64,000 bases of DNA from Armatimonadota bacterium (GTDB lineage: Bacteria > Sysuimicrobiota > Sysuimicrobiia > Sysuimicrobiales > Sysuimicrobiaceae). Position 1 is the first letter of the stretch. Each line of letters begins with the position of its first letter. Positions 1-64,000 of this stretch are shown here, in pieces. The notes under the pieces are model-generated. The model was not told where the DNA came from and did not search any database. It was given only the letters and a program-made list of their open reading frames with translations. The position numbers were made by a program, and so were the translations under genes. Where the stretch lies: positions 1-64,000 of the forward strand of contig JAVKGX010000005.1 in NCBI GenBank assembly GCA_031432545.1. The letters run 5' to 3'.

Positions 1-99
1 GAGCAGCAAACACAGCTGCCGGTCTCGGTTGTCGGAGCGAACGGCGCAAATGCCCTTGACCAGCCACGATGCCCCTTCGTGCGTGAAGGTGCGACCCAT
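1..99 (-). CDS. partial hypothetical protein (C-terminus off window)
   Basis: The minus strand stays open from an ATG at 99 to the window edge and gives 33 residues beginning MGRTFTHEGASWLVKG. It lies 50 bases downstream of the response regulator on the same strand, so the two may form an operon. A GTG further upstream in the same frame (near 141) is an alternative start, and neither has a clear ribosome binding site. I do not recognise the product. The call rests on the open frame and on the protein-like composition only. Confidence 0.35.
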   Translation of the reverse strand, partial: MGRTFTHEGASWLVKGICAVRSDNRDRQLCLLL

Positions 100-148
100 G
101 GCGCGGTGTCGGCGGCCCAGCGCGCCCGTCGTGACGAACAGCACTCGG

Positions 149-877
149 TCACCGCTCACCGTCTCCCCCGTCCGGACGCGCGCCGCCCGTCGGCTGGCCG
201 TGCCCGAAAGATCCTCTGGGGCGAGGCCGCCACCCGCTCTGGAGTATGTACACGACCGCCTGCGTCCGGTTGCGCGTGCCGGTCTTGCGGAAGATCGACC
301 GTATGTGACTCTTGACGGTCGTCGGGCTGAGGTACATCCGGCGGGCGATCTCCTGGTCGGTCGCGCCGTGCGTCATGTGCGCCAGGATCTCGATTTCCCG
401 ATCCGTCAGACCTGCCGGCGACCGGACGCCGCCGTCTTGTCTCTCCCGCATCAGAGCGCGAAACCGCTCCACCAGGCGGCGCGTCACGCGCGGATGCATC
501 AGGGTGCGCCCGTTGCACACACCCTCGATGGCGCGCACGAGGGTGTCCACCTGGATGTCCTTGAGCACGTACCCGCAGGCCCCCGCCTCGAGGGCCCGGA
601 ACGCCCGCTCGTCGTCGGGCTCGTCGCCCAGCACGACGACCTCGGCGGACGGTGCCCGATGCTTGAGCAATCGCACCGCCTGGTAGATGTCGAACCCCTG
701 CGTGTCTTGGTCTATCAGGACGACGTGCGGGGAGAGTGCAGCCGCCATGGCCGCGGCCTCGTGGACCGTGGCGGCCTCACCGACGCACTCGACGGACTCC
801 TGACGCTCGAGCAGGCTGCCCAGCGCCTGCCGCACCAGCGTCGTGTCGTCCACGATCAGGACGCGAAACCTCGCCAT
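149..877 (-). CDS. two-component response regulator, NarL/LuxR family
   Basis: A 242-residue transcriptional regulator. The N-terminal receiver domain (about 1-120) has the acidic pair D10-D11, the phospho-acceptor D56 in VVLID, and the conserved lysine in YVLKD. A LuxR-type helix-turn-helix follows (about 160-220; LTDREIEILAHM and SPTTVKSHIRSIFRKTG). The usual MP pair after the phospho-Asp is replaced by QDTQG, which is slightly atypical. The ATG at 877 was chosen over the one at 895 because the receiver begins directly after it. No histidine kinase lies next to it on this side. Its target is unknown; three GTTCGGA repeats sit upstream at 950-989. Confidence 0.9.
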   Translation of the reverse strand: MARFRVLIVDDTTLVRQALGSLLERQESVECVGEAATVHEAAAMAAALSPHVVLIDQDTQGFDIYQAVRLLKHRAPSAEVVVLGDEPDDERAFRALEAGACGYVLKDIQVDTLVRAIEGVCNGRTLMHPRVTRRLVERFRALMRERQDGGVRSPAGLTDREIEILAHMTHGATDQEIARRMYLSPTTVKSHIRSIFRKTGTRNRTQAVVYILQSGWRPRPRGSFGHGQPTGGARPDGGDGER

Positions 878-1298
878 CGAAAGTCCACCGCCCATGTTGA
901 CCAGCAGTATTGCGCGGGGCGCGGCGATCCGCCTACCCACCAATGGCCAGTTCGGAGTCGTCGTTCGGACGAGGAAGAACTCGTTCGGAGGAACGCCGCG
1001 GCTCACCCGACTGGAAATCGGAGCGGTGATCGATGGGATGCGTCGACATCGTCGGTCGTGCAGGCGAGATTTCACCGAACGGACAAACAGATGCGGCCGA
1101 AATGCGGCTTTACGTTCCACGCGGCGGGAGTACAGTAAGCGATCAGACGCGATGGCGGTTCGCCCACGCCTTCGTTGCTGAGCTCCCTCCCCGACGAATG
1201 CCGGGAATCGGGAGGATCGGGTCTCCGACACAGCGTTCCGAGGCAGCGTGCGCGGTACGGCGTCGTTCCGACCGAGAGCGGCCGCGCCGGGGAGGGAT
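878..1298. other. 421-bp intergenic region
   Basis: This divergent spacer lies between the response regulator and the hypothetical gene at 1299. It holds three copies of GTTCGGA near the regulator side. On the plus strand there is a weak promoter-like pair, TTTACG at 1109 and TACAGT at 1131, with 16 bases between. If that promoter is real, the gene at 1299 has a leader of roughly 155 bases. I see no convincing gene here; the open frames on both strands look like chance in GC-rich DNA. Confidence 0.5.
950..989. repeat. three GTTCGGA direct repeats upstream of the response regulator
   Basis: GTTCGGA occurs at 950-956, 963-969 and 983-989. The last two belong to an exact 9-bp repeat, TCGTTCGGA, with starts 20 bp apart, about two helical turns. 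That spacing and the position 70-110 bp upstream of the regulator start suggest protein binding sites, possibly for autoregulation. The binding protein is not known. The repeats are exact; the regulatory role is inference. Confidence 0.4.
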
Positions 1299-1715
1299 AT
1301 GGAGGAACGCCCGCTCCGCTTCCTGGAAGCCGCACTGGACGCAGCGGAGGAGAAGCTGATCGAGCTGGTCCGCGCCAACCGACTGACCCCCGATGCGGAG
1401 GGCGAAAGCCGGGTCGAGCGGATCGTCTCCGAGCTGCGTTGGGTCCACAAGGCGATCCGGGAAGCGGAGGGCCAGCGCGACCGCACGTACCGGGCCACCC
1501 AGCAGCTGCGCGAACTGCGGAGTCGGTGTCTGTGGCTGTACCGGAGGCTGGTACAGGAGTGGTCGTTCGTGCGCAAGTACGATTTGGAGAACCGTCTCAG
1601 GCAGATGATCAGCCCGGCCGCCTTCGACCTCTATCTGGCCTTGGAGGCGCTGGACCTCGAAGACGACCCTCGCGCACTCTCCGATGAGGAGGTCACTCGA
1701 CGGCTTGAGAACTGA
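1299..1715 (+). CDS. hypothetical helical protein
   Basis: A 138-residue protein, very rich in Arg, Glu and Leu, with no signal peptide or membrane segment. The composition suggests long helices throughout (for example VERIVSELRWVHKAIREAEG). The ATG at 1299 was chosen because GGGAGGG lies just upstream; an earlier in-frame start at 1248 has no such site. I do not recognise the family. It stands alone, with about 420 bp of spacer before it and the convergent BNR gene after it. Confidence 0.7.
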   Translation: MEERPLRFLEAALDAAEEKLIELVRANRLTPDAEGESRVERIVSELRWVHKAIREAEGQRDRTYRATQQLRELRSRCLWLYRRLVQEWSFVRKYDLENRLRQMISPAAFDLYLALEALDLEDDPRALSDEEVTRRLEN

Positions 1716-1930
1716 TCGCTCAGGTTGTCTGTGCCTCCGCCAGCTCTCGCACCACCGCCGGAGACTGCCGCAGCTTGACGCCCAACCGCGAGGTATTCAG
1801 CAGGCTCTTTTACTCCGGGTGCTGCTCGAGCAGCGGGACGAGATCCTGTAGGTCCGTCAGGCCGGGTGCCGTGGCGAAGCCACTCCAGCAGGGGTGCGGC
1901 GACCGCGGCCGAGGCGGCCGGGCTCGGGCG
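1716..1930. other. 215-bp spacer with a possible gene remnant
   Basis: This spacer lies between two convergent genes. On the minus strand two short stretches read like protein in different frames: LTDLQDLVPLLEQHPE ending in a stop near 1810, and SLLNTSRLGVKLRQSPAVV ending near 1725. They could be pieces of a frameshifted, decaying gene. No start codon, ribosome binding site or known motif supports a live gene. Confidence 0.35.
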
Positions 1931-2944
1931 TCAATCCGGGACGCGGACCAGTGCCCGCACGCCGTCGGCCAGCCCCGGGCTCGGCCAGGGGATGTCGAGC
2001 AGCTCCCAGCGCAGCCCGGCGTCGGCCGAACGAAACACGCCCCGGTTGTTGGCGGCATAGACCACGCCCGGCTCGGTGGGGTGGGTTGCGAACCGGCTTG
2101 CCACGGTCCCCCCGGCTTCAGGGAGCCCGTCCATCGCGGCCGTCCACCTGCCTCGCCGGCTCCTGCGATAGACGTAGGCTTCCGCGTGGCGCGGGCCGTA
2201 GGCGGCGTAGGGCCCGTCGGCCGCTGAGACGATCACCGTCTCGGGATCGTCGGGATCGACCGCGATGCCGACCAAGTAGAGGTGCTCGAGCCCCTCGTCA
2301 CGTTCGGTCCACGACTCGCCGGCGTCGTGGCTCTCGAAGTATCCGTCGCCGGCCGCCGAGTAGACACGACCGGGGGCCAGCCGGTGGGTCGCGGCGGTAT
2401 GCGTGTCGTACGGACCCCCGGGGACGCGGTCGAGCCACGTGCGGCCGCCGTCGGGGGTGCGCACGAGCGCTCCCGCTTCGATGGCGACGAACACCCTGCC
2501 GGGGCGCCTCGGGTCGGGTTCGATCCAGCGCACGTGGTGGGTGTCCGGCCTGGGTGGAAAGCTCCAGGTCGCAGCCGATGGGAGCGCACGCAGCCCTGCT
2601 AGATCAACCCACGTGGTGCCCCCGTCGTCGGATCGAAACACGGCGCTGGGCTCAGTCCCCGCGTACACCACCCCGATGCCACTGTTGTGCTCCGCCGGGC
2701 TGACCGCGACGGCGGTGACGTCGCGATGAGGGATGCCTGCCCCGGTGGGCGCCCACGTTCGGCCCGCATCGGTGCTGCGCCACAGCCCGGTGCCCAGCGT
2801 TCCACAATACATGCGCGCCGGATCGTGGGGATCGATGGCTACACACTCCGGCCAGCGGTCTGACAGGTGTACTTCGACGGTCCAGCGCGATCCCCGCCGG
2901 GCGATCAGCAGGCCGCCGGGCGTCGCGATCAGCACACATGTCAT
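1931..2944 (-). CDS. BNR/WD40-like repeat beta-propeller protein
   Basis: A 337-residue protein built of repeated BNR (Asp-box) motifs: LWRSTDAGRTW, VFRSDDGGTTW, LVRTPDGGRTW, FESHDAGESW and VFRSADAGLRW. These mark a beta-propeller like those of sialidases and the photosystem-II assembly factor YCF48. No signal peptide is evident. The catalytic residues of true sialidases cannot be identified, so a binding or scaffold role is as likely as an enzymatic one. It follows iolE on the same strand with an 87-bp gap and may be co-transcribed with it. GAGGG lies about 10 bases upstream of the ATG. Confidence 0.85.
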   Translation of the reverse strand: MTCVLIATPGGLLIARRGSRWTVEVHLSDRWPECVAIDPHDPARMYCGTLGTGLWRSTDAGRTWAPTGAGIPHRDVTAVAVSPAEHNSGIGVVYAGTEPSAVFRSDDGGTTWVDLAGLRALPSAATWSFPPRPDTHHVRWIEPDPRRPGRVFVAIEAGALVRTPDGGRTWLDRVPGGPYDTHTAATHRLAPGRVYSAAGDGYFESHDAGESWTERDEGLEHLYLVGIAVDPDDPETVIVSAADGPYAAYGPRHAEAYVYRRSRRGRWTAAMDGLPEAGGTVASRFATHPTEPGVVYAANNRGVFRSADAGLRWELLDIPWPSPGLADGVRALVRVPD

Positions 2945-3031
2945 TGCATCTTTCCCTCTTCGATCCGCGGGACGCCGACCGCCGTGGGATCGTACGCGGC
3001 TTCGGCTGGAGGCCTCGGCGTATCTGCGTCG

Positions 3032-3934
3032 TCAGGCGTCAAACAGCCAGCGTACCGCATCCCGATTGTGCCGCGCGCTGCCCAGCGTCTTGGTCGAAGT
3101 GTCGACGACGCGGTCTTGCTCGACGACCACCCAGCCGCGGTAGCCCGAAAGCCGTAGCGCGGCGGCGATCCCGGGCAGGTCGACCGATCCGGCACCGAGC
3201 TCGACGAATACCCCTCGTCGGGCGGCGGTCACGTAGTCCGCCCCCCGCTCGAGGAGGGCGTGCAGCCGGTCCAGATCGACGTCCTTGAGGTGGACGTGGC
3301 CGATCCGCGCCGTGTACTCGCGTGCGAGAGCCACCGGGTCCCCACCGCCGAACGCGACGTGGCCGGTGTCCAGACACAGCCACAGGGTATCCGGATCGGT
3401 GTCGTCCATCAGCCGGGCGATCTCTTTTGGGTGCTCCACGTAGCTGCCACCGTGGGGGTGGAAGGAAGCCCGCAACCCGTAGACATCGGTGCACAGGCGC
3501 GCTAGACCTACGACCCGCTTGACGTAGCCCGGCCACACGTCGGGTGGGACCCCGTGGCAAATGGTCAGATCCGGTCGCCCGGCGATCGAGCGGCGCCAGT
3601 CGTCCCCGGCGTCGGCGAGCAGGATCTCGCGCGCATCCAGACCTTGCAACAGGGCAGCCGCCTTGCGGACCGACTGCTCGCAGACCTCGTAGCATGCCGG
3701 ATCGGAGAGCTCAAGGGGGACGAAGGCCGCCGCCAGAACCAGATCGCGGCTTTGCAGTTCGTCGCGCAAGCGCGCGGGGTCCTGGGGAAGAAACCCCAAC
3801 GGCCCCAGCTCGGTCCCCGCGTACCCTGCCAGCGAGATCTCGTCGAGCACGCGCGTGTACGGCAGCTGGGGACCCCAACCTGGGATCTCACAGATCCCCC
3901 AACTGATCGGCGCCGTTCCGACACGGACGTCCAC
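3032..3934 (-). CDS. iolE: myo-inosose-2 dehydratase (IolE-like TIM-barrel protein)
   Basis: A 300-residue member of the sugar phosphate isomerase/epimerase fold. It begins VDVRVGTAPISWGICEIPGW, the usual IolE opening (GxxPISW). Typical barrel metal-site segments follow: ASFHPHGGSYVEHP, LCLDTGHVAFGG and IGHVHLKDVD. The reaction in the pathway is dehydration of scyllo-inosose to a diketone. The GTG at 3934 was chosen because GGAGG lies five bases upstream. It is divergent from iolB, with about 90 bp between the two starts, so a shared control region is likely. Confidence 0.9.
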   Translation of the reverse strand: MDVRVGTAPISWGICEIPGWGPQLPYTRVLDEISLAGYAGTELGPLGFLPQDPARLRDELQSRDLVLAAAFVPLELSDPACYEVCEQSVRKAAALLQGLDAREILLADAGDDWRRSIAGRPDLTICHGVPPDVWPGYVKRVVGLARLCTDVYGLRASFHPHGGSYVEHPKEIARLMDDTDPDTLWLCLDTGHVAFGGGDPVALAREYTARIGHVHLKDVDLDRLHALLERGADYVTAARRGVFVELGAGSVDLPGIAAALRLSGYRGWVVVEQDRVVDTSTKTLGSARHNRDAVRWLFDA

Positions 3935-4025
3935 CGCAGCCTCCGCGCCCTCCGTCTTCGCCTGCCGATCCGCCCACTTGCTCGCACCGCAAGGATTTCT
4001 TCCCGCCGCGTACAAAGTCTTCCTC

Positions 4026-4922
4026 GTGCCCCAGGCCACACGCAGCTTCCTCGTGCGCCCACGCATCGGGCCCGATCGCACGGGTCTGGTCAACCGTGTG
4101 ACGGCCCAAGACGCTGGATGGGAATCGCTCAACACCGAGATGTGGCGCCTGGGAAGGGAACAGACTTGGCAGGCGGCGACCGGCGAGAACGAGGCGGTGC
4201 TGGTGGTGCTCGGAGGTCGCATCTCCGTCCGGTCGAACCGCGGGCGCTGGCCGGTCGTCGGAAGGCGGCGCGACGTGTTCGCCGGGATGCCGCATGCGTT
4301 GTACCTGCCGAGGAGAACCGAATTCGAGGTGACGGCGGTCTCGCCGCTGGCAGAACTGGCGTGGGCGTGGGCGCCGACGGATCGAGACCACGACGCTCGA
4401 TGCATCGGCCCGGCCGACGTCGAGACCGAGATCCGGGGCGGGCACAACGCCACCCGGCAGATCAACCGCATCTTGCCGCCGGGGTTCCCGTGCCACCGGC
4501 TCGTGTGCGTCGAGGTCTACACGCCGGGAGGAAACTGGAGCAGCTACCCGCCGCACAAGCACGATGCCCATCGCACCGACGATTCGGGCGACGTGGTGGA
4601 GGCAGATCTGGATGAGGTCTACTGCTACCGGTTCGATCGACCGGAAGGGTTCGCACTCCAGCGGCTGTACGCCGCGGACGGGTCGTTCGACGTCGCGCTC
4701 GTCGCCCGGCAGGACGACATCGTCCTCGTGCCGGAAGGCTATCACCCGGTGAGCGCCGCGTACGGATACACCTGTTACTACCTGAACTTCCTCGCCGGGT
4801 CGGCCCAGTCGCTGGCGAACAGCGAGGATCCGCACCACGAGTGGGTGAAGCACACGTGGTCGGATCGCGATCCGCGCGTGCCCATTGTCACGCACGCGAT
4901 GGAGGAAGGCGACGATGGGTGA
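4026..4922 (+). CDS. iolB: 5-deoxy-glucuronate isomerase
   Basis: A 298-residue cupin-type enzyme of inositol breakdown that converts 5-deoxy-glucuronate to 2-deoxy-5-keto-gluconate. The family signature is clear: CVEVYTPGGNWSSYPPHKHD with the metal-binding histidines, then VPEGYHPVSAAYGYTCYYLN. The N-terminus is uncertain. I chose GTG at 4026, which leaves a short lead into FLVRPRIGP as in Bacillus IolB; GTG at 4053 is also possible, and neither has a good ribosome binding site. It heads the iolB-C-D-A run and overlaps iolC by 8 bases. Confidence 0.9.
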   Translation: MPQATRSFLVRPRIGPDRTGLVNRVTAQDAGWESLNTEMWRLGREQTWQAATGENEAVLVVLGGRISVRSNRGRWPVVGRRRDVFAGMPHALYLPRRTEFEVTAVSPLAELAWAWAPTDRDHDARCIGPADVETEIRGGHNATRQINRILPPGFPCHRLVCVEVYTPGGNWSSYPPHKHDAHRTDDSGDVVEADLDEVYCYRFDRPEGFALQRLYAADGSFDVALVARQDDIVLVPEGYHPVSAAYGYTCYYLNFLAGSAQSLANSEDPHHEWVKHTWSDRDPRVPIVTHAMEEGDDG

Positions 4923-5871
4923 GCGCCGGTGGGACGTGCTGGCGATGGGCCGCAGCTCCATCGACCTCTACGCCAACGACATTGGGGCACCGTTTCCCCA
5001 GATCCGCAGCTTCGCCGCGTACGTCGGGGGTTGCCCCACGAACATCAGCGTCGGGACGCGCCGGTTGGGGCTGCGCAGTGCGCTGCTGACCGCGATCGGT
5101 GACGATCCGGTCGGCGACTTCGTGCTGGCGTTCCTGAACGCAGAGGGGGTGGAGACGGGTTTCGTGGCACGCAAACCGGGACGCCGTACGAGCGCCGTGC
5201 TGCTCGGCATCGAGCCACCGGACCGGTTTCCGCTGGTCTTCTACAGGGACAACTGCGCCGACATCGCCATCGACGTCGACGACGTGCTGGGCGCGCCCTT
5301 GGGCGATGCGCGGTTGGTGCTGATCACCGGCACGGGCCTGTCTGCGGAGCCGAGCCGGTCGGCGACCCTGTATGCGGCAGAACTCGCCGCGTCCGCGGGC
5401 GCCGCGGTGTTCGTGGACCTCGACCTGCGACCCACCCTCTGGCACGATCCCCGCGCCTTCGGCCCGACTTTGCGCAGTGCCCTGCGATGCGCGGAGGCGG
5501 CGATCGGCACGGAGGAGGAGGTGTGCGCGGCTGCGGGCGCCGACGGCATCGGGGAAGCCGTCCGCCGATTGCAGGATGCCGGTGCTCGGACCGTGGTCGT
5601 CAAGCAGGGAGCCCGCGGGTCGACGGTCTTCGACGGTGCGCGGGAGATGCACGCCGATCCGTTCCCGGTCGACGTCTGCAACGTGCTGGGAGCCGGGGAT
5701 GCGTTTGCGAGCGGGCTCATCTACGGCTTTCTGCGCGGGTGGGACTGGCACCGGGCCGCGCGCATGGGCAATGCCTGCGGCGCCATCGTCGTCACGCGCC
5801 ACGGGTGTGCCAACTTCATGCCCTACGAACAGGAAACGCTGGATTTCGTGCGGGCCCGGGGCGGGTTCTAG
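4915..5871 (+). CDS. iolC: 5-dehydro-2-deoxygluconokinase
   Basis: A 318-residue PfkB-family sugar kinase that phosphorylates 2-deoxy-5-keto-gluconate. The N-terminal substrate region DVLAMGRSSIDLYAND and YVGGCPTNISVGTRRLGL match IolC, and the C-terminal catalytic motif is NVLGAGDAFASGLIYG with the catalytic Asp. The ATG at 4915 lies inside the end of iolB, with GGAGGAAGG just before it, so translation is probably coupled. The usual fused aldolase-like domain of some IolC proteins is absent; this is the short form. Confidence 0.92.
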   Translation: MGERRWDVLAMGRSSIDLYANDIGAPFPQIRSFAAYVGGCPTNISVGTRRLGLRSALLTAIGDDPVGDFVLAFLNAEGVETGFVARKPGRRTSAVLLGIEPPDRFPLVFYRDNCADIAIDVDDVLGAPLGDARLVLITGTGLSAEPSRSATLYAAELAASAGAAVFVDLDLRPTLWHDPRAFGPTLRSALRCAEAAIGTEEEVCAAAGADGIGEAVRRLQDAGARTVVVKQGARGSTVFDGAREMHADPFPVDVCNVLGAGDAFASGLIYGFLRGWDWHRAARMGNACGAIVVTRHGCANFMPYEQETLDFVRARGGF

Positions 5872-5947
5872 TCCGCGGGCTCAGCCCCGTTGACAAGTTC
5901 CTCCCCCTCTGCTTCGCTTGTGTCGGCCGTCCCGACGATCGAAGAGC

Positions 5948-5963
5948 GTTCGGACATCCGAAC
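5948..5963. repeat. 16-bp inverted repeat upstream of iolD
   Basis: GTTCGGACATCCGAAC is a perfect inverted repeat with 7-base arms and a CA centre. It lies 44 bp upstream of iolD in the 136-bp gap that splits iolC from iolD. The half-site GTTCGGA is the same heptamer that is repeated upstream of the response regulator at 950-989. It could be an operator or a short hairpin; there is no T-tract, so it is not a standard terminator. The symmetry is seen; the role is inference. Confidence 0.4.
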
Positions 5964-6007
5964 CCACCCCCGGTCGTACATCTGCGGTGGAGGGTCGCAT
6001 CGGGCGG

Positions 6008-7870
6008 ATGAAGACCCGCCGGCTGACGATGGCCCAGGCGCTCGTGGCGTTCCTCGCCGCGCAGCACGTCGAACGGGACGGTCGCCAGATCCCGTTCTTC
6101 GCCGGCGTGTGGGGCATCCTCGGCCACGGGAACGTGGCCGGCATCGGCCAGGCCCTGCAGGAGTTTCCTCAGCTGCGCCTGTTCACGGCCCGCAACGAGC
6201 AGGCGATGGTGCACGCCGCCAGCGCGTTCGCGAAGATGCACAACCGGTTGCGGGCCTTCGCGTGCACGTCCTCGATCGGTCCCGGGGCGACGAACATGGT
6301 CACCGGCGCCGCCGCGGCCACGATCAACCGGCTGCCGGTGTTGTTGCTGCCCGGTGATGCCTTCGCCCGGCGCAACGTCGGCCCCGTGCTGCAGCAGTTG
6401 GAATCCCCGTGGTCGCAGGACGTCTCGGTCAACGACTGCTTCCGTCCGGTCTCCCGCTACTGGGACCGCATCGACCGGCCGGACCAACTGCCATCGGCGT
6501 TGATGGAGGCGATGCGCGTGCTGACCTCGCCGGCCGACGTCGGCGCCGTCACGCTCGCCCTGCCGCAGGACGTCCAGGCAGAGGCGTGGGACTACCCCGA
6601 GGCACTGTTCGAGCGGCGCGTCTGGCAGATCGCGCGCTCCCGCCCCGATGCGGCTCTGCTCCGGCGCGCCGCCGAGTGGATCCGCGCGGCCCGGCGCCCG
6701 CTGATCGTGGCGGGCGGAGGGGTGCTGTACAGCGAGGCGCACGAAGCCCTCGCCGACTTCGCGTCACGAAGCGGAGTCCCGGTTGCTGAGACGCAGGCCG
6801 GCAAGGGATCCCTGCCGTATGATCACCCACAGAACCTGGGTGCGATCGGCGTGACCGGGTCTTCGGCTGCCAACATCACCGCGCGCGAAGCCGACTTGGT
6901 CCTGGCGATCGGCACCCGTCTCACCGACTTTACCACCGCTTCCAAGACCGCCTTCCAGCACCCGGACGTACGTTTCGTCAACATCAACGTCTGCGAACTC
7001 GACGCGCACAAGCACGCGGCTCTCCCGCTGGTCGCCGACGCGCGCGTCGCGCTGGGCGAACTGGCAGCCGCCCTCGCCGACCATCGGATCGGTGACGACT
7101 ACGCCGCACAGATCGCGGGGTTGCGACGGGAGTGGCACCAGGAGGTCGAGCGCCTCACGACACGCCGGCACGGTCCGCCGCTCAGCCAGGCACGGGTGAT
7201 CGGGATCGTGAACGCGTTCTCCCGACCGCAAGACGTCGTGGTCTGCGCCGCCGGCAGCCTCCCGGGGGACCTGCACAAGCTGTGGCGCACCCGCGACCCG
7301 AAAGGGTACCACCTCGAGTACGGCTACTCCTGCATGGGCTACGAGATCGCCGGCGGTCTGGGTGTCAAGATGGCAGATCCCCGGCGGGACGTCTACGTCA
7401 TGGTCGGCGACGGCTCGTATCTGATGATGTCCTCGGAGATCGTCACGTCCATCCAGGAAGGCTACAAGCTGACGATCTTGCTGCTGGACAACCACGGGTT
7501 CAGCAGCATCGGCGGGCTGTCGCGGGTCGTGGGATCGGGGGGCTTCGGGACCGAGATGCGGTTGCGCAACCTCCAGACCGGGCAGCTGGACGGCGACATC
7601 CTGGCGCTGGACTTCGTCGCCAGCGCGAAGGGACTGGGGGCGCACGCGGTCCGGGCTGTCACCGAAGAGGATCTGCAGGCCGCCCTCGAAGAGAGCCGGC
7701 GCCAGGATCGCACGACGGTGATCGTGGTCGAGGTCGACGGTACGGACCGCGTTCCCGCATACGAGTCCTGGTGGGACGTACCGGTGGCGGAGACCTCGCA
7801 GATGCGCACGGTCCAGGAAGCGCGGGCCGCGTACGAGGAGAACCGATCGAAGGAGAGGTTCTGGCCATGA
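6008..7870 (+). CDS. iolD: 3D-(3,5/4)-trihydroxycyclohexane-1,2-dione hydrolase
   Basis: A 620-residue ThDP-dependent enzyme that opens the inositol ring to 5-deoxy-glucuronate. The opening [13 protein letters not shown] and [18 protein letters not shown] are IolD hallmarks. The catalytic Glu is in [13 protein letters not shown]. The ThDP/Mg motif begins [10 protein letters not shown] and continues to [10 protein letters not shown]. The length is normal for the family. ATG 6008 was chosen on N-terminal alignment to known IolD; a GTG at 5987 is possible. It overlaps iolA by four bases (ATGA). Confidence 0.95.
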
Positions 7871-9336
7871 GCGGCGTGGCGACGCAGGAAGTGCTCAACT
7901 GCGTGGGAGGCGAGTGGAAGCGCCCCCGGGGTACGGATGCACTGCCCGTCTACGATCCTGCGACGGGCAAGGTGATCACCCACACGACGGTGTCCACGCC
8001 GGAGGACGTCGACGAGGCAGTGTGCTCGGCCGCCAGCGCGTTCGAAGAGTGGCGGCGCACGCCGGTGACCGAACGCGTGCAGTACCTGTTCCGGCTGAAG
8101 CGTTTGCTCGAGGACGACCTGGAGGACCTGGCACGCACCGTGACGCGCGAGTGCGGGAAGACGTACGGGGAAGCGGTTGGCGAGCTGCGCAGGGGCATCG
8201 AGAACGTGGAGGTGGCGTGCGGGATCCCCACGCTGATGCAGGGGTACAACAACGAGGACGTGGCACGCGGGATCGACGAGCACCTCTACCGGCAACCGCT
8301 GGGTGTGGTGGCGGCGATCACGCCGTTCAACTTCCCGGGGATGATCCCGCTGTGGTTCTTGCCGTATGCGATCGCCTGCGGGAACACGTTTGTGTTGAAG
8401 CCGTCCGAAAAGGTGCCGCTCACCGCCCAGAAGATCATGCGCCTCGTGGAGCGCACCGGGCTGCCCGCAGGCGTCGTGAACCTCGTGAATGGCGCCAAGG
8501 AGACGGTCGACGCGATCTGTGACCATCCGGGCATCCGGGCGGTGAGCTTCGTGGGGTCCACGCCCGTCGCCCGGTATGTGTACGCACGCTCGACGGCGGC
8601 CGGCAAACGCGCGCAGTGCCAGGGTGGGGCGAAGAACCCGGTGATCGTGATGCCCGACGCGGACTGGGATCTCGTGCCGCGGGTGGTGGCAGAATCGGCC
8701 TTCGGGTGCGCGGGGCAACGCTGCCTGGCCAGTTCGCTTGCGCTGGTGGTCGGTGACGCCAAGCAACCGTTCCTCGAGGCGATGGCGGAGGTGGCGCGCG
8801 CGATGCGGGTCGGCGGTGGCCTGGATCCGGAGGTGCAGATGGGGCCGGTGATCCGCGCGGAGAGCAAGGCGCGCGTCGAAGGCCTGATCGGCGAGGGCGC
8901 GAGGGAAGGCGCGCGTGTGGTCGTCGACGGTCGGGGCGCGCGCATTCCGGGCTACGAGGGCGGGTTCTTCGTGCGGCCGACGATCCTCGACGGGGTGCCC
9001 CCGGACGGGGTGATCGCGCGGACGGAGATCTTCGGGCCCGTGCTGGGACTGGTGGCAGTGGAGACCATCGACGAGGCCATCGAGGTGGTCAACCGTCAGA
9101 GCTACGGGAACATGGCGTGCCTGTTCACGGGCAGCGGGGCGGCCGCGCGGAAGTTCCGCCACCAGGCTCGGGCCGGCAACATCGGCATCAACGTCGGCGT
9201 GGCGGCTCCGATGGCCTTCTACCCGTTCTGCGGAATCAAGGAGAGCTTCTTCGGCGACCTGCACGGTCAGGGCAAGGACGCGGTCGAGTTCTACACCGAC
9301 AAGAAGGTGGTAGTGGAACGGTGGTCCGCTGGCTAG
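7867..9336 (+). CDS. iolA: CoA-acylating methylmalonate-semialdehyde dehydrogenase
   Basis: A 489-residue aldehyde dehydrogenase that converts malonate semialdehyde (or methylmalonate semialdehyde) to acetyl-CoA or propionyl-CoA, the last step of inositol catabolism. Seen are the cofactor-binding [19 protein letters not shown], the active-site loop AGQRCLAS with the catalytic Cys, and FPGM/GxxP segments specific to MmsA/IolA. It starts in the iolD stop codon (ATGA), which indicates translational coupling. The same family acts in valine degradation (mmsA), but the position here favours the inositol role. Confidence 0.93.
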
Positions 9337-9456
9337 TCCAGTCGGTGTCAGACGGCCTGGACGGAGCGGGGTGCCCTCGGACGACGAGGTCTGCTTGTCG
9401 GGCATAAGGCCGCACACCGGATCGTTGTGCCCAGTTGGGCGGCATCAGGTGGCAAC

Positions 9457-9834
9457 ATGCTTGAGGTGACGTTCCTGTACTTCGACGGGTGCCCTTCGCA
9501 CGCGCAGGCGCTGGAGCGCCTGCGCCGCGTGCTCGCCGAGGTGGGCGTGCAGGCCGACGTCGAGATCGTGAGGGTGGAGACCGACGAACAGGCCGAGCGC
9601 TGGCGGTTCGTCGGATCGCCGACGATCCGCATCAACGGCGAGGACATCGCGCCCACCCCTCCGGAAGGACCGTACCGGCTCGCCTGCCGCACGTTCGTCA
9701 CAGAGGACGGACGCCTGTCGCCGCTGCCCTCCGAGGCGACGATCCGCCGCGCCGTGCAGCGAGCGCTGAGCGGCGGGCCGGGGACCGTCGGCGAGCAGCC
9801 CCACGAAGGACCAGGCCGTAGCCACCGCCGCTGA
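9457..9834 (+). CDS. thioredoxin-like fold protein
   Basis: A 125-residue protein that opens MLEVTFLYFDGCPSHAQAL. A beta strand followed by a GCPSH turn is typical of small thioredoxin-fold proteins with a CxxS active site instead of CxxC. Later, FVGSPTIRINGEDI contains the cis-Pro loop. The single active-site Cys suggests a role other than dithiol exchange. AGGTGG lies six bases before ATG 9457. It sits just before another thiol-redox gene. The exact substrate is unknown. Confidence 0.7.
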   Translation: MLEVTFLYFDGCPSHAQALERLRRVLAEVGVQADVEIVRVETDEQAERWRFVGSPTIRINGEDIAPTPPEGPYRLACRTFVTEDGRLSPLPSEATIRRAVQRALSGGPGTVGEQPHEGPGRSHRR

Positions 9835-9873
9835 AGACCGTACCTTCGACCGCGGCCACTGGGGAGGAGATCG

Positions 9874-10407
9874 ATGTCGAACCTCAGGATCGGAGATCGG
9901 GCGATTCCGTTCAGTCTGCCCGGCGTGGACGGGAAGACCCACAGTCTGCACGACTACCTAAAAGATCGGGTCGTGGCGGTGATCTTCAGTTGCAACCACT
10001 GTCCGTACGTGCGGGCGTGGGAGGACCGCATGGTCGCGATCCAGCGCGACTACGCCGACCGCGGCGTCCAGCTGCTGGCGATCAACGCCAACGACGACGT
10101 GAAGTACCCGGAGGACAGCTTCGAAAAGATGAGAGAACGGGCGGCGGAGAAAGGCTTCAACTTCCCTTACCTGCGCGACGCGACGCAGGAAGTGGCCCGC
10201 GCGTACGGTGCCCAGCGGACGCCGGAGGTGTTTTTGTTCGACCGAGAGGGGATACTCCGCTACCACGGGGCGATCGACGACAACTACGAGGACCCTGGTG
10301 CCGTCCGGCGCCACCATCTGCGCGAAGCCCTGGACTCCATCCTGGAAGGTCGCGACCCGCCCGTGACCGAGACTCCGCCCGTCGGGTGCACCGTCAAGTG
10401 GAAGTGA
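9874..10407 (+). CDS. thioredoxin family / AhpC-TSA type thiol-disulfide protein
   Basis: A 177-residue redoxin. The active site is VVAVIFSCNHCPYVRAWE, a CxxC pair in the place usual for ResA/TlpA-type and AhpC/TSA proteins, and QRTPEVFLFDREG contains the cis-Pro loop. There is no signal peptide, so it is probably cytoplasmic. It has its own ATG with GGGGAGGAG upstream and follows the CxxS thioredoxin-like gene with a 39-bp gap. A reductase or peroxidase role is inferred from the family only. Confidence 0.85.
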   Translation: MSNLRIGDRAIPFSLPGVDGKTHSLHDYLKDRVVAVIFSCNHCPYVRAWEDRMVAIQRDYADRGVQLLAINANDDVKYPEDSFEKMRERAAEKGFNFPYLRDATQEVARAYGAQRTPEVFLFDREGILRYHGAIDDNYEDPGAVRRHHLREALDSILEGRDPPVTETPPVGCTVKWK

Positions 10408-10450
10408 CGGCCGCCTGCGGCCGGCACGCAACCGACGGGCCCTGAGCGTT

Positions 10451-10467
10451 CGGGCCTCTTCGGCCCG
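10451..10467. terminator. hairpin between convergent genes
   Basis: CGGGCC-TCTTC-GGCCCG forms a 6-bp GC stem with a 5-base loop in the 62-bp gap between the redoxin and the convergent methyltransferase. There is no strong T-run on either side, so it is a weak candidate that might serve both strands. Confidence 0.45.
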
Positions 10468-10469
10468 TC

Positions 10470-11105
10470 CTAGGTTCTCCGGGCAACCAGCACGCCGTCT
10501 CGCAGCGGTACGACGCTTGCGACGAAATCGGGGTCTGCGAACACCTGGCGCGTGTAGATCCGGATCGCCTCCGTCGCCCCGTCACGCTCCTTGGGATTCA
10601 GAACCGCGCCGTGCCAGAGCACGTTGTCCGTCAGCAGCAAGCCCCCAGAGCGCAGGTGCTCCTTGATGACCGGAAGCGAGGCCGGGTAGCTTTCCTTGTC
10701 GATGTCGTTGAAGATCACGTCGAACCGATCTTCGCGGGCGCGCAGCGCTGCGACGGCCTCGCCGATGTGGAACTCGGCGAACGGCAACAAATCCATGCGG
10801 GCGAAGTAGCCGCGCGCGTCCGCCGACAATCCTTCGTCCCACACGACGTGATGGACGGTCCCGCCGCCGTTGTCGCGCACGGCCATCGCGAACCACGCCG
10901 TCGAGTATCCGTAACCGGATCCCAGTTCGAAGACGGTCCGCGCGCCGGCGAGCCGTGTCAGGAGGTAGAACATCTGTCCGATTACCGGTCCGACGATCGG
11001 GAATCCCGTCCGGCGGGCGCGGTCTTCCATTTCCGCCAACACCGGTTCGCGTGGCGGCAGGAGTTCTTCCAGGTACGGCATGAGGCGGGGATGGAGCACG
11101 TCCAT
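10470..11105 (-). CDS. O-methyltransferase (class I SAM-dependent)
   Basis: A 211-residue protein of the catechol/caffeoyl-CoA O-methyltransferase family (methyltransferase family 3). The SAM-binding loop is TVFELGSGYGYSTAWFA; the metal/catalytic segment FDVIFNDIDKESYPASL and GGLLLTDNVLWHGAV follow in the expected order. The substrate is not predictable. ATG 11105 was preferred; a GTG six bases earlier (11111) gives MTM at the start. It stands alone and is divergent from the chromate transporter. Confidence 0.86.
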   Translation of the reverse strand: MDVLHPRLMPYLEELLPPREPVLAEMEDRARRTGFPIVGPVIGQMFYLLTRLAGARTVFELGSGYGYSTAWFAMAVRDNGGGTVHHVVWDEGLSADARGYFARMDLLPFAEFHIGEAVAALRAREDRFDVIFNDIDKESYPASLPVIKEHLRSGGLLLTDNVLWHGAVLNPKERDGATEAIRIYTRQVFADPDFVASVVPLRDGVLVARRT

Positions 11106-11243
11106 GGTCACCAGTATACGCCACGTTTCGTTCTGGACGAGGTCGACTTCGTCGGTGCAGGGACCGAAACGCCATTCCGTCGAAAGTCAGCGCAGGCGTG
11201 CAGTCGCGGATCGGTGTGGCAGATCGAACGTGGAGGGGACAGA

Positions 11244-11762
11244 ATGCAGCTCGTGTGGGACATCTTCGTTTCGTTCGCGAAGGTCGGGATGCTGGGATAC
11301 GGAGGGGGACCCTCCTCGATCCCCCTGATGAAAGCAGAGGTCATCGGGCGTGGCTGGATGAGCGAGACCGACTTCCTGGACGCTCTGGCGGTCGGCAACG
11401 CCCTGCCGGGGCCCATCGCGACGAAGATGTCCGCCTACATCGGCTACAGGCTCGCGGGCGTGCTGGGGGGCGCGGCGGGCCTGGCCGGAACCGTAATGCC
11501 CTCGGCCCTGCTGATGGTTGGCCTCGCGCTCACGTTCCTCGGCATCAAGGACCACCCGAAGGTCGCCGCGATGCTGCACGCGGTCCGTCCGGCGGTCGTC
11601 GGCCTGCTGCTGTGGACGGCGTGGGATTTGGGGCCCAGCGGCGTGCGGTCTTGGGATACGTTGCTGATCGCGCTGGCGACGTTTGCCGTCGTCAGCTTCC
11701 TGCGCGTGCATCCTGCCGTCGCGATCCTGCTGGCCGCACTCGTCGGTCTCCTCCTGTATTGA
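11244..11762 (+). CDS. chrA: chromate transporter, single-domain (short-chain CHR)
   Basis: A 172-residue membrane protein with one CHR domain. The signature is VSFAKVGMLGYGGGPSSIPLM, followed by LAVGNALPGPIATKMSAYIG and four to five hydrophobic segments. Short CHR proteins normally work as pairs encoded side by side; here there is only one. GGAGGGGAC lies before ATG 11244. A second, two-domain ChrA lies at 51142-52470. Chromate or sulfate export is the family role; the real substrate is not known. Confidence 0.88.
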   Translation: MQLVWDIFVSFAKVGMLGYGGGPSSIPLMKAEVIGRGWMSETDFLDALAVGNALPGPIATKMSAYIGYRLAGVLGGAAGLAGTVMPSALLMVGLALTFLGIKDHPKVAAMLHAVRPAVVGLLLWTAWDLGPSGVRSWDTLLIALATFAVVSFLRVHPAVAILLAALVGLLLY

Positions 11763-11879
11763 GAGGTCGTTTGTGCCTCGCGAGAGCGAATACGAACCCG
11801 CGCGGAGGCTAGAAGGGAGTGCGATCCACTTCGAGGCAGGCCTCGATCACAGGCGGTCTGCCGGAACGGGAGGGATGGG

Positions 11880-12950
11880 ATGCGCGTGGCAGCGGGCCTC
11901 GTCTTGACGGTCGCGTTGGCGAGCGGGGTGCCGGTGGCCTCGGCCCCACAGGTCACCACCTATCTACGCGGGCTGGAGGTCCCTTGGGCCATCGCGTTCG
12001 CGCCGGATGGGCGCGCGTTCGTGTCGGAGCGACCCGGGCGCGTTCGCGTGGTGCGCGACGGACGCCTCGACAGCAGTCCGGTGGCGACGCTTCCTGTGGC
12101 GCACGTCGGCGAGGGGGGTCTGCTGGGACTGGCTGTCCACCCTGAGTTCCCGCGGCAGCCGTTTGTGTACGTCTACTACACCTACGACCAGAACGGACTG
12201 CGCAATCGCATAGAGCGGCTGCGGGAGCAGGACGGTCGCCTGGTGCGCGACCGCGTCATCCTGGACAACATTCCCGGCGCCCGCATCCACGACGGCGGGC
12301 GGATCCTCTTCGGACCGGACGGGATGCTGTATGTCGGGACGGGGGACGCCGCGCAGCGCGCGCTGGCTCAGGACCGGCAATCGCTGGCCGGCAAGATCCT
12401 ACGGCTGACACCGGACGGCGGCATCCCACCCGACAACCCGTTCCCGGGTTCTGCGGTGTACTCGCTGGGGCACCGCAACGTGCAGGGGCTGGCATGGCAT
12501 CCACAGACGCGACGGCTGTATGCCACGGAGCACGGCCCCAGCGGTGAGCTCGGCCGCGCGCACGACGAGGTCAACCTCATCCGGCCTGGCGCCAACTACG
12601 GCTGGCCGGAGGTCGTGTGCGGGACACCGCGTGCAGGGTTTGTCGATGCGCTGGCCTGCAGCGGGGAGGAGACGTGGGCGCCGGCGGGCGCGAGCTTCGT
12701 CACGCAGGGCGCTTGGCGCGGCCGGCTGCTGGTTGCCAACCTGCGCGGAGCCCACCTGCGGGTGTTCGTCCTCAGCGAGGACGGCACCCGCGTCGTGCGA
12801 CAGGAACGCATGCTGGAAGGTTTCGGACGTCTGCGGGATGTCGTCGAGGGGCCGGACGGAGCCCTGTACGTGCTGACGAGCAATCGCGACGGCCGCGGCC
12901 GCCCGGCGGACGACGACGACCGGATCCTGCGGGTGGTGCTGCCCCGCTGA
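11880..12950 (+). CDS. secreted PQQ-dependent sugar dehydrogenase
   Basis: A 356-residue soluble aldose sugar dehydrogenase of the GdhB/YliI beta-propeller family. A signal peptide spans about 1-22 (VLTVALASGVPVASA). Family motifs are GLEVPWAIAFAPDGRAFV, GGLLGLAVHPEF, GGRILFGPDGMLYVGTGD, SLGHRNVQGLAWHP and ATEHGPSGELGRAHDEVNLI, which hold the active-site His and the calcium/PQQ ligands. It oxidises aldose sugars outside the cytoplasm and passes electrons to the respiratory chain. GGGAGG lies before the ATG. No PQQ synthesis genes lie in the window. Confidence 0.9.
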   Translation: MRVAAGLVLTVALASGVPVASAPQVTTYLRGLEVPWAIAFAPDGRAFVSERPGRVRVVRDGRLDSSPVATLPVAHVGEGGLLGLAVHPEFPRQPFVYVYYTYDQNGLRNRIERLREQDGRLVRDRVILDNIPGARIHDGGRILFGPDGMLYVGTGDAAQRALAQDRQSLAGKILRLTPDGGIPPDNPFPGSAVYSLGHRNVQGLAWHPQTRRLYATEHGPSGELGRAHDEVNLIRPGANYGWPEVVCGTPRAGFVDALACSGEETWAPAGASFVTQGAWRGRLLVANLRGAHLRVFVLSEDGTRVVRQERMLEGFGRLRDVVEGPDGALYVLTSNRDGRGRPADDDDRILRVVLPR

Positions 12951-13001
12951 ACCCCATCGACTCCGACGGTGCGACGCGGGGTCGGGGAGCACGCTGTGGC
13001 C

Positions 13002-13106
13002 TCAGCGCAACACGCGCGGCGGATCGACCCGTGTGCCGTCCTTTCGGACCTCGAAGTGCAGGTGGGACCGGCCGGTGCCGCGGCCCTTCCAGCCGCGCTT
13101 CACGCC
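13002..13106 (-). pseudogene. C-terminal remnant of an M23 (LytM) peptidase
   Basis: The minus strand encodes GRSHLHFEVRKDGTRVDPPR followed by a stop. This is the C-terminal active-site strand of M23 endopeptidases (the HLHFE motif with the catalytic and zinc-binding His). The rest of the catalytic domain (HxxxD and the GxGxS turns) is missing: upstream sequence reads as unrelated residues and then enters the GH1 gene on the other strand. About 35 codons survive. It is most likely the end of a deleted cell-wall hydrolase gene. Confidence 0.6.
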
Positions 13107-13199
13107 CTGGGCAGCTCGCCTCGGGAGTGTGATCTTCGATAGGGGTGCGTGCTCGCCTCCGAGGAGGGAAACGGGCCGCGACGGCCCAAGGTTCGCTCC

Positions 13200-14480
13200 G
13201 TGGCCGGCAAGCAGTTTCCTTCGGACTTCCGCTGGGGGACCGCCACCAGCAGCCATCAGGTCGAGGGTGACAACACCAACAACGACTGGTGGGCCTTCGA
13301 GCAGCAGCCGGGGCGCATCCGAAACGCGGACCGGTCCGGCCGCGCGTGCGACTGGTGGCGCAACGCGGAGGCCGACTTCGACCGGATGGCGGCGCTGAAC
13401 CAGAACGCCCACCGGCTGTCGCTGGAGTGGAGTCGCCTGGAGCCGCGGGAGGGATACTTCGACGATGCCGCCGCTGGGCGCTACCGCCAGATGCTCAGCG
13501 GCCTGCGCGCGCGGGGCATCGAACCCATGGTCACGCTGAACCACTTCACGCTGCCGCTGTGGGTGGCGCGCTCAGGCGGCTGGGAGAACACGCGGATCAC
13601 GGAGTGGTTCGTACGTTACGCGCGGCATTGCGCCGAGTGGTTCGGGGACCTGGTGGAACTGTGGGTTCCCATCAACGAACCCAACGTGGTCCTCGTGCTC
13701 GGCTACCTGCAGGGCGTCTTCCCGCCGGCCGTCCGCAATCCGCTGCGTGCCCGCCGCGCGCTGCACAATTTGCTGCGGTCGCATGCCGCGGCCTATCGGG
13801 CGATCCACGCAGTGCGACGGGGCGCCCGCGTGGGCACGGCTCACAATATTCGCCTGTTCGATCCTGCCCACAAGCGGGCCACAACCGATGCGTGGGCGGC
13901 CGGCCTGCAGTCGCAGTTCTTCAACTGGGTGTGGCTGGACGTCCTCCATCGGGGAGAGGGCCGCTCGATCCTGTGGTCGGGCCGGATGCCGGAGTGTGCG
14001 AACACGGTCGACTTTCACGGTGTGAACTACTACACACGCGAGCGTGTCCGCTTCGTGCCGTGGCGGATCCATTACGCCTTCGGAAGGAACTTCTACACGC
14101 CGGGAGCGCAGATGAGCGACTACGGGTACGGTGAGGTTTATCCCGTCGGGCTTTACCGTGCGCTAAGCGAGGTGTGGCGCCGCTACGCCCGACCGGTGTT
14201 CGTGACCGAAAACGGCATTCCCGACGAGGACGACGACATGCGGCCTCGGTTCCTGCTTGATCACCTGAGCGCCGTGCACCGTGCCATCGCCGATGGTGTG
14301 CCGGTCCAGGGATACTACCACTGGTCTCTGCTCGACAACTTCGAGTGGGCCGAAGGATGGCGGATGAAGTTCGGGTTGATTGCGATGGACCCCGTCACGC
14401 AGGAGCGTAGGGAGCGCCCGAGCGCGCGCCTGTACGCCGAGATCTGCCGCACCGGAAGACTGCTGCTCGATGCCAGCTAG
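13200..14480 (+). CDS. glycoside hydrolase family 1 beta-glycosidase
   Basis: A 426-residue GH1 enzyme. It opens FPSDFRWGTATSSHQVEG, the standard GH1 N-terminus. The acid/base Glu is in WVPINEPN (about residue 160), and the nucleophile Glu is in VFVTENGIPD (about 337). The C-terminal DNFEWAEGWRMKFGL forms the substrate pocket. The substrate cannot be fixed (beta-glucoside, galactoside or fucoside). GTG 13200 was chosen: AAGG lies eight bases upstream and the domain starts at once; a longer frame from 13149 adds 17 poor residues. There is no signal peptide, so the enzyme is cytoplasmic. Confidence 0.93.
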   Translation: MAGKQFPSDFRWGTATSSHQVEGDNTNNDWWAFEQQPGRIRNADRSGRACDWWRNAEADFDRMAALNQNAHRLSLEWSRLEPREGYFDDAAAGRYRQMLSGLRARGIEPMVTLNHFTLPLWVARSGGWENTRITEWFVRYARHCAEWFGDLVELWVPINEPNVVLVLGYLQGVFPPAVRNPLRARRALHNLLRSHAAAYRAIHAVRRGARVGTAHNIRLFDPAHKRATTDAWAAGLQSQFFNWVWLDVLHRGEGRSILWSGRMPECANTVDFHGVNYYTRERVRFVPWRIHYAFGRNFYTPGAQMSDYGYGEVYPVGLYRALSEVWRRYARPVFVTENGIPDEDDDMRPRFLLDHLSAVHRAIADGVPVQGYYHWSLLDNFEWAEGWRMKFGLIAMDPVTQERRERPSARLYAEICRTGRLLLDAS

Positions 14481-14555
14481 CGGGTCACGGATCGGATCGA
14501 GGCGCAGCTGAGCGGACCGGGGCGAAGCGGCTCACCCCAGGGTTGTCGTGCCGGC

Positions 14556-15137
14556 TCACCAGTCACCCACCTTCGCATACGGGTAGCTCCACAGAGCGAC
14601 CTGCAGGACCACCGCCTTTACCCAGGCTGCGTGCATCTTCTCCACGTCCTCTGCGGGGTGCCCCTTGTTGGCCAGGAACGGCTTGATCGTCAAGGCGATG
14701 GGCGCGATCAAGGCCACCACGTAGCGCAGGGGAATGTGATCCACGGACCGCACCCCATCCGTTTGGTTCTTCTTGACCCGGTGGTGCCGCAGGCCGATCT
14801 CGTGTTGGTAGTCCAGCCACGCCTGATCGTGGGGGCGGCGGCAGGTGTCCAGGATCCACTGCCCGAACCGTTTACGGACTGCGGCCAGGTATTCGCCCAG
14901 GGGCTGACCGTCGGGTCCGGTGAAGTAGTGAACCAGATGCGGGGTGGAGCCCACGAACCCGTACCAGACGTCCAGGATCTGCTCCACCTGGTCTTCCAAG
15001 ACATCCCCTGCCATCCGCAGGTACCGCAGGTCCTCGTCCGTGATGGCCGCCGCCTGCTGGAGTCTGCGCAGATCCTCTGCAGACACGGGGCTGCGGGCGA
15101 CTTCCGCCGTGCCGTAGGTGTAGCCGGGGATCGCCAC
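14556..15137 (-). CDS. protoglobin (heme-binding globin-sensor family)
   Basis: A 193-residue single-domain protoglobin. The family core QHEIGLRHHRVKKNQ contains the proximal heme His, and IPLRYVVALIAPIALTIKPF forms the last helices. An extra N-terminal extension before the A-helix, typical of protoglobins, is present (IPGYTYGTAEVA). There is no C-terminal signalling domain. Such proteins bind O2, CO and NO; the physiological role is open (gas sensing, NO detoxification or carbene-type chemistry). The GTG start at 15137 has GGAGGTG upstream. It has its own promoter and a near-palindromic operator-like site. Confidence 0.9.
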   Translation of the reverse strand: MAIPGYTYGTAEVARSPVSAEDLRRLQQAAAITDEDLRYLRMAGDVLEDQVEQILDVWYGFVGSTPHLVHYFTGPDGQPLGEYLAAVRKRFGQWILDTCRRPHDQAWLDYQHEIGLRHHRVKKNQTDGVRSVDHIPLRYVVALIAPIALTIKPFLANKGHPAEDVEKMHAAWVKAVVLQVALWSYPYAKVGDW

Positions 15138-15154
15138 GGGCCACCTCCATATAA

Positions 15155-15167
15155 TAAGGACTCCTAA
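15155..15167. promoter_or_regulatory. near-palindromic operator candidate for the protoglobin
   Basis: TAAGGACTCCTAA is almost symmetric (AGGA-CT-CC core, two mismatches in the arms). It lies just downstream of the minus-strand -10 element, over the expected transcription start, which is a repressor-type position. It lies in a short AT-rich patch. The regulator is unknown; no regulator gene adjoins it. Confidence 0.35.
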
Positions 15168-15169
15168 AT

Positions 15170-15198
15170 ATCTAACCCGGCCGTCCTGAGGCTGTCAA
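15170..15198 (-). promoter_or_regulatory. protoglobin promoter
   Basis: On the minus strand TTGACA (15198-15193) and TTAGAT (15175-15170) are separated by exactly 17 bases. The -35 box is perfect and the -10 is weak (TAGATA one base later is an alternative). The start codon follows about 33 bases downstream with a good ribosome binding site between. Confidence 0.55.
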
Positions 15199-15308
15199 GG
15201 GGCTGGGCCCGAAGGACCTTGCGGGCGTCCGGGGCACGGGTGGTCAGCGATTGCGGGATCGTGCCTGCACGGTGCGCTTGCGCTGGCAGACCATAGGGAG
15301 TGCCTCGC

Positions 15309-15337
15309 TTGACCTCGAAGGCGTACGGCGCTAGGAT
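15309..15337 (+). promoter_or_regulatory. promoter TTGACC-N17-TAGGAT
   Basis: TTGACC at 15309-15314 and TAGGAT at 15332-15337 have 17 bases between. The same two hexamers with the same spacing occur at 48885-48913, which supports a real housekeeping-type promoter. It drives the coiled-coil gene at 15466 through a leader that contains a terminator-like hairpin. Confidence 0.55.
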
Positions 15338-15362
15338 GGGGTTGACGCAGCCAACCACACCT

Positions 15363-15397
15363 GCAGCGCGGCGGGGTGGCGCTGCGTTTTGTGTTGT
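15363..15397 (+). terminator. terminator-like hairpin inside the leader of the coiled-coil gene
   Basis: GCAGCGC and GCGCTGC form a 7-bp stem around a 9-base loop and are followed at once by GTTTTGTGTTGT. It looks like an intrinsic terminator placed about 25 bases after the promoter at 15309 and about 70 bases before the coding region. It may therefore attenuate the gene. No antiterminator partner was worked out. Confidence 0.45.
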
Positions 15398-15465
15398 CGT
15401 CGAGCGTGCGGGCCGGCGCCTCCCGACGGGGCGGGCGACGGCCCGCTCTTTGTGGAGGCGGACGA

Positions 15466-15843
15466 ATGGCTGGGACGCACCGGACCGTGTTGCGCGACAT
15501 CCGCCGGCAGACGACCTCCTTCCGCGAGGAGCACCGTCGGGTGCTGCAGCGCGAGCGACAGGCGCTGGTCGCGGTCCGCGATGAGCTCCGCAGGCACACG
15601 GCGTACCACGCTGTCCACCGAGGCGAGCACAAGCAGTTGCTGGAGGAAGCGCAGCGCATGGCCAGGGAGGGCCTGGAAGCGCACAAGCGGGCGCTTGAAG
15701 CGAATGCGTGGATTCTGCGGATGGTAGAAGTGTACGAGCGGATGCAGGCGTTGCGCGCGGAGCGGGAGCGCCAAAGAACCGAACGGAGGGCGGCGCGCCG
15801 CCAGCGCGCGGCAGTCATGCGGACGGTCGGCTCGGGTGTCTGA
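15466..15843 (+). CDS. hypothetical coiled-coil protein
   Basis: A 125-residue, highly charged protein (Arg, Glu, Gln, His) with almost no Pro or Gly, which suggests one long helix or coiled coil, for example HRRVLQRERQALVAVRDELR and HKQLLEEAQRMAREGLEAHK. The C-terminus is very basic (ERRAARRQRAAVMRT) and could touch nucleic acid or membrane. GGAGG lies before ATG 15466. It has its own promoter and leader hairpin and strong hairpins behind it, so it is a single-gene unit. No family is recognised. Confidence 0.7.
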   Translation: MAGTHRTVLRDIRRQTTSFREEHRRVLQRERQALVAVRDELRRHTAYHAVHRGEHKQLLEEAQRMAREGLEAHKRALEANAWILRMVEVYERMQALRAERERQRTERRAARRQRAAVMRTVGSGV

Positions 15844-15849
15844 CAAGAG

Positions 15850-15871
15850 CTCCCCGACGCTCGTCGGGGAG
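15850..15871. terminator. hairpin terminator candidate
   Basis: CTCCCCGAC-GCTC-GTCGGGGAG is a perfect 9-bp stem with a 4-base loop just after the coiled-coil gene stop. Read on the minus strand it is followed by CTCTTGT, so it could also end the sigma-factor transcript. Confidence 0.5.
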
Positions 15872-15888
15872 AGTGCCCCACCCCCCGC

Positions 15889-15916
15889 AGCGGCGGCCCG
15901 GCAACGGGCCGCCGCT
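15889..15916. terminator. very stable hairpin with GCAA tetraloop
   Basis: AGCGGCGGCCCG and CGGGCCGCCGCT form a perfect 12-bp stem closed by GCAA, a GNRA tetraloop. On the plus strand GTTGTGT follows. It lies between two convergent genes and probably acts as a terminator for the coiled-coil gene and perhaps both strands. Confidence 0.55.
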
Positions 15917-15978
15917 GTTGTGTCCGGCGGACAGGAGGTGGTGCATCCGGAGGCGATGATGCCAGTCGGTCCGCCGAG

Positions 15979-16587
15979 CTACGCCCGGAATGCGCGGATC
16001 TTCGGATGGCGGCGCAGGCGCGCCAGGATGTTCCGCTTGGTGGTATAGATCGACTCCACGGAGTCGAACAGCCCCGGCAGCCGCGCCAGGATCTGGCGAG
16101 GTGAGGCGCCGTTGACGAACGACTCGTAAACGAGCGCGCGGTCCCGTTCGTCGGCGAGGACCGACAGGATCGCTTCCCACAGTTCCTCGCGCTCCAGGTT
16201 GCGGACGGCCAGGGTCTCGACGTCGGGCACGCTGCCCGGCGGAGGGTCGTCGGCCAACAGCGTTTCCTCTCGGCGGCGCAGCACGTCGACGATGGCGCTG
16301 TGCGCACACATCTTGAGGTAGCGCAGCAGGCTGGGGACGTCGGGAAAGCGTGTGAACTTATGTTCGTCAACCGCGGCCAGCATCTTCTCGAAGGCCCGGT
16401 TCACGAAGAACTCGACCGGCTCTCCGGTTCGCAGGAAGCCGGGGTGGCGGCGGACCCACGCAGCGACCAGCGCCTCATAGCGGGCATACAGCGTCCGCCA
16501 GGCGTCTTCGTCCCGGAAGGCGAGAGCACGGCGGAACAGCGCGTGCGCGTCCCCCTCGGCCAGCGCAGACGGGTCGGGCCTGACCAT
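15979..16587 (-). CDS. sigma-70 family (ECF-like) RNA polymerase sigma factor
   Basis: A 202-residue protein with a region-2-like part (about 35-105; VPSLLRYLKMCAHSAIVDVL is the -10-binding helix area) and a region-4-like part (about 135-195; ILARLRRHPKIRAF at the end). It has ECF size and order but diverges from the main groups: the region-4 helix-turn-helix reads NGASPRQILARLPGLFDSVE. No anti-sigma gene is adjacent. ATG 16587 was chosen as the first residue of the conserved part, without a clear ribosome binding site. It is divergent from the epimerase gene, with 97 bp between the starts. Confidence 0.8.
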   Translation of the reverse strand: MVRPDPSALAEGDAHALFRRALAFRDEDAWRTLYARYEALVAAWVRRHPGFLRTGEPVEFFVNRAFEKMLAAVDEHKFTRFPDVPSLLRYLKMCAHSAIVDVLRRREETLLADDPPPGSVPDVETLAVRNLEREELWEAILSVLADERDRALVYESFVNGASPRQILARLPGLFDSVESIYTTKRNILARLRRHPKIRAFRA

Positions 16588-16684
16588 CGTACGTCGGTGG
16601 GTGGCTGCAGCGGAGTATTCTGGCGAAGGGGTGCCAAATCCTGGCCCCTCAGCGGACGGCGAGATCATCGGGGGGAGGACACTC

Positions 16685-17614
16685 ATGAAGGTCCTGGTCA
16701 CGGGCGGGGCGGGGTTTATCGGATCGCACGTGGTGGAGGCGCTGCTCGGTGCCGGGCACGAGGTTTGCGTCGTCGACGACCTCAGCAGCGGCCGGCGCGA
16801 GCACCTGTCCCCTGACGTGCGACTCCACGTTCTGGACATCGCAGACGCCGCCCTCGCCGAGGTGTTCGACGCGGAGCGGCCAGACGCGGTCAGCCACCAG
16901 GCGGCTCAGCCGTCGGTGGCAGTCTCGGTCCGCGAGCCGCTGGCCGACGCCCGTGTGAACGTCCTCGGGACCCTGAACCTGATCACGCAAGCCGTACGCA
17001 CCGGAGTGCGCCGCTTCGTGTTCGCGAGCACCGGCGGAGCGATCTACGGTGAGTGCGAAGCCCTCCCGGTGACCGAGGCGCATCCGGCCCGCCCGATCAG
17101 CCCGTACGGCGTACACAAGCTGTGTGCGGAGCACCACCTGTTCGCCGCCCAACACCTGTACGGGTTGCGCTGGACCGCCCTGCGGTACGCGAACGTCTAC
17201 GGACCCCGACAGGACCCGCACGGGGAGGCCGGCGTGGTGGCCATCTTCACCCGCGCGATGCTCGCCGGCCAGACCCCGACGATCTTCGGCGACGGGCTCC
17301 ACACGCGGGACTACGTGTACGTCGGCGACGTGGCTGCGGCGAACGCCGCCGCGCTGGCAGCCGACGCAGACGGCGTGTTCAACATCGGCACGGGGACCGA
17401 GACCAGCACGCAGCAGGTCTTCGACACACTCAAGGCCCAAACCGGGTACTGGGGCGAACCGCGGTACGGGCCGCCGCGGCCGGGGGACGTACGCCGGATC
17501 GCGCTGGACGTATCGCGTGCCGAACAGGCGCTCGGATGGAGGCCCACCGTCTCGCTGGACGAGGGGCTCCGTCGGACGGTCGAGTGGTTCCGGCGAGCCT
17601 GGGTTGGACAATAG
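16685..17614 (+). CDS. NAD-dependent sugar-nucleotide epimerase (UDP-glucose 4-epimerase-like)
   Basis: A 309-residue short-chain dehydrogenase of the extended type. The NAD-binding motif is VTGGAGFIGSHVVEALL, the catalytic triad uses FASTGGAIYGE and SPYGVHKLCAEH (YxxxK), and the substrate-binding DGLHTRDYVYVGDVAAAN is typical of GalE-like epimerases. The usual role is to interconvert UDP-glucose and UDP-galactose for surface sugars; other nucleotide sugars are possible. GGGGGGAGGA precedes ATG 16685. No polysaccharide genes lie next to it. Confidence 0.9.
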   Translation: MKVLVTGGAGFIGSHVVEALLGAGHEVCVVDDLSSGRREHLSPDVRLHVLDIADAALAEVFDAERPDAVSHQAAQPSVAVSVREPLADARVNVLGTLNLITQAVRTGVRRFVFASTGGAIYGECEALPVTEAHPARPISPYGVHKLCAEHHLFAAQHLYGLRWTALRYANVYGPRQDPHGEAGVVAIFTRAMLAGQTPTIFGDGLHTRDYVYVGDVAAANAAALAADADGVFNIGTGTETSTQQVFDTLKAQTGYWGEPRYGPPRPGDVRRIALDVSRAEQALGWRPTVSLDEGLRRTVEWFRRAWVGQ

Positions 17615-17726
17615 GGCGTAGCATAGTCCTACGGAAGTCGATCGTAGGCGGTCTGCGGGGCCGGGACGTTTCGCAGCCGTCCTGACGGCCGGAGTCGCCG
17701 AGTTCTGATTGCGGACCGAGGTTTCC

Positions 17727-18566
17727 ATGCGCCCGATCTGGAAAGGACACATCTCCTTCGGCCTCATCACGATCCCCGTGCGCCTGTACGTGGCGCAAGA
17801 GTCCAAGGACGTCCGCTTTCGCCAGCTCCACAAGACCTGCATGACGCCCATCAAGCAGGTCCGGCGCTGCCCGGCGTGTGAGAAGGACCTGAACTGGGAC
17901 GAGATCGTGCGGGGGTTCGAGTACGAAAAGGGCCGGTTCGTTGCCATCACCGATGAGGACACCGAACAGGTACCTCTGCCCACGGCGGGTGCGATCAACC
18001 TGTTCGGCTTCGTGCAGCTCGAAGAGATCGATCCGATCTACTTCGAGCGCGCCTACTATCTCGCCCCTGACTCCGGCGGGGCCAAGGCGTTCAAACTGCT
18101 GCAGGAATCCCTCGACGCCGCCGGCAGGGTGGGAATCGGGAAGGTCGTGCTGCGGGAGAAGGAACACCTCGTCGCGATGCGCCCGTACCGGGACGCCCTG
18201 GTCCTGGAGATTTTGTACTACGCGGACGAGATCCGGGCGATCTCAGAGCTGGAGGAGTACCCGATCGAGGTCAAGGTCCATCCGAACGAGCGAAAGATGG
18301 CTGTGCAGCTGATCGATGGGATGGCGATGGAGTTCCGGCCGCAGGAGTACAAGGACGACTACCGGGAGGCGCTGCTGAAGGTCATCCAGGCGAAGGTGGA
18401 AGGGGCTCCACCCCCGGAGGTCGCACCGCCGCGCGAGGAGAAGGTGATCGACCTCATGGAGGCGCTGCGGCGCAGCCTGCAGATGGCCAAGGAACAGCGC
18501 GTGGCCAAGCGCCCGGCTGCGGCGCGGCCGAAGCGCGCGGCGGGCATGCGCGAGCGCCACAAGTAG
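17727..18566 (+). CDS. ku: non-homologous end-joining protein Ku
   Basis: A 279-residue bacterial Ku. It opens MRPIWKGHISFGLITIPVRL, the family signature, with RFRQLHKTCMTPIKQ and the RCPACEKDLNWDEIVRGFEY segment close behind. It forms a ring dimer on DNA ends and recruits LigD. The C-terminal tail is lysine- and arginine-rich (AKRPAAARPKRAAG), as in Ku proteins that slide or tether DNA. GAGG lies five bases before ATG 17727. The partner ligD is 2.5 kb downstream on the same strand. Confidence 0.95.
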   Translation: MRPIWKGHISFGLITIPVRLYVAQESKDVRFRQLHKTCMTPIKQVRRCPACEKDLNWDEIVRGFEYEKGRFVAITDEDTEQVPLPTAGAINLFGFVQLEEIDPIYFERAYYLAPDSGGAKAFKLLQESLDAAGRVGIGKVVLREKEHLVAMRPYRDALVLEILYYADEIRAISELEEYPIEVKVHPNERKMAVQLIDGMAMEFRPQEYKDDYREALLKVIQAKVEGAPPPEVAPPREEKVIDLMEALRRSLQMAKEQRVAKRPAAARPKRAAGMRERHK

Positions 18567-18601
18567 GGAGGGTCGCGCCCTTTTCGCGCTGGTGCGGAGA
18601 G

Positions 18602-19300
18602 ATGAACGTCCTCGCCGGTACGTCCGGCTTCGCCTTTCCGGATTGGAAGCCGCTGTTCTATCCTTCCGAACTGCCCAACGACCGGTTGCTGGCGCACTAC
18701 GCGACCCGCTTGCCCACGGTCGAGATCAATGCCTCCTTCTACCGCATGCCCACAGCGGACACCCTCCAGGCGTGGAAGTCCCAGGTGCCGACACACTTCC
18801 GGTTCGCGATCAAGGCCCACAGGCGGATCACGCACGTCAAGCGGCTTCGCGACGTCGACGGGGAGGTGCGGTGGCTGCACGAACGCCTGGGGATCCTCGG
18901 CGGCGCGCTCGGACCGGTGCTGTTCCAGTGTCCACCCTCGCTGCGGCGCGACGACGCGCTGCTGGAGGCGTTCTTGGCGGCGCTGCCGCCCTTTTCGCGG
19001 GTCGCGGTGGAGTTCCGCCACGCCAGCTGGTACCGAGACGAGGTGTACCAGCTGCTGCACCGCTACGGGGCGGCTCTGTGCATCGGCGAGGACGACGGAT
19101 CCTGCGACCCGCTCGTGCACACCGCGCCGTTCGGTTACTACCGGTTGCACCGGCTGCGCTACAACGAAGAGCGGCTGAGGTTTTGGGCCGACCACTTGCG
19201 GTCGGCGCCGATTGCGACCGCGTTCTGCTACTTCACGCACGATACCGGCCCGGAGGCGACGACCTACGCCTTGCGTCTGATGGCGCATGCCGCCGACTGA
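18602..19300 (+). CDS. DUF72 (YecE-like) family protein
   Basis: A 232-residue TIM-barrel-like DUF72 protein. The family opening LAGTSGFAFPDWKPLFYP, then VEINASFYRMP, the core segment FRFAIKAHRRITH, VAVEFRHASWY and the C-terminal YFTHDTG are all present. The biochemical role of the family is unsettled; links to nucleic-acid repair have been proposed. It lies between Ku and LigD, 35 bp after Ku, so co-transcription with the end-joining genes is likely. Confidence 0.9.
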   Translation: MNVLAGTSGFAFPDWKPLFYPSELPNDRLLAHYATRLPTVEINASFYRMPTADTLQAWKSQVPTHFRFAIKAHRRITHVKRLRDVDGEVRWLHERLGILGGALGPVLFQCPPSLRRDDALLEAFLAALPPFSRVAVEFRHASWYRDEVYQLLHRYGAALCIGEDDGSCDPLVHTAPFGYYRLHRLRYNEERLRFWADHLRSAPIATAFCYFTHDTGPEATTYALRLMAHAAD

Positions 19301-19405
19301 CCCGGCCGGGAATGTACCAACGCCGGGAGCCGTTGCCTGGGTGGACGATCAGGGGCCGAGCGCCGTGGCCCGCCGTCGGGGAGACATCCGTTGGGAGGTG
19401 AGGCC

Positions 19406-20368
19406 GTGAGGTCCGTATTCGGGTTACACCACGTCACCGCTATTTCAGGACCGGCCCAGGAGAACCTCGACTTCTACGCGGGCGTCCTGGGGATGCGGCT
19501 CGTCAAGCGCAGCGTCAACCAGGATGACCCTGGGACGTACCACCTGTTTTACGCGGATGGCGAGGGACGCCCTGGTACCGACCTCACCTTCTTCCCGTGG
19601 GATCACCTGCCGCGCGGACGCAAGGGCGTCGGCCTGTCGGTCGAGGTCTCTCTGGCGGTTCCCAGCGGCACCTTGGGCTACTGGAGGGAGCGCCTCTTAC
19701 GGTACGGCGTCGTCGTGGGCGAACCACAGACGCGGTTTGGCGAGCGGACGTTGCCTTTCGTCGATCCCCAGGGCCTGGATGTGGCGCTCGTCGAAGTCGA
19801 GGACCGGGCGTTCAGCCCCTGGGAGGAAGGGCCCGTCTCGGCGGACAAGCAGGTTCGTGGACTGCATGCGGCCCGCACCTGGGAGGGGGACCTGCCGACG
19901 ACCGCGCGGTTTCTGACTGAGGTGCTGGGCTTCGAGTTCCTCGGCGAGGAGGGGGGCTGGCACCGCTTCGGTGTTGACGGAGGAGGCTCCGGGAGGATCC
20001 TGGACGTTCGCGAAGTGCCGAACGCCGGAAGGGGGCGGTGGGGTGTCGGGACGATCCACCACCTCGCCTGGCGCGTCGCCGACGACGATCACCAAGCGGA
20101 GGTCCGGCGCCGGGTGGCGGAGGCCGGCATGCGCCCCACGCCCGTGGTCGACCGGTTCTGGTTCCGATCGGTGTACTTCACCGAGCCCGGGGGCGTACTG
20201 TTCGAACTGGCCACCGACGGGCCGGGCTTCGCGGTCGACGAGGACCCGGCCCACCTCGGCGAGTCGCTCGTGCTCCCCCCGTGGCTGGAGGGGCAGCGTG
20301 CGGGCATCGAGGCGGCCCTCCCGCCCCTGCGGTACCCACCGGCCCCCGAGCCGGCGCCTGCACCCTAG
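19406..20368 (+). CDS. ring-cleaving dioxygenase of the glyoxalase/VOC family (MhqO-like)
   Basis: A 320-residue protein with two vicinal-oxygen-chelate modules. The N-terminal half has LHHVTAISGPAQENLDFYAG and VNQDDPGTYHLFYADG; the C-terminal half has IHHLAWRVADDDHQAEV and SVYFTEPGGVLFELATDGPG. His and Glu residues at these places form the metal site. Relatives are called MhqO/MhqA and act on hydroquinones or related aromatics; the substrate here is unknown. GTG 19406 was chosen because GGAGGTGAGG lies just upstream. Confidence 0.88.
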   Translation: MRSVFGLHHVTAISGPAQENLDFYAGVLGMRLVKRSVNQDDPGTYHLFYADGEGRPGTDLTFFPWDHLPRGRKGVGLSVEVSLAVPSGTLGYWRERLLRYGVVVGEPQTRFGERTLPFVDPQGLDVALVEVEDRAFSPWEEGPVSADKQVRGLHAARTWEGDLPTTARFLTEVLGFEFLGEEGGWHRFGVDGGGSGRILDVREVPNAGRGRWGVGTIHHLAWRVADDDHQAEVRRRVAEAGMRPTPVVDRFWFRSVYFTEPGGVLFELATDGPGFAVDEDPAHLGESLVLPPWLEGQRAGIEAALPPLRYPPAPEPAPAP

Positions 20369-20400
20369 GACGGACGGATGCCGCCCCGCGCCCGAGGTAC

Positions 20401-20439
20401 TACCAGGAACCGGTACCAGGAACCGGTACCAGGAACCGG
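20401..20439 (+). repeat. three perfect tandem copies of a 13-bp unit
   Basis: TACCAGGAACCGG occurs at 20401-20413, 20414-20426 and 20427-20439 without any difference. The array lies in the 80-bp gap between the VOC gene and a secreted-protein gene, ending nine bases before the next start codon. The unit junctions create GGTACC palindromes. It may be a mini-satellite formed by slippage or a set of binding sites. Confidence 0.95.
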
Positions 20440-20448
20440 GGTTCGCCG

Positions 20449-21009
20449 ATGGTGGATAGGAACGGGGTCGGGCCCTGGCTAGGCGTCTGGGCAGTCGCGT
20501 TGGGGGTTGCGCTCGCAGCGCCGGGGCAGGCTGCGGAGGCGCCGGCCGGACACGAGTCCAGCAGCGGCGTTCTGGTGGCGGGCGGGGGCGCGATCCTCGT
20601 CGTGGCGGTGTGGGTAACCCCGGGGCTGGTGGATCACCCGTACTACGTCGCCCGCGTACCGTCGGCGGCGGAGCGCGACAGGCACCGTGCCCTAGCCGGC
20701 GGCCACACCGTGATGTCGTTCGAACTGAGCAACCGCAGTCGGCTGCTCGTCGAGGGCCCGGTCGTCGTCAACCTCTTCGTCGACGAAGAGATCCATCGGG
20801 TCGTCGAGGGGTCGGCTGCCGCGAACGTGGTGCTGCGGACCGACCAGACCTTCGAGCGCATCTACGTCTTCCCTAAGCTCCCCGCTGGCGCCCGTTCCGT
20901 GGTGCTCCTCGTACAGGCCCCGCAGCTGACCGAACGGGGCCGGTGGATCGGTTACCTACCTCAGTTTCGGCTCGGGTTCGACCTGCGGCGCCTGACCTTT
21001 CCACCCTAG
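20449..21009 (+). CDS. hypothetical exported protein
   Basis: A 186-residue protein with an N-terminal signal peptide (GVWAVALGVALAAPGQAAEA, likely cut after AxA) and a second hydrophobic stretch at about 40-55 (GVLVAGGGAILVVAVWV). The rest is a beta-rich domain without Cys. I do not recognise a family. ATG 20449 directly follows the tandem repeats and lacks a strong ribosome binding site; GTG 20452 is also possible. It ends 18 bp before ligD and may be in its operon. Confidence 0.65.
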   Translation: MVDRNGVGPWLGVWAVALGVALAAPGQAAEAPAGHESSSGVLVAGGGAILVVAVWVTPGLVDHPYYVARVPSAAERDRHRALAGGHTVMSFELSNRSRLLVEGPVVVNLFVDEEIHRVVEGSAAANVVLRTDQTFERIYVFPKLPAGARSVVLLVQAPQLTERGRWIGYLPQFRLGFDLRRLTFPP

Positions 21010-21027
21010 CAGGCTACACTGGACCTG

Positions 21028-23730
21028 ATGTCCCGCAAGCCTGTGCCGACGCCCCGCGACGGCCTGGAGGAGTACCGGCGCAAGCGGCGTTTCGACAGGA
21101 CGCCCGAGCCGCAGGGTTCGACCTCCCAGACCGCCAGCGGGAGGCGGTTCGTCGTCCAAGAACACCACGCCCGGGCCCGTCACTGGGACCTGCGCTTGGA
21201 GATGGACGGCGTGCTGCGCTCGTGGGCCCTGCCCAAAGGGCCGTCATTGGACCCGGCCGACAAGCGTCTGGCCGTTCTGGTGGAAGACCACCCGATCGAG
21301 TACGGCGACTTCGAGGGCGTCATTCCGCCCGGGAACTACGGCGCGGGGACCGTGATGCTGTGGGATCGGGGAACGTACGAGTGCCTGGAGGGCGAGCCAT
21401 CGGAAGCGTTTCAGCAAGGCAAACTCACGCTGCGGTTTTACGGCGACAAGCTGCGGGGCGAGTTCCACTTGGTAAGGACGAAGCGCAACGGAGGACGCGA
21501 CTGGCTGTTGTTCAAGGGCCGCGACGAGTACGCGGTTGCCGGATACGATCCCACCGGCACGAGATCGGTGGCGAGCGGCCGCACGATCGAGGAGATCCGC
21601 GCCGATGCCGACGCCCGTTGGGCCGTGGGAGCCGACCCGACCCCCGGGCCGGAGCCGGCCGATCCGTTTCCGGAGCCGTTTCCTCCGATGCTCGCCCAGC
21701 CGGCGGACGAGCCGTTCGATCGGCCAGGCTGGTGGTTCGAGGTGAAGTGGGACGGCATCCGCGCGCTGGCGTTCGTCCGGCGGCGCGGGGCGGCCCAGGA
21801 GGTGGCCGTCTACAACCGATCGCTGCGGCGCATCAACGCCCGCTTCCCGGAGATCGTGGAGTCCCTCAGGCGGCTGCCGGTCACCAGCGTCGTCCTCGAC
21901 GGTGAGATCGTCGCCACCGACGAGGCGGGCAGGCCCAGTTTCGCCCGCCTGCAGCAGCGCATGCACCTGACGGCCGAACCGGACGTAAGGCACGCGATGC
22001 AAGCGGTGCCTGTTTTCTACGTGGTCTTCGACTGCTTGTATCTGGACGGGCACGATCTGAGGGCCCAGCCGTTCGCGCGGCGGCGTCGCGCGCTGGAGGG
22101 CCTGTCGTTGCCGGCCGGCGTGCTGCGCGCGGACGCCGTCGAGCAGCACGGCCGGGCGCTGTTCGAGGCTGCGCGGCGGCACGGGTTCGAGGGGGTCGTC
22201 GCCAAGAAGGCAGATGGCCCGTACCAGCCGGGGGTGCGCAGCCCCCACTGGTTGAAGATCAAGGGGAAGCAGACGACCGAGGCCGCGGTCGCCGGGTTCA
22301 CGCGCGGCAAGGGACACCGCGCTGCGACGCTGGGAGCACTGGTGCTCGGCCAGTACGACAGCGCCGGCCGGCTGGTGCACATCGGTCAGACCGGCGGCGG
22401 ATTCACCGAGGCTGACGTGCGCTCCCTCCGTCGACGGTTGGACGCTCTCGTCGCTGAAGCGTGCCCGTTCGCCGAGGTGCCCGAGACAGCGCAGCCGGTG
22501 ACGTGGGTGCGCCCGGAGGTGGTGGTGGAGGTCGAGCACGCGGGCCGCACGCCCGACGGCAAGCTGCGGTTTCCGGTGTTCGTCCGTGTGCGCGACGACC
22601 TGCGTGCAGCCGACGTCCGCCTGCCCGTCGGTGAGGAGGCGGTGTCAGACGTTCGAAACGGTCCATCCGGGCGGTCGCGCCCGGTGGGCCGCAGCCCAGG
22701 CGCGTCTTCGCGGTCGCAGGCCGCAGAGTGGACATCGCCCCGGCAGATCGGCGCGCTGACCTTCACGAATCTGGACAAGGTGTACTTCCCGGAACTGGGG
22801 CTCCGCAAGGGCGACGTGATCGAGTACTACCGGCGGATCGCCCGATACCTGCTGCCCCACCTGCGGGATCGACCTCTGACGCTGCGCCGCTTCCCGGAGG
22901 GAATCCACGGCGAGGACTTCTTCCAGAAGGACGTCGCCGACGCGCCGGAGTTCGTGCGAACCGAAAGGGTCTGGTCGGACCAGGGGAAGCGGGACATCCG
23001 CGTGGTGATCTGCGACAACGAGGAAACCCTGCTGTGGCTGGTGCAGATGGGCTGCATCGAGATGCACGCCTGGTTCTCCCGGGTTGCGCCCATCCCGGGC
23101 TCCAGCGTGGCCACGGCGTTTTCGGGATCGGAGGAAGCGCTCGACCGCAGCGTGCTCAACTATCCGGATTTTGTCGTCTTCGACATCGACCCGTTCTTGT
23201 TCCCCGAGGGGAAACAGCCCGTGCGGCGGCACGGCGAGTTCGACCCCGACTACTCCCGCGCGGGGTTCGAAGCCGCGCGGCGGGCGGCCCTCTGGCTGGA
23301 GGAGGCGCTGTCGGGTCTCGGGCTCCGGTCGTACGCCAAGACCTCAGGCAAGACCGCGCTGCACGTCTTCGTCCCGATCGAACGGCGCCACACGTACGCC
23401 GAGACGCACGCCTTCGCCAAGACCGTGGCCGCCTGGCTGGTGCGCCGCCACCCCAAGGAACTGACGGTGGCCTGGAGGGTGCGCGACCGGGTTGGCAAGG
23501 TCTTCTTGGACTACAACCAGAACGTGCGCGGCAAGACGCTGGCGACCGTGTACAGCCTGCGCCCCGTACCCCCGGCCACTGTCAGCGTGCCGGTGACGTG
23601 GGAGGAATTGCGCCGTGGTTTCGACCCCCTGCAGTGGACGTTCCGCACGGTGTTCGACCGGATCGATCGGGTCGGCGACCTCTGGTCGCGCATCCTCCAA
23701 TCCCCGCAGCGCATCGAGATCTCGGCGTGA
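21028..23730 (+). CDS. ligD: multidomain DNA ligase D (phosphoesterase-ligase-polymerase)
   Basis: A 900-residue end-joining enzyme with domains in the order 3'-phosphoesterase, ATP-dependent ligase, polymerase/primase. The phosphoesterase (about 1-190) has HHARARHWDLRLEMDG and VIPPGNYGAGTVMLWDRGTY. The ligase active-site Lys is in FEVKWDGIRA (about 240), with GVVAKKADGPY and HWLKIKGKQT as later motifs. The polymerase part (about 575-890) has LDKVYFPELG and the catalytic acids of FVVFDIDPF. It fills, trims and seals DNA ends held by Ku. Its stop overlaps the start of a truncated lytic transglycosylase. Confidence 0.97.
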   Translation: MSRKPVPTPRDGLEEYRRKRRFDRTPEPQGSTSQTASGRRFVVQEHHARARHWDLRLEMDGVLRSWALPKGPSLDPADKRLAVLVEDHPIEYGDFEGVIPPGNYGAGTVMLWDRGTYECLEGEPSEAFQQGKLTLRFYGDKLRGEFHLVRTKRNGGRDWLLFKGRDEYAVAGYDPTGTRSVASGRTIEEIRADADARWAVGADPTPGPEPADPFPEPFPPMLAQPADEPFDRPGWWFEVKWDGIRALAFVRRRGAAQEVAVYNRSLRRINARFPEIVESLRRLPVTSVVLDGEIVATDEAGRPSFARLQQRMHLTAEPDVRHAMQAVPVFYVVFDCLYLDGHDLRAQPFARRRRALEGLSLPAGVLRADAVEQHGRALFEAARRHGFEGVVAKKADGPYQPGVRSPHWLKIKGKQTTEAAVAGFTRGKGHRAATLGALVLGQYDSAGRLVHIGQTGGGFTEADVRSLRRRLDALVAEACPFAEVPETAQPVTWVRPEVVVEVEHAGRTPDGKLRFPVFVRVRDDLRAADVRLPVGEEAVSDVRNGPSGRSRPVGRSPGASSRSQAAEWTSPRQIGALTFTNLDKVYFPELGLRKGDVIEYYRRIARYLLPHLRDRPLTLRRFPEGIHGEDFFQKDVADAPEFVRTERVWSDQGKRDIRVVICDNEETLLWLVQMGCIEMHAWFSRVAPIPGSSVATAFSGSEEALDRSVLNYPDFVVFDIDPFLFPEGKQPVRRHGEFDPDYSRAGFEAARRAALWLEEALSGLGLRSYAKTSGKTALHVFVPIERRHTYAETHAFAKTVAAWLVRRHPKELTVAWRVRDRVGKVFLDYNQNVRGKTLATVYSLRPVPPATVSVPVTWEELRRGFDPLQWTFRTVFDRIDRVGDLWSRILQSPQRIEISA

Positions 23731-23975
23731 TGAACTTCCTGCGGGCGGTCCGCCTGGGGGCAACCTACCTGGCCGGCCGGCTGGCAGACTTCGGCGGCGA
23801 CGTGGCGCTGGCGCTCGCCGCGTACAACGCCGGCCCCGGTGCCGCCCGCCGCTTCGCCCGGTTCCCGCGGGGCCGACCGGACGAGTTCGTCGAGCGCATC
23901 CCCTTCGGAGAGACGCGCGGCTACGTCCAACGCGTCCTCGAATCCTACGGCATCTACCGCTGGTTGTACCGCTGA
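23730..23975 (+). pseudogene. truncated lytic transglycosylase (SLT C-terminal fragment)
   Basis: An 81-residue frame that begins at an ATG sharing one base with the ligD stop (TGATG). It encodes only the C-terminal half of an SLT domain: VRLGATYLAGRLADFGGDVA, LALAAYNAGPGAARR and the ending RIPFGETRGYVQRVLESY. The catalytic Glu (ES motif) and the GLMQ segment, which should come first, are missing. It is therefore unlikely to cut peptidoglycan. It may be a remnant joined to the ligD end by a deletion, still translated by coupling. Confidence 0.65.
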
Positions 23976-24108
23976 CGGATCGATACACCCCTGGAGGAGC
24001 GGCAGCCCGGCGAGCCCGGGGACCATCGTCGTCTTGTCGGAAGCGGTGGCGCCGACGACCACGGCGCGTGGAGAGGGGGCAGCTTCTGTGTCGGGACCTT
24101 GCGGAGCC

Positions 24109-25473
24109 TCAGGAGCGACCGACCCGGTCGAGGCGGACGAGCGTCTCCACGTGGTACGTCTGCGGAAACAGGTCCACCGGCTGCACCTCCCGGATCTCGT
24201 ATCCGAACGGGAGCAGCTCCGCCAGATCGGGAGCGAGCGTGGTCGGGTTGCAGGAGACGTAGATCACGCGCTGCGGTCGGGCGCGGCCGATCTTGCGCAT
24301 GACCTTGCCCCCGGCACCCGATCGCGGCGGGTCCAGCACCAACACGTCCGGCGATCCGATCCGGGAGACCAGGTCCGGGAGCAATCGCCGCGCGTCTCCG
24401 GATGCGAACTCCACGTTGGTTGCCCCCGCCCGCGCCGCGTTCTCCCGCGCCGCCTCGACCGCGGCCGGTACGACCTCGATGCCCCACACATGTCCGGCCT
24501 GCTCCGCCAGCAGGAGCGCGAACGTCCCCACCCCGCAGTACAGGTCCACGACGCGCTCCCCGCCGCGCAGTTCCGCCATCTGGAGGGTGCGGACGGCCAG
24601 GTCTTCGGCCTGTTGGGTGTTGGTCTGGAAGAACGTCTCCAACCGGATGGCGAACCGTCTGCCTGCGAGTTCCTCGAAGATGTGGTCGCGCCCGTGCAAC
24701 ACCTCCAGGCGATCGATCCGCACGGCGTCGGACAGAGAGCCCGACTGCGCCCACGCGATGCTGCGGATCTGGGGGTGGCGCTCGACCAGCGAAGCCGCCA
24801 GGTCCGGGCCGTCCGGGAACGATCCCGGCACGGTGACGATCCCGACCATGACCTCGCCGGTGCGGACGCCCTCGCGGTAGACGAGGTGGCGCAGCAACCC
24901 CCGCCGCGTCCGGTTGTCGTAGCAAGGGATCGCCCGTGCCCGGACGAACGCCTTCACCTCCCGCAGGATCTCGCTGCACAGCGGCGACGGGAGCAGGCAG
25001 GCGTCGATGCCGACGACGCGGTCGAAATGGCCGCGCGCGTGGAGACCGAGCACCGAGTCGGGATGGAAGGCGAACTCCATCTTGTTCCGGTAGTGGTACG
25101 GATCCGGGGCACCGACGATCGGACGCACCGGCAGGTCTCGCAACCCCCCCAGCCGCTGGAGGCTGTCGATCACGATCTGCTGCTTGACGCGCAGCTGTGC
25201 CGAGTAGCTGAGGTGTTGCCACGTGCACCCCCCGCACGGCCCGAAATACGGGCATGGCGGCGGCACACGGTCCGGGGAGGGTTGGAGGACTTCCACGAGT
25301 TCGGCCTCGCCGAAGGTGCGGCGGGCCCTGGTCACCCGCACGCGCACCCGGTCTCCCGGAGCGGTGTAGGGGACGAAGACCACGTACCCGTCGGCGCGCG
25401 CCACCCCCCGACCTCCGTAGGAGAGACCTTCGATAAGCAACTCGAGTTGTTGACCCTTCACAAGTGGAGGCAT
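24109..25473 (-). CDS. 23S rRNA (uracil-5-)-methyltransferase, RlmD/TrmA family
   Basis: A 454-residue RNA m5U methyltransferase. An N-terminal TRAM domain (about 1-60; IEGLSYGGRGVARADGYVVF) binds RNA. The cysteine cluster CPYFGPCGGC plus a later Cys (about residue 165) fits the 4Fe-4S site of RlmD/RumA. The SAM site is VVDLYCGVGTFALLLA; VLDPPRSGAGG and the nucleophile Cys in VIYVSCNPTTLA complete the enzyme. The exact target uridine (1939 or 747, or tRNA U54) cannot be told from sequence. The start 25473 is the last ATG before the TRAM domain. Confidence 0.92.
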   Translation of the reverse strand: MPPLVKGQQLELLIEGLSYGGRGVARADGYVVFVPYTAPGDRVRVRVTRARRTFGEAELVEVLQPSPDRVPPPCPYFGPCGGCTWQHLSYSAQLRVKQQIVIDSLQRLGGLRDLPVRPIVGAPDPYHYRNKMEFAFHPDSVLGLHARGHFDRVVGIDACLLPSPLCSEILREVKAFVRARAIPCYDNRTRRGLLRHLVYREGVRTGEVMVGIVTVPGSFPDGPDLAASLVERHPQIRSIAWAQSGSLSDAVRIDRLEVLHGRDHIFEELAGRRFAIRLETFFQTNTQQAEDLAVRTLQMAELRGGERVVDLYCGVGTFALLLAEQAGHVWGIEVVPAAVEAARENAARAGATNVEFASGDARRLLPDLVSRIGSPDVLVLDPPRSGAGGKVMRKIGRARPQRVIYVSCNPTTLAPDLAELLPFGYEIREVQPVDLFPQTYHVETLVRLDRVGRS

Positions 25474-25549
25474 GCCCACGGGCAGGGTAGCGAGGGAAGC
25501 GCTCGGGGGCAACCGCGGCGCACAGACCCCGCGCCCCCCAGCGGCGCGG

Positions 25550-26113
25550 CTACCTCGGCAGCAGATCGACGCGCGGCTCGTGGCCCCAGGTGACCAGCGC
25601 GCCCAGGGTCTTGTCGTCGCCCATCGTGCAGTTGACGACGGTCGTTTCCCCCAGCGGCTTGATGCCCGGCGACTCGTGGACGTGGCCGCACACCACCAGA
25701 CGTGGCCTCAGCCGCAGGACGAAGTCGCGGACCGACCGAGAGCCGATGTGCTGACCGGTGCGGGTCCGGTCGAGCACGCCGTAGGGCGGTTCGTGGACGA
25801 CGAGCACGTCGCACGGCTCGTTGCGGAGTCCGCAGAAGCGCACGCCATCGTGCTCGATCACCCCGTGGTTGGGGTTGCGCGCCCTGCTTCGCCCGATCGT
25901 GCCGTCGACCTCGAAGGTGTCCATGTTGCCCGGAATCGCGATCACCACACCGGGCAGCTCGTCGAGCAGTGCGAGCGCTTCGGTCCCCTTGCCGGCGTGG
26001 GTGATGTCTCCGGCGAGGATCACCACATCGGGCTGCAACTCCGCCGCCGCGCGGCGCACGGCCTCGACGCGATCGGGGCGACCGTGCAGGTCGGCTGTGG
26101 CGAAGATGCGCAT
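25550..26113 (-). CDS. calcineurin-like metallophosphoesterase
   Basis: A 187-residue YfcE/MJ0936-type phosphoesterase. All metal-binding motifs are there in order: FATADLHGRPD, VILAGDITHAG, AIPGNMD, VVHEPPYG and VVCGHVHESPG. Known relatives hydrolyse phosphodiesters; no natural substrate is certain. It lies 15 bp after the gene at 26129-26941 on the same strand, so the two form an operon. Confidence 0.88.
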   Translation of the reverse strand: MRIFATADLHGRPDRVEAVRRAAAELQPDVVILAGDITHAGKGTEALALLDELPGVVIAIPGNMDTFEVDGTIGRSRARNPNHGVIEHDGVRFCGLRNEPCDVLVVHEPPYGVLDRTRTGQHIGSRSVRDFVLRLRPRLVVCGHVHESPGIKPLGETTVVNCTMGDDKTLGALVTWGHEPRVDLLPR

Positions 26114-26128
26114 GAACCACCGCAGGTC

Positions 26129-26941
26129 CTACTGCAATCGATCGAACAGCCGCAGGTGTTGCCAGCGCAAATACCGGTCGCTGAGCAACGACAGCGGCTT
26201 GCGCGCCGCAGCGAAGTTGTCGGACAGTTGCTCGAGCACCCGGCGCAGCCCGTACGTCGAGGCCGCCTCGTGCTCGGCGGCTCGGCGGTAGAAGGCCGCT
26301 CCCTGCTGTTCGTACTCCTCGAGGCTGCGCCACTCGCCTCCGATCACGCGGCCGGGCAGGATGCGCCGGGCGTACGACCCCCTGGAGAGGACGTGCCCGG
26401 GGAACAGTCCCGTGACGAACAGCGCGATGTCGGCGATCCGCCGCAGCAGCGGGAAGCGCCAACTCTCTTCCACGAGGTCCGCCAGCCGGATCATGTCGTC
26501 CATGCTCATGTCCGAGAACTGCAGGCGCTCCACCCGCCCGGCCCTGTGGAGGCGAACCTCGTACGTCTCCGTCCGCACGAACGAGGCGAGCATCGCGCTC
26601 AGGTAGTCCAGCACGTCTTCGTCCTCGAGGAGCTGGCGCACGCGCGGGGTGTCGAAGACCGGTACGGACTCGCCCGCTCCGATGCGCTCCATCGTGTAGC
26701 GCGCCTGGCGGATGTCGCGGGCCACCCGCCGCAGCAGGATGGTGAACAGCAGGCGCGGCGACAGCTTGAGGGTGACGTCCTGGTCGGTCCGGATGCGCTC
26801 CAGCAAGCGGTCGTCCTCCAGCGCCACGTCCAGGAACTCGGGGCGCTCAAGCTTTGCCCGCAGCGCGGGCACGTCTGCGGGGCGCTCGGCCAGCGTGTCG
26901 GCGACAAATGCCAGGTCACGGTCGCTGTACGTCGGAAACAT
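26129..26941 (-). CDS. hypothetical alpha-helical protein
   Basis: A 270-residue soluble-looking protein rich in Arg, Leu and Asp. Segments such as LSPRLLFTILLRRVARDIRQ and MDDMIRLADLVEESWRFPLL suggest helical bundles; there is one moderately hydrophobic part (LLRRIADIALFVTGLFPGHV). No known motif is seen. AAGGGAGGG lies upstream of ATG 26941. It heads an operon with the phosphoesterase and is divergent from the TRAP permease, with 169 bp between them. A TATACT box at 26977-26982 on its strand may be its -10. Confidence 0.75.
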   Translation of the reverse strand: MFPTYSDRDLAFVADTLAERPADVPALRAKLERPEFLDVALEDDRLLERIRTDQDVTLKLSPRLLFTILLRRVARDIRQARYTMERIGAGESVPVFDTPRVRQLLEDEDVLDYLSAMLASFVRTETYEVRLHRAGRVERLQFSDMSMDDMIRLADLVEESWRFPLLRRIADIALFVTGLFPGHVLSRGSYARRILPGRVIGGEWRSLEEYEQQGAAFYRRAAEHEAASTYGLRRVLEQLSDNFAAARKPLSLLSDRYLRWQHLRLFDRLQ

Positions 26942-27110
26942 CGGCCGCCAACCCTCCCTTGCGACACTCCACCTTGAGTATACGTACGTTGGACTCGAAT
27001 CGATTTCTCCCTGCCGGACCGTGGAGGAACCGAGGGGGGCAGCGCGAACCATCACGCAGGCCGGACCGCTCCCGGCCGGTTCCCCGAAGTCCGTGGTATG
27101 GGAGGTGCCC

Positions 27111-29396
27111 GTGGCCGAGCACATCCGACGCTCCGGGGTCCCGCAACCCGAGACGACGGAGGAGGTGGAGAGGCTCCTCATCGAGGCCGACCCGGAGTTC
27201 GGGTACAGGCGCCTGGTGGGCCCGTTTGCAGCGGCGGTGGGGGTCGTCGCTGTGGCGATGTCGGTCTTCCACGTCTACACGGCGGGCTGGGGCACGCTGC
27301 TGGCGCTCAAACAGCGGGCGGTGCACGTCGCGTTCGCCTTCACCCTCGTGTTCCTGCTGTATCCGCTTCGTCGCAGGTATGCAGCCCAGCGGTTCTTCGG
27401 CCCGGTCGACGTGGCATTCGCCGCGGCCGGTGTGTTTGCGGTCGGCTACCTGCTGTACCACCACGACCGTCTGATGCTGTCTGCGGGCCAGCTCACCCGC
27501 AACGACCTGCTCGTCGGGGCCCTCGGCATCCTTCTGGTGCTGGAAGGAGGGCGGCGAGTCATGGGGGTGCTCCCGTTCATCGCTGCGGCGCTGCTCGTCT
27601 ACCCCTTCATCGGGGAGTACATCCCCGGGGCGTTCGCCGTCCGTCGGTTCCCGCTGGACCGTGTGATCGAACACATGTGGTACACGACCGAGGGCGTGTT
27701 CAGCATTCCGATCGGAGTGTCGGCGACGTTCGTGTTCATGTTCGTCCTGCTGGGAGCCTTCCTGGAGCGCACGGGGCTGGGCCAGATGTTCGTCGAGGTG
27801 GCCATGGGGATCGCGGGCTGGATGCACGGGGGGCCGGCCAAGGTGTCGGTGTTCAGCAGCGCGCTGCTGGGCACGGTGTCGGGGTCCTCGGTGGCCAACG
27901 TCGTGGCCGACGGGGTCTTCAACATCCCTCTGATGAAGCGGTTGGGCTACCACCCTCGGTTCGCCGCGGCCGCGGAGGCGGCGACGTCGGTGGGCGGGCA
28001 GATCATGCCCCCCGTGATGGGTGCGGCGGCGTTCATCATGGCCGAGTTCGTCGGGGTGCCGTACCTGACGATCATCCAGGCCGCAATCGTCCCTGCCCTG
28101 CTGTACTTCGTATCGCTGTTCTTCATGATCCATTTCGAGGCCCGCCGGCTCGACCTGCGTGGGCTGCGGCGGGACGAACTCCCCAACGTCTGGCGGACGA
28201 TCGCCCGCAAGTGGTATCTGGCGGTCCCGCTGGCCGTGATGGTCGGCTACCTGCTGCAGGGGTTCTCGCCCATGCGGGCGTCGTTTTTGGCCATCGTGCT
28301 GGCGGCCTACGTGCACCTCGTCACGTGCCTGCTGGAAGCGACCGACCAGGAATCGCGATCGCGGGGTCTGGTGGGCGTCTTTGGGGCGGCGGTGCTCGTC
28401 GTCGGCACCGTGGCGCTGTGGTACCTGTACACCCGGGGCGTCGGGTCGGTCCTGCCGCCAGGCCACGTCGCGGTGGCCCTCGCGCTGGTGGGGTTCGTCG
28501 CGTTCATGGCCTACCCGGTACATCACCGCTACGTGACCGACATCTGGCAGACGCTGGAGTACGGTGCACGCAACGCCCTCGGCGTGGCGATGGCCTGCGC
28601 GGTCGTCGGCATCATCATCGGCATCGTCACCCTCACTGGTATCGGCAACGCTTTCGTGGCGCTGACCGTGACGCTCGGCCAGCAGAACCTGTTCTTGACG
28701 CTGGTGTTCGTGATGATCGCTTGTACGATCGTCGGCTCGGGCATCCCGACGACCGCCACGTACATCATCCTTGCGGCGCTGGCCGTGCCGGCGGTCGAGC
28801 AGTTGTTGCCGGCGACCGGACCCGAGATCTTCCCGGGTGTGACGGTCACGAAGATCGCGGCGCACATGTTCATCTTCTATTACGGTGTGATCGCCGATCT
28901 CACGCCGCCGGATGCGCTCGCCGCCTACGCAGCGGCCGGCATCGCGCGCACGCCACCCTTCCCCGTCAGCCTGGAGGCGACGCGGCACGCGCTGGCGGCG
29001 ATCGTCGTGCCGTTCACCTTCATCTACTCCCCCCAGATCCTCCTGATGTCGGGGACGCTCCATGAGCAGCTGCAGGCTGTGGCGACGGCGATCCTCGGGA
29101 TCGTGATCCTGGCCGCGGGGGTGAGCGGCTACTTCTTCTGGCACGCGCACATCGTCGAGCGCATCCTCCTGGTGGGGGCCGCGGTCATTCTGATCTTCCA
29201 CCACCCGTTGGCCGACTTGGCGGGCATCGCGGTGGCCGTCCTCGTCGCGGTCGCTCAGATCCTCAGGCGCCGCGAGGTGCAGACGTCGCGGGCACCCGCA
29301 TCGCCGCCGTCACCGCCGCGAGGCGAGTCGTCGCTCACCGGTGCGGGGCGGCGCTGGGTGTGGTCGGAAGACCGGGGCTGGGTCGAGAGGGACTAG
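27111..29396 (+). CDS. TRAP transporter, fused DctQM permease (4TM/12TM)
   Basis: A 761-residue membrane protein with about 18 hydrophobic segments, the fused type of TRAP permease in which the small and large subunits form one chain. The hallmark GGQIMPPVMGAAAFIMAE and SSALLGTVSGSSVANVVADG are intact, as is VGSGIPTTATYIILAALAVP in the second half. Fused permeases normally work with a TAXI-type binding protein, but no such gene lies on either side. GTG 27111 was chosen because GGGAGGTG lies just before it. It ends five bases before an arginase-family gene. Confidence 0.93.
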   Translation: MAEHIRRSGVPQPETTEEVERLLIEADPEFGYRRLVGPFAAAVGVVAVAMSVFHVYTAGWGTLLALKQRAVHVAFAFTLVFLLYPLRRRYAAQRFFGPVDVAFAAAGVFAVGYLLYHHDRLMLSAGQLTRNDLLVGALGILLVLEGGRRVMGVLPFIAAALLVYPFIGEYIPGAFAVRRFPLDRVIEHMWYTTEGVFSIPIGVSATFVFMFVLLGAFLERTGLGQMFVEVAMGIAGWMHGGPAKVSVFSSALLGTVSGSSVANVVADGVFNIPLMKRLGYHPRFAAAAEAATSVGGQIMPPVMGAAAFIMAEFVGVPYLTIIQAAIVPALLYFVSLFFMIHFEARRLDLRGLRRDELPNVWRTIARKWYLAVPLAVMVGYLLQGFSPMRASFLAIVLAAYVHLVTCLLEATDQESRSRGLVGVFGAAVLVVGTVALWYLYTRGVGSVLPPGHVAVALALVGFVAFMAYPVHHRYVTDIWQTLEYGARNALGVAMACAVVGIIIGIVTLTGIGNAFVALTVTLGQQNLFLTLVFVMIACTIVGSGIPTTATYIILAALAVPAVEQLLPATGPEIFPGVTVTKIAAHMFIFYYGVIADLTPPDALAAYAAAGIARTPPFPVSLEATRHALAAIVVPFTFIYSPQILLMSGTLHEQLQAVATAILGIVILAAGVSGYFFWHAHIVERILLVGAAVILIFHHPLADLAGIAVAVLVAVAQILRRREVQTSRAPASPPSPPRGESSLTGAGRRWVWSEDRGWVERD

Positions 29397-29401
29397 CCGG
29401 C

Positions 29402-30301
29402 ATGGCACGGATCGGGATTCTCGGCGTGCCGCTCGACCTGGGGTCGGATCGGCGCGGAACGGACATGGGTCCCAGCGCGATCCGCTACGCACGCCTCCGC
29501 AGCGTCCTGCGATCCATCGGCCACGAGGTCGTCGATTACGGCAACGTCAGTTTCCCGGTCGTCGAGAGGCTGGCGGAGAGCGCGTCGCGCGTCCGCTACG
29601 CAGACGCGATCGTGGCGGTGTGCGAGGAGGTTGACCGCGAGGTTGCGGCGCTGCTCGGGCGGGGCGCGGTCCCGGTGATCCTGGGCGGCGACCACAGCCT
29701 GAGCCTGGGCACGATGGCGGCCGTCGCGCGCCACCGTCCGGAGGTCGGACTGTTGTGGCTGGACGCGCACGGCGACTTCAACACGCCCGAGACGTCGCCG
29801 ACGGGCAATGTCCACGGCATGGTCCTCGCAGCGCTGGTGGGCAGGGGTGACCCCGCGTTGGGATCGGTGGGCGGTTTTGGGCCCAAGGTCGACGCCGCGC
29901 GCACCGCCCTGGTGGGTGTTCGCGACCTCGATCCGCCCGAGCGAACGGCGCTGCGGGAAGCCGGCGTGGCGGTGTTCACCATGCGGGACGTGGACGAGCG
30001 CGGCGTGGCCGAGGTGATGCGGGAGGCGCTGCGCATCGTCACCCGTGGCTTTTCGGCGCCGCTGCACCTCAGCGTGGATCTCGACGTCGTGGATCCGATG
30101 CACGCGCCCGGGGTCGCCACACCCGCGGTGGGCGGGCTCTCGTACCGGGAGGCGCACCTGGCGATGGAGATCGTCGCGGAGTCCGGAGCGCTGGCCTCCC
30201 TGGAGGCGGTCGAGGTCAACCCCGTGATGGACACAGAGAACCGAACGGCCCGGCTGGCGACGGAACTGATCGCATCCGCCCTGGGCAAGCGGATCCTGTA
30301 G
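29402..30301 (+). CDS. arginase/agmatinase family ureohydrolase
   Basis: A 299-residue binuclear manganese enzyme. The metal motifs are ILGGDHSLSLG, LWLDAHGDFN and LHLSVDLDVVDPMHAPG, followed by the family Glu in VEVNPVMD. The length and GVPLDLGSDRRGTDMGPSAI at the start resemble true arginases (RocF), which split arginine to ornithine and urea; agmatinase or a guanidino-acid hydrolase is possible. It begins five bases after the TRAP permease, which suggests that the transporter brings in its substrate or a related compound. Confidence 0.92.
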   Translation: MARIGILGVPLDLGSDRRGTDMGPSAIRYARLRSVLRSIGHEVVDYGNVSFPVVERLAESASRVRYADAIVAVCEEVDREVAALLGRGAVPVILGGDHSLSLGTMAAVARHRPEVGLLWLDAHGDFNTPETSPTGNVHGMVLAALVGRGDPALGSVGGFGPKVDAARTALVGVRDLDPPERTALREAGVAVFTMRDVDERGVAEVMREALRIVTRGFSAPLHLSVDLDVVDPMHAPGVATPAVGGLSYREAHLAMEIVAESGALASLEAVEVNPVMDTENRTARLATELIASALGKRIL

Positions 30302-30334
30302 GTGTCGGGGATGGCAGGAGGGCAGGTACGATCC

Positions 30335-30913
30335 GTGGCGCCCATCGTCCTCGCGTCCGTCTCGCCGCAGCGGAGGGAGATCCTCGCGCGGTTGGGCGTG
30401 CCGTTCGTGGTGGTGTCTCCACGCTACGAAGAGCACGACCCGCCGGGGCTGGATCCCGTCTCGCTCGTACGGGAGCACGCGCGCGGCAAGGCCCGTTCGG
30501 TGATCGCCCAGGCGGAGGGGCGGCCGGTCCTGGGTGTGGACACGACCGTGGTCCTCGACGGGCGGATCTACGGCAAGGCCAGCGACGCCAGGGAAGCATC
30601 CGACATGCTGGTGGCGCTGGCGGGCAAGACGCACGAGGTCGTCTCGGGCCTGTGCCTGCTGACCGACACCTGGGAGGAGGTCCACCACGACGTGACGCGC
30701 GTGACCTTCCGGGCACTGTCTCCGCGCGAGATCGCGGGGTACGTCGCCACTGGCGAGTGGCGCGATCGTGCCGGGGCCTATGCGATCCAGGGCCGCGGTG
30801 CCGCTCTGGTCCGGCGCATAGAGGGGGACTACCACAACGTGGTCGGGCTGCCGGCCGCCGTGCTGGTCGACCTGCTGGCCCGCCGGTTCCCCGGCACCTA
30901 CGGCTTGGGATAA
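30335..30913 (+). CDS. maf: Maf-like nucleoside triphosphate pyrophosphatase
   Basis: A 192-residue Maf/HAM1-superfamily enzyme that hydrolyses non-canonical or free pyrimidine NTPs to monophosphates. It opens IVLASVSPQRREILARLG (the usual SASPRR motif with Val for Ala), then LGVDTTVVLDGRIYGKA with the catalytic Asp and Lys, and GDYHNVVGLP at the end. GTG 30335 was chosen since it sits directly before the first strand; longer starts at 30302 or 30311 exist. It follows the arginase gene closely on the same strand. Confidence 0.92.
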   Translation: MAPIVLASVSPQRREILARLGVPFVVVSPRYEEHDPPGLDPVSLVREHARGKARSVIAQAEGRPVLGVDTTVVLDGRIYGKASDAREASDMLVALAGKTHEVVSGLCLLTDTWEEVHHDVTRVTFRALSPREIAGYVATGEWRDRAGAYAIQGRGAALVRRIEGDYHNVVGLPAAVLVDLLARRFPGTYGLG

Positions 30914-30929
30914 CCGCACCGCACCACCG

Positions 30930-31403
30930 TCAGAACAGCCACGGCAGGAAGCGTTTCGTCTGCGACCGGTACTCCGTGTACTCCGGAAAGCGTTGCACCA
31001 GGAACTGCTCCTCTCGCTCCGACTTCAGGTAGAAGTAGACCGTGAGTACGGCGGCGAGCAGCAGGTGCAACCCGCTGTTGCGCACCACGGCCCACCCGAA
31101 CGCCGCGACGATCAGGCCGCCGTAGATCGGGTGGCGGGAGTGTGCGTACACACCGGTGCGGATCAGCCGCGCCTGGGGCCTCGGGCGCGGCAGCGGCGTC
31201 AGACCGACTCCCAGCTGACCAGCCGCGAGCACGGCCAACCCCAGGCCCCCGGCCATCAGGGCCGCGCCGACGGCGATCCTAGCCGCCGACCCTTCGCCCG
31301 GCCAGCGCCAAGCAGGTGGGGCCAGTGCGATCAGCAGGATGACGATCCCCTGACCGATGACCCACCACTCGCCCCGTGTGTTGCGCCACCAGGGTGGTTC
31401 CAC
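30930..31403 (-). CDS. isoprenylcysteine carboxyl methyltransferase-like membrane protein
   Basis: A 157-residue protein with about four membrane segments. The C-terminal signature LIRTGVYAHSRHPIYGGLIV and the ending SEREEQFLVQRFPEYTEYR belong to the ICMT/PEMT family of membrane methyltransferases. Bacterial members have unknown lipids or quinone-like acceptors. GTG 31403 was chosen, nine bases after GGGAGGG; an earlier GTG at 31433 would overlap the upstream FAD oxidase gene by 11 bases. The two genes are clearly one transcription unit. Confidence 0.85.
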   Translation of the reverse strand: MEPPWWRNTRGEWWVIGQGIVILLIALAPPAWRWPGEGSAARIAVGAALMAGGLGLAVLAAGQLGVGLTPLPRPRPQARLIRTGVYAHSRHPIYGGLIVAAFGWAVVRNSGLHLLLAAVLTVYFYLKSEREEQFLVQRFPEYTEYRSQTKRFLPWLF

Positions 31404-31422
31404 GCCGCCAGTCCCTCCCGCG

Positions 31423-32577
31423 TCACAGGACACCGCTTTCCGGGTTGAGATCGCCCTCGGCGAACCGCGTCGCCCGCAGCGGTCGGATGTCCAGGGATGT
31501 TGCCTCGCCGTCGGTGACCACCTCGGCGACGAGCTGGCCGAGCGCGGGCGCGTGCATCACCCCATGCCCCGACGACCCGTTCACCAGGTACAGACCCGCC
31601 AGGCCCGGTGCCTGCCCCAGGATGACGTGGCGGTCCGGGGACATCTCGTACAGACCGGCCCAGCACCGTTCCAGGTCGATCTCGGCTTCGGCCAGGCAAA
31701 GCAGGCGCGTGCGGGCGCGTACCATCACGCCGTCCAGCCACCGCTCGTCGAAGGTCGTGTCGAACGGGTCGTCCGACGGCAGATCCGCAGGCCACAGCAG
31801 GAGCACGCGGCCGTCGCGCACGCGGAGGTGGAAGCCGTCCTCGACGAAGATCGTCATCGGCATGTGTTCCGGGAGCCCCCCGAAGGGGTGCGTGACCGCC
31901 ACCTGGCGGCGCACCGGGTGGACCGGAATTGCCACGCCCGCCTGCCGGGCGACCTTACCCGCCCACGGACCGGCAGCGTTGACGACGCACGCGGTGGCGA
32001 TCGTCGTCCTGTCCGTCCGGACGCCCGCGATGCGCCCGTCGGTGACCACGCACCGGGCGTCCGCCCCGTACACAAACTCCACACCGAGTCGCCGGGCGGC
32101 TTCGAGGTAGCCCCGCAAGATCTCGGTCGGCTTTGTGAAGCCGTCGGTGGGACAGAACGTCCCGCCCGTAACCCGATCCAACTTCACGGCCGGATGGATT
32201 CGGGCGATCTCCTCGGGGCAGACCTCCGCAACCTCGCGCAGCCCTGCGCGCCGCTGCACGTCGACGGCGGCCCTGAGCAGCTCCATCTGGTCCGGCGACG
32301 TCGCGATGAACAGGTATCCACACGGGCGGTAGCCGGGATCGACGCCGGTCTCTTCACGAAACGCCAGCAGTTTGGCGCGCGAGAGCAGCGACAGCCGGAC
32401 GTTCACCTCCGTCGTGAACTGCGCACGGAAACCCCCGGTGGCGCACGCCGTGCTGCCCATACCCGGTCCCGGCGCGCGCTCGACGACGACCGTGCGCAAG
32501 CCCCGGGCAGCCAGGTGATAGGCGACGCTGGCGCCGATCACGCCGGCGCCGATCACGACGGCGTCTGCGGTAGGCAT
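31423..32577 (-). CDS. FAD-dependent amine/amino-acid oxidoreductase (DadA/SoxB-like)
   Basis: A 384-residue flavoprotein of the DAO family. The N-terminal dinucleotide fold is AVVIGAGVIGASVAYHLA, the middle has VVNAAGPWAGKVARQAGV, and the C-terminal FAD site is GLYLVNGSSGHGVMHAPALG. Relatives include sarcosine oxidase beta, glycine oxidase and D-amino-acid dehydrogenase. The substrate is not predictable; the GxG turn and a Cys near CATGGFRAQF fit sarcosine-oxidase-like enzymes. It is divergent from argC, with 85 bp between the starts. Confidence 0.88.
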   Translation of the reverse strand: MPTADAVVIGAGVIGASVAYHLAARGLRTVVVERAPGPGMGSTACATGGFRAQFTTEVNVRLSLLSRAKLLAFREETGVDPGYRPCGYLFIATSPDQMELLRAAVDVQRRAGLREVAEVCPEEIARIHPAVKLDRVTGGTFCPTDGFTKPTEILRGYLEAARRLGVEFVYGADARCVVTDGRIAGVRTDRTTIATACVVNAAGPWAGKVARQAGVAIPVHPVRRQVAVTHPFGGLPEHMPMTIFVEDGFHLRVRDGRVLLLWPADLPSDDPFDTTFDERWLDGVMVRARTRLLCLAEAEIDLERCWAGLYEMSPDRHVILGQAPGLAGLYLVNGSSGHGVMHAPALGQLVAEVVTDGEATSLDIRPLRATRFAEGDLNPESGVL

Positions 32578-32626
32578 CGCCACAGCCTTCGGGGCTCGCC
32601 GCGCGGACCCCTCCCGTTTCCGGGGG

Positions 32627-32655
32627 TTGCAAGTTCATGCAGCCGTGTGTATATT
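32627..32655 (+). promoter_or_regulatory. arg operon promoter
   Basis: TTGCAA at 32627-32632 and TATATT at 32650-32655 are separated by exactly 17 bases. The expected transcription start is at 32661-32664, which falls on the argC ATG at 32663. There is no ribosome binding site before that ATG, so the message is probably leaderless. Confidence 0.6.
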
Positions 32656-32660
32656 CATGC
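32634..32660 (+). promoter_or_regulatory. candidate ArgR operator half-sites
   Basis: TTCATGC occurs at 32634-32640 and 32654-32660, 20 bp apart, one in the promoter spacer and one over the -10 box. The TTCA core matches one arm of the known ARG box (TGAAT-N4-ATTCA type), but no complete palindrome is present. ArgR is encoded at the end of the same operon. The repeat is exact; assignment to ArgR is inference. Confidence 0.4.
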
Positions 32661-32662
32661 TT

Positions 32663-33694
32663 ATGATTCGCGTCAGCGTCGCCGGCGCGTCCGGCTACAC
32701 GGGGGGCGAGGTGGTCCGGTGGTTGAGCCGCCACCCGCGGGTGCAGATCCGCCACCTGGCGGCGGCCCAGCAACAGGGTCGGTCGATCGAAGCGGTCTTC
32801 CCGAACCTCCGCGGGGTCGTGCGCCACACGCTGGAGGGCGCGGACTGGCACCGGATCGGTGCGGACTCCGAGGTGGTCTTCCTCGCGCTGCCCCACGAGG
32901 TCGCGATCGAGGCGGCGCCCGAGATCCTGCGGGCCGGCGCCCGGGTCGTGGACTTGGGGGCGGGCTTTCGGCTTCGGGACCCGGAGGCGTACGTGCGTTG
33001 GTACGGGTTCGAGCACCGTGCGGCCCAGATGCTGGGGCAGGCGGTCTACGGCCTGCCCGAGTTCTGGCGTTCGTCGATCCGTTCGGCGCAACTGGTTGCC
33101 AGCCCTGGTTGCTACCCCACTGCCGCTGTGCTGGCCATCGCACCGCTCGCGCAGGCTGGATGTGTTTCCGGTGCCGTGGTCGTGGATGCCAAGTCCGGGG
33201 TGTCGGGGGCGGGGCGGGCGCCGGCGGCCGGCACCCACTTCGGCGAGGTGAATGAGAACGTGCGTCCGTACAACGTCGGGACGCACCGGCACGTCCCGGA
33301 GATGGAGCAGGCGCTGTCGGCGCTGGGCTGTCCGTTGCGCGTGTTCTTCGCACCCCACCTGATCCCGATGACGCGCGGCATCCTGGCGAACTGCTACGTG
33401 ACGCTCGCTAAGCCCCTGGCGCCGGCCGAGGCGGTTGCGCTGTACCGCGAGGCATACGACGCCGAACCCTTCGTGCGGGTACTGACCGACGAGCTCCCGC
33501 AGACGAAGGCCACGTATGGGTCGAACTTCTGCGACGTTGCGGTGCGCGTGGACGCCGAGCGGCGCGTGGCGGTGGCGATCGCCGCGCTGGACAACCTCGG
33601 CAAAGGCGCCGCCGGACAGGCGATCCAGAGCATGAACCTGATGTGCGGCCTCCCGGAGGAAGAGGGGCTGTGGGCGGCGGCGGTCTTTCCCTAG
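32663..33694 (+). CDS. argC: N-acetyl-gamma-glutamyl-phosphate reductase
   Basis: A 343-residue NADPH-dependent enzyme, third step of arginine synthesis. The nucleotide-binding opening is VSVAGASGYTGGEVVRWLSR, the catalytic Cys is in LVASPGCYPTAA, and HRHVPEMEQAL with HLIPMTRGILANCYV completes the active site. ATG 32663 gives the usual N-terminus; ATG 32657 is a second option. It opens a seven-gene arg operon. The promoter overlaps the start, and no Shine-Dalgarno sequence is present. Confidence 0.95.
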   Translation: MIRVSVAGASGYTGGEVVRWLSRHPRVQIRHLAAAQQQGRSIEAVFPNLRGVVRHTLEGADWHRIGADSEVVFLALPHEVAIEAAPEILRAGARVVDLGAGFRLRDPEAYVRWYGFEHRAAQMLGQAVYGLPEFWRSSIRSAQLVASPGCYPTAAVLAIAPLAQAGCVSGAVVVDAKSGVSGAGRAPAAGTHFGEVNENVRPYNVGTHRHVPEMEQALSALGCPLRVFFAPHLIPMTRGILANCYVTLAKPLAPAEAVALYREAYDAEPFVRVLTDELPQTKATYGSNFCDVAVRVDAERRVAVAIAALDNLGKGAAGQAIQSMNLMCGLPEEEGLWAAAVFP

Positions 33695-33751
33695 CGGGCG
33701 TGGTCCGAAGACCGGCCATCCGTTGCCCATCGTGTGTCTTCGAGGTGCGGG

Positions 33752-34966
33752 GTGATCGCTGAACGGACGGGTGTGGAGCTGATCGACGGCGACGCGACGA
33801 CGCCGCGGGGCTTCTTGGCTGCCGGGGTACACTGCGGGATCAAGCAGCACAGGCGCGACCTGGCGTTGCTCGTCTCGCAGGTGCCCGCGACCGTGGCGGG
33901 TATGTTCACCACGAACCGTGTCCGAGCAGCCCCCGTCCGCTGGTGCCAGCAGGTCGTCGCCGGTGGGGTGGCGCAGGCGGTCGTGATCAACAGCGGCAAC
34001 GCGAACGCCTGCACCGGCGAGCAGGGCTGGCGCGACACCTGCGAGATGGCCGAGGTCACCGGCCAGGTGCTGGGACTGCCGGCCGGTCACGTGCTCGTGG
34101 CCTCGACGGGCGTGATCGGGGTGCCGTTGCCGATGGCGGCGATCCGCGCTGGGATCCCTGTCGCCGCTGGGGAGTTGTCGGAGTCGGGGGAAACCGCCGC
34201 GGAGGCGATCCTCACCACCGACGCGTTCCGCAAGACGGCGGCCGCGGTGGTTCACCTGGGCGGACGACGGATTCACGTCGGGGGAATGGCGAAGGGGGCC
34301 GGCATGATCCACCCGAACCTGGCGACGACGCTGTGCGTGCTCACGACCGACGCCACCGTTCCCGCGCCGGTGCTGCAGCAGGCGCTGCGGCGTGCGGTCG
34401 ACGCGTCGTTCAACGCGATCACCGTCGACGGGGACACGAGTACGAACGACACGGTGCTGGTCCTGGCCAATGCCCAGGCGGGCGCGCAGCCCATCCACGA
34501 AGGCGAGGCGTTGGACCGCTTCGTCGCCGCGCTGACCGCGGTCGCCGAGCACCTGGCGAAGATGGTCGTGCGCGACGGTGAGGGGGCCACGAAGATCGCC
34601 CGGATCCGAATCGAGGGTGCCCGCGACGCCGCCCAGGCCAAGCGCGCGGCGTACGCGGTGGCCACCTCGCTGCTCGTGAAGACGATGCTGCACGGGGGCG
34701 AACCGAACTGGGGCCGGGTGCTGGCTGCCGTCGGGTATGCGGGCGTTGAGGTCGAGGAAGCGCGGACGGATATCTGGTTTGGGGAGGTGCAGGTGGTGCG
34801 CGGTGGCATCGGCGTCTCCGGCGTCTTCGATGCGGCGACTGCGGCTCTGCGCGGGCCGGAGGTCGAGATCAGGGTGAGCCTCGGCATCGGCGATGGGGCG
34901 GCTGCGGTGTGGACCTGCGACCTGGGCGAGGAGTACGTGAGGATCAACGGGAGCTACATCACCTAG
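33752..34966 (+). CDS. argJ: bifunctional glutamate N-acetyltransferase / ornithine acetyltransferase
   Basis: A 404-residue self-cleaving enzyme that recycles the acetyl group from acetylornithine to glutamate. The cleavage site lies in AKGAGMIHPNLATTLCVLTT, where the bond before the first Thr of ATT should break to expose the nucleophile. VVINSGNANACTGEQG and FNAITVDGDTSTNDTV are family motifs. No argA is present, so ArgJ probably supplies both activities. GTG 33752 has GAGGTG five bases upstream. Confidence 0.95.
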   Translation: MIAERTGVELIDGDATTPRGFLAAGVHCGIKQHRRDLALLVSQVPATVAGMFTTNRVRAAPVRWCQQVVAGGVAQAVVINSGNANACTGEQGWRDTCEMAEVTGQVLGLPAGHVLVASTGVIGVPLPMAAIRAGIPVAAGELSESGETAAEAILTTDAFRKTAAAVVHLGGRRIHVGGMAKGAGMIHPNLATTLCVLTTDATVPAPVLQQALRRAVDASFNAITVDGDTSTNDTVLVLANAQAGAQPIHEGEALDRFVAALTAVAEHLAKMVVRDGEGATKIARIRIEGARDAAQAKRAAYAVATSLLVKTMLHGGEPNWGRVLAAVGYAGVEVEEARTDIWFGEVQVVRGGIGVSGVFDAATAALRGPEVEIRVSLGIGDGAAAVWTCDLGEEYVRINGSYIT

Positions 34967-34973
34967 CGCGTCG

Positions 34974-35870
34974 ATGAACATCTTGACGCTTTCTTCCCAC
35001 ACGATCGGTGCCCCGCTGGCGGCCGCCCTCCGGTACGTTGCCGCCTGGAAGGGGCGGACCGTCGTGGTGAAGTTCGGCGGCAGCGTGCTGGATGCCGGGG
35101 GTCTGGGGACGCTGCCGGAAGACCTCGTGCTGCTCCAGCGCGCCGGAGTTCGGCCGGTGCTCGTGCACGGCGGCGGACCGGAAATCACCCGGATGCTCGA
35201 GCGCCTGGGCAAGCCCTCCCGATTCGTGAACGGGCTGCGCGTGACCGACGCCGAGACGATGGATGTCGTCGAGATGGTGCTTGCCGGCCGCGTGAACAAG
35301 CACATCGTCACGGTGCTCCAGCAGGCCGGAGGGCAGGCGGTGGGTCTGTCGGGCAAGGACGCCGGACTGCTGCGGGCCCGGCGCCACGCGCCCGGCGTGG
35401 ATCTCGGATACGTGGGAGAGGTCGCGGGCGTCGAGCCGCGCGTCGTCGAGGTGCTCCTCGGAGCCGGTTTCCTGCCCGTGATCGCGTCCGTCGGAGCGGA
35501 TGCGGACGGCACCGGGTACAATCTGAACGCCGACGTGGCCGCCGCGGCGTTGGCCGTGGCGCTGCGCGCCGATAAACTGATCGTCCTCACCGACGTGGAA
35601 GGGATCTACCGCGAGGTGGACGGCCGGCGCGAGCTGCTGTCGGAGCTCACCCCGGACGCGGCCCGGACGCTCGTCACCGGCGGCGTCGTGTCGCGTGGCA
35701 TGATCCCCAAAGTGGAGGCGTGCCTGGTGGCGCTCGACGGGGGAGTTCCCAGCGCCCACATCATCAGCGCCGACATCCCCCACGGGCTTTTGGTCGAACT
35801 GTTCACGCAAACCGGCGTCGGCACGATGATTCGGTCGCCGGATGGCCGGCACACCGCGTCGGAGGCGTAG
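34974..35870 (+). CDS. argB: acetylglutamate kinase
   Basis: A 298-residue amino-acid kinase, second step of the pathway and the usual point of arginine feedback. VVKFGGSVLD is the phosphate-binding opening, PVLVHGGGPEITRML follows, and GYNLNADVAAAALAVAL with LIVLTDVEGIY form the nucleotide site. The length and the N-terminal helix (NILTLSSHTIGAPLAAALRY) resemble the arginine-sensitive hexameric forms. It begins seven bases after argJ. Confidence 0.95.
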   Translation: MNILTLSSHTIGAPLAAALRYVAAWKGRTVVVKFGGSVLDAGGLGTLPEDLVLLQRAGVRPVLVHGGGPEITRMLERLGKPSRFVNGLRVTDAETMDVVEMVLAGRVNKHIVTVLQQAGGQAVGLSGKDAGLLRARRHAPGVDLGYVGEVAGVEPRVVEVLLGAGFLPVIASVGADADGTGYNLNADVAAAALAVALRADKLIVLTDVEGIYREVDGRRELLSELTPDAARTLVTGGVVSRGMIPKVEACLVALDGGVPSAHIISADIPHGLLVELFTQTGVGTMIRSPDGRHTASEA

Positions 35871-35873
35871 CCG

Positions 35874-37067
35874 GTGGACAGCCAGACCGTTCTGCAGTGG
35901 ACCGAGCGCTACCTGTTCGCGAACTACCACCGTGCGCCGGTGGCGTTCGCACGCGGCGAGGGCGTTTGGCTGTGGGATCTAGACGGCAAGGCGTACCTGG
36001 ACTTCGTCGGGGGGATTGCCGTCAGCAGCCTGGGGCACGCCCACCCAGCGCTCGTACGGGCGCTGTGCGAACAGGTCGAGCGCTACCTGCACGTCTCCAA
36101 CCTCTACCACATCCCCGAACAGGCCAGGGCGGCCAAACTCCTCGTGGAGGCGTCCGGGCTGGACCGCGCGTTCTTCTGCAACAGCGGCGCGGAGGCCAAC
36201 GAGGCCGCGATCAAGCTTGCCCGCAAGTGGGCGAAGTCCCACAAGGGCCCCGGTGCGTTCGAGATCGTCGTGACGCACAACAGCTTCCACGGCCGCACGC
36301 TCGCGACGGTGGCCGCCACCGGCAACCCGCGATACCATCAGGGGTTTGAGCCACTGCCGCAGGGCTTCCGGTTCGTTGCCTACAACGACGCGGACGCCGC
36401 CGCGCAGGCGGTCGGCGACGCCACCTGCGCTGTGCTGGTCGAGCCGGTGCAGGGCGAGGGCGGGGTGGTGCCCGCCGAGCTCGACTACCTGCGCGCGCTG
36501 GCGGAACTGTGTCGCGCCCGCAACGTGCTGCTGATCCTCGATGAGGTGCAGACCGGAGTCGGGCGCACGGGGGCGATGTTCGCGTTCCAGCACTATGGGG
36601 TCCGGCCGGACGTGGTCACGCTGGCCAAGGGGCTGGGCGGCGGCGTGCCCGTGGGCGCCGTACTGGCGCGCGACGAGGTCGCAGGGCACTTCCAACCCGG
36701 CGACCACGGGACGACGTTCGGCGGCAACGCGCTCAGCAGCGCCGCGGTGTGCGCGGTGCTGGAGACGATCGCCTCCGAAGGACTCGTGGCGAACGCCGCC
36801 GCGATGGGTCAGCGGCTGGTAGACGGTCTGCGGGCGCTCGCGCGGGAACACGAGGCGATCGAAGGGGTGCGGGGGATGGGCCTGCTCGTCGCCTGCGAGC
36901 TGCGGGTGGATGCCGGGCCGATCGTCGAGGCGTGCATGAGACGGGGGTTGCTCGCCAACGCGGTGCGGCCGCGCACGCTGCGGTTCGCACCGCCGCTGAT
37001 CGTGACCGCATCCGAGGTCGATCGGGCGCTGGCAATTCTGGAAGAGGTGTTGGTGGCCGGGAGGTGA
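35874..37067 (+). CDS. argD: acetylornithine aminotransferase
   Basis: A 397-residue class-III PLP aminotransferase. The Schiff-base Lys is in VVTLAKGLGGGVPVGAV (about residue 252). FCNSGAEANEAAIKLARKW and LILDEVQTGVGRTGAMFAFQ are typical. It makes acetylornithine from the semialdehyde and may also act in lysine synthesis (DapC role). The GTG start lies three bases after the argB stop. Confidence 0.94.
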   Translation: MDSQTVLQWTERYLFANYHRAPVAFARGEGVWLWDLDGKAYLDFVGGIAVSSLGHAHPALVRALCEQVERYLHVSNLYHIPEQARAAKLLVEASGLDRAFFCNSGAEANEAAIKLARKWAKSHKGPGAFEIVVTHNSFHGRTLATVAATGNPRYHQGFEPLPQGFRFVAYNDADAAAQAVGDATCAVLVEPVQGEGGVVPAELDYLRALAELCRARNVLLILDEVQTGVGRTGAMFAFQHYGVRPDVVTLAKGLGGGVPVGAVLARDEVAGHFQPGDHGTTFGGNALSSAAVCAVLETIASEGLVANAAAMGQRLVDGLRALAREHEAIEGVRGMGLLVACELRVDAGPIVEACMRRGLLANAVRPRTLRFAPPLIVTASEVDRALAILEEVLVAGR

Positions 37068-37076
37068 TGTGAGCCC

Positions 37077-38315
37077 ATGGTGACCACGGTGCGCAAGGTC
37101 GCTCTCGCGTACTCCGGCGGACTCGATACGTCGGTCGCGATCCCGTGGCTGAGGGAAAACTACGGGTGCGAGGTGATCGCGGTCGTCGTGGACGTCGGGC
37201 AACGCGATGACTTCGACGGTGTGCGGAGGAAGGCGATCCACAGTGGGGCCTCTGCGTGCTACGTCGTGGACGCCCGCGAGGCGTTCGCGCGCGACTACCT
37301 GTTCCCGGCCCTGCGGGCTGGGGCCATCTACGAGGGCCGCTACCTCCTGGGCACGGCGCTTGCCCGGCCGCTGATCGCCAAGGTCCAGGTGCAGGTGGCG
37401 CTGGAGACCGGGTGCGATGCGGTCGCGCACGGCTGCACCGGCAAGGGCAACGACCAGGTACGGTTCGAGCTCGCCTACATGGCGCTGGCGCCCCACCTGA
37501 AGATCGTCGCGCCCTGGCGCGAGTGGGAACTCCGATCGCGCGCCGACGAGGTCGCCTACGCGCAGCGCCACGGGATCCCCGTTCCGGTCAGCCCGGACAA
37601 GCCCTACAGCGTCGACCAGAACCTGTGGCATACGTCCTACGAAGGGGGCATCCTCGAGGACCCCGCGGCGATCCCCCCGGCGGACATGTTCCAGCTGACG
37701 GTGGATCCGGGCGACGCTCCGGACGCGCCCCAGTTCGTGGAGATCGCTTTCGAGGCGGGACTGCCGGTGGCCGTGGACGGCATCGCGATGACGCCGGCGA
37801 GTCTCATCGCATCGCTCAACGCGGTGGCCGGTGCCCACGGCGTCGGACGCGTCGACATGGTCGAGAACCGGCTCGTCGGCATGAAGAGCCGCGGCGTCTA
37901 CGAGACGCCCGCCGGAACGGTGCTGATGACGGCGCTGCGCGATCTGGAAGCACTCACACTCGACCGCGAAACGTTCCACTTCAAGGACGCGATCTCGCCG
38001 CGGTACGCGCAACTCGTCTACGCGGGTCAGTGGTACTCGCCGCTGCGCACGGCGTTCGACGCCTTCTTCGAGGCATCGCACCGGTGGGTGACGGGCACCG
38101 TCACGGTGAGGCTGTTCAAGGGCAGCTGCATCGCGGTCAGCCGCCGTTCGCCACACTCCCTGTACAGCCACGACCTCGCGACGTTCGAACGGGATGCGGT
38201 CTACGATCAGAAGGACGCAGCGGGATTCATCCGGCTGTGGGGCCTGCCGATACGCGTGGTGGCCTCGGCGCGTCCGGAGATCAGGGACCTGGAGATCAAA
38301 GAACCCGTGTCGTAG
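37077..38315 (+). CDS. argG: argininosuccinate synthase
   Basis: A 412-residue ATP-dependent ligase of citrulline and aspartate. The PP-loop is VALAYSGGLDTSVAIPWL, followed by GCTGKGNDQVRFELA and the C-terminal GMKSRGVYETPAGTVL. The length is normal. ATG 37077 is preceded by GGGAGGTGAT at a somewhat long distance. It is the fifth gene of the operon. Confidence 0.95.
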   Translation: MVTTVRKVALAYSGGLDTSVAIPWLRENYGCEVIAVVVDVGQRDDFDGVRRKAIHSGASACYVVDAREAFARDYLFPALRAGAIYEGRYLLGTALARPLIAKVQVQVALETGCDAVAHGCTGKGNDQVRFELAYMALAPHLKIVAPWREWELRSRADEVAYAQRHGIPVPVSPDKPYSVDQNLWHTSYEGGILEDPAAIPPADMFQLTVDPGDAPDAPQFVEIAFEAGLPVAVDGIAMTPASLIASLNAVAGAHGVGRVDMVENRLVGMKSRGVYETPAGTVLMTALRDLEALTLDRETFHFKDAISPRYAQLVYAGQWYSPLRTAFDAFFEASHRWVTGTVTVRLFKGSCIAVSRRSPHSLYSHDLATFERDAVYDQKDAAGFIRLWGLPIRVVASARPEIRDLEIKEPVS

Positions 38316-38327
38316 GCGACTTCCCTG

Positions 38328-39797
38328 GTGGGTTCGGATCCGCCGCCGAAGATGTGGGGCGGGCGCTTTGCAGGCCGCCTCGATTCCGCGATCGACCGGT
38401 TCACGCGGTCGTTGCCCTTCGACCGCCGCCTGGCCCGATGGGATCTGATCGGGAGCCTGGCGCACGCGCGCATGCTCGCGGAGACAGGCACGATTCCCCG
38501 TGCGGACGCGGAGGCGATCCTGCGCGGCCTGTCGGAGATGCTCCGAGACCTGGAGTCCGGCGTGCTGGCCGCAGAAGGCCCCGACGAGGACGTACACTCG
38601 TGGATCGAGCGCGTCCTGCACGAGCGCATCGGCCCGGCAGCCGGAAGGCTGCACACCGCGCGCAGCCGCAACGACCAGACCGCGACCGCGCTGCGCCTGT
38701 ACGTGCGCGACGCGCTCGAACGGGTCATCGCCCAGGCCTGCGAACTCATCGACGTCTGGGTGCGGCAGGCGGTTGCGCACACCGAGACCTGGATGCCGGG
38801 CTACACGCACCTGCAGCGGGCACAGCCGGTCAGTCTGGCCCACCACCTGCTGGCCCACGCGTGGTCGCTCGCATCCGACGTTGGGCGCCTGCGGGCGGTC
38901 CACGCCGCCGCGGGGACCTCGCCGCTGGGCGCGGGTGCGCTGGCGGGGACGCCGCACCCGATCGAGCCCCATCGGACGGCCCAGCTCCTCGGCCTTCCGG
39001 CGGTCTTCGCCAACAGCATGCACGCGGTCGCGGATCGCGACTACGTGGCTGAAGCCATCTTCGCCTGCGCGTTGCTGATGGTGCACCTGTCGCGGTGGGC
39101 GGAGGAGGTCGTCCTGTGGAGCACACCCGAGTTTGGTTTCGTGGCGCTGGACGACACGGTCGCCAAGGGCAGCAGCCTCATGCCTCAGAAGAAGAATCCC
39201 GAGGCGGCGGAACTGATCCGAGGGAAGGCCGGCCGCGTGATCGGCGATCTGGCTTCGCTGCTGGCGATGCTGAAGGGGCTGGCGCTCGCGTACAACAGCG
39301 ATCTGCAAGAAGACAAAGAATTGCTGTTCGACGCGCTTGACACGGCGTCGGGCGCTCTGGCGGCCGCGACGGTCACCGCGCGCGGGGTCGTCTACCGCAC
39401 GGACCGCATGCGCGATGCGCTGCGCGGGGGCTTCCTGACCGCCACTGACCTCGCCGACTACCTGGTGCGCAAGGGCGTTGCGTTCCGGACCGCGCACGAG
39501 CGAGTCGGGGCCCTCGTCCGGGAGGCGGAGTCGCGAGGTTGCGAACTGTGGGAGCTGCCGTTGCCGGTCATGCAGGGGATCGCCGCCGAGATCGAAGCCG
39601 ACGTCCACGACGTTCTCTCCCCGGAAGGATCGGTCCGCGCACGGCTGGCGCACGGCGGCCCTGCGCCGCAGCGCGTCGCCGAGCAGGTCGTCCAGCTGCG
39701 AGGGGAACTCGCCGCGGCACGCGCGTGGTTGTCCGCGTGCACGCCGCCCCCGATCTACCGGCTGCATGAGGAAGGGAGGTTGCTCGGGCAGACGTGA
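38328..39797 (+). CDS. argH: argininosuccinate lyase
   Basis: A 489-residue member of the fumarase/aspartase superfamily, final step to arginine. KMWGGRFAGRLDSAIDRFTR opens the protein, and the signature loop with the catalytic Ser is GSSLMPQKKNPEAAELIRG. HTARSRNDQTATALRLYVRD and PGYTHLQRAQPVSLAHHLLA form the other active-site parts. The GTG start is 12 bases after argG; the end overlaps argR by four bases. Confidence 0.95.
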   Translation: MGSDPPPKMWGGRFAGRLDSAIDRFTRSLPFDRRLARWDLIGSLAHARMLAETGTIPRADAEAILRGLSEMLRDLESGVLAAEGPDEDVHSWIERVLHERIGPAAGRLHTARSRNDQTATALRLYVRDALERVIAQACELIDVWVRQAVAHTETWMPGYTHLQRAQPVSLAHHLLAHAWSLASDVGRLRAVHAAAGTSPLGAGALAGTPHPIEPHRTAQLLGLPAVFANSMHAVADRDYVAEAIFACALLMVHLSRWAEEVVLWSTPEFGFVALDDTVAKGSSLMPQKKNPEAAELIRGKAGRVIGDLASLLAMLKGLALAYNSDLQEDKELLFDALDTASGALAAATVTARGVVYRTDRMRDALRGGFLTATDLADYLVRKGVAFRTAHERVGALVREAESRGCELWELPLPVMQGIAAEIEADVHDVLSPEGSVRARLAHGGPAPQRVAEQVVQLRGELAAARAWLSACTPPPIYRLHEEGRLLGQT

Positions 39798-40255
39798 GCC
39801 GGGAGCGGCGCGAGCGCGCCATCCTCGAGATCGTCGCCGGGCGCCCGGTCGGGCGGCAGCAGGACCTCGTGGCGGCGCTGCGCCGCCGGGGGTTCGACGC
39901 GACCCAGGCGACGGTTTCGCGCGACATCAAGCGTCTGGGCTTGGTCAAGATCCGCGACCGGGACGGACGTTACCGCTACGCCGCCCCGCCGTCGCAACCC
40001 CGCCCGACGCCGAAGGCCCAGGAGAAACTACAAGACGCCTTCGAGGAGTTCGTCACGGGCCTGGACACCGGGGAAGCCGTGCTGCTCGTGAAGACCCTCA
40101 GCGGTCGCGCCAACGCGGTGGCGGTTGCGATCGACGAAGCGCAGCTTCCGGGGGTCGCGGGCACGGTCGCCGGAGACGACACCATCATCGTAGTCCTCCG
40201 CACCGCGCGCGAACGCGGGGCGGTGATGAAGGCGTTCCAGTCCCTCTTGCGCTGA
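39794..40255 (+). CDS. argR: arginine repressor
   Basis: A 153-residue ArgR/AhrC regulator. The winged helix (about 1-70) has RRRGFDATQATVSRDIKRLG; the C-terminal hexamer domain has GRANAVAVAIDEAQLPGVAG and AGDDTIIVVLRT, which bind arginine. The GTG lies in the argH stop region (GTGA), a coupled start. As last gene it would repress its own operon when arginine is plentiful. The candidate operator lies at the argC promoter. Confidence 0.94.
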   Translation: MSRERRERAILEIVAGRPVGRQQDLVAALRRRGFDATQATVSRDIKRLGLVKIRDRDGRYRYAAPPSQPRPTPKAQEKLQDAFEEFVTGLDTGEAVLLVKTLSGRANAVAVAIDEAQLPGVAGTVAGDDTIIVVLRTARERGAVMKAFQSLLR

Positions 40256-40271
40256 GCCCCGGCGGTCTTCC

Positions 40272-40287
40272 GACCCGTGCACGGGTC
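40272..40287. terminator. palindromic hairpin between argR and the formamidase
   Basis: GACCCGTGCACGGGTC is a perfect 16-base palindrome, 17 bases after the argR stop and overlapping the stop of the convergent formamidase. No T-run follows. It could stop both transcripts weakly. Confidence 0.45.
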
Positions 40288-41218
40288 AGGTGAAGATGGC
40301 CAGCGGCGCGTAGGCCGTGACGATCCAGTTGGGCTTGTCCACCACCTCGCTGATCTTAAGGTCCACGGCCACGCTGCAGAGAACGTAGGCGTCCTCGGGT
40401 GTGAGGCGGTAGGTCTGCGTCAGGTAGCCGATCATGTGGCGCACTGCCTTGCGCGCGGCCTCCATCAGGTCAGCGGCAATGCCGGTGGTGGCGTAGTAGC
40501 CCTTGTGGTCGTAGCGCGGCGTCAGCGGCCCGGGCGTGATGAACTGGGGCTCGGGAAGGGATCGACCCTTGTGCACCCACAGGCGCAGGGCCACGTGCAT
40601 GGGTGCCTCGATGCCGGTGACGCAGACCTCACCGTCGCCCTGGGCGGCATGGCAGTCCCCGCAGGAGAACAGCCCTCCTTCCACCTGCACGGGCAGGAGC
40701 AGGCGCGCCCCGCGGGTGAGGTGACGGATGTCCATGTTGCCGCCGAAGCGGCCCGGGGGCATCACCGGGATCTCGCCCGGCTCGGCCGGAGCGACGCCCA
40801 TGGTGCCACAGAAGGGATCCAGCGGGATGCGGATGGTCTCCTGCAGCGTGGTGTGATCGCCGGCGGACAGATCCCAGATGCGCAGGTAGGGCCGGGTGAA
40901 CTCGTCTTCCAGCAGCCCGAAACCGGGGATGATCCCGGTCCAGCCCCAACCCTTGGGGTGCAAGTCCAAGATCTCCACCTCCAGGACGTCGCCGGGCTGT
41001 GCACCCTTGACCGCCACGGGACCGCCGAGGGGGTAGATGCGGCCCCAGTCCAGCCGGGTGAGATCGTCGGCGGTAGAGGCGGGGGTGATCTGGTTGTCGG
41101 TGACCTCGCGCAGATCGAAGACCACGGTGTCGCCGCTGTCCACTTCCAGAGCCGGCGGCAGACGGTTGTTCCACGCATAGTGTACGCGGTCGGCGGGCAG
41201 GAAGTGCGTACGTCCCAT
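40286..41218 (-). CDS. acetamidase/formamidase family protein
   Basis: A 310-residue FmdA/AmdA enzyme that hydrolyses short amides such as formamide to ammonia and the acid. The metal/catalytic segment GGLFSCGDCHAAQGDGEVCV is intact, as are GGNMDIRHLTRG and HPKGWGWTGIIPG. GGAGGTGA lies about seven bases before ATG 41218. It is divergent from the YqfF gene and not linked to a urea or nitrile cluster, so it probably serves nitrogen scavenging. Confidence 0.92.
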   Translation of the reverse strand: MGRTHFLPADRVHYAWNNRLPPALEVDSGDTVVFDLREVTDNQITPASTADDLTRLDWGRIYPLGGPVAVKGAQPGDVLEVEILDLHPKGWGWTGIIPGFGLLEDEFTRPYLRIWDLSAGDHTTLQETIRIPLDPFCGTMGVAPAEPGEIPVMPPGRFGGNMDIRHLTRGARLLLPVQVEGGLFSCGDCHAAQGDGEVCVTGIEAPMHVALRLWVHKGRSLPEPQFITPGPLTPRYDHKGYYATTGIAADLMEAARKAVRHMIGYLTQTYRLTPEDAYVLCSVAVDLKISEVVDKPNWIVTAYAPLAIFT

Positions 41219-41522
41219 TGGCCTCACCTCCTCAGCTCTGCCTCCGACGCTCGGGACATCGGGGTGTCACGCCGTACACCGGGGCCACACCTGGCGGTTG
41301 ATCGGCCCGCGGTGACATCATACATCTTTTCGTGGGCACCCGTGGAACGATGCGTCTGGGAAGCAAGCAGGGGTGACCTCGTCGGTGAGGTGCTGCCCGT
41401 GTCGATCCCCATGACCCGACGGTGCCGACCCGCACGGCAGGAGTTCTGCACGCCCGCGCGAAAGCCCTGACCGTCGACACCTCGGCCGGTGATTGCGACC
41501 GGATAGGGGTGGAGGATATAGC
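41219..41522. other. 304-bp divergent control region
   Basis: This spacer separates the formamidase (minus) from the HD-domain gene (plus). On the minus strand a TATGAT box (41322-41317) could be the -10 of the formamidase, which would give a leader of about 95 bases. AGATGTATGATGT around it contains a short direct repeat. On the plus strand GGTGGAGG is the ribosome binding site of the next gene. I found no RNA gene or riboswitch that I could support. Confidence 0.45.
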
Positions 41523-43610
41523 GTGGTTCTGCGAGGGCGCACCCGACGCCTGCTCATCTTCGTGACGCTCGTGCTTGCGCTGGCAGCGGTCGGCGCGCTG
41601 CAGTACCTGCCCCCGCGCGTCACCCTGCGCGAAGGCATGGTCAGCCCCTACGACGTGACCGCTCCCCGCACCCTGGAGTATGTCAACCAGGAGCGGACCG
41701 AGGCGTTGCGACAGGAGGCGGCGAGCGCGATCCGGCCCATCTACAGGCTCGACGTCGCGGTGACGGCGCAGACCGAACGTTCCGTCCGGCAGTTCTTCGA
41801 GTCGATCCTGGCACTGCGCGCGGACCGGTCGATCAGCGATGCAGAGCGCCGGCAACGGTTCGCCCGTCTGGGCCTCCAGAACGAGGCGCTGGCAGCCGCC
41901 CAGACGCTTAGCCGCGAGGAGATCGTCGCCGTGCGGGAAGCGACGCTGGCCGCTCTGCACCGCACGCTGGACCGCGGGGTGCGGCCGGAGGAGGTCCCTG
42001 CCGCCCAGGCGCAGGCGCGCGACTTGCTCCGCGACGCCCAGCTGCCCGCGGGCCCGAGCAGCGCCCTGGCGCGGTTCGCTGTCGCCCGCTTTTTGCGGCC
42101 CAACCTCCTCGTCGACGAGGCGGCGACCCGCCAGGCCCGGGATGCGGCGCGGGCGTCCGTCGAGCCGGTGCGCGAGCGCATCCTCCGCGACGAGGTCATC
42201 GTCCGGCGCGGCGATGTGGTCAGCGCAGAGCAGATCCGCAAGCTGCAGGCGTTGGGGCTGGCGTCTTCCCCGATGCGGTGGGACATGCTCGCCGGGATGG
42301 TCCTGTTCATGGCCCTCGTCGTCGGGATCGCCGCCGTCTACCTGCGCAAGTACCAGCCGGAGATCTGGAGCAACGACCGGCGCCTGGTCCTGCTGGCGCT
42401 CATCGTGCTGGTGATGGTGCTGGCCACGCGGATCATCGCGACGCGGCTGTCCGGGTTTTTGGTTCCCACCGCAGCCGCCACGATGTTGATCACGATCCTC
42501 CTCAATCCGCGCGTGGCGTCGTTCACCGGCGGCGTGCTGGCGATCCTGACGGGTGTGGTCGGCGGGAACGACATGCGCCTGGCCGCCGTCGCCTACGTGG
42601 GGGCGCTGGTCGGCGTGTTCAGCATGCGCCGCGTCCAGCACCGCACCGACCTCGCGTACGCCGGGCTGCTGGTGGCCGCGGCCAACGTCGGCGTGATCCT
42701 CAGCGTGAGCCTGATCGTCGGGGCGACGCCGGCCCAGACGGCCATGGACGTGGGGCTGGGTGTGCTCAACGGCCTGCTCGCCGGCATCCTGGCGATCGGT
42801 GCGCTTCCGTACCTGGAGGACCTCTTCGGGCTGGTCACACCGATCAAGCTGCTCGAACTCAGCAATCCCAGCCACCCGCTGCTGCGCCGGCTGCAGCTGG
42901 AAGCTCCGGGGACGTACCACCACACCGTGATGGTGGCCAACCTGGCCGAGGCGGCCGCGGAGGCGGTCGGCGCGGACGCGCTGCTGACGCGCGTGGGTAC
43001 GTACTACCACGACGTCGGCAAACTCCGACGTCCCGCTTTCTTCGTCGAAAACCAGATCGGGGGAGCCCCCAACCCGCACGAGAAAATGTCGCCCAGCCTC
43101 AGCGCCCTCACCCTCGCGGCCCACGTGCGCGACGGCCTGGAGTATGCGAGGCAGCACCGCATCCCCAAGGCGATCGCCGACTTCATCCCGGAACACCACG
43201 GCACCAGTCTGATGACCTACTTCTACCACCGTGCGTCCGAGCGAGCCGACGGGCGCGTCGAGCCCGAAGCGTACCGTTACGAGGGACCGAAGCCGCAGTC
43301 CAAGGAGACCGCGATCGTCATGCTCGCCGACGCGGTGGAAGCCGCGGTTCGATCGCTGTCCAACCCCACGCCGGACCGGATCCGTGAGGTCGTGCGCCGG
43401 ATCATCCGAGAGCGGCTCGAAGACGGTCAGCTGGACGAATGCGACCTGACCTTTCGCGACCTCGACCGGATCGCGCAAACCTTCACACGCATGCTGACGA
43501 GCATGTTCCATCCGCGCATCGAGTACCCGGAGGTGAGCCTTGAGGCGCACCGCCGTGCCGCCCAGCGTCGTAGCGGTTCGCAACCGGCGCAGGAAAGGCA
43601 GAGCAGGTGA
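41523..43610 (+). CDS. 7TM-HD family cyclic-di-AMP phosphodiesterase (PgpH/YqfF-like)
   Basis: A 695-residue membrane protein. One N-terminal membrane helix and an extracytoplasmic 7TMR-HDED domain (about 40-230) come first, then about seven helices (245-430), then a cytoplasmic HD domain (about 460-640). The HD metal motifs are YHHTVMVANLAEAA and RVGTYYHDVGKL, with PEHHGTSLMTYFY after. Relatives (PgpH) degrade c-di-AMP and control osmolytes. GTG 41523 follows GGAGG. In many Gram-positive genomes phoH precedes it; here a formamidase does. Confidence 0.94.
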   Translation: MVLRGRTRRLLIFVTLVLALAAVGALQYLPPRVTLREGMVSPYDVTAPRTLEYVNQERTEALRQEAASAIRPIYRLDVAVTAQTERSVRQFFESILALRADRSISDAERRQRFARLGLQNEALAAAQTLSREEIVAVREATLAALHRTLDRGVRPEEVPAAQAQARDLLRDAQLPAGPSSALARFAVARFLRPNLLVDEAATRQARDAARASVEPVRERILRDEVIVRRGDVVSAEQIRKLQALGLASSPMRWDMLAGMVLFMALVVGIAAVYLRKYQPEIWSNDRRLVLLALIVLVMVLATRIIATRLSGFLVPTAAATMLITILLNPRVASFTGGVLAILTGVVGGNDMRLAAVAYVGALVGVFSMRRVQHRTDLAYAGLLVAAANVGVILSVSLIVGATPAQTAMDVGLGVLNGLLAGILAIGALPYLEDLFGLVTPIKLLELSNPSHPLLRRLQLEAPGTYHHTVMVANLAEAAAEAVGADALLTRVGTYYHDVGKLRRPAFFVENQIGGAPNPHEKMSPSLSALTLAAHVRDGLEYARQHRIPKAIADFIPEHHGTSLMTYFYHRASERADGRVEPEAYRYEGPKPQSKETAIVMLADAVEAAVRSLSNPTPDRIREVVRRIIRERLEDGQLDECDLTFRDLDRIAQTFTRMLTSMFHPRIEYPEVSLEAHRRAAQRRSGSQPAQERQSR

Positions 43611-44052
43611 AGCAGCAGCGGTGCGCGATGCCGTCCGGGCGGCGCTCGGGGTCGCGGGCGTGCGCGAGCCGGTGGAGGTGAGCGTGCTGCTGACCGACGA
43701 CGCGACGATTCGGGCCATGAACCGCCGCTATCGCGGCAAGGACACACCGACCGACGTGCTGGCATTCCCGCAGGCCGAAGCCCGGAGGGGCCCGGGACCG
43801 CGACTGCTGGGCGACGTCGTGATCTCGCTGGACCGGGCCGCAGAGCAGGCGGCGCAGGCCGGCCACCGGCTGGCCGACGAGATCGCGCTGCTGGCCGTCC
43901 ACGGGACGCTGCACCTGCTCGGGTTTGAGGATGACACCGAAGCGGGGCGCCGTCGGATGTGGGAGGCGCAGGGAGAGATCCTGCGCCGGCTGCGCCCTGC
44001 GCGCAGGACCTCCGTGGGCGAAGGCGCACCGCGCACGGGGAGGCACGGGTGA
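43540..44052 (+). CDS. ybeY: endoribonuclease YbeY
   Basis: A 170-residue rRNA-maturation factor. MNRRYRGKDTPTDVLAFPQA and LLGDVVISLDRAAEQA are clear family motifs. The metal motif should read H-x3-H-x5-H; here it is HGTLHLLGFEDD, with the third His replaced by Asp and the preceding Asp by Glu. The TTG start is preceded by GGAGGTGA. The gene begins 71 bases inside the upstream gene, in another frame, and the N-terminal 27 residues are Arg-rich. It overlaps dgkA by four bases. Confidence 0.9.
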   Translation: MRRTAVPPSVVAVRNRRRKGRAGEAAAVRDAVRAALGVAGVREPVEVSVLLTDDATIRAMNRRYRGKDTPTDVLAFPQAEARRGPGPRLLGDVVISLDRAAEQAAQAGHRLADEIALLAVHGTLHLLGFEDDTEAGRRRMWEAQGEILRRLRPARRTSVGEGAPRTGRHG

Positions 44053-44609
44053 ACCGCGGCCTGGCCGATGCGTTCCGTGCGGCCGGGGATGGGCTGGCCC
44101 ACGCGCTGAGGACGCAACGCAACTTGCGGCTGCAACTTGGCATCGGGGCGGCGGTGGCGGCGATGGCGTGGTGGTTGGAGGCGGATGCGACCCAGGTTGC
44201 GCTGCTGCTGTTGGCGATCGCGCTGGTGGTCACCAGCGAGCTGCTCAACACGAGCATCGAGGTCCTGACCGATGCGACCGCCCCGAGGGCGAGTGCATCG
44301 GACGCCTCCCAGGCGCCCGGGAAGGTCGTCAAGGACGTCGCTGCGGGCGCGGTCGTAGTGGCGGCCGGCGCGGCGGCCGCGGTCGGCGTCGTTGTGCTCG
44401 GGCCTGGTGTGCTGTCGCGTATCGGGGTCACGGACACCGCATGGCTGAGGGGCCTCGTCCTGGCCGCGGCCGTGGTCGCCGGGCTGGTCGGAGCCGCGTG
44501 GCGTAGAGCCGCGACCGTTGAGCATCGGCCGCGCACACATGATAAAATCAAGGATGTCCTGCGCTCGGCTGTTGTGAGGAGGAAGCGAATCGGTGGACGA
44601 CTCAAGTAG
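44049..44609 (+). CDS. dgkA: diacylglycerol/undecaprenol kinase
   Basis: A 186-residue integral membrane kinase of the DgkA family. NRGLADAFRAAGDGLAHALR, the catalytic ELLNTSIEVLTDATAP and KVVKDVAAGAVVVAAGAAAA are the key segments. Gram-positive members phosphorylate undecaprenol for cell-wall lipid recycling. The protein has an extra C-terminal hydrophobic helix and a basic tail beyond the usual 120 residues. The GTG overlaps the ybeY stop (GTGA), and its end overlaps the CBS gene. Confidence 0.92.
   Translation: MNRGLADAFRAAGDGLAHALRTQRNLRLQLGIGAAVAAMAWWLEADATQVALLLLAIALVVTSELLNTSIEVLTDATAPRASASDASQAPGKVVKDVAAGAVVVAAGAAAAVGVVVLGPGVLSRIGVTDTAWLRGLVLAAAVVAGLVGAAWRRAATVEHRPRTHDKIKDVLRSAVVRRKRIGGRLK
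44518..44546 (+). promoter_or_regulatory. internal promoter candidate before the CBS gene
   Basis: TTGAGC at 44518-44523 and GATAAA at 44541-44546 have a 17-base spacer, in the 3' end of dgkA. The CBS-protein start is 47 bases downstream. AT content rises here against the GC-rich gene. It could uncouple the last genes of the run from the first. Confidence 0.35.
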
Positions 44610-45858
44610 TGAGCTGGGACGGTACTTCCTTGCGGCCGTCCTGGTGTCGTTGTCCGCGTTCTTCTCCGTCGCCGAGGTTGCCCTGTTCGGCGCCAACCGG
44701 CAGCGGCTACGGCAGCTGGCCGACGAAGGTCACCTGCGGGCATCGGTAGCTCTGCGGCTGCTCGACACCCCTTCCCGCATCCTGAGCACGCTCACGGTCG
44801 GCCAACTCCTCGCGGAGGTAGGTCTGGCGGTGGTGGCTGCCAGCCTGGCGATCCGACGCCTGGGCTCGGGTTGGGGCGAGGTGGTGGCGGTCGTCGCGGC
44901 GGCCGGGATCGTGTTGCTGGCGGCAAGGATCGTCCCCCGGACCGCTGCAGCGCGTGCGCCGGATGCGTTGGCGGTGATGTGCGCGGTGCCGCTGCGTGCG
45001 TTCGAGGTGGTGCTGTGGCCGGTCACCACGCTGCTGGGGCGACTGCCGTCCGGGCACGCGATCTGGGAGCGCGCCCCGCTCACCGAAGAACACATCCGTC
45101 TGATGGTGCGCATCGGCGAGGCGAACGGCGCGCTCGAAGAGGGCGAGCGGGAGATGATCCACTCGATCTTTGAACTCGGCGAGACCCTGGCGCGGGAGAT
45201 CATGGTTCCCCGGGTGGACATCCAAGCCATTCCCCACGACGCCAGACTGCTCGAGATCGTGGACCGCGCGATGGAGGAAGGGCACTCGCGCATCCCCGTT
45301 TACCGGGACACGATCGATCACATCGTCGGCGTGGTCTACGTGAAGGACTTGTTCCGGTATCTGCGGGAGGGGCGGACCGACGTCACGGCCGCGGACGTCA
45401 TGCGGCGGGCGTACTACGTGCCCGAGACGAAGAAGGTCGGAGAGCTGTTCCGTGAGATGCGGCAGAACAACACGCACATCGTGATCGTCGTCGACGAGTA
45501 TGGCGGGACCGCGGGTCTGGTGACGATCGAGGACGTGCTGGAGGAGATCGTGGGCGAGATCCGAGACGAGTACGATGTCGAGGAACGCGAGCCGCTCGTG
45601 ATGGTGGACGAGCACACAGCGATCGTCGACGCCCGGATGCAACTCGACGAGGTCAACGAACGCCTGCGCATCGAACTGCCCGCCGACGAGGTCGACACGC
45701 TGGGTGGGTTCGTCTACAGCCGCGTGGGACACGTCCCCCAGCTCGGTGAGGAGATCACCTACGACGGCGTGCGGATCCGCGTAGAGGAACTCGACGGCCA
45801 GCGGATCGCGCGCCTGCGCGTGCACAAGATGGCCTCCGCCCAAGAGGCGAGAGCTTGA
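44593..45858 (+). CDS. CNNM/CorC-type hemolysin family protein with CBS pair
   Basis: A 421-residue membrane protein. An N-terminal DUF21 (CNNM) domain with three to four helices (about 5-140) is followed by a CBS pair (about 195-315; [40 protein letters not shown]) and a CorC_HlyC domain at the end ([20 protein letters not shown]). Relatives export magnesium or other divalent ions, with the CBS pair sensing Mg-ATP. The N-terminal domain is shorter than usual. GTG 44593 lies ten bases after AGGAGG. Confidence 0.92.
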
Positions 45859-46292
45859 AGGCCACCCGCCAGAGGCCGGCTGCCGAGGGAGCCCTCGACC
45901 CCGCGGTGCGGGCGCGGCTGGTGCGCGCCGCCCGGGGGGCGCGGCGTCGTGCCTACGCACCCTATTCGCGCTTCCCCGTCGGTGCGGCGGTGCTGACCGC
46001 CGACGGGAGGATCTATGCGGGTTGCAACGTCGAGTGCGGCTCGTTCGGGTTGTCGCAGTGTGCCGAGCGCATCGCGGTCCACAAGGCCGTGTCGGAGGGC
46101 CGGCGCCGCATCGTCGCGGTCGCGATCGTCGGCCCGGATCGGCGCGAACTCCCACCCTGCGGGGCCTGCCGCCAGGTGCTACGCGAGTTCGGATCCCCTC
46201 TGGTGATTCTCGCGCGGCCGGGTCGGCCGCGCGTGTACCGTTTCGAAGAGCTGCTCCCGCATGCGTTCGAACGCCCGGATGGCGATCGGTGA
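45855..46292 (+). CDS. cdd: cytidine deaminase
   Basis: A 145-residue homotetrameric-type cytidine deaminase of pyrimidine salvage. YAPYSRFPVGAAVLTADGRI, the catalytic CAERIAVHKA (zinc Cys and proton-shuttle Glu) and PPCGACRQVLREF (the other two zinc Cys) are present. CNVECGSFGLSQ replaces the usual CNVENASYG, a mild change near the substrate. The TTG start overlaps the stop of the CBS gene. The Cdd-Era neighbourhood is the classic Gram-positive order. Confidence 0.93.
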   Translation: MKATRQRPAAEGALDPAVRARLVRAARGARRRAYAPYSRFPVGAAVLTADGRIYAGCNVECGSFGLSQCAERIAVHKAVSEGRRRIVAVAIVGPDRRELPPCGACRQVLREFGSPLVILARPGRPRVYRFEELLPHAFERPDGDR

Positions 46293-47229
46293 CCGGACGG
46301 AGTGGGGCGCGGAAGTGGCAGAGGCACCCACGCCGCAGGCGGAGTTCCGATCGGGGTTCGCGGCGTTGGTGGGGCCTCCGAACAGCGGGAAGTCGACCCT
46401 GCTGAACGCGCTCGTCGGGGCCAAGGTCGCGATCACCTCGCCCATGCCGCAGACTACACGCTCGCCGTTGCGGGGGGTGGCGACGCTTCCGCACGCCCAG
46501 ATCGTCTTCGTCGACACGCCCGGCCTGCACCGTCCCCGGCACACCCTCGGGGAGCGGATGCTGCGCGCGGCGCGCACCGCCCTCGCCGACGTGGACGTGG
46601 TGCTGTTCGTCGTGGACGGGTCGCGTTCCCCGGGAGAGGAAAGCCGAATCGCCGCCGAGGCGGTGGCCTCTGCCGGCAGACCGACCGTTGCGGTCGTGAA
46701 TAAGCGGGATGTTGCCACGCCGCACGCGCTCCAGACCTGGGAGTCGTGGCTGGCCGAATCCGTGCGGCCCGAGCAGGTCGTGCGGACGAGTGCGCTGCGC
46801 GCAGAAGGGCTGGACGAGGTGGTGATGGCGATCGTAGAGCGTCTGCCCCCGGGGCCGCGGTACTTCGAAGACGACGACCTCACCGACCAGCCCGTGCAGG
46901 CCCTGGTAAGGGAGGTCGTGCGCGAGAAGGCGATCCTGCTGACGCGGGAGGAGATCCCGCACGCGATCGCCGTCGAACTCGATGAGTTCCGACCCAGGCC
47001 CGAACAGGGGATCACGTACATCCGTGCCACGCTCCACGTCGAGAGGCCTTCCCAGAAGAAGATCCTGGTCGGAGGAGGTGGCCGCGTGATCCGGGAGATC
47101 GGGACGCTGGCCCGGCAGGAGATCGAGGCGCTCATCGGAGGGCGCGTCTACCTGGACCTGTGGGTGAAGGTCAGCCAGGGCTGGCGGGAGCGCGAGAGCC
47201 TGGTGCGGCGCTTCTACCCGGAGGTTTGA
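46279..47229 (+). CDS. era: GTPase Era
   Basis: A 316-residue GTPase that binds 16S rRNA during 30S assembly. The G motifs are GPPNSGKSTLLNAL (G1), TTRSPLRG (G2), FVDTPGL (G3), NKRD (G4) and SAL (G5). The KH domain follows, where ILVGGGGRVIREIG shows Gly for the usual Lys in the GxxG loop. ATG 46279 is my choice; ATG 46261 and GTG 46315 are alternatives, none with a strong ribosome binding site. It overlaps cdd by 14 bases. Confidence 0.93.
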   Translation: MAIGDRTEWGAEVAEAPTPQAEFRSGFAALVGPPNSGKSTLLNALVGAKVAITSPMPQTTRSPLRGVATLPHAQIVFVDTPGLHRPRHTLGERMLRAARTALADVDVVLFVVDGSRSPGEESRIAAEAVASAGRPTVAVVNKRDVATPHALQTWESWLAESVRPEQVVRTSALRAEGLDEVVMAIVERLPPGPRYFEDDDLTDQPVQALVREVVREKAILLTREEIPHAIAVELDEFRPRPEQGITYIRATLHVERPSQKKILVGGGGRVIREIGTLARQEIEALIGGRVYLDLWVKVSQGWRERESLVRRFYPEV

Positions 47230-47281
47230 CCGCCGTCGACTTCAGGCCCACTGCTACGAGTTCACCGCGGGGCGGTCACGG

Positions 47282-47692
47282 TCAAGGGGGCAGGCGGACG
47301 CCCGGTGCGGTCTGCGGTCCGAGGACGACTCCCCGGGGCAGCAACCCGTTGGCGTCGAGCAGGAACGCCAGCACCGCCCAGTAGTCCTCGGCGCTGAGGG
47401 AGCCCGGGTCGTCGACCGGCATGTTGGTGCTCACGAAGTTGAAGAGGGTCTGGGCATCCAGGTAGCCCGCCAGCCCGTTGCCGGGTCCGATGAGCCTGGG
47501 CCCCTCTCCGCCCTCGCCCTGGCCGCCGTGACACCGGGCGCAGGCGTTCTGGAAGACGGTCCGACCGCGCTCGACCTGCTCCTGCGGCTGGGCGGCTTTG
47601 GCCCGTTCCGAAGGGAACGGCAGACCGAGCAGGGCCGCGCAGGCTACCAACACTGCGGCCGCAAACGGGAGGCTGCGTCGTCGAACGGGCAT
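47282..47692 (-). CDS. secreted c-type cytochrome, single heme
   Basis: A 136-residue class-I cytochrome c. A signal peptide (about 1-33; SLPFAAAVLVACAALLGLPF) leads to a mature domain with the heme motif CARCHGG (Cys51, Cys54, His55) and a distal Met in STNMPVDDPGSLS. The C-terminal ends shortly after the last helix (YWAVLAFLLDANGLL). It could take electrons from a periplasmic dehydrogenase, for instance the PQQ-type enzyme in this window, but there is no gene linkage. It is convergent with era. Confidence 0.9.
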   Translation of the reverse strand: MPVRRRSLPFAAAVLVACAALLGLPFPSERAKAAQPQEQVERGRTVFQNACARCHGGQGEGGEGPRLIGPGNGLAGYLDAQTLFNFVSTNMPVDDPGSLSAEDYWAVLAFLLDANGLLPRGVVLGPQTAPGVRLPP

Positions 47693-47821
47693 CACGGTCG
47701 CCGCCGCTACCGAAGGTCGCCGATCGAGGTGCTGCGCCGTCGGTTGTTCCGTCAGGGTAGCGTGAGATTGTAACGTTTCCAGGCGTTGCCGACCAGACTC
47801 GTTGCGGTTAGGAGGTCCGCG

Positions 47822-48871
47822 ATGGAGGCTCTGTTGCCCGTCGATCTGCGCTCCGACACCGTCACGCGCCCGTCGCGCCCGATGCGGGAGGCGATGGCTT
47901 CGGCGGCGGTGGGGGACGACCAGTTCGGGGAGGACCCGACGGTGAACGCGCTGCAGGAGCGCGTGGCGGCCACCTTGGGCAAGGAAGCCGCTCTGTGGCT
48001 GCCGACGGGGACGATGGCCAACCAGGTCGCCCTGCGCGTGCTCACGCGACCCGGGGACGACGTCATCACCAGCCGCGAGAGCCACTTGGTGTGGCACGAA
48101 ACCGGCGCCGGCGCGGCCAACGCCGGGGTTCAGTTCACCGAAGTCGGCGACCGTGGCATCTTCACCGCAGAGCAGTTCCTGGCGGCCCGCAAGCCCCGCG
48201 ACCACATCACCTACCCCCCCACCACCGTGGTGGCCGTCGAGAACACGCACAACAGGGCGGGCGGTGTGATCTTCCCGCTGGACGAGGCCGAGCGGATCTG
48301 CGCAGGGGCAAGGGGCCACGGGGTGTCCACCTACTTGGACGGCGCGCGTCTGTGGAACGCGGCGGTCGCCACCGGACGCAGCCCGGCCGAACTCGCTGCC
48401 CCGTTCGACCTAGTCTCGGTGGCGCTGTCGAAGGGGCTGGGCGCGCCGGGAGGGTCGCTGCTGGCGGGTCCGCGCGACCTCATGGGTCGTGCCGTGCGGT
48501 GCCGCCGGATGCTGGGAGGCGCGATGCGCCAGGTCGGGATCTTCGCCGCAGCCGGCCTGTACGCGCTGGACCACAACCTCGAGCGGCTCGCCCAGGACCA
48601 CGCAAACGCACGGGGGATCGCCGAGCGACTCGCGCAGAGTCCCCGCATCTTGCTGGAAGCGGCCGCCGTCCAGACGAACATCGTGGTCTTCGGCCTCGCA
48701 CCCGAAGCCCCGGACGCGCCCACCGTCGTGGCCCGCGCGAAGGACAGAGGGGTGCTGGTCTTCGCGATCGGCCCGCGCACGATTCGGGCCGTCACGCATC
48801 TCGATGTGTCGGCCGAACAGTGTGCCCTCGCGGCCGACATCCTCGTGGAGGTGGTGGAAGGCCACGCGTGA
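47822..48871 (+). CDS. low-specificity L-threonine aldolase
   Basis: A 349-residue PLP enzyme (beta-eliminating lyase family) that splits threonine or allo-threonine to glycine and acetaldehyde. It opens [20 protein letters not shown], the family signature. [33 protein letters not shown] and the PLP Lys in [17 protein letters not shown] follow. AGGAGG lies six bases before ATG 47822. It is divergent from the cytochrome gene. Confidence 0.93.
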
Positions 48872-48884
48872 CGGGGGGATCCAT

Positions 48885-48913
48885 TGACCTTGATGGGGGT
48901 TGCACGTAGGATC
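48885..48913 (+). promoter_or_regulatory. promoter TTGACC-N17-TAGGAT
   Basis: TTGACC at 48885-48890 and TAGGAT at 48908-48913, 17 bases apart, lie about 68 bp upstream of the small membrane-protein gene. The hexamers and spacing are the same as at 15309-15337. Confidence 0.55.
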
Positions 48914-48980
48914 GGAGGCGGAGCGGGCAGGATCCGGCACCGACGGGGCGCCGGAGCAAAAAAGCACGAGGAGGGGTGAG

Positions 48981-49343
48981 ATGGCCAAGACGTACGCTCA
49001 GGTCGTCGGCGTGGTCCTCATCGTGGTAGGGCTGCTCGGCTTCATCGCTTCGGATCTTCTGGCTTCCCTGCTCGGCGCAGCACCCAGCCTGGTGCACAAC
49101 GTGATCCACCTGGCCACCGGTCTCATCGGAGCCTACATCGGCTTTTCGGCGGTGTCGGCGGCTCGCAGCTTCGCGCAGGTCTTCGGGGTGATCTACGCGC
49201 TGGTGGCGTTGCTGGGGTTCGTGGCGCCCGCGACGCTCGTGGGAATCGGAATCGAGGTCACGGCGATGTACAACGTGATCCACCTGGTGATCGCGCTGTG
49301 GGGCCTGTGGGCGGGGTTCAGTCGCCAGCCGGCTGTAGCGTAG
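48981..49343 (+). CDS. small membrane protein, DUF4383-like
   Basis: A 120-residue protein with four hydrophobic segments: YAQVVGVVLIVVGLLGFIAS, a middle pair around LVHNVIHLATGLIGAYIGFS, and FAQVFGVIYALVALLGFV to the end. The two halves repeat each other (AQVVGV..LGF..HNVIHLATG and AQVFGV..LGF..YNVIHLVIA), an internal duplication typical of DUF4383 proteins. The function is unknown. GAGGAGGGG precedes ATG 48981, and it has a good promoter of its own. Confidence 0.85.
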   Translation: MAKTYAQVVGVVLIVVGLLGFIASDLLASLLGAAPSLVHNVIHLATGLIGAYIGFSAVSAARSFAQVFGVIYALVALLGFVAPATLVGIGIEVTAMYNVIHLVIALWGLWAGFSRQPAVA

Positions 49344-49386
49344 CCGACGAGCGGTCCTGCGGCGCCGAGGGGTCGGACGGCTGCGC

Positions 49387-49418
49387 GGAGCGTCGGGAAC
49401 GCCGTGTCCCGGCGCTCC
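49387..49418. terminator. 12-bp hairpin between convergent genes
   Basis: GGAGCGTCGGGA and TCCCGGCGCTCC form a 12-bp stem with one G-T pair around an 8-base loop. It lies between the DUF4383-like gene and the convergent membrane protein and is a likely two-way terminator, although without a clear T-run. Confidence 0.5.
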
Positions 49419-49460
49419 GTCCGTCGTCCGGCGGGTTTGGGCCGCTGCCGCTTCGGCCGG

Positions 49461-49847
49461 TCAGTACGCGCTCCAGCGGGCCTTGCGGAACTCCCAGAGG
49501 TCCTCGTTCGCCTTGACCGCGCAGTAAATCCAGACGAAAGGCAGCAACAACCCTCCGCTGAGGAACGCGGTGGCGGCCAGCACGCAGAAGTGCGCCCACA
49601 ACCCCTGGTACAGGTACCAGAACGGGCCGAACAGCGCGGCCGCCCAGTTCCACGAAAGCCGCGGCGGGGGCATGCGGTCGGTCACGTCCGTTTCCAGGCC
49701 GGCCGCGGGGTCGCGCACCGGCCGGGACAGTTCCTCGTCGGTCTGCGCGACCGCCCGACGCCAGGTCGGCCCCACGATCTGCCAGATCAAGTACAGGGCC
49801 GCGGCCATCACCGCCAGCGCGATCAGGACGCCGAGGACTGCGGTCAT
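49461..49847 (-). CDS. membrane protein with DUF2628-like domain
   Basis: A 128-residue protein. One N-terminal membrane helix (VLGVLIALAVMAAALYLIWQ) is followed by a charged linker and a C-terminal hydrophobic domain with WNWAAALFGPFWYLYQGLWA and GGLLLPFVWIYCAVKANEDL, the usual DUF2628 pattern. The function is unknown. ATG 49847 was chosen; a GTG at 49862 could add five residues. Confidence 0.8.
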   Translation of the reverse strand: MTAVLGVLIALAVMAAALYLIWQIVGPTWRRAVAQTDEELSRPVRDPAAGLETDVTDRMPPPRLSWNWAAALFGPFWYLYQGLWAHFCVLAATAFLSGGLLLPFVWIYCAVKANEDLWEFRKARWSAY

Positions 49848-49949
49848 GGACTCATTTTGCACGCTCACCCCGTCGCACGTCCAGATCCGCCGCAGGACGG
49901 AGTCGGGCCGTCGCGGAATGCGGATTGTGGGTGCACGAGGAGGCCGACC

Positions 49950-51140
49950 ATGGATGATCTGGGGCAGAGGGTCGTCGCTGCGATCGACGCCGCACGCGAC
50001 GAGCTGATCGAGACCTCCCGCACGCTGCACGCCAACCCCGAAGTTGCGTTCGCCGAGCACAACTCGGCGGCGCTGCTGTGCGCGCTGCTGGAACGGCATG
50101 GCTACTCGGTGCGGCGCGGGGTGGGCGGCCTGCCGACGGCCTTCCGGGCCGAACTCCCCGAGCGCCGTGCGGGTCCGACCGTCGCCTTTTTGTGCGAGTA
50201 CGACGCGTTGCCCGAGATCGGGCATGCCTGTGGCCACAACCTGATCGCCGCCGCGGGTGTGGGAGCAGGGATTGGGATCGCCGCCGTCGCGGCCGAGCTG
50301 CCCGGTCGCGTGCTGGTGATCGGGACGCCGGCCGAGGAGGGGGGTAGCGGCAAGAAGATCCTGCTGGAAGCCGGGGTCTTCGCGGACGTCGATGCGGCGA
50401 TGATGTTCCATCCGGCATCCTACACGTTGCCGGAGCGGCCTTCGCTCGCCTCCTGGCGCCTTCGGGTCGCCTACCACGGGCGGGCGTCGCACGCCGCGGC
50501 GGCACCGGAGGAGGGGGTGAACGCGCTGGACGCCCTCATCCAACTCTTCGTGTCGATCGGCCTGCTGCGCCAGCAACTGCGCGACGACGCGCGCATCCAC
50601 GGCATCGTCACCTACGGCGGCGCCGCGCCCAACGTCATCCCGGACAGGGCGGAAGCCTCGTTCTCGGTACGGGCAGCCGACGACGGTTATGCATCCGAAT
50701 GCCTGAGCAGGGTGATCGCCTGCGCGGAGGGCGCGGCGAGGGCGACCGGTGCCCGGCTGGAGACTGAAGCCCAGAAGGGGTATGCAGCGATGCGTTCCAA
50801 CGGACCGCTGGCCGGGCGGTTCGCCGAGCACCTGGCGTCGCTGGGCGTTCCGATCGATCCCGCGCCCCAGCGCGTACGGATGGGTTCGACTGATATGGGG
50901 GACGTGAGCCAGGCGCTGCCGGCCATCCACCCGTACGTCTCGATCTCGACCGACGCGATCGGCGGCCACACGGTCGAGTTCCGGGAGGCGGCGATCTCCG
51001 ACCTCGGGCAGGAGCGGATGATCGCGGCGGCCAAGGCGATGGCCCTCACCGCCGCGGATGTCCTCACCGACCGCGCGTTCTTCGCGGAGGTCCGCCGCGC
51101 GTACACAGACGGCGCGGCGGCGGCCGCGTCTGCGGGCTGA
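49950..51140 (+). CDS. M20 family metal-dependent amidohydrolase
   Basis: A 396-residue peptidase M20D-type enzyme, similar to p-aminobenzoyl-glutamate or N-acyl-amino-acid hydrolases. AFLCEYDALPEIGHACGHNL provides metal ligands; GTPAEEGGSGKKILLEAG has the catalytic Glu; YHGRASHAAAAPEEGVNALD is the dimerisation domain and TDMGDVSQALPAIHPYVSI ends the site. The substrate is unknown. GAGGAGG lies before ATG 49950. It stops one base before the end of the convergent chrA. Confidence 0.9.
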   Translation: MDDLGQRVVAAIDAARDELIETSRTLHANPEVAFAEHNSAALLCALLERHGYSVRRGVGGLPTAFRAELPERRAGPTVAFLCEYDALPEIGHACGHNLIAAAGVGAGIGIAAVAAELPGRVLVIGTPAEEGGSGKKILLEAGVFADVDAAMMFHPASYTLPERPSLASWRLRVAYHGRASHAAAAPEEGVNALDALIQLFVSIGLLRQQLRDDARIHGIVTYGGAAPNVIPDRAEASFSVRAADDGYASECLSRVIACAEGAARATGARLETEAQKGYAAMRSNGPLAGRFAEHLASLGVPIDPAPQRVRMGSTDMGDVSQALPAIHPYVSISTDAIGGHTVEFREAAISDLGQERMIAAAKAMALTAADVLTDRAFFAEVRRAYTDGAAAAASAG

Positions 51141-51141
51141 C

Positions 51142-52470
51142 TCACAGGACCCAGTGGACGGCCAGACCCCCGGCCGCGGCGGCCAGCACGAGCGGGACCA
51201 CGCCGATGCGGAGGCGTACAAGCGCCCAGCGCGCCACAAGGACGAACGTCACCGCCAGCCCGTCGACGCTGTGGGGCTGCGGCAGGGGGATCCGCAGCGG
51301 ACCGAAGGCGGTCTCGCCGACGTCACCGAACAGCGTGTGGATCCCCAACCACACCGCCAGGTTGAGGATCACGCCGACGACGGCGGCGGTGACCGCCCCC
51401 AGCGCGGCCTGCAGGGCGCGATGTCCACGGAGGCTCTCGACGAAGGGTGCGCCGAGGAAGATCCACAAAAAGCACGGCGCGAACGTCGCCCACGTCGTCA
51501 CCGCGGCACCCAAGAAGCCCGCCGTGGCCGGGTCCAAATCCCCGGGATGGCGGTAGGCTCCCAGGTAGCCGACGAACTGCGTGACCATGATCAGAGGACC
51601 GGGTGTCGACTCCGCCAGACCCAGCCCATCGAGCATCTCGCCTGGCCGAAGCCATCGAAACCAGTCGACGGCCGCCTGGGCGATGTAGGCCAGCACCGCG
51701 TACGCGCCGCCGAAGGTCACCACCGCGGCCTTGCTGAAGAACACTGCCTGCTGTGCCAGCACGTCTTGCCAGCCCCGCCACAGCGCGACCGCCAGCAAAG
51801 GTCCGCACCATGCGACCAACCCCGTGGCCAGCGTCCTCGCAGCGCCGCGCAGGCTGGGCCCGCTCGGCGGCCTGAGCGCGTCCTGCTCCGGGTGGTCGGT
51901 CTCGTCGGCGGAGGGTGCGGCCGGCCACAGCCGGCTGGCGATCCATCCGCACAGAGCGGCACCGATCACGATCGCCGGGAAGGGCACCTTGAAGAAGAAG
52001 ATGGCGGCGAACGCGGCCGTAGCGATTCCGACCGCCGATGGGCGGCGCAGCGTATGAGCCCCGATCCGCACGACGGCGTCGGCCACGACGGCGATCACCG
52101 CGGCGCGCAGCCCGAAGAACGCCGCTGCGACCCACGCGACGCTGCCGTGCACCGCGTAGATCCACGACAGAGCCAGCATGACCAGAAAACCCGGCAAGAC
52201 GAACAGAACTCCTGCCGCCAGGCCGCCCGCTGCGCCGTGCAGCAGCCAACCCACATAGATCGCCAGCTGCGTGGCCTCCGGACCGGGGAGCATCATGCAA
52301 AAGTTGAGGGCGTGCAGGAAGCGATCCTCGCCGACCCACCGCTTGCGGCCGACGAGCTCGCGGTGCATCAGCGCGATCTGGCCCGCCGGCCCGCCGAAGT
52401 TCACGAAGCCCAACTTGACCCAGAAACAGAGCGCCTCGGTGAAGGAGACGGTGGGTGCCGGGGGGCGCAT
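51142..52470 (-). CDS. chrA: chromate efflux transporter, two-domain ChrA
   Basis: A 442-residue membrane protein with two CHR domains. The first has KLGFVNFGGPAGQIALMHRE and NFCMMLPGPEATQLAIYVGW; the second has KAAVVTFGGAYAVLAYIAQA and GLAESTPGPLIMVTQFVGYL. About 12 membrane helices. This is the full-length form that exports chromate in Proteobacteria; sulfate-like anions are possible. The window also has a single-domain relative at 11244. The ATG has no clear ribosome binding site. Confidence 0.92.
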   Translation of the reverse strand: MRPPAPTVSFTEALCFWVKLGFVNFGGPAGQIALMHRELVGRKRWVGEDRFLHALNFCMMLPGPEATQLAIYVGWLLHGAAGGLAAGVLFVLPGFLVMLALSWIYAVHGSVAWVAAAFFGLRAAVIAVVADAVVRIGAHTLRRPSAVGIATAAFAAIFFFKVPFPAIVIGAALCGWIASRLWPAAPSADETDHPEQDALRPPSGPSLRGAARTLATGLVAWCGPLLAVALWRGWQDVLAQQAVFFSKAAVVTFGGAYAVLAYIAQAAVDWFRWLRPGEMLDGLGLAESTPGPLIMVTQFVGYLGAYRHPGDLDPATAGFLGAAVTTWATFAPCFLWIFLGAPFVESLRGHRALQAALGAVTAAVVGVILNLAVWLGIHTLFGDVGETAFGPLRIPLPQPHSVDGLAVTFVLVARWALVRLRIGVVPLVLAAAAGGLAVHWVL

Positions 52471-52520
52471 GAACGAGAGTTCGCGAGGAGTCGGTCCCGC
52501 TCCCGCCCGTGCCGACCCTG

Positions 52521-53510
52521 TCAGCCCCCGCGACGTGCCAGTGCCTTCCAGCGATCGGGCACCAGCGTGCCGTAGTGAAACGCGACGGCGCCGAGGCTAC
52601 GGGGGTGGCTCAGCGCAGCCTCCCAGACGGTCTCCCAACCGGGGGCATCGGCCTGGAGCACGGGGAGCACGGGCCGGCCGACTTCTCCTGCGAAGGCCTC
52701 GAGGATGTCCACGACCCACGAAGGCGGTCGCCCGACCGCCCCGTGGTAGGCCATGGGAGCAATCACGTCCAGGTGCCGAGCCAGCCGCACCGGATCCTGG
52801 CCCAAGACGCGGGTGCGGGCACGAAGTTTCTCTGCGCGCCGCAGCGGCACGACGAACGCGCCGACCGGGAACGTCCGTCCGCGACGTCGCCTGGCCAGCG
52901 CAGCGAACTTTGCGGCGACGTCCTCGATCACGCGGCACTTCCACTCTTCCTACAGACCGCGGTGACGGGCGAGGATGAACCGGGCGCGCTCGGCTGTGGA
53001 CGCCCCCCGGATCGGAAGGCCCGTATCGGCCTGGAAGCGCCGGACGGAGATGTCGTCGAAGCTGTACTGGATCGACCGGGCCGCCCCGGGTCGGATCTCG
53101 CGCTCCCAGCACATTGGCCAGCGCAAAAAGTCCAGCATCAGCCCGTCGACGGGAAGCGACAGCACGCGGTCGGCCGATCGCCCTCGCTCACGTACGTACG
53201 ACGCGTCCGTGGGGATCACGCCGACGTACCAGTCGGATACGACTTGGCGTCTTCCGGTCTCGCCGATCGGCCAAAGCTCCGGCCGCCGGCGCAGTACGCC
53301 GCGCGCGTGCGGGTCGCAGAACAAACGGATGCCGGCAAACCAGCGCAGTCCGACAGCACGGCAGCGCTCGATCAGCGGGAGAGGATACATGTCGCCTTCG
53401 GTGAAGGCCGCATTGACACCCCATGAGGCCAGCGTATCCGCGAGTCTGCCCCAGCGGGTGTCGTCGCCCCTCCAGGCTGAGGGGGGAACGAAGACGCCAA
53501 CGATCTTCTG
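52521..53510 (-). pseudogene. decaying TIM-barrel (glycosyl-hydrolase-like) gene with in-frame amber codon
   Basis: One reading frame runs from about 53510 to 52521. It opens QKIVGVFVPPSAWRGDDTRW, a barrel-like first strand, yet no ATG, GTG or TTG exists between the preceding in-frame stop near 53562 and the Met at 53390. A TAG codon at 52952-52950 then splits the frame (RFILARHRGL, stop, EEWKCRVIEDV), after which it continues without a shift to 52521. The motifs MLDFLRWP and VIAPMAYHG resemble glycosyl-hydrolase-like barrel proteins of the DUF4015/GH-like type. Two partial proteins (146 and 136 residues, from 53390 and 52931) could still be made. Decay or readthrough are both possible; decay is simpler. 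Confidence 0.7.
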
Positions 53511-53538
53511 AGTGTGCGTCCTCTGCCTCCTGCTTGTC

Positions 53539-53568
53539 TTGACCCTGCCGCAGAGCTGCTCCTACAAT
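53539..53568 (+). promoter_or_regulatory. tRNA operon promoter
   Basis: TTGACC at 53539-53544 and TACAAT at 53563-53568 with an 18-base spacer. The expected start is near 53575, nine bases before the tRNA-Tyr acceptor stem. The -35 hexamer is the same as in the promoters at 15309 and 48885. Confidence 0.6.
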
Positions 53569-53583
53569 CGCATGTGAGCTGCG

Positions 53584-53670
53584 GGGCGGGTACCCAAGCG
53601 GCCAACGGGAGCTGACTGTAGATCAGCTGGCGGAACGCCTTCGGAGGTTCGAATCCTTCCCCGCCCACCA
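53584..53670 (+). tRNA. tRNA-Tyr (anticodon GTA)
   Basis: A complete class-II tRNA. The acceptor stem pairs GGGCGGG with CCCGCCC; the D stem uses CCC/GGG; the anticodon stem GCTGA/TCAGC frames CTGTAGA with GTA at 53618-53620; a long variable arm follows; the T arm is GGAGG-TTCGAAT-CCTTC. The 3' ACCA is encoded. Confidence 0.97.
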
Positions 53671-53671
53671 C

Positions 53672-53745
<74 letters not shown>

Positions 53746-53861
53746 CAGATCCCCGCGGTGGCACGGGTGTTGCTACTTGACAGTCTGAAGATCCCATTGC
53801 CCGTGGCTGGGAGGCGATCGTGGAACATGGCCGGCGAACCCGCCTGAGAGTTCGGTCTCCC

Positions 53862-54593
53862 ATGACCAGACCACTCGGCGCCGGGCTGCTGGTTGTGGCG
53901 TTCTTGTTGGGGGGCACAATCCCGTCCGGAGCCGCCGACCCCCTGGTGCGGCGTGCGGTCTCGACCTTCTTCCGCGACGCCGAGGTCCTCAGGGTCGACG
54001 TGGTCCCCGATCTGTACGAAGGCGGCTACGCGCGTGTGAGCGTGTACGCGGCGAACGCGACCCTGGCGGAGGGCGGGTTGCGCATCGACGAGGCGTGGAC
54101 GCGCCTGGTGGGGGTCAGCTTCAACCCGAAGGCCCTGCGGGCGGGGGAGTTCCGGGTCGACGGCGTGCGGGACACGGCGATCCACATGCGCGTCAGCCTG
54201 CCCAACCTGGAACGCTATTTTGTGGAGCGAAACCCCTGGAAGGACATCCGGTTGTGGGCCCAGGACGGCTATCTCCACGGTCGGGGAACCGTGCCGCTGG
54301 GCGGCGTTCCCACGCGCGTTGAGCTGCGTGGTTTCTTCGCCGCCGGCAACACTCCGGAGCTGTACTTCTACGTGGATCGACTGCGCGTGAACGGCCTCCC
54401 GGTCCCCGACCCCTTGCTGCGTGAGATGGAACGGCGGTACAACCCGCTGCTGACGCAGGACGACTGGCCGGTCCGGTTCAAGCTCCGATCGGTGCGGTTG
54501 GTGGGGACGAACTTGATCGTCAGCAGCCAGTCCCACTTCGGCGACGGCTGCACGTTCTGCGGCGGCGGAGATCCTGGCACCCCAACCCCGTAG
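53862..54593 (+). CDS. secreted DUF2993 (LmeA-like) lipid-binding protein
   Basis: A 243-residue protein. A signal peptide (about 1-24; GAGLLVVAFLLGGTIPSGAA) precedes a domain of the tubular-lipid-binding type (DUF2993), with repeated amphipathic strands such as FRDAEVLRVDVVPDLYEGGY and LGGVPTRVELRGFFAAG. Mycobacterial LmeA binds phosphatidylinositol lipids and acts in lipoglycan synthesis. The C-terminus has a Cys pair, DGCTFCGGG, which is unusual. ATG 53862 was chosen, as the earlier frame from 53820 spoils the signal peptide. Confidence 0.8.
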   Translation: MTRPLGAGLLVVAFLLGGTIPSGAADPLVRRAVSTFFRDAEVLRVDVVPDLYEGGYARVSVYAANATLAEGGLRIDEAWTRLVGVSFNPKALRAGEFRVDGVRDTAIHMRVSLPNLERYFVERNPWKDIRLWAQDGYLHGRGTVPLGGVPTRVELRGFFAAGNTPELYFYVDRLRVNGLPVPDPLLREMERRYNPLLTQDDWPVRFKLRSVRLVGTNLIVSSQSHFGDGCTFCGGGDPGTPTP

Positions 54594-54675
54594 GCGGACT
54601 TCGGGCGGCCCCCACCCCGATCCCGTGCGCGCCTGCGAATCGGCGCGCGCACCGCGTGGGGACCGGCGCACACGG

Positions 54676-54795
54676 TCAGGAGCTGCGTGCCCCCGTCCTC
54701 CGACCGTAGGCCACCCAGCGCACCAGCAACGCAAGCCCCGCCAGCGCACCGACGGCCACACCGCCCCAGAACTCGCCCGTGCCCAGTGGGTCCAC
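54676..54795 (-). CDS. 39-residue single-span membrane peptide under riboswitch control
   Basis: A 40-codon frame: GTG at 54795, stop TGA at 54678-54676. The product MDPLGTGEFWGGVAVGALAG... has one hydrophobic span at about residues 10-29 and a basic tail (YGRRTGAR), which predicts an inner-membrane peptide with the C-terminus inside. GGAGG sits five bases before the GTG, at ideal distance. A c-di-GMP-I riboswitch lies upstream on the same strand, and a hairpin in between can cover the GGAGG. No family is recognised. The small size means gene callers often miss it. Confidence 0.65.
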   Translation of the reverse strand: MDPLGTGEFWGGVAVGALAGLALLVRWVAYGRRTGARSS

Positions 54796-54800
54796 GGCGC

Positions 54801-54837
54801 CCTCCGCCCGGCGACGAAAGACGCCCCCCGGCGGAGG
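54801..54837 (-). promoter_or_regulatory. anti-Shine-Dalgarno hairpin (riboswitch expression platform)
   Basis: On the minus strand CCTCCGCC (54837-54830) can pair with GGCGGAGG (54808-54801) in an 8-bp GC stem with a loop of about 21 bases. The second arm contains the GGAGG ribosome binding site of the 39-residue frame. When formed, the hairpin should block translation. No T-run follows, so control by translation is more likely than by termination. Confidence 0.6.
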
Positions 54838-54850
54838 CGATTGTCCGGCT

Positions 54851-54923
54851 CTTCGGCAACCCGGCTGGCTGGCTGCGCACCAGCCCCGTGGCTTTGCGGA
54901 CCGCCCTCGCGGACGGGGTGCCC
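54851..54923 (-). promoter_or_regulatory. cyclic-di-GMP-I (GEMM-I) riboswitch aptamer
   Basis: The minus-strand RNA reads GGGCA, then a hairpin CCGTCC-GCGA-GGGCGG with a GNRA tetraloop, then TCCGCAAAGCCACGGGG, a second stem around GGCTG-GTGCG-CAGCC, and AGCCGGGTTGCCGAAG. The CGCAAAGCC segment, the GNRA loop on the first hairpin and the GCCGGGTTGCC end are hallmarks of the GEMM-I class. It would sense c-di-GMP and control the 39-residue membrane peptide downstream. The only base change I note is a T where a purine is common after the first hairpin. Confidence 0.85.
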
Positions 54924-54947
54924 TTTCGTGCCCGACTCTTTCGCATT

Positions 54948-54953
54948 ATTCTA
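54948..54953 (-). promoter_or_regulatory. -10 element for the riboswitch transcript
   Basis: TAGAAT on the minus strand (54953-54948) lies 25 bases before the aptamer core, so transcription would start near 54941. No good -35 hexamer was found 16-18 bases upstream, so an alternative sigma factor or read-through from the gene at 54991-55317 is possible. Confidence 0.35.
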
Positions 54954-54990
54954 CCCCGCTGCGGTGCGTCTTAGACCTGTGCCGGTCCGC

Positions 54991-55317
54991 TCATCGCACT
55001 CTGGCCCAGACCAGTACGCCGGCACCCACGGCGGTCAGGAAGATGGCCCCAGCCGCCACGTGCCTGTAAGGTACGTACGTGGGGTCGCAGTACCAGCGGT
55101 AGGCGCGTCCTTCCTGGACGATCGGACGCGGATCCCACAGGCCGGGCAGCCACCGGGTCGTACGCCGGGGACCGGCCTCACACCGCATGATCAAGACCAC
55201 CCCCTGCTCGCCGAAGTGACCGTAGCCGGGCGCGTAGTCCGCTACATACGGACGGACGACGACGGCAAGGAAGATGCCTGCCAGCACCAACAGACCGCCC
55301 AGCCGTGTTCGACTCAT
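54991..55317 (-). CDS. hypothetical membrane protein with two helices
   Basis: A 108-residue protein with an N-terminal helix (RLGGLLVLAGIFLAVVVRPY), a middle domain with two Cys (IMRCEAGP and YRWYCDPTYVP) and a C-terminal helix (HVAAGAIFLTAVGAGVLVWA). The Cys pair may form a bond outside the membrane. GGAG lies eight bases before ATG 55317. It is directly upstream of the riboswitch on the same strand. The family is not recognised. Confidence 0.7.
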   Translation of the reverse strand: MSRTRLGGLLVLAGIFLAVVVRPYVADYAPGYGHFGEQGVVLIMRCEAGPRRTTRWLPGLWDPRPIVQEGRAYRWYCDPTYVPYRHVAAGAIFLTAVGAGVLVWARVR

Positions 55318-55457
55318 TCCCGGTGCTCCAGATCCCGTCTCGCAGCGCAACGGCGTGGGAGGCTCGGGACGTCCGATCGTTGTACTTTGATTGTACGGCC
55401 CCCAGGGGGCGTGCCGGCCGATCGGGCACCGGTTGTGGAACACCCGGGAGGTGGGGG

Positions 55458-55691
55458 ATGAAGGCGGTCGTTGCGATCCTGCTCATCAAGGCGGAACCCG
55501 GCAAGGCGCGGGAGGCGGCGAACGCGATTGCACGGATCCCAGGTTGCCGTCAGACCCACGTCGTCACAGGTCCGTACGACATCGTCTGCTTCGCGGAGGC
55601 CGACGACATCACCGCCTTGGGCGACATGGTGGTCGCGCGTGTGCAGACGGTGCCCGGCGTCCGCGACACCCTCACCTGCCTCGTAGTATAG
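55458..55691 (+). CDS. stand-alone Lrp/AsnC ligand-binding (RAM) domain protein
   Basis: A 77-residue protein that consists only of the C-terminal effector-binding domain of Lrp/AsnC regulators (VAILLIKAEPGKAREAANAI, VVTGPYDIVCFAEADD, VPGVRDTLTCLVV). It has no DNA-binding helix. Such small proteins form decamers or join with full-length Lrp proteins and bind amino acids. GGGAGGTGGGGG precedes the ATG. Two TTGTAC hexamers 11 bp apart lie about 70 bp upstream, possibly an operator. Confidence 0.85.
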   Translation: MKAVVAILLIKAEPGKAREAANAIARIPGCRQTHVVTGPYDIVCFAEADDITALGDMVVARVQTVPGVRDTLTCLVV

Positions 55692-55780
55692 TACCGAACG
55701 TCTGATCCCCATTCCCGATCCGTCCGGCGGGCAAGACACACCTCAACCCCCTAGGGTGGAGGCCAGCGGAATCGGGTCGG

Positions 55781-55786
55781 TATAAT
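55781..55786 (+). promoter_or_regulatory. -10 element of uvrB
   Basis: A perfect TATAAT lies 28 bp upstream of the uvrB start. No TTGACA-like box is at the right distance. No SOS-type operator is evident nearby. Confidence 0.45.
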
Positions 55787-55813
55787 GAAGTGTTGAACCT
55801 CTGGAGGAAAGCG

Positions 55814-57961
55814 TTGCCCGACTTCCGGATGGTGACCGATCTCCCCCCGCGGGGCGACCAGCCTAAGGCCATCGCTGAACTCGTGGAGAGCATCGAGGCC
55901 GGAAACCGCTACACCACCCTGCTCGGCGTCACCGGCAGCGGGAAGACATATACGATGGCCGCCGCCATCGAGCGGATCAACCGACCGACTCTGGTCATCG
56001 CCCACAACAAGACGCTGGCGGCCCAGCTGTACGCCGAGTTCCGGCAGTTCTTCCCCCACAACGCGGTTCGCTACTTCGTCTCCTACTATGACTACTACCA
56101 GCCCGAGGCGTACATCCCGCAGACCGATCTGTACATCGCCAAGGACGCCAGCATCAACGACGAGATCGACCGGCTGCGGCACGCCTCGACCAAAGCGCTG
56201 ATGGAGCGCCGCGACGTGATCGTGGTCGCCTCGGTCTCGTGCCTGTTCGGCCTGGGACAGCCTGAGCAGTACAGCGACGTGGTGCTGGTGGTCCGCCGGG
56301 GGGAGGGCCGGTCGCGCGACGAGATCCTGCGGCGGCTGGTGGACATCCAGTACGAGCGCAACGACGTGGACTTCGCCCGAGGGCGGTTCCGGGTCCGGGG
56401 CGACGTCGTCGAGGTCTTCCCCTCGTACGAGGATCGGGCGGTGCGGATCGAACTATTTGGGGAGGAGGTCGACCGCATCCTCGAACTCGATCCCCTGACC
56501 GGCGAAGTGCTCGAGGAGAAGAACGTCATCGCGGTCTGGCCGGCCAAGCACTGGGTCACCACCGAGGAACGGATGGAGCGGGCACTGCGGACGATCGAGG
56601 AGGAGCTGCACGAGCGCGTGGAGTGGTTTCGGCGACAGGGCAAGCTGCTGGAGGCCCAACGCCTGGAGTTCCGCACCCGCTACGACCTGGAGATGCTGCG
56701 GGAGACTGGGTACTGCCCGGGCATCGAGAACTACTCCCGCCACCTCGATGGTCGGGCGCCTGGCGAACGGCCAGGGTGCCTGATCGACTACTTCCCGCGC
56801 GACTTTTTGATGTTCATCGACGAGTCGCACGTGACAGTGCCGCAGATCCGCGGCATGCACGAGGGAGATCGGGTCCGGAAGAAGAACCTGGTCGACTTCG
56901 GCTTCCGGCTGCCCTCGGCGTACGACAACCGCCCGCTGCGCTGGGACGAGTTCGAGAGCCTCATCCGGCAGTGCGTCTTCGTGTCGGCCACACCGGGGCC
57001 GTTCGAGCTCGAGGTGTCCAGCCGGGTCGTCGAGCAGATCGTGCGCCCCACCGGGTTGGTGGACCCGCAGGTCGAGGTGCGGCCGGCGCGGGGCCAGGTG
57101 GATGACCTCATCGCGGAGGTTCGGGCTCAGGTGGAACGCGGCGAGCGGACGCTCGTGACCACCCTGACCAAACGCATGGCCGAGGACCTCACCTCCTACC
57201 TGCAGGAGATGGGTCTGAGGGTCCACTACCTGCACTCGGAGATCGACACGCTGGAGCGGGTGGCGATCCTCAAGGACCTTCGGATGGGCACCTACGACGT
57301 GCTGGTCGGCATCAACCTCCTGCGCGAAGGGCTGGACCTTCCGGAGGTGTCGCTGGTCGCGATCCTGGACGCGGACCGCGAGGGATATCTGCGCTCGGAG
57401 GTGTCGTTGATCCAGACGATGGGCAGGGCGGCGCGACACGTCGGCGGCCGCGTGATCCTCTATGCCGACGAGGTCACCGAATCGATGCGCCGGGCCATCG
57501 ACGAGACCAACCGCCGCCGGGCGATCCAGTTGCGGCACAACGAAGAGCACGGGATCACGCCAGAATCGATCACCAAGCCGATCCGGGACCTGATCGAACT
57601 GCAGGCCGCCGAGGAGGCGGAGGCCTATCGGCCCACAGCCTCGGGCGAGATCCTGACGGCCGAAGAGATCATCAGCCTCGTGGAGCGGCAGGGAGCCACG
57701 GTGCCGTGGGACGTCGCACGGCTGCTGATGCTGTCACCCCAGGAACTTGAGCAGACGATCCAGCGGCTGGAAGCCGAGATGCGCCGCGCCGCGGCCAACC
57801 TGGAGTTCGAGAAGGCCGCCAGGTTGCGGGACCAGGTTGTGGAACTGAAGAGAGGACTGGGCGAGCCGTTCTTCGCGGGTCCGCGCCGAGCGGGTCTTCA
57901 GGCTGCGGGCCATTCGCGGCGCGGCACGCAGCGCGGCCGCGGTGGACGTCGCCGTGGTTGA
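55814..57961 (+). CDS. uvrB: excinuclease ABC subunit B
   Basis: A 715-residue helicase-like damage verifier. Walker A is [14 protein letters not shown], the beta-hairpin is [15 protein letters not shown], motif II is [15 protein letters not shown], motif VI is [12 protein letters not shown], and the C-terminal UVR domain that binds UvrC is [17 protein letters not shown]. The TTG at 55814 has GGAGG six bases upstream and matches the usual N-terminus ([17 protein letters not shown]). A basic Gly/Arg-rich tail follows the UVR domain. uvrA is 30 bp downstream. Confidence 0.96.
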
Positions 57962-57991
57962 GTCCGGGCCGCCGACCGCCGAGACCTGACG

Positions 57992-60949
<2,958 letters not shown>

Positions 60950-60974
60950 TCGGCGTGGCGGCGGGGTGTGTTTT

Positions 60975-62147
60975 CTATCGCCCTGCCGCAGACGCGAGGA
61001 CGGTCCCGATGCGCCGGGCGGCTTCCCGCAGTCTTGCCGGATCCTGCACGAGCGCGAACCGGACGTACCCCAGCCCGCCCGGGCCAAACCCCTGCCCGGG
61101 CGACACCGCCACCCCGGTCCGGCGGCAGAGTTCGACCGCGAACCGGACGTCGTCCGCCTCGCCGGGCACGCGTGCCCACAGGTACATCGTGGCTTGCGGG
61201 GTCGGGACCTCCCACCCGACCTCGCGCAGAGCGACGACGAGGGTGTCCCGCCGCTCGCGAAAGACCTCCACTCGCGAACGCACCCAATCGGCGGGCTGTT
61301 CTAGGGCCGCCATCCCCATGCGGAGGATCCCCAGGTACACGTTGAAATCCAGCGCCGCCTTGACGGTCTCCAGGGCCGCGATCGTCTCCGCGTCTCCGAC
61401 TGCGAAGGCCAACCGGAACCCGCCCATGTGGTACGACTTCGATAGCGTGAAGAACTCGACGGTGTGGTCGTACGGTCCCACCAGTGCCAGCGGCGAGGGC
61501 GCGCGGCCGTCGAACACCATGTCGACGTAGGGGTTGTCGTGCACGAGCATCAGGCCGTGTCGCCGGGCGAAGGCCAGGGCGCGGGAAAAGTAGGAGTCGT
61601 CGGCCACCGCAGCCGTGGGGTTGCTCGGGTAGTTGAGCAGCAGGACCCGGGCCCGCTCCGCCACGGCGTCCGGGATTGCAGACAGGTCGGCGAGCCCGTC
61701 CGCACCGAGAGGGATTGGATACGTCTGCAGGCCGGCGATCGCGGCCATTCCCCAGTACGGGGGGTAGCAGACCGCCGGCAACAGCAGGGTATCCCCAGGA
61801 TCCGTGATGGCAAGGAGGAGGTGGCCGATGCCCTCCTGGCTTCCGATGAGCGCCAGCATCTCTTGCTTGGGATCGAAGCGGCGTCCAAACCGACGCTCGT
61901 ACCAGCGGGATGCCGCCTCGAGGAAGGGGAGCGTCGCCGAGCGGAGCGTGTAGCCGTAGGTCGAGGAGTCGTCGAGCGCCTGGCGCAGCGCCTCGAGGGC
62001 GGTCGGCGGCGGCCCCAGGTCGCTCGATCCCAGCGAGAGGTCGATGATCTCGAGCCCCGCCTGGGCCGCGTCCTGCTTGGCTCGGTCCATCAGGAGGAAC
62101 ACCGACTCCGGGATCGCCTTCGCCCTGCTGGACATCCATCTGCGCAT
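60975..62147 (-). CDS. class I/II PLP-dependent aminotransferase
   Basis: A 390-residue fold-type I aminotransferase resembling LL-diaminopimelate aminotransferase and AlaC-type enzymes. LEIIDLSLGSSDLGPPPTAL opens the core; LLNYPSNPTAAV binds cofactor; the Schiff-base Lys is in FFTLSKSYHMGGFRLAFAVG; VRFALVQDPARLREAARRIG ends the protein. The substrate cannot be named. GAGGAGGGC lies before ATG 62147. It is convergent with uvrA and divergent from the hydrolase gene. Confidence 0.9.
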   Translation of the reverse strand: MRRWMSSRAKAIPESVFLLMDRAKQDAAQAGLEIIDLSLGSSDLGPPPTALEALRQALDDSSTYGYTLRSATLPFLEAASRWYERRFGRRFDPKQEMLALIGSQEGIGHLLLAITDPGDTLLLPAVCYPPYWGMAAIAGLQTYPIPLGADGLADLSAIPDAVAERARVLLLNYPSNPTAAVADDSYFSRALAFARRHGLMLVHDNPYVDMVFDGRAPSPLALVGPYDHTVEFFTLSKSYHMGGFRLAFAVGDAETIAALETVKAALDFNVYLGILRMGMAALEQPADWVRSRVEVFRERRDTLVVALREVGWEVPTPQATMYLWARVPGEADDVRFAVELCRRTGVAVSPGQGFGPGGLGYVRFALVQDPARLREAARRIGTVLASAAGR

Positions 62148-62243
62148 GAGCAGCCCTCCTCGCTTTTCGTCCAGTTTAGCGTACGCCCCACGCGGCCAAT
62201 GCGTCGCAAGGACGCGGTCCGCCTGCCGACGAAAGCTGCTCCC

Positions 62244-63029
62244 ATGGACGTCGAAGTCTATCGCAAGGCGGTTCGGGTGGGTGGAGCGGGCGGGACGGTG
62301 ACGCTGTCGGTCGTGGACGTTCCCGGCGGCCAGCCGGACCGAACGATGGTGTTCGTCCACGGGCTGGGGGGCGAGGCAGGGCACTGGCAGCGGCAGCTGA
62401 CGCACTTTTACGGCCGCGCGCGCCTGATCGCCCCCGACCTCCGCGGTCACGGTCGATCGGAACGCCCCCCCGGTGGCTACACGATCGACCGCTTCCGGGC
62501 CGACCTCGCGGCCATGATGGATGCGCTGGCCGTCGGGCGGGCCGTGCTCGTCGCGCACTCCTTCGGCGGAGCGGTCGCCGCGGAGTTCGCGGCATCGGCG
62601 CCGGAGCGCGTCGAGGCGATCGTGCTGATCGCGACTCCCGCACGGTTTCGGCTGCGCCTGCGCTGGCGGCTCGTGCTGCGTCTGCCCGCGCCGCTGCTGG
62701 CGCTGTTGGCGCCGCTGGGCAGCGACCGGGCCGCCGCGCCGGCATACGTCCTCCACCGCTGCTACCGCGAGGCGCTGGTGGGCTGGTCGGGACCTCGGAC
62801 GCTGGGTCGGCTGTCGGTGCCGGCACTGGTGGTGTACGGCGACCGGGATCCCACCGTGCACGTCCGATACCTGGAACAGACCGCGCATGCGATTCCGGGT
62901 GCGGAGCGCCTCCAGCTGCCGGGGCGACGTCACCTCCTGATGCGCGACGACGCGGAGGAGGTCAACCGCGCGATCGAAGCGTTCCTGGTCCGGCGGCTCC
63001 GAGCCTCTGCGTCGGGAGGTCGGGCATGA
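62244..63029 (+). CDS. alpha/beta hydrolase
   Basis: A 261-residue hydrolase. The oxyanion region is MVFVHGLGGEAGHWQRQL, the nucleophile Ser is in VLVAHSFGGAVAAEFA, the acid in VVYGDRDPTVHV and the His in LPGRRHLLMRD. No lid with specific features, so the substrate is unknown. ATG 62244 was chosen, with a weak ribosome binding site. It overlaps the next gene by four bases (ATGA). Confidence 0.88.
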   Translation: MDVEVYRKAVRVGGAGGTVTLSVVDVPGGQPDRTMVFVHGLGGEAGHWQRQLTHFYGRARLIAPDLRGHGRSERPPGGYTIDRFRADLAAMMDALAVGRAVLVAHSFGGAVAAEFAASAPERVEAIVLIATPARFRLRLRWRLVLRLPAPLLALLAPLGSDRAAAPAYVLHRCYREALVGWSGPRTLGRLSVPALVVYGDRDPTVHVRYLEQTAHAIPGAERLQLPGRRHLLMRDDAEEVNRAIEAFLVRRLRASASGGRA

Positions 63030-63529
63030 GTCGGCCTGCGCTGGAGCCCGACGATGTCGCCCCGCTGCTCGAAGTGCAAGCGCGCAGCTTCGCCCGGGCG
63101 GGACCGCGGATCCGCCAGTCCTATCCACCATCCCGGGCGATGGACGCACGGCGCATGGCCGACTTCCTCGGGTCGCACCGCCACGCGGTGCTCGCCACGG
63201 CGCGCCCGGACGGGCGACCCCAAGCCGCGCCCGTTTCCTACCTCGTGTGGCGAGGAGCCTTCTGGATCGCGCTGGTGGCCGGGGCGCGGGAGCGCAACCT
63301 GCGTGCCAACCCCTACGCCTCGCTCGTCCTGGTGGAAGGCGAGGGCCGACGGCACCGCGCGTTGATCGCCAACGGGCCGGTCGTCCTGCACGATCCCCGA
63401 CACATCCACGAGATCGGCGAAGGGCTCGCGGCCGCCTGGGCGAAGCGGTTCCGCCAGCCGCCCACCTGGGCCGCCGTCCTGGTCGAACTCCGGCCCGCGC
63501 GCCTGTACTCCTACGGTCAGGCATCGTAG
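63026..63529 (+). CDS. pyridoxamine 5'-phosphate oxidase-like flavin-binding protein
   Basis: A 167-residue split-barrel protein. HRHAVLATARPDGRPQAAPV, FWIALVAGARERNLRANPYA and SLVLVEGEGRRHRALI are typical of the PNPOx-like and F420/FMN-binding groups. It may reduce or oxidise small molecules with a flavin. It starts in the stop of the hydrolase gene (ATGA), so the two are coupled. Confidence 0.85.
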   Translation: MSRPALEPDDVAPLLEVQARSFARAGPRIRQSYPPSRAMDARRMADFLGSHRHAVLATARPDGRPQAAPVSYLVWRGAFWIALVAGARERNLRANPYASLVLVEGEGRRHRALIANGPVVLHDPRHIHEIGEGLAAAWAKRFRQPPTWAAVLVELRPARLYSYGQAS

Positions 63530-63603
63530 GAGTTCGAGCGGGCCCCGATGGGGCTCGCAGACGAGAAGCTCCAGTTGCGCCTGTATCATTAATAGGCAAA
63601 GAC

Positions 63604-64000
63604 ATGCCGACGGTCGCCAGCCTCGAAGAGAAGTTGCGGGCGCTGCCGCCCAGACCCGGCGTCTACCTGCTGCGCGACGCCGCCGGCAGGGTGATCTATG
63701 TCGGCAAGGCGTCGTCGCTGCGCAGGCGGGTGCGCGCGTACTTCCAGGACCCGATGACGGTGGAGTCACCGCGCACGCGCCACCTCATGGGCAGGATCTT
63801 CGACTTTGACGTCGTGGCCTGCGCCAACGAGGTCGAGGCGCTGATCCTGGAGACGAACCTCATCAAGCAGCACCGGCCCCGGTACAACGTGCGGATGGCA
63901 GACGACAAGGCCTACCCATACCTGAAGCTCACGAACGAAGCCTATCCGAGAATCGTCATGACCCGCCGCATCGCGCGCGACGGTGCCAAGTACTTCGGCC
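63604..64000 (+). CDS. uvrC: excinuclease ABC subunit C (5' part, runs off window)
   Basis: The first 132 codons of UvrC. The GIY-YIG nuclease domain is clear: PGVYLLRDAAGRVIYVGKAS, then LRRRVRAYF, and VEALILETNLIKQHRPRYNV with the catalytic Glu. It would make the 3' cut once UvrB has bound the lesion. The frame stays open to the window end. It lies about 2.7 kb after uvrA, separated by three genes. Confidence 0.95.
   Translation, partial: MPTVASLEEKLRALPPRPGVYLLRDAAGRVIYVGKASSLRRRVRAYFQDPMTVESPRTRHLMGRIFDFDVVACANEVEALILETNLIKQHRPRYNVRMADDKAYPYLKLTNEAYPRIVMTRRIARDGAKYFG

Follow-up and report, generated by a model that had tools for sequence, protein, structure and literature searches.

A c-di-GMP-I riboswitch and its predicted target, a conserved single-span membrane micropeptide, in Sysuimicrobiota

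The c-di-GMP-I (GEMM-I) riboswitches are a well-known class, and most of the targets described for them are ordinary proteins. The closest precedent for such a riboswitch beside a short peptide is in C. difficile, where CD0977.1-RCd11 and CD2889-RCd12, with cdi1_4 and cdi1_5, are type I toxin-antitoxin loci encoding toxins of 47 aa (PMC6563280). In those loci, which lie in prophages, the riboswitch is tied to the antitoxin RNA (PMC6563280). The locus described here shares with them a GEMM-I riboswitch next to a short peptide, but its peptide is encoded in the sense orientation immediately after the aptamer, the surroundings are housekeeping genes, and a crude scan showed no antisense promoter. 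The original prediction had called a tiny peptide target unusual for this class; that stands as to the kind of target, though the toxic C. difficile peptides are a precedent. Sysuimicrobiota (CSP1-3), the phylum of the genome studied here, is uncultured (PMC11604079).

The window – the whole 64,000-nt stretch of DNA that was analyzed, from genome G000 – contains one riboswitch by cmscan, a GEMM-I aptamer on the minus strand at 54932–54852. The computed match to RF01051 spans the full model (1–87) with a score of 53.5 bits (E 1.2e-07), well over the gathering cut-off of 35 bits, so that the aptamer earlier placed at 54923–54851 is present with these boundaries. Alignments show that it keeps the conserved core (GGCA, GCAAAG, the GNRA loop and GCCGGGUUGCC), including the G of GGGCA, the A of GCAAAG and the C of UUGCC, which we take to be the ligand-contacting G20, A47 and C92 (Vc2 numbering). 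It has UCCGCAAA or UUCGCAAA, as do ten other surveyed aptamers, while most have GACGCAAA. The predicted 5' strand of P1, GTCGGGC (54936–54930, minus strand), pairs with GCCGGAC (54849–54843) with one G.G mismatch (duplexfold −11.6 kcal/mol). The variant class RF03167 (c-di-GMP-I-GGC) was considered for this aptamer and set aside, RF01051 being the family reported; RF03167 fits two aptamers of another peptide family, peptide B, described below. The window aptamer is thus a member of RF01051 and is predicted to bind c-di-GMP. It is like other members in its full-length match, its core, and the terminator-like hairpin and Shine-Dalgarno sequence directly behind it; it differs in having a 39-aa membrane peptide as its only target.

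The frame of this peptide (peptide A, MDPLGTGEFWGGVAVGALAGLALLVRWVAYGRRTGARSS, 39 aa) was found as predicted at 54795–54676 on the minus strand. It starts with GTG, 56 nt from the aptamer, and a Shine-Dalgarno GGAGG (54805–54801) lies 5 nt ahead of the start, from which translation would be expected. One membrane span and a basic tail had been proposed, and both are borne out: hydropathy reaches 1.79 over 19 residues, AlphaFold2 predicts a single helix at residues 3–37 (mean pLDDT 85.5), and the N end is acidic and the C end basic. Peptide A belongs to no family in Pfam, NCBIfam or PHROGs, and no relatives were found in viral contigs; two of its relatives have a weak Pfam match to Mobilization_B (E 0.28–0.74), below the cut-off. 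Peptide A resembles type IV and Flp prepilins in being short and in having an N-terminal hydrophobic helix that starts with Glu-aromatic, but it lacks the Gly at the expected cleavage position. It was rejected as a type IV or Flp pilin, as neither N_methyl nor Flp_Fap matched it at E up to 10 and it has no cleavage motif.

The next gene downstream, an LmeA-like gene at 53820–54593, is convergent. Because it runs the opposite way, peptide A is the sole target of the riboswitch in the window, as had been claimed. Between the stop codon and this gene is a G+C-rich hairpin without a T run (54652–54625, minus strand), seen in the transcript fold and a possible transcript end. The 356-nt transcript as a whole folds no better than its shuffles (z −0.72), so its overall folding energy gives no argument. 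Neighboring genes in the window include tRNAs and, besides the LmeA-like gene, an AsnC-like domain, a uvrB-like and a uvrA-like gene. The coding region at 52521–53390 on the minus strand is split into two frames near 52940, apparently by a frameshift or a sequencing error.

A short ORF behind an aptamer is weak evidence alone, because a short hydrophobic ORF of some kind, led by a Shine-Dalgarno sequence, follows 17 of the 154 GEMM-I aptamers gathered across the order. The peptide was therefore compared across 43 genomes of the order. With tblastn, the 39 residues had three outside matches below 1e-3 (E 3.6e-4 to 6.0e-4), in G014, G038 and G026, which belong to a different family (f5) from that of G000. 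Each of the three is preceded, on its own strand, by a GEMM-I aptamer 68–102 nt from the start codon, and conservation of the frame behind the riboswitch, on which the original prediction had been staked, therefore holds in three genomes of another family. A profile of the four sequences found four strong loci only, all behind riboswitches, with the next-best match at E 0.0066; the relatives' E-values of 5.8e-24 to 1.9e-21 are partly circular, as these sequences are rows of the profile, but the tblastn matches are not. No strong homologue of peptide A without a riboswitch was found in the order. The evidence goes beyond chance because the same peptide is kept behind homologous aptamers. Among the 153 other aptamers, the closest to that of the window is the peptide-linked one of G014 (86%), so the switch and the peptide seem to have been inherited or transferred together as a cassette.

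The relatives are 84–87 aa long and align with peptide A over approximately 33 residues, followed by a Pro-rich tail of roughly 45 residues that the window copy lacks. Residues M1, L4, T6, E8-F9-W10, G12-V13, L21, L24, R26-W27 and G31 are invariant in all four peptides, giving the patterns T-x-E-F-W-x-G-V and L-x-x-L-x-R-W. The dN/dS ratio, from small numbers of substitutions, is about 0.28–0.65 in the transmembrane part and 0.66–0.9 in the tail (Nei-Gojobori); the transmembrane segment looks to be under purifying selection and the tail weakly constrained. The family is rare – 4 of the 43 genomes, with the window's genome alone in its own family – and so would not be core to a regulon.

From reading of translations, the genes downstream of the peptide differ between the genomes, which makes the peptide the only common target: in G014 and G038 it is a glutaredoxin-like frame that contains an in-frame TGA, and in G026 it encodes a VWA-like protein. 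csoR-copA-like genes are divergent upstream of the cassette in all three f5 relatives (L104, L105, L106). In the glutaredoxin-like frames, at L106 and L104, the TGA is at the active site (TQPG-TGA-LFCGKVKEF), and the product is probably a selenoprotein. The coupling of riboswitch and peptide is thus well supported by comparison, though we infer it rather than observe it.

Between the aptamer and the start codon, two hairpins compete for one strand. The first, which the original prediction did not include, is a terminator-like hairpin, CGCCTCCGCCGGGGGGCG, followed by TCTTTCGTC (54839–54822, minus strand; −12.8 kcal/mol); the terminator scan found one such site with 0.1 expected. The second (54837–54801, minus strand) pairs CCUCCGCC/CCTCCGCC (54837–54830) with GGCGGAGG (54808–54801), which contains the Shine-Dalgarno sequence. 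This fold, the hairpin earlier proposed as able to hide the GGAGG, is the minimum-free-energy fold of the leader (−30.8 vs −23.7 kcal/mol for the competing hairpin). Once GGCGGAGG has been transcribed, it is favored by 7 kcal/mol over the terminator-like fold, and the GGAGG is mostly paired in the ensemble. In the window, the terminator-like fold is equally probable with and without the P1 strand (P 0.997), and the Shine-Dalgarno sequence is masked in every state modelled, whether the P1 strand is present or not. A two-state switch was not seen in the equilibrium folds of this platform, nor is there an antiterminator strand: nothing upstream of the terminator is complementary to CGCCUCC.

The f5 relatives have three competing strands: CGGGRAGG, which overlaps the 3' side of P1; CGCCUUCC; and GGAAGGCG, which a T tract follows. 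At equilibrium the calculations mostly favor the terminator in either state, and a switch acting by termination would therefore have to be kinetic. At the window locus, ligand would close P1, and the platform strand CGCCUCCGCC would change its pairing partner, forming the terminator-like hairpin with its 3' neighbor or hiding the Shine-Dalgarno sequence by pairing with GGCGGAGG. In f5, CGGGRAGG could act as the antiterminator, with the closing of P1 freeing the middle strand for the terminator; these relatives look like OFF switches acting by termination. In the window, the middle strand would form the terminator-like hairpin first and the hairpin hiding the Shine-Dalgarno sequence after further transcription. 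Both would lower expression, and the folds of the window platform fit neither an ON nor an OFF switch in particular.

Upstream of the aptamer, on the same strand, is a promoter-like sequence, GGTCTA-N15-GGGTAGA, at 54977–54950, beginning 45 nt ahead of the aptamer (54977–54948 with the following AT). Its −10-like TAGAAT is at 54953–54948, and transcription is predicted to start at about 54940. The 2.19-Mb genome has two matches at N15, this being one of them, and three at N15–16. A sigma-70 consensus promoter was not found at the window leader.

The motif is associated with GEMM-I leaders across the order. Of the 154 aptamers, 22 have GGTCTA in the 110 nt upstream; Markov shuffles give an expectation of 2.7 and at most 11 in 200 runs. 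The corresponding counts are 2 for the reverse strand and 0 for the downstream side. GGTCTA-N15/16-GGGYANA was found 18 times in five genomes, compared to 2 for the reversed-pattern control, and GGTCTA-N15-GGGYANA 57 times in the order, compared to 10 in controls. The motif precedes the peptide A switch in G000, G014 and G038 and is absent from the peptide leader of G026. Other sites in families f1 and f5 include further GEMM leaders and a number of genes named from sequence motifs and reading rather than from per-gene family searches: type IV prepilins (L197, L201, L206, L207, L208, L213, L216, L217, L234), PilT-like ATPases (L205, L214) and sigma-like proteins (L195, L212). One of these prepilins, L208, is in the window's own genome. 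Beyond f1 and f5 there are many matches ahead of unrelated genes, and these are probably due to chance. The link between motif and pili is an association seen in sequence. The motif GGTCTA-N15-GGGYANA is rare, promoter-like and new here, and its N15 spacing is reminiscent of sigma-28/WhiG promoters.

All 43 genomes of the order have GEMM-I aptamers, 1–13 each; the window's genome has six, of which the window aptamer has the lowest score, and nine GGDEF domains. Twenty of the 127 long frames behind aptamers encode factors of the sigma-70 family, with regions 2 and 4 and mostly region 3 as well, which suggests that c-di-GMP controls an alternative sigma factor. Examples of these GEMM-I-linked factors are L099, L150, L153 and L146. 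That one of them reads the promoter-like motif is a hypothesis. Other targets are CAP-domain proteins, T2SSE ATPases, GspH-type prepilins, periplasmic binding proteins and HD-domain proteins. The expected motility- and adhesion-type targets are therefore seen in this order, as adhesion, pilus and regulatory genes. A further comparison is with GEMM-I riboswitches ahead of type IV pilus and motility genes: in this order many targets are prepilins, ATPases of the T2SSE/PilT kind, sigma factors or secreted proteins, but peptide A has neither a prepilin motif nor a Pfam family.

Several other loci in the order are of note. A second micropeptide family, peptide B (about 29–33 aa, ...LASLL.A.GA.GKW), is GEMM-controlled in three genomes (L185, L184, L186), in two of them with the variant aptamer RF03167; at seven other peptide B loci (L187–L193) no GEMM was found. 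From reading, the peptide B gene comes first, before a DUF5317-like gene; several genomes also have after it the gene of a larger membrane protein that is possibly HD-GYP-like. Four f1 genomes (L026, L027, L031, L032) have a GEMM aptamer, a terminator and a conserved hairpin, GCGCGCGTGCGGACCCTACCCCCCGAGGTCCGCGCGGCGCGCTTC, with no clear ORF, and these may encode a c-di-GMP-controlled small RNA. At G000:C4:148056–148568 (L036, L038, L040), three tandem GEMM aptamers precede one protein of ~390 aa.

Four other explanations of the locus were weighed. Peptide A could be a riboswitch-associated type I toxin, silenced by the hidden Shine-Dalgarno sequence and by c-di-GMP-dependent termination; it is a short hydrophobic peptide with a charged tail, its size, single span and tightly masked Shine-Dalgarno sequence fit, and GEMM-I riboswitches are tied to type I toxins in C. 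difficile (PMC6563280). However, the window locus is not in a prophage or mobile element but among tRNAs and LmeA-like, uvrB-like and uvrA-like genes, the relatives are 84–87 aa with a Pro-rich tail, none is in viral contigs, and the promoter-like motif is found at pilus genes too. A scan of the plus strand for a sigma-70-like antisense promoter also found none, though the scan was crude and the phylum may use other promoters. A toxin is unlikely. Decay of the window copy is somewhat less probable: it is 39 rather than 84–87 aa, has lost the tail, the antiterminator strand (nothing upstream of the terminator complements CGCCUCC) and most of the T tract, and has the weakest aptamer of its genome, so it might no longer be functional, but it retains an intact aptamer core, Shine-Dalgarno sequence, start context (GTGGAC), EFW motif and promoter motif, and the tail is weakly constrained even where it is present.

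The riboswitch RNA might instead run antisense into the convergent LmeA-like gene, whose stop is at 54593. The transcript does point to the 3' end of that gene, several f1 GEMM aptamers are followed by no clear ORF, and antisense-acting riboswitches exist (PMC9943018). Such a device is very improbable given that the peptide frame is kept in three relatives with differing neighbors and with protein-like substitution in the transmembrane part, and that the G+C-rich hairpin lies between the peptide stop and the LmeA-like gene. A role in copper or redox biology, with c-di-GMP control secondary, is suggested by the divergent csoR-copA-like genes of the three relatives and by the glutaredoxin-like gene adjoining the peptide in two genomes; there is no csoR or copA near the window copy, and the conserved part lacks any cluster of Cys, His or Met residues, leaving this the least probable of the four.

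The best explanation, to which we give a probability of about 0.62, is that the c-di-GMP-I riboswitch governs synthesis of peptide A, its sole target at this locus, and that this conserved micropeptide with a single membrane span is part of the type IV pilus/c-di-GMP regulon in Sysuimicrobiota. From GGTCTA-N15-GGGYANA, transcription would start near 54940, probably by an alternative (FliA/WhiG-like) sigma factor. Peptide A, acidic at its N end and basic at its C end, would insert as one helix and would most likely act as a minor partner in some membrane machine, the best guess being the type IV pilus; a copper role for the peptide is equally allowed because of the divergent csoR-copA-like genes in f5. 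A more specific version is that the micropeptide is a dedicated c-di-GMP effector of the pilus machinery, the riboswitch on an alternative-sigma transcript setting the dose of a transmembrane regulator with no c-di-GMP-binding protein; this is possible but doubtful.

Peptide A probably represents a new, small output of surface signalling through c-di-GMP. The suggestion that it is a new second-messenger output is plausible, and the promoter-motif evidence narrows it to the type IV pilus/c-di-GMP regulon. A conserved sole sense target of fewer than 40 residues would connect c-di-GMP to a membrane machine by a compact route, and the common promoter-like motif may help to identify the remaining members of the c-di-GMP/pilus regulon in this uncultured phylum.
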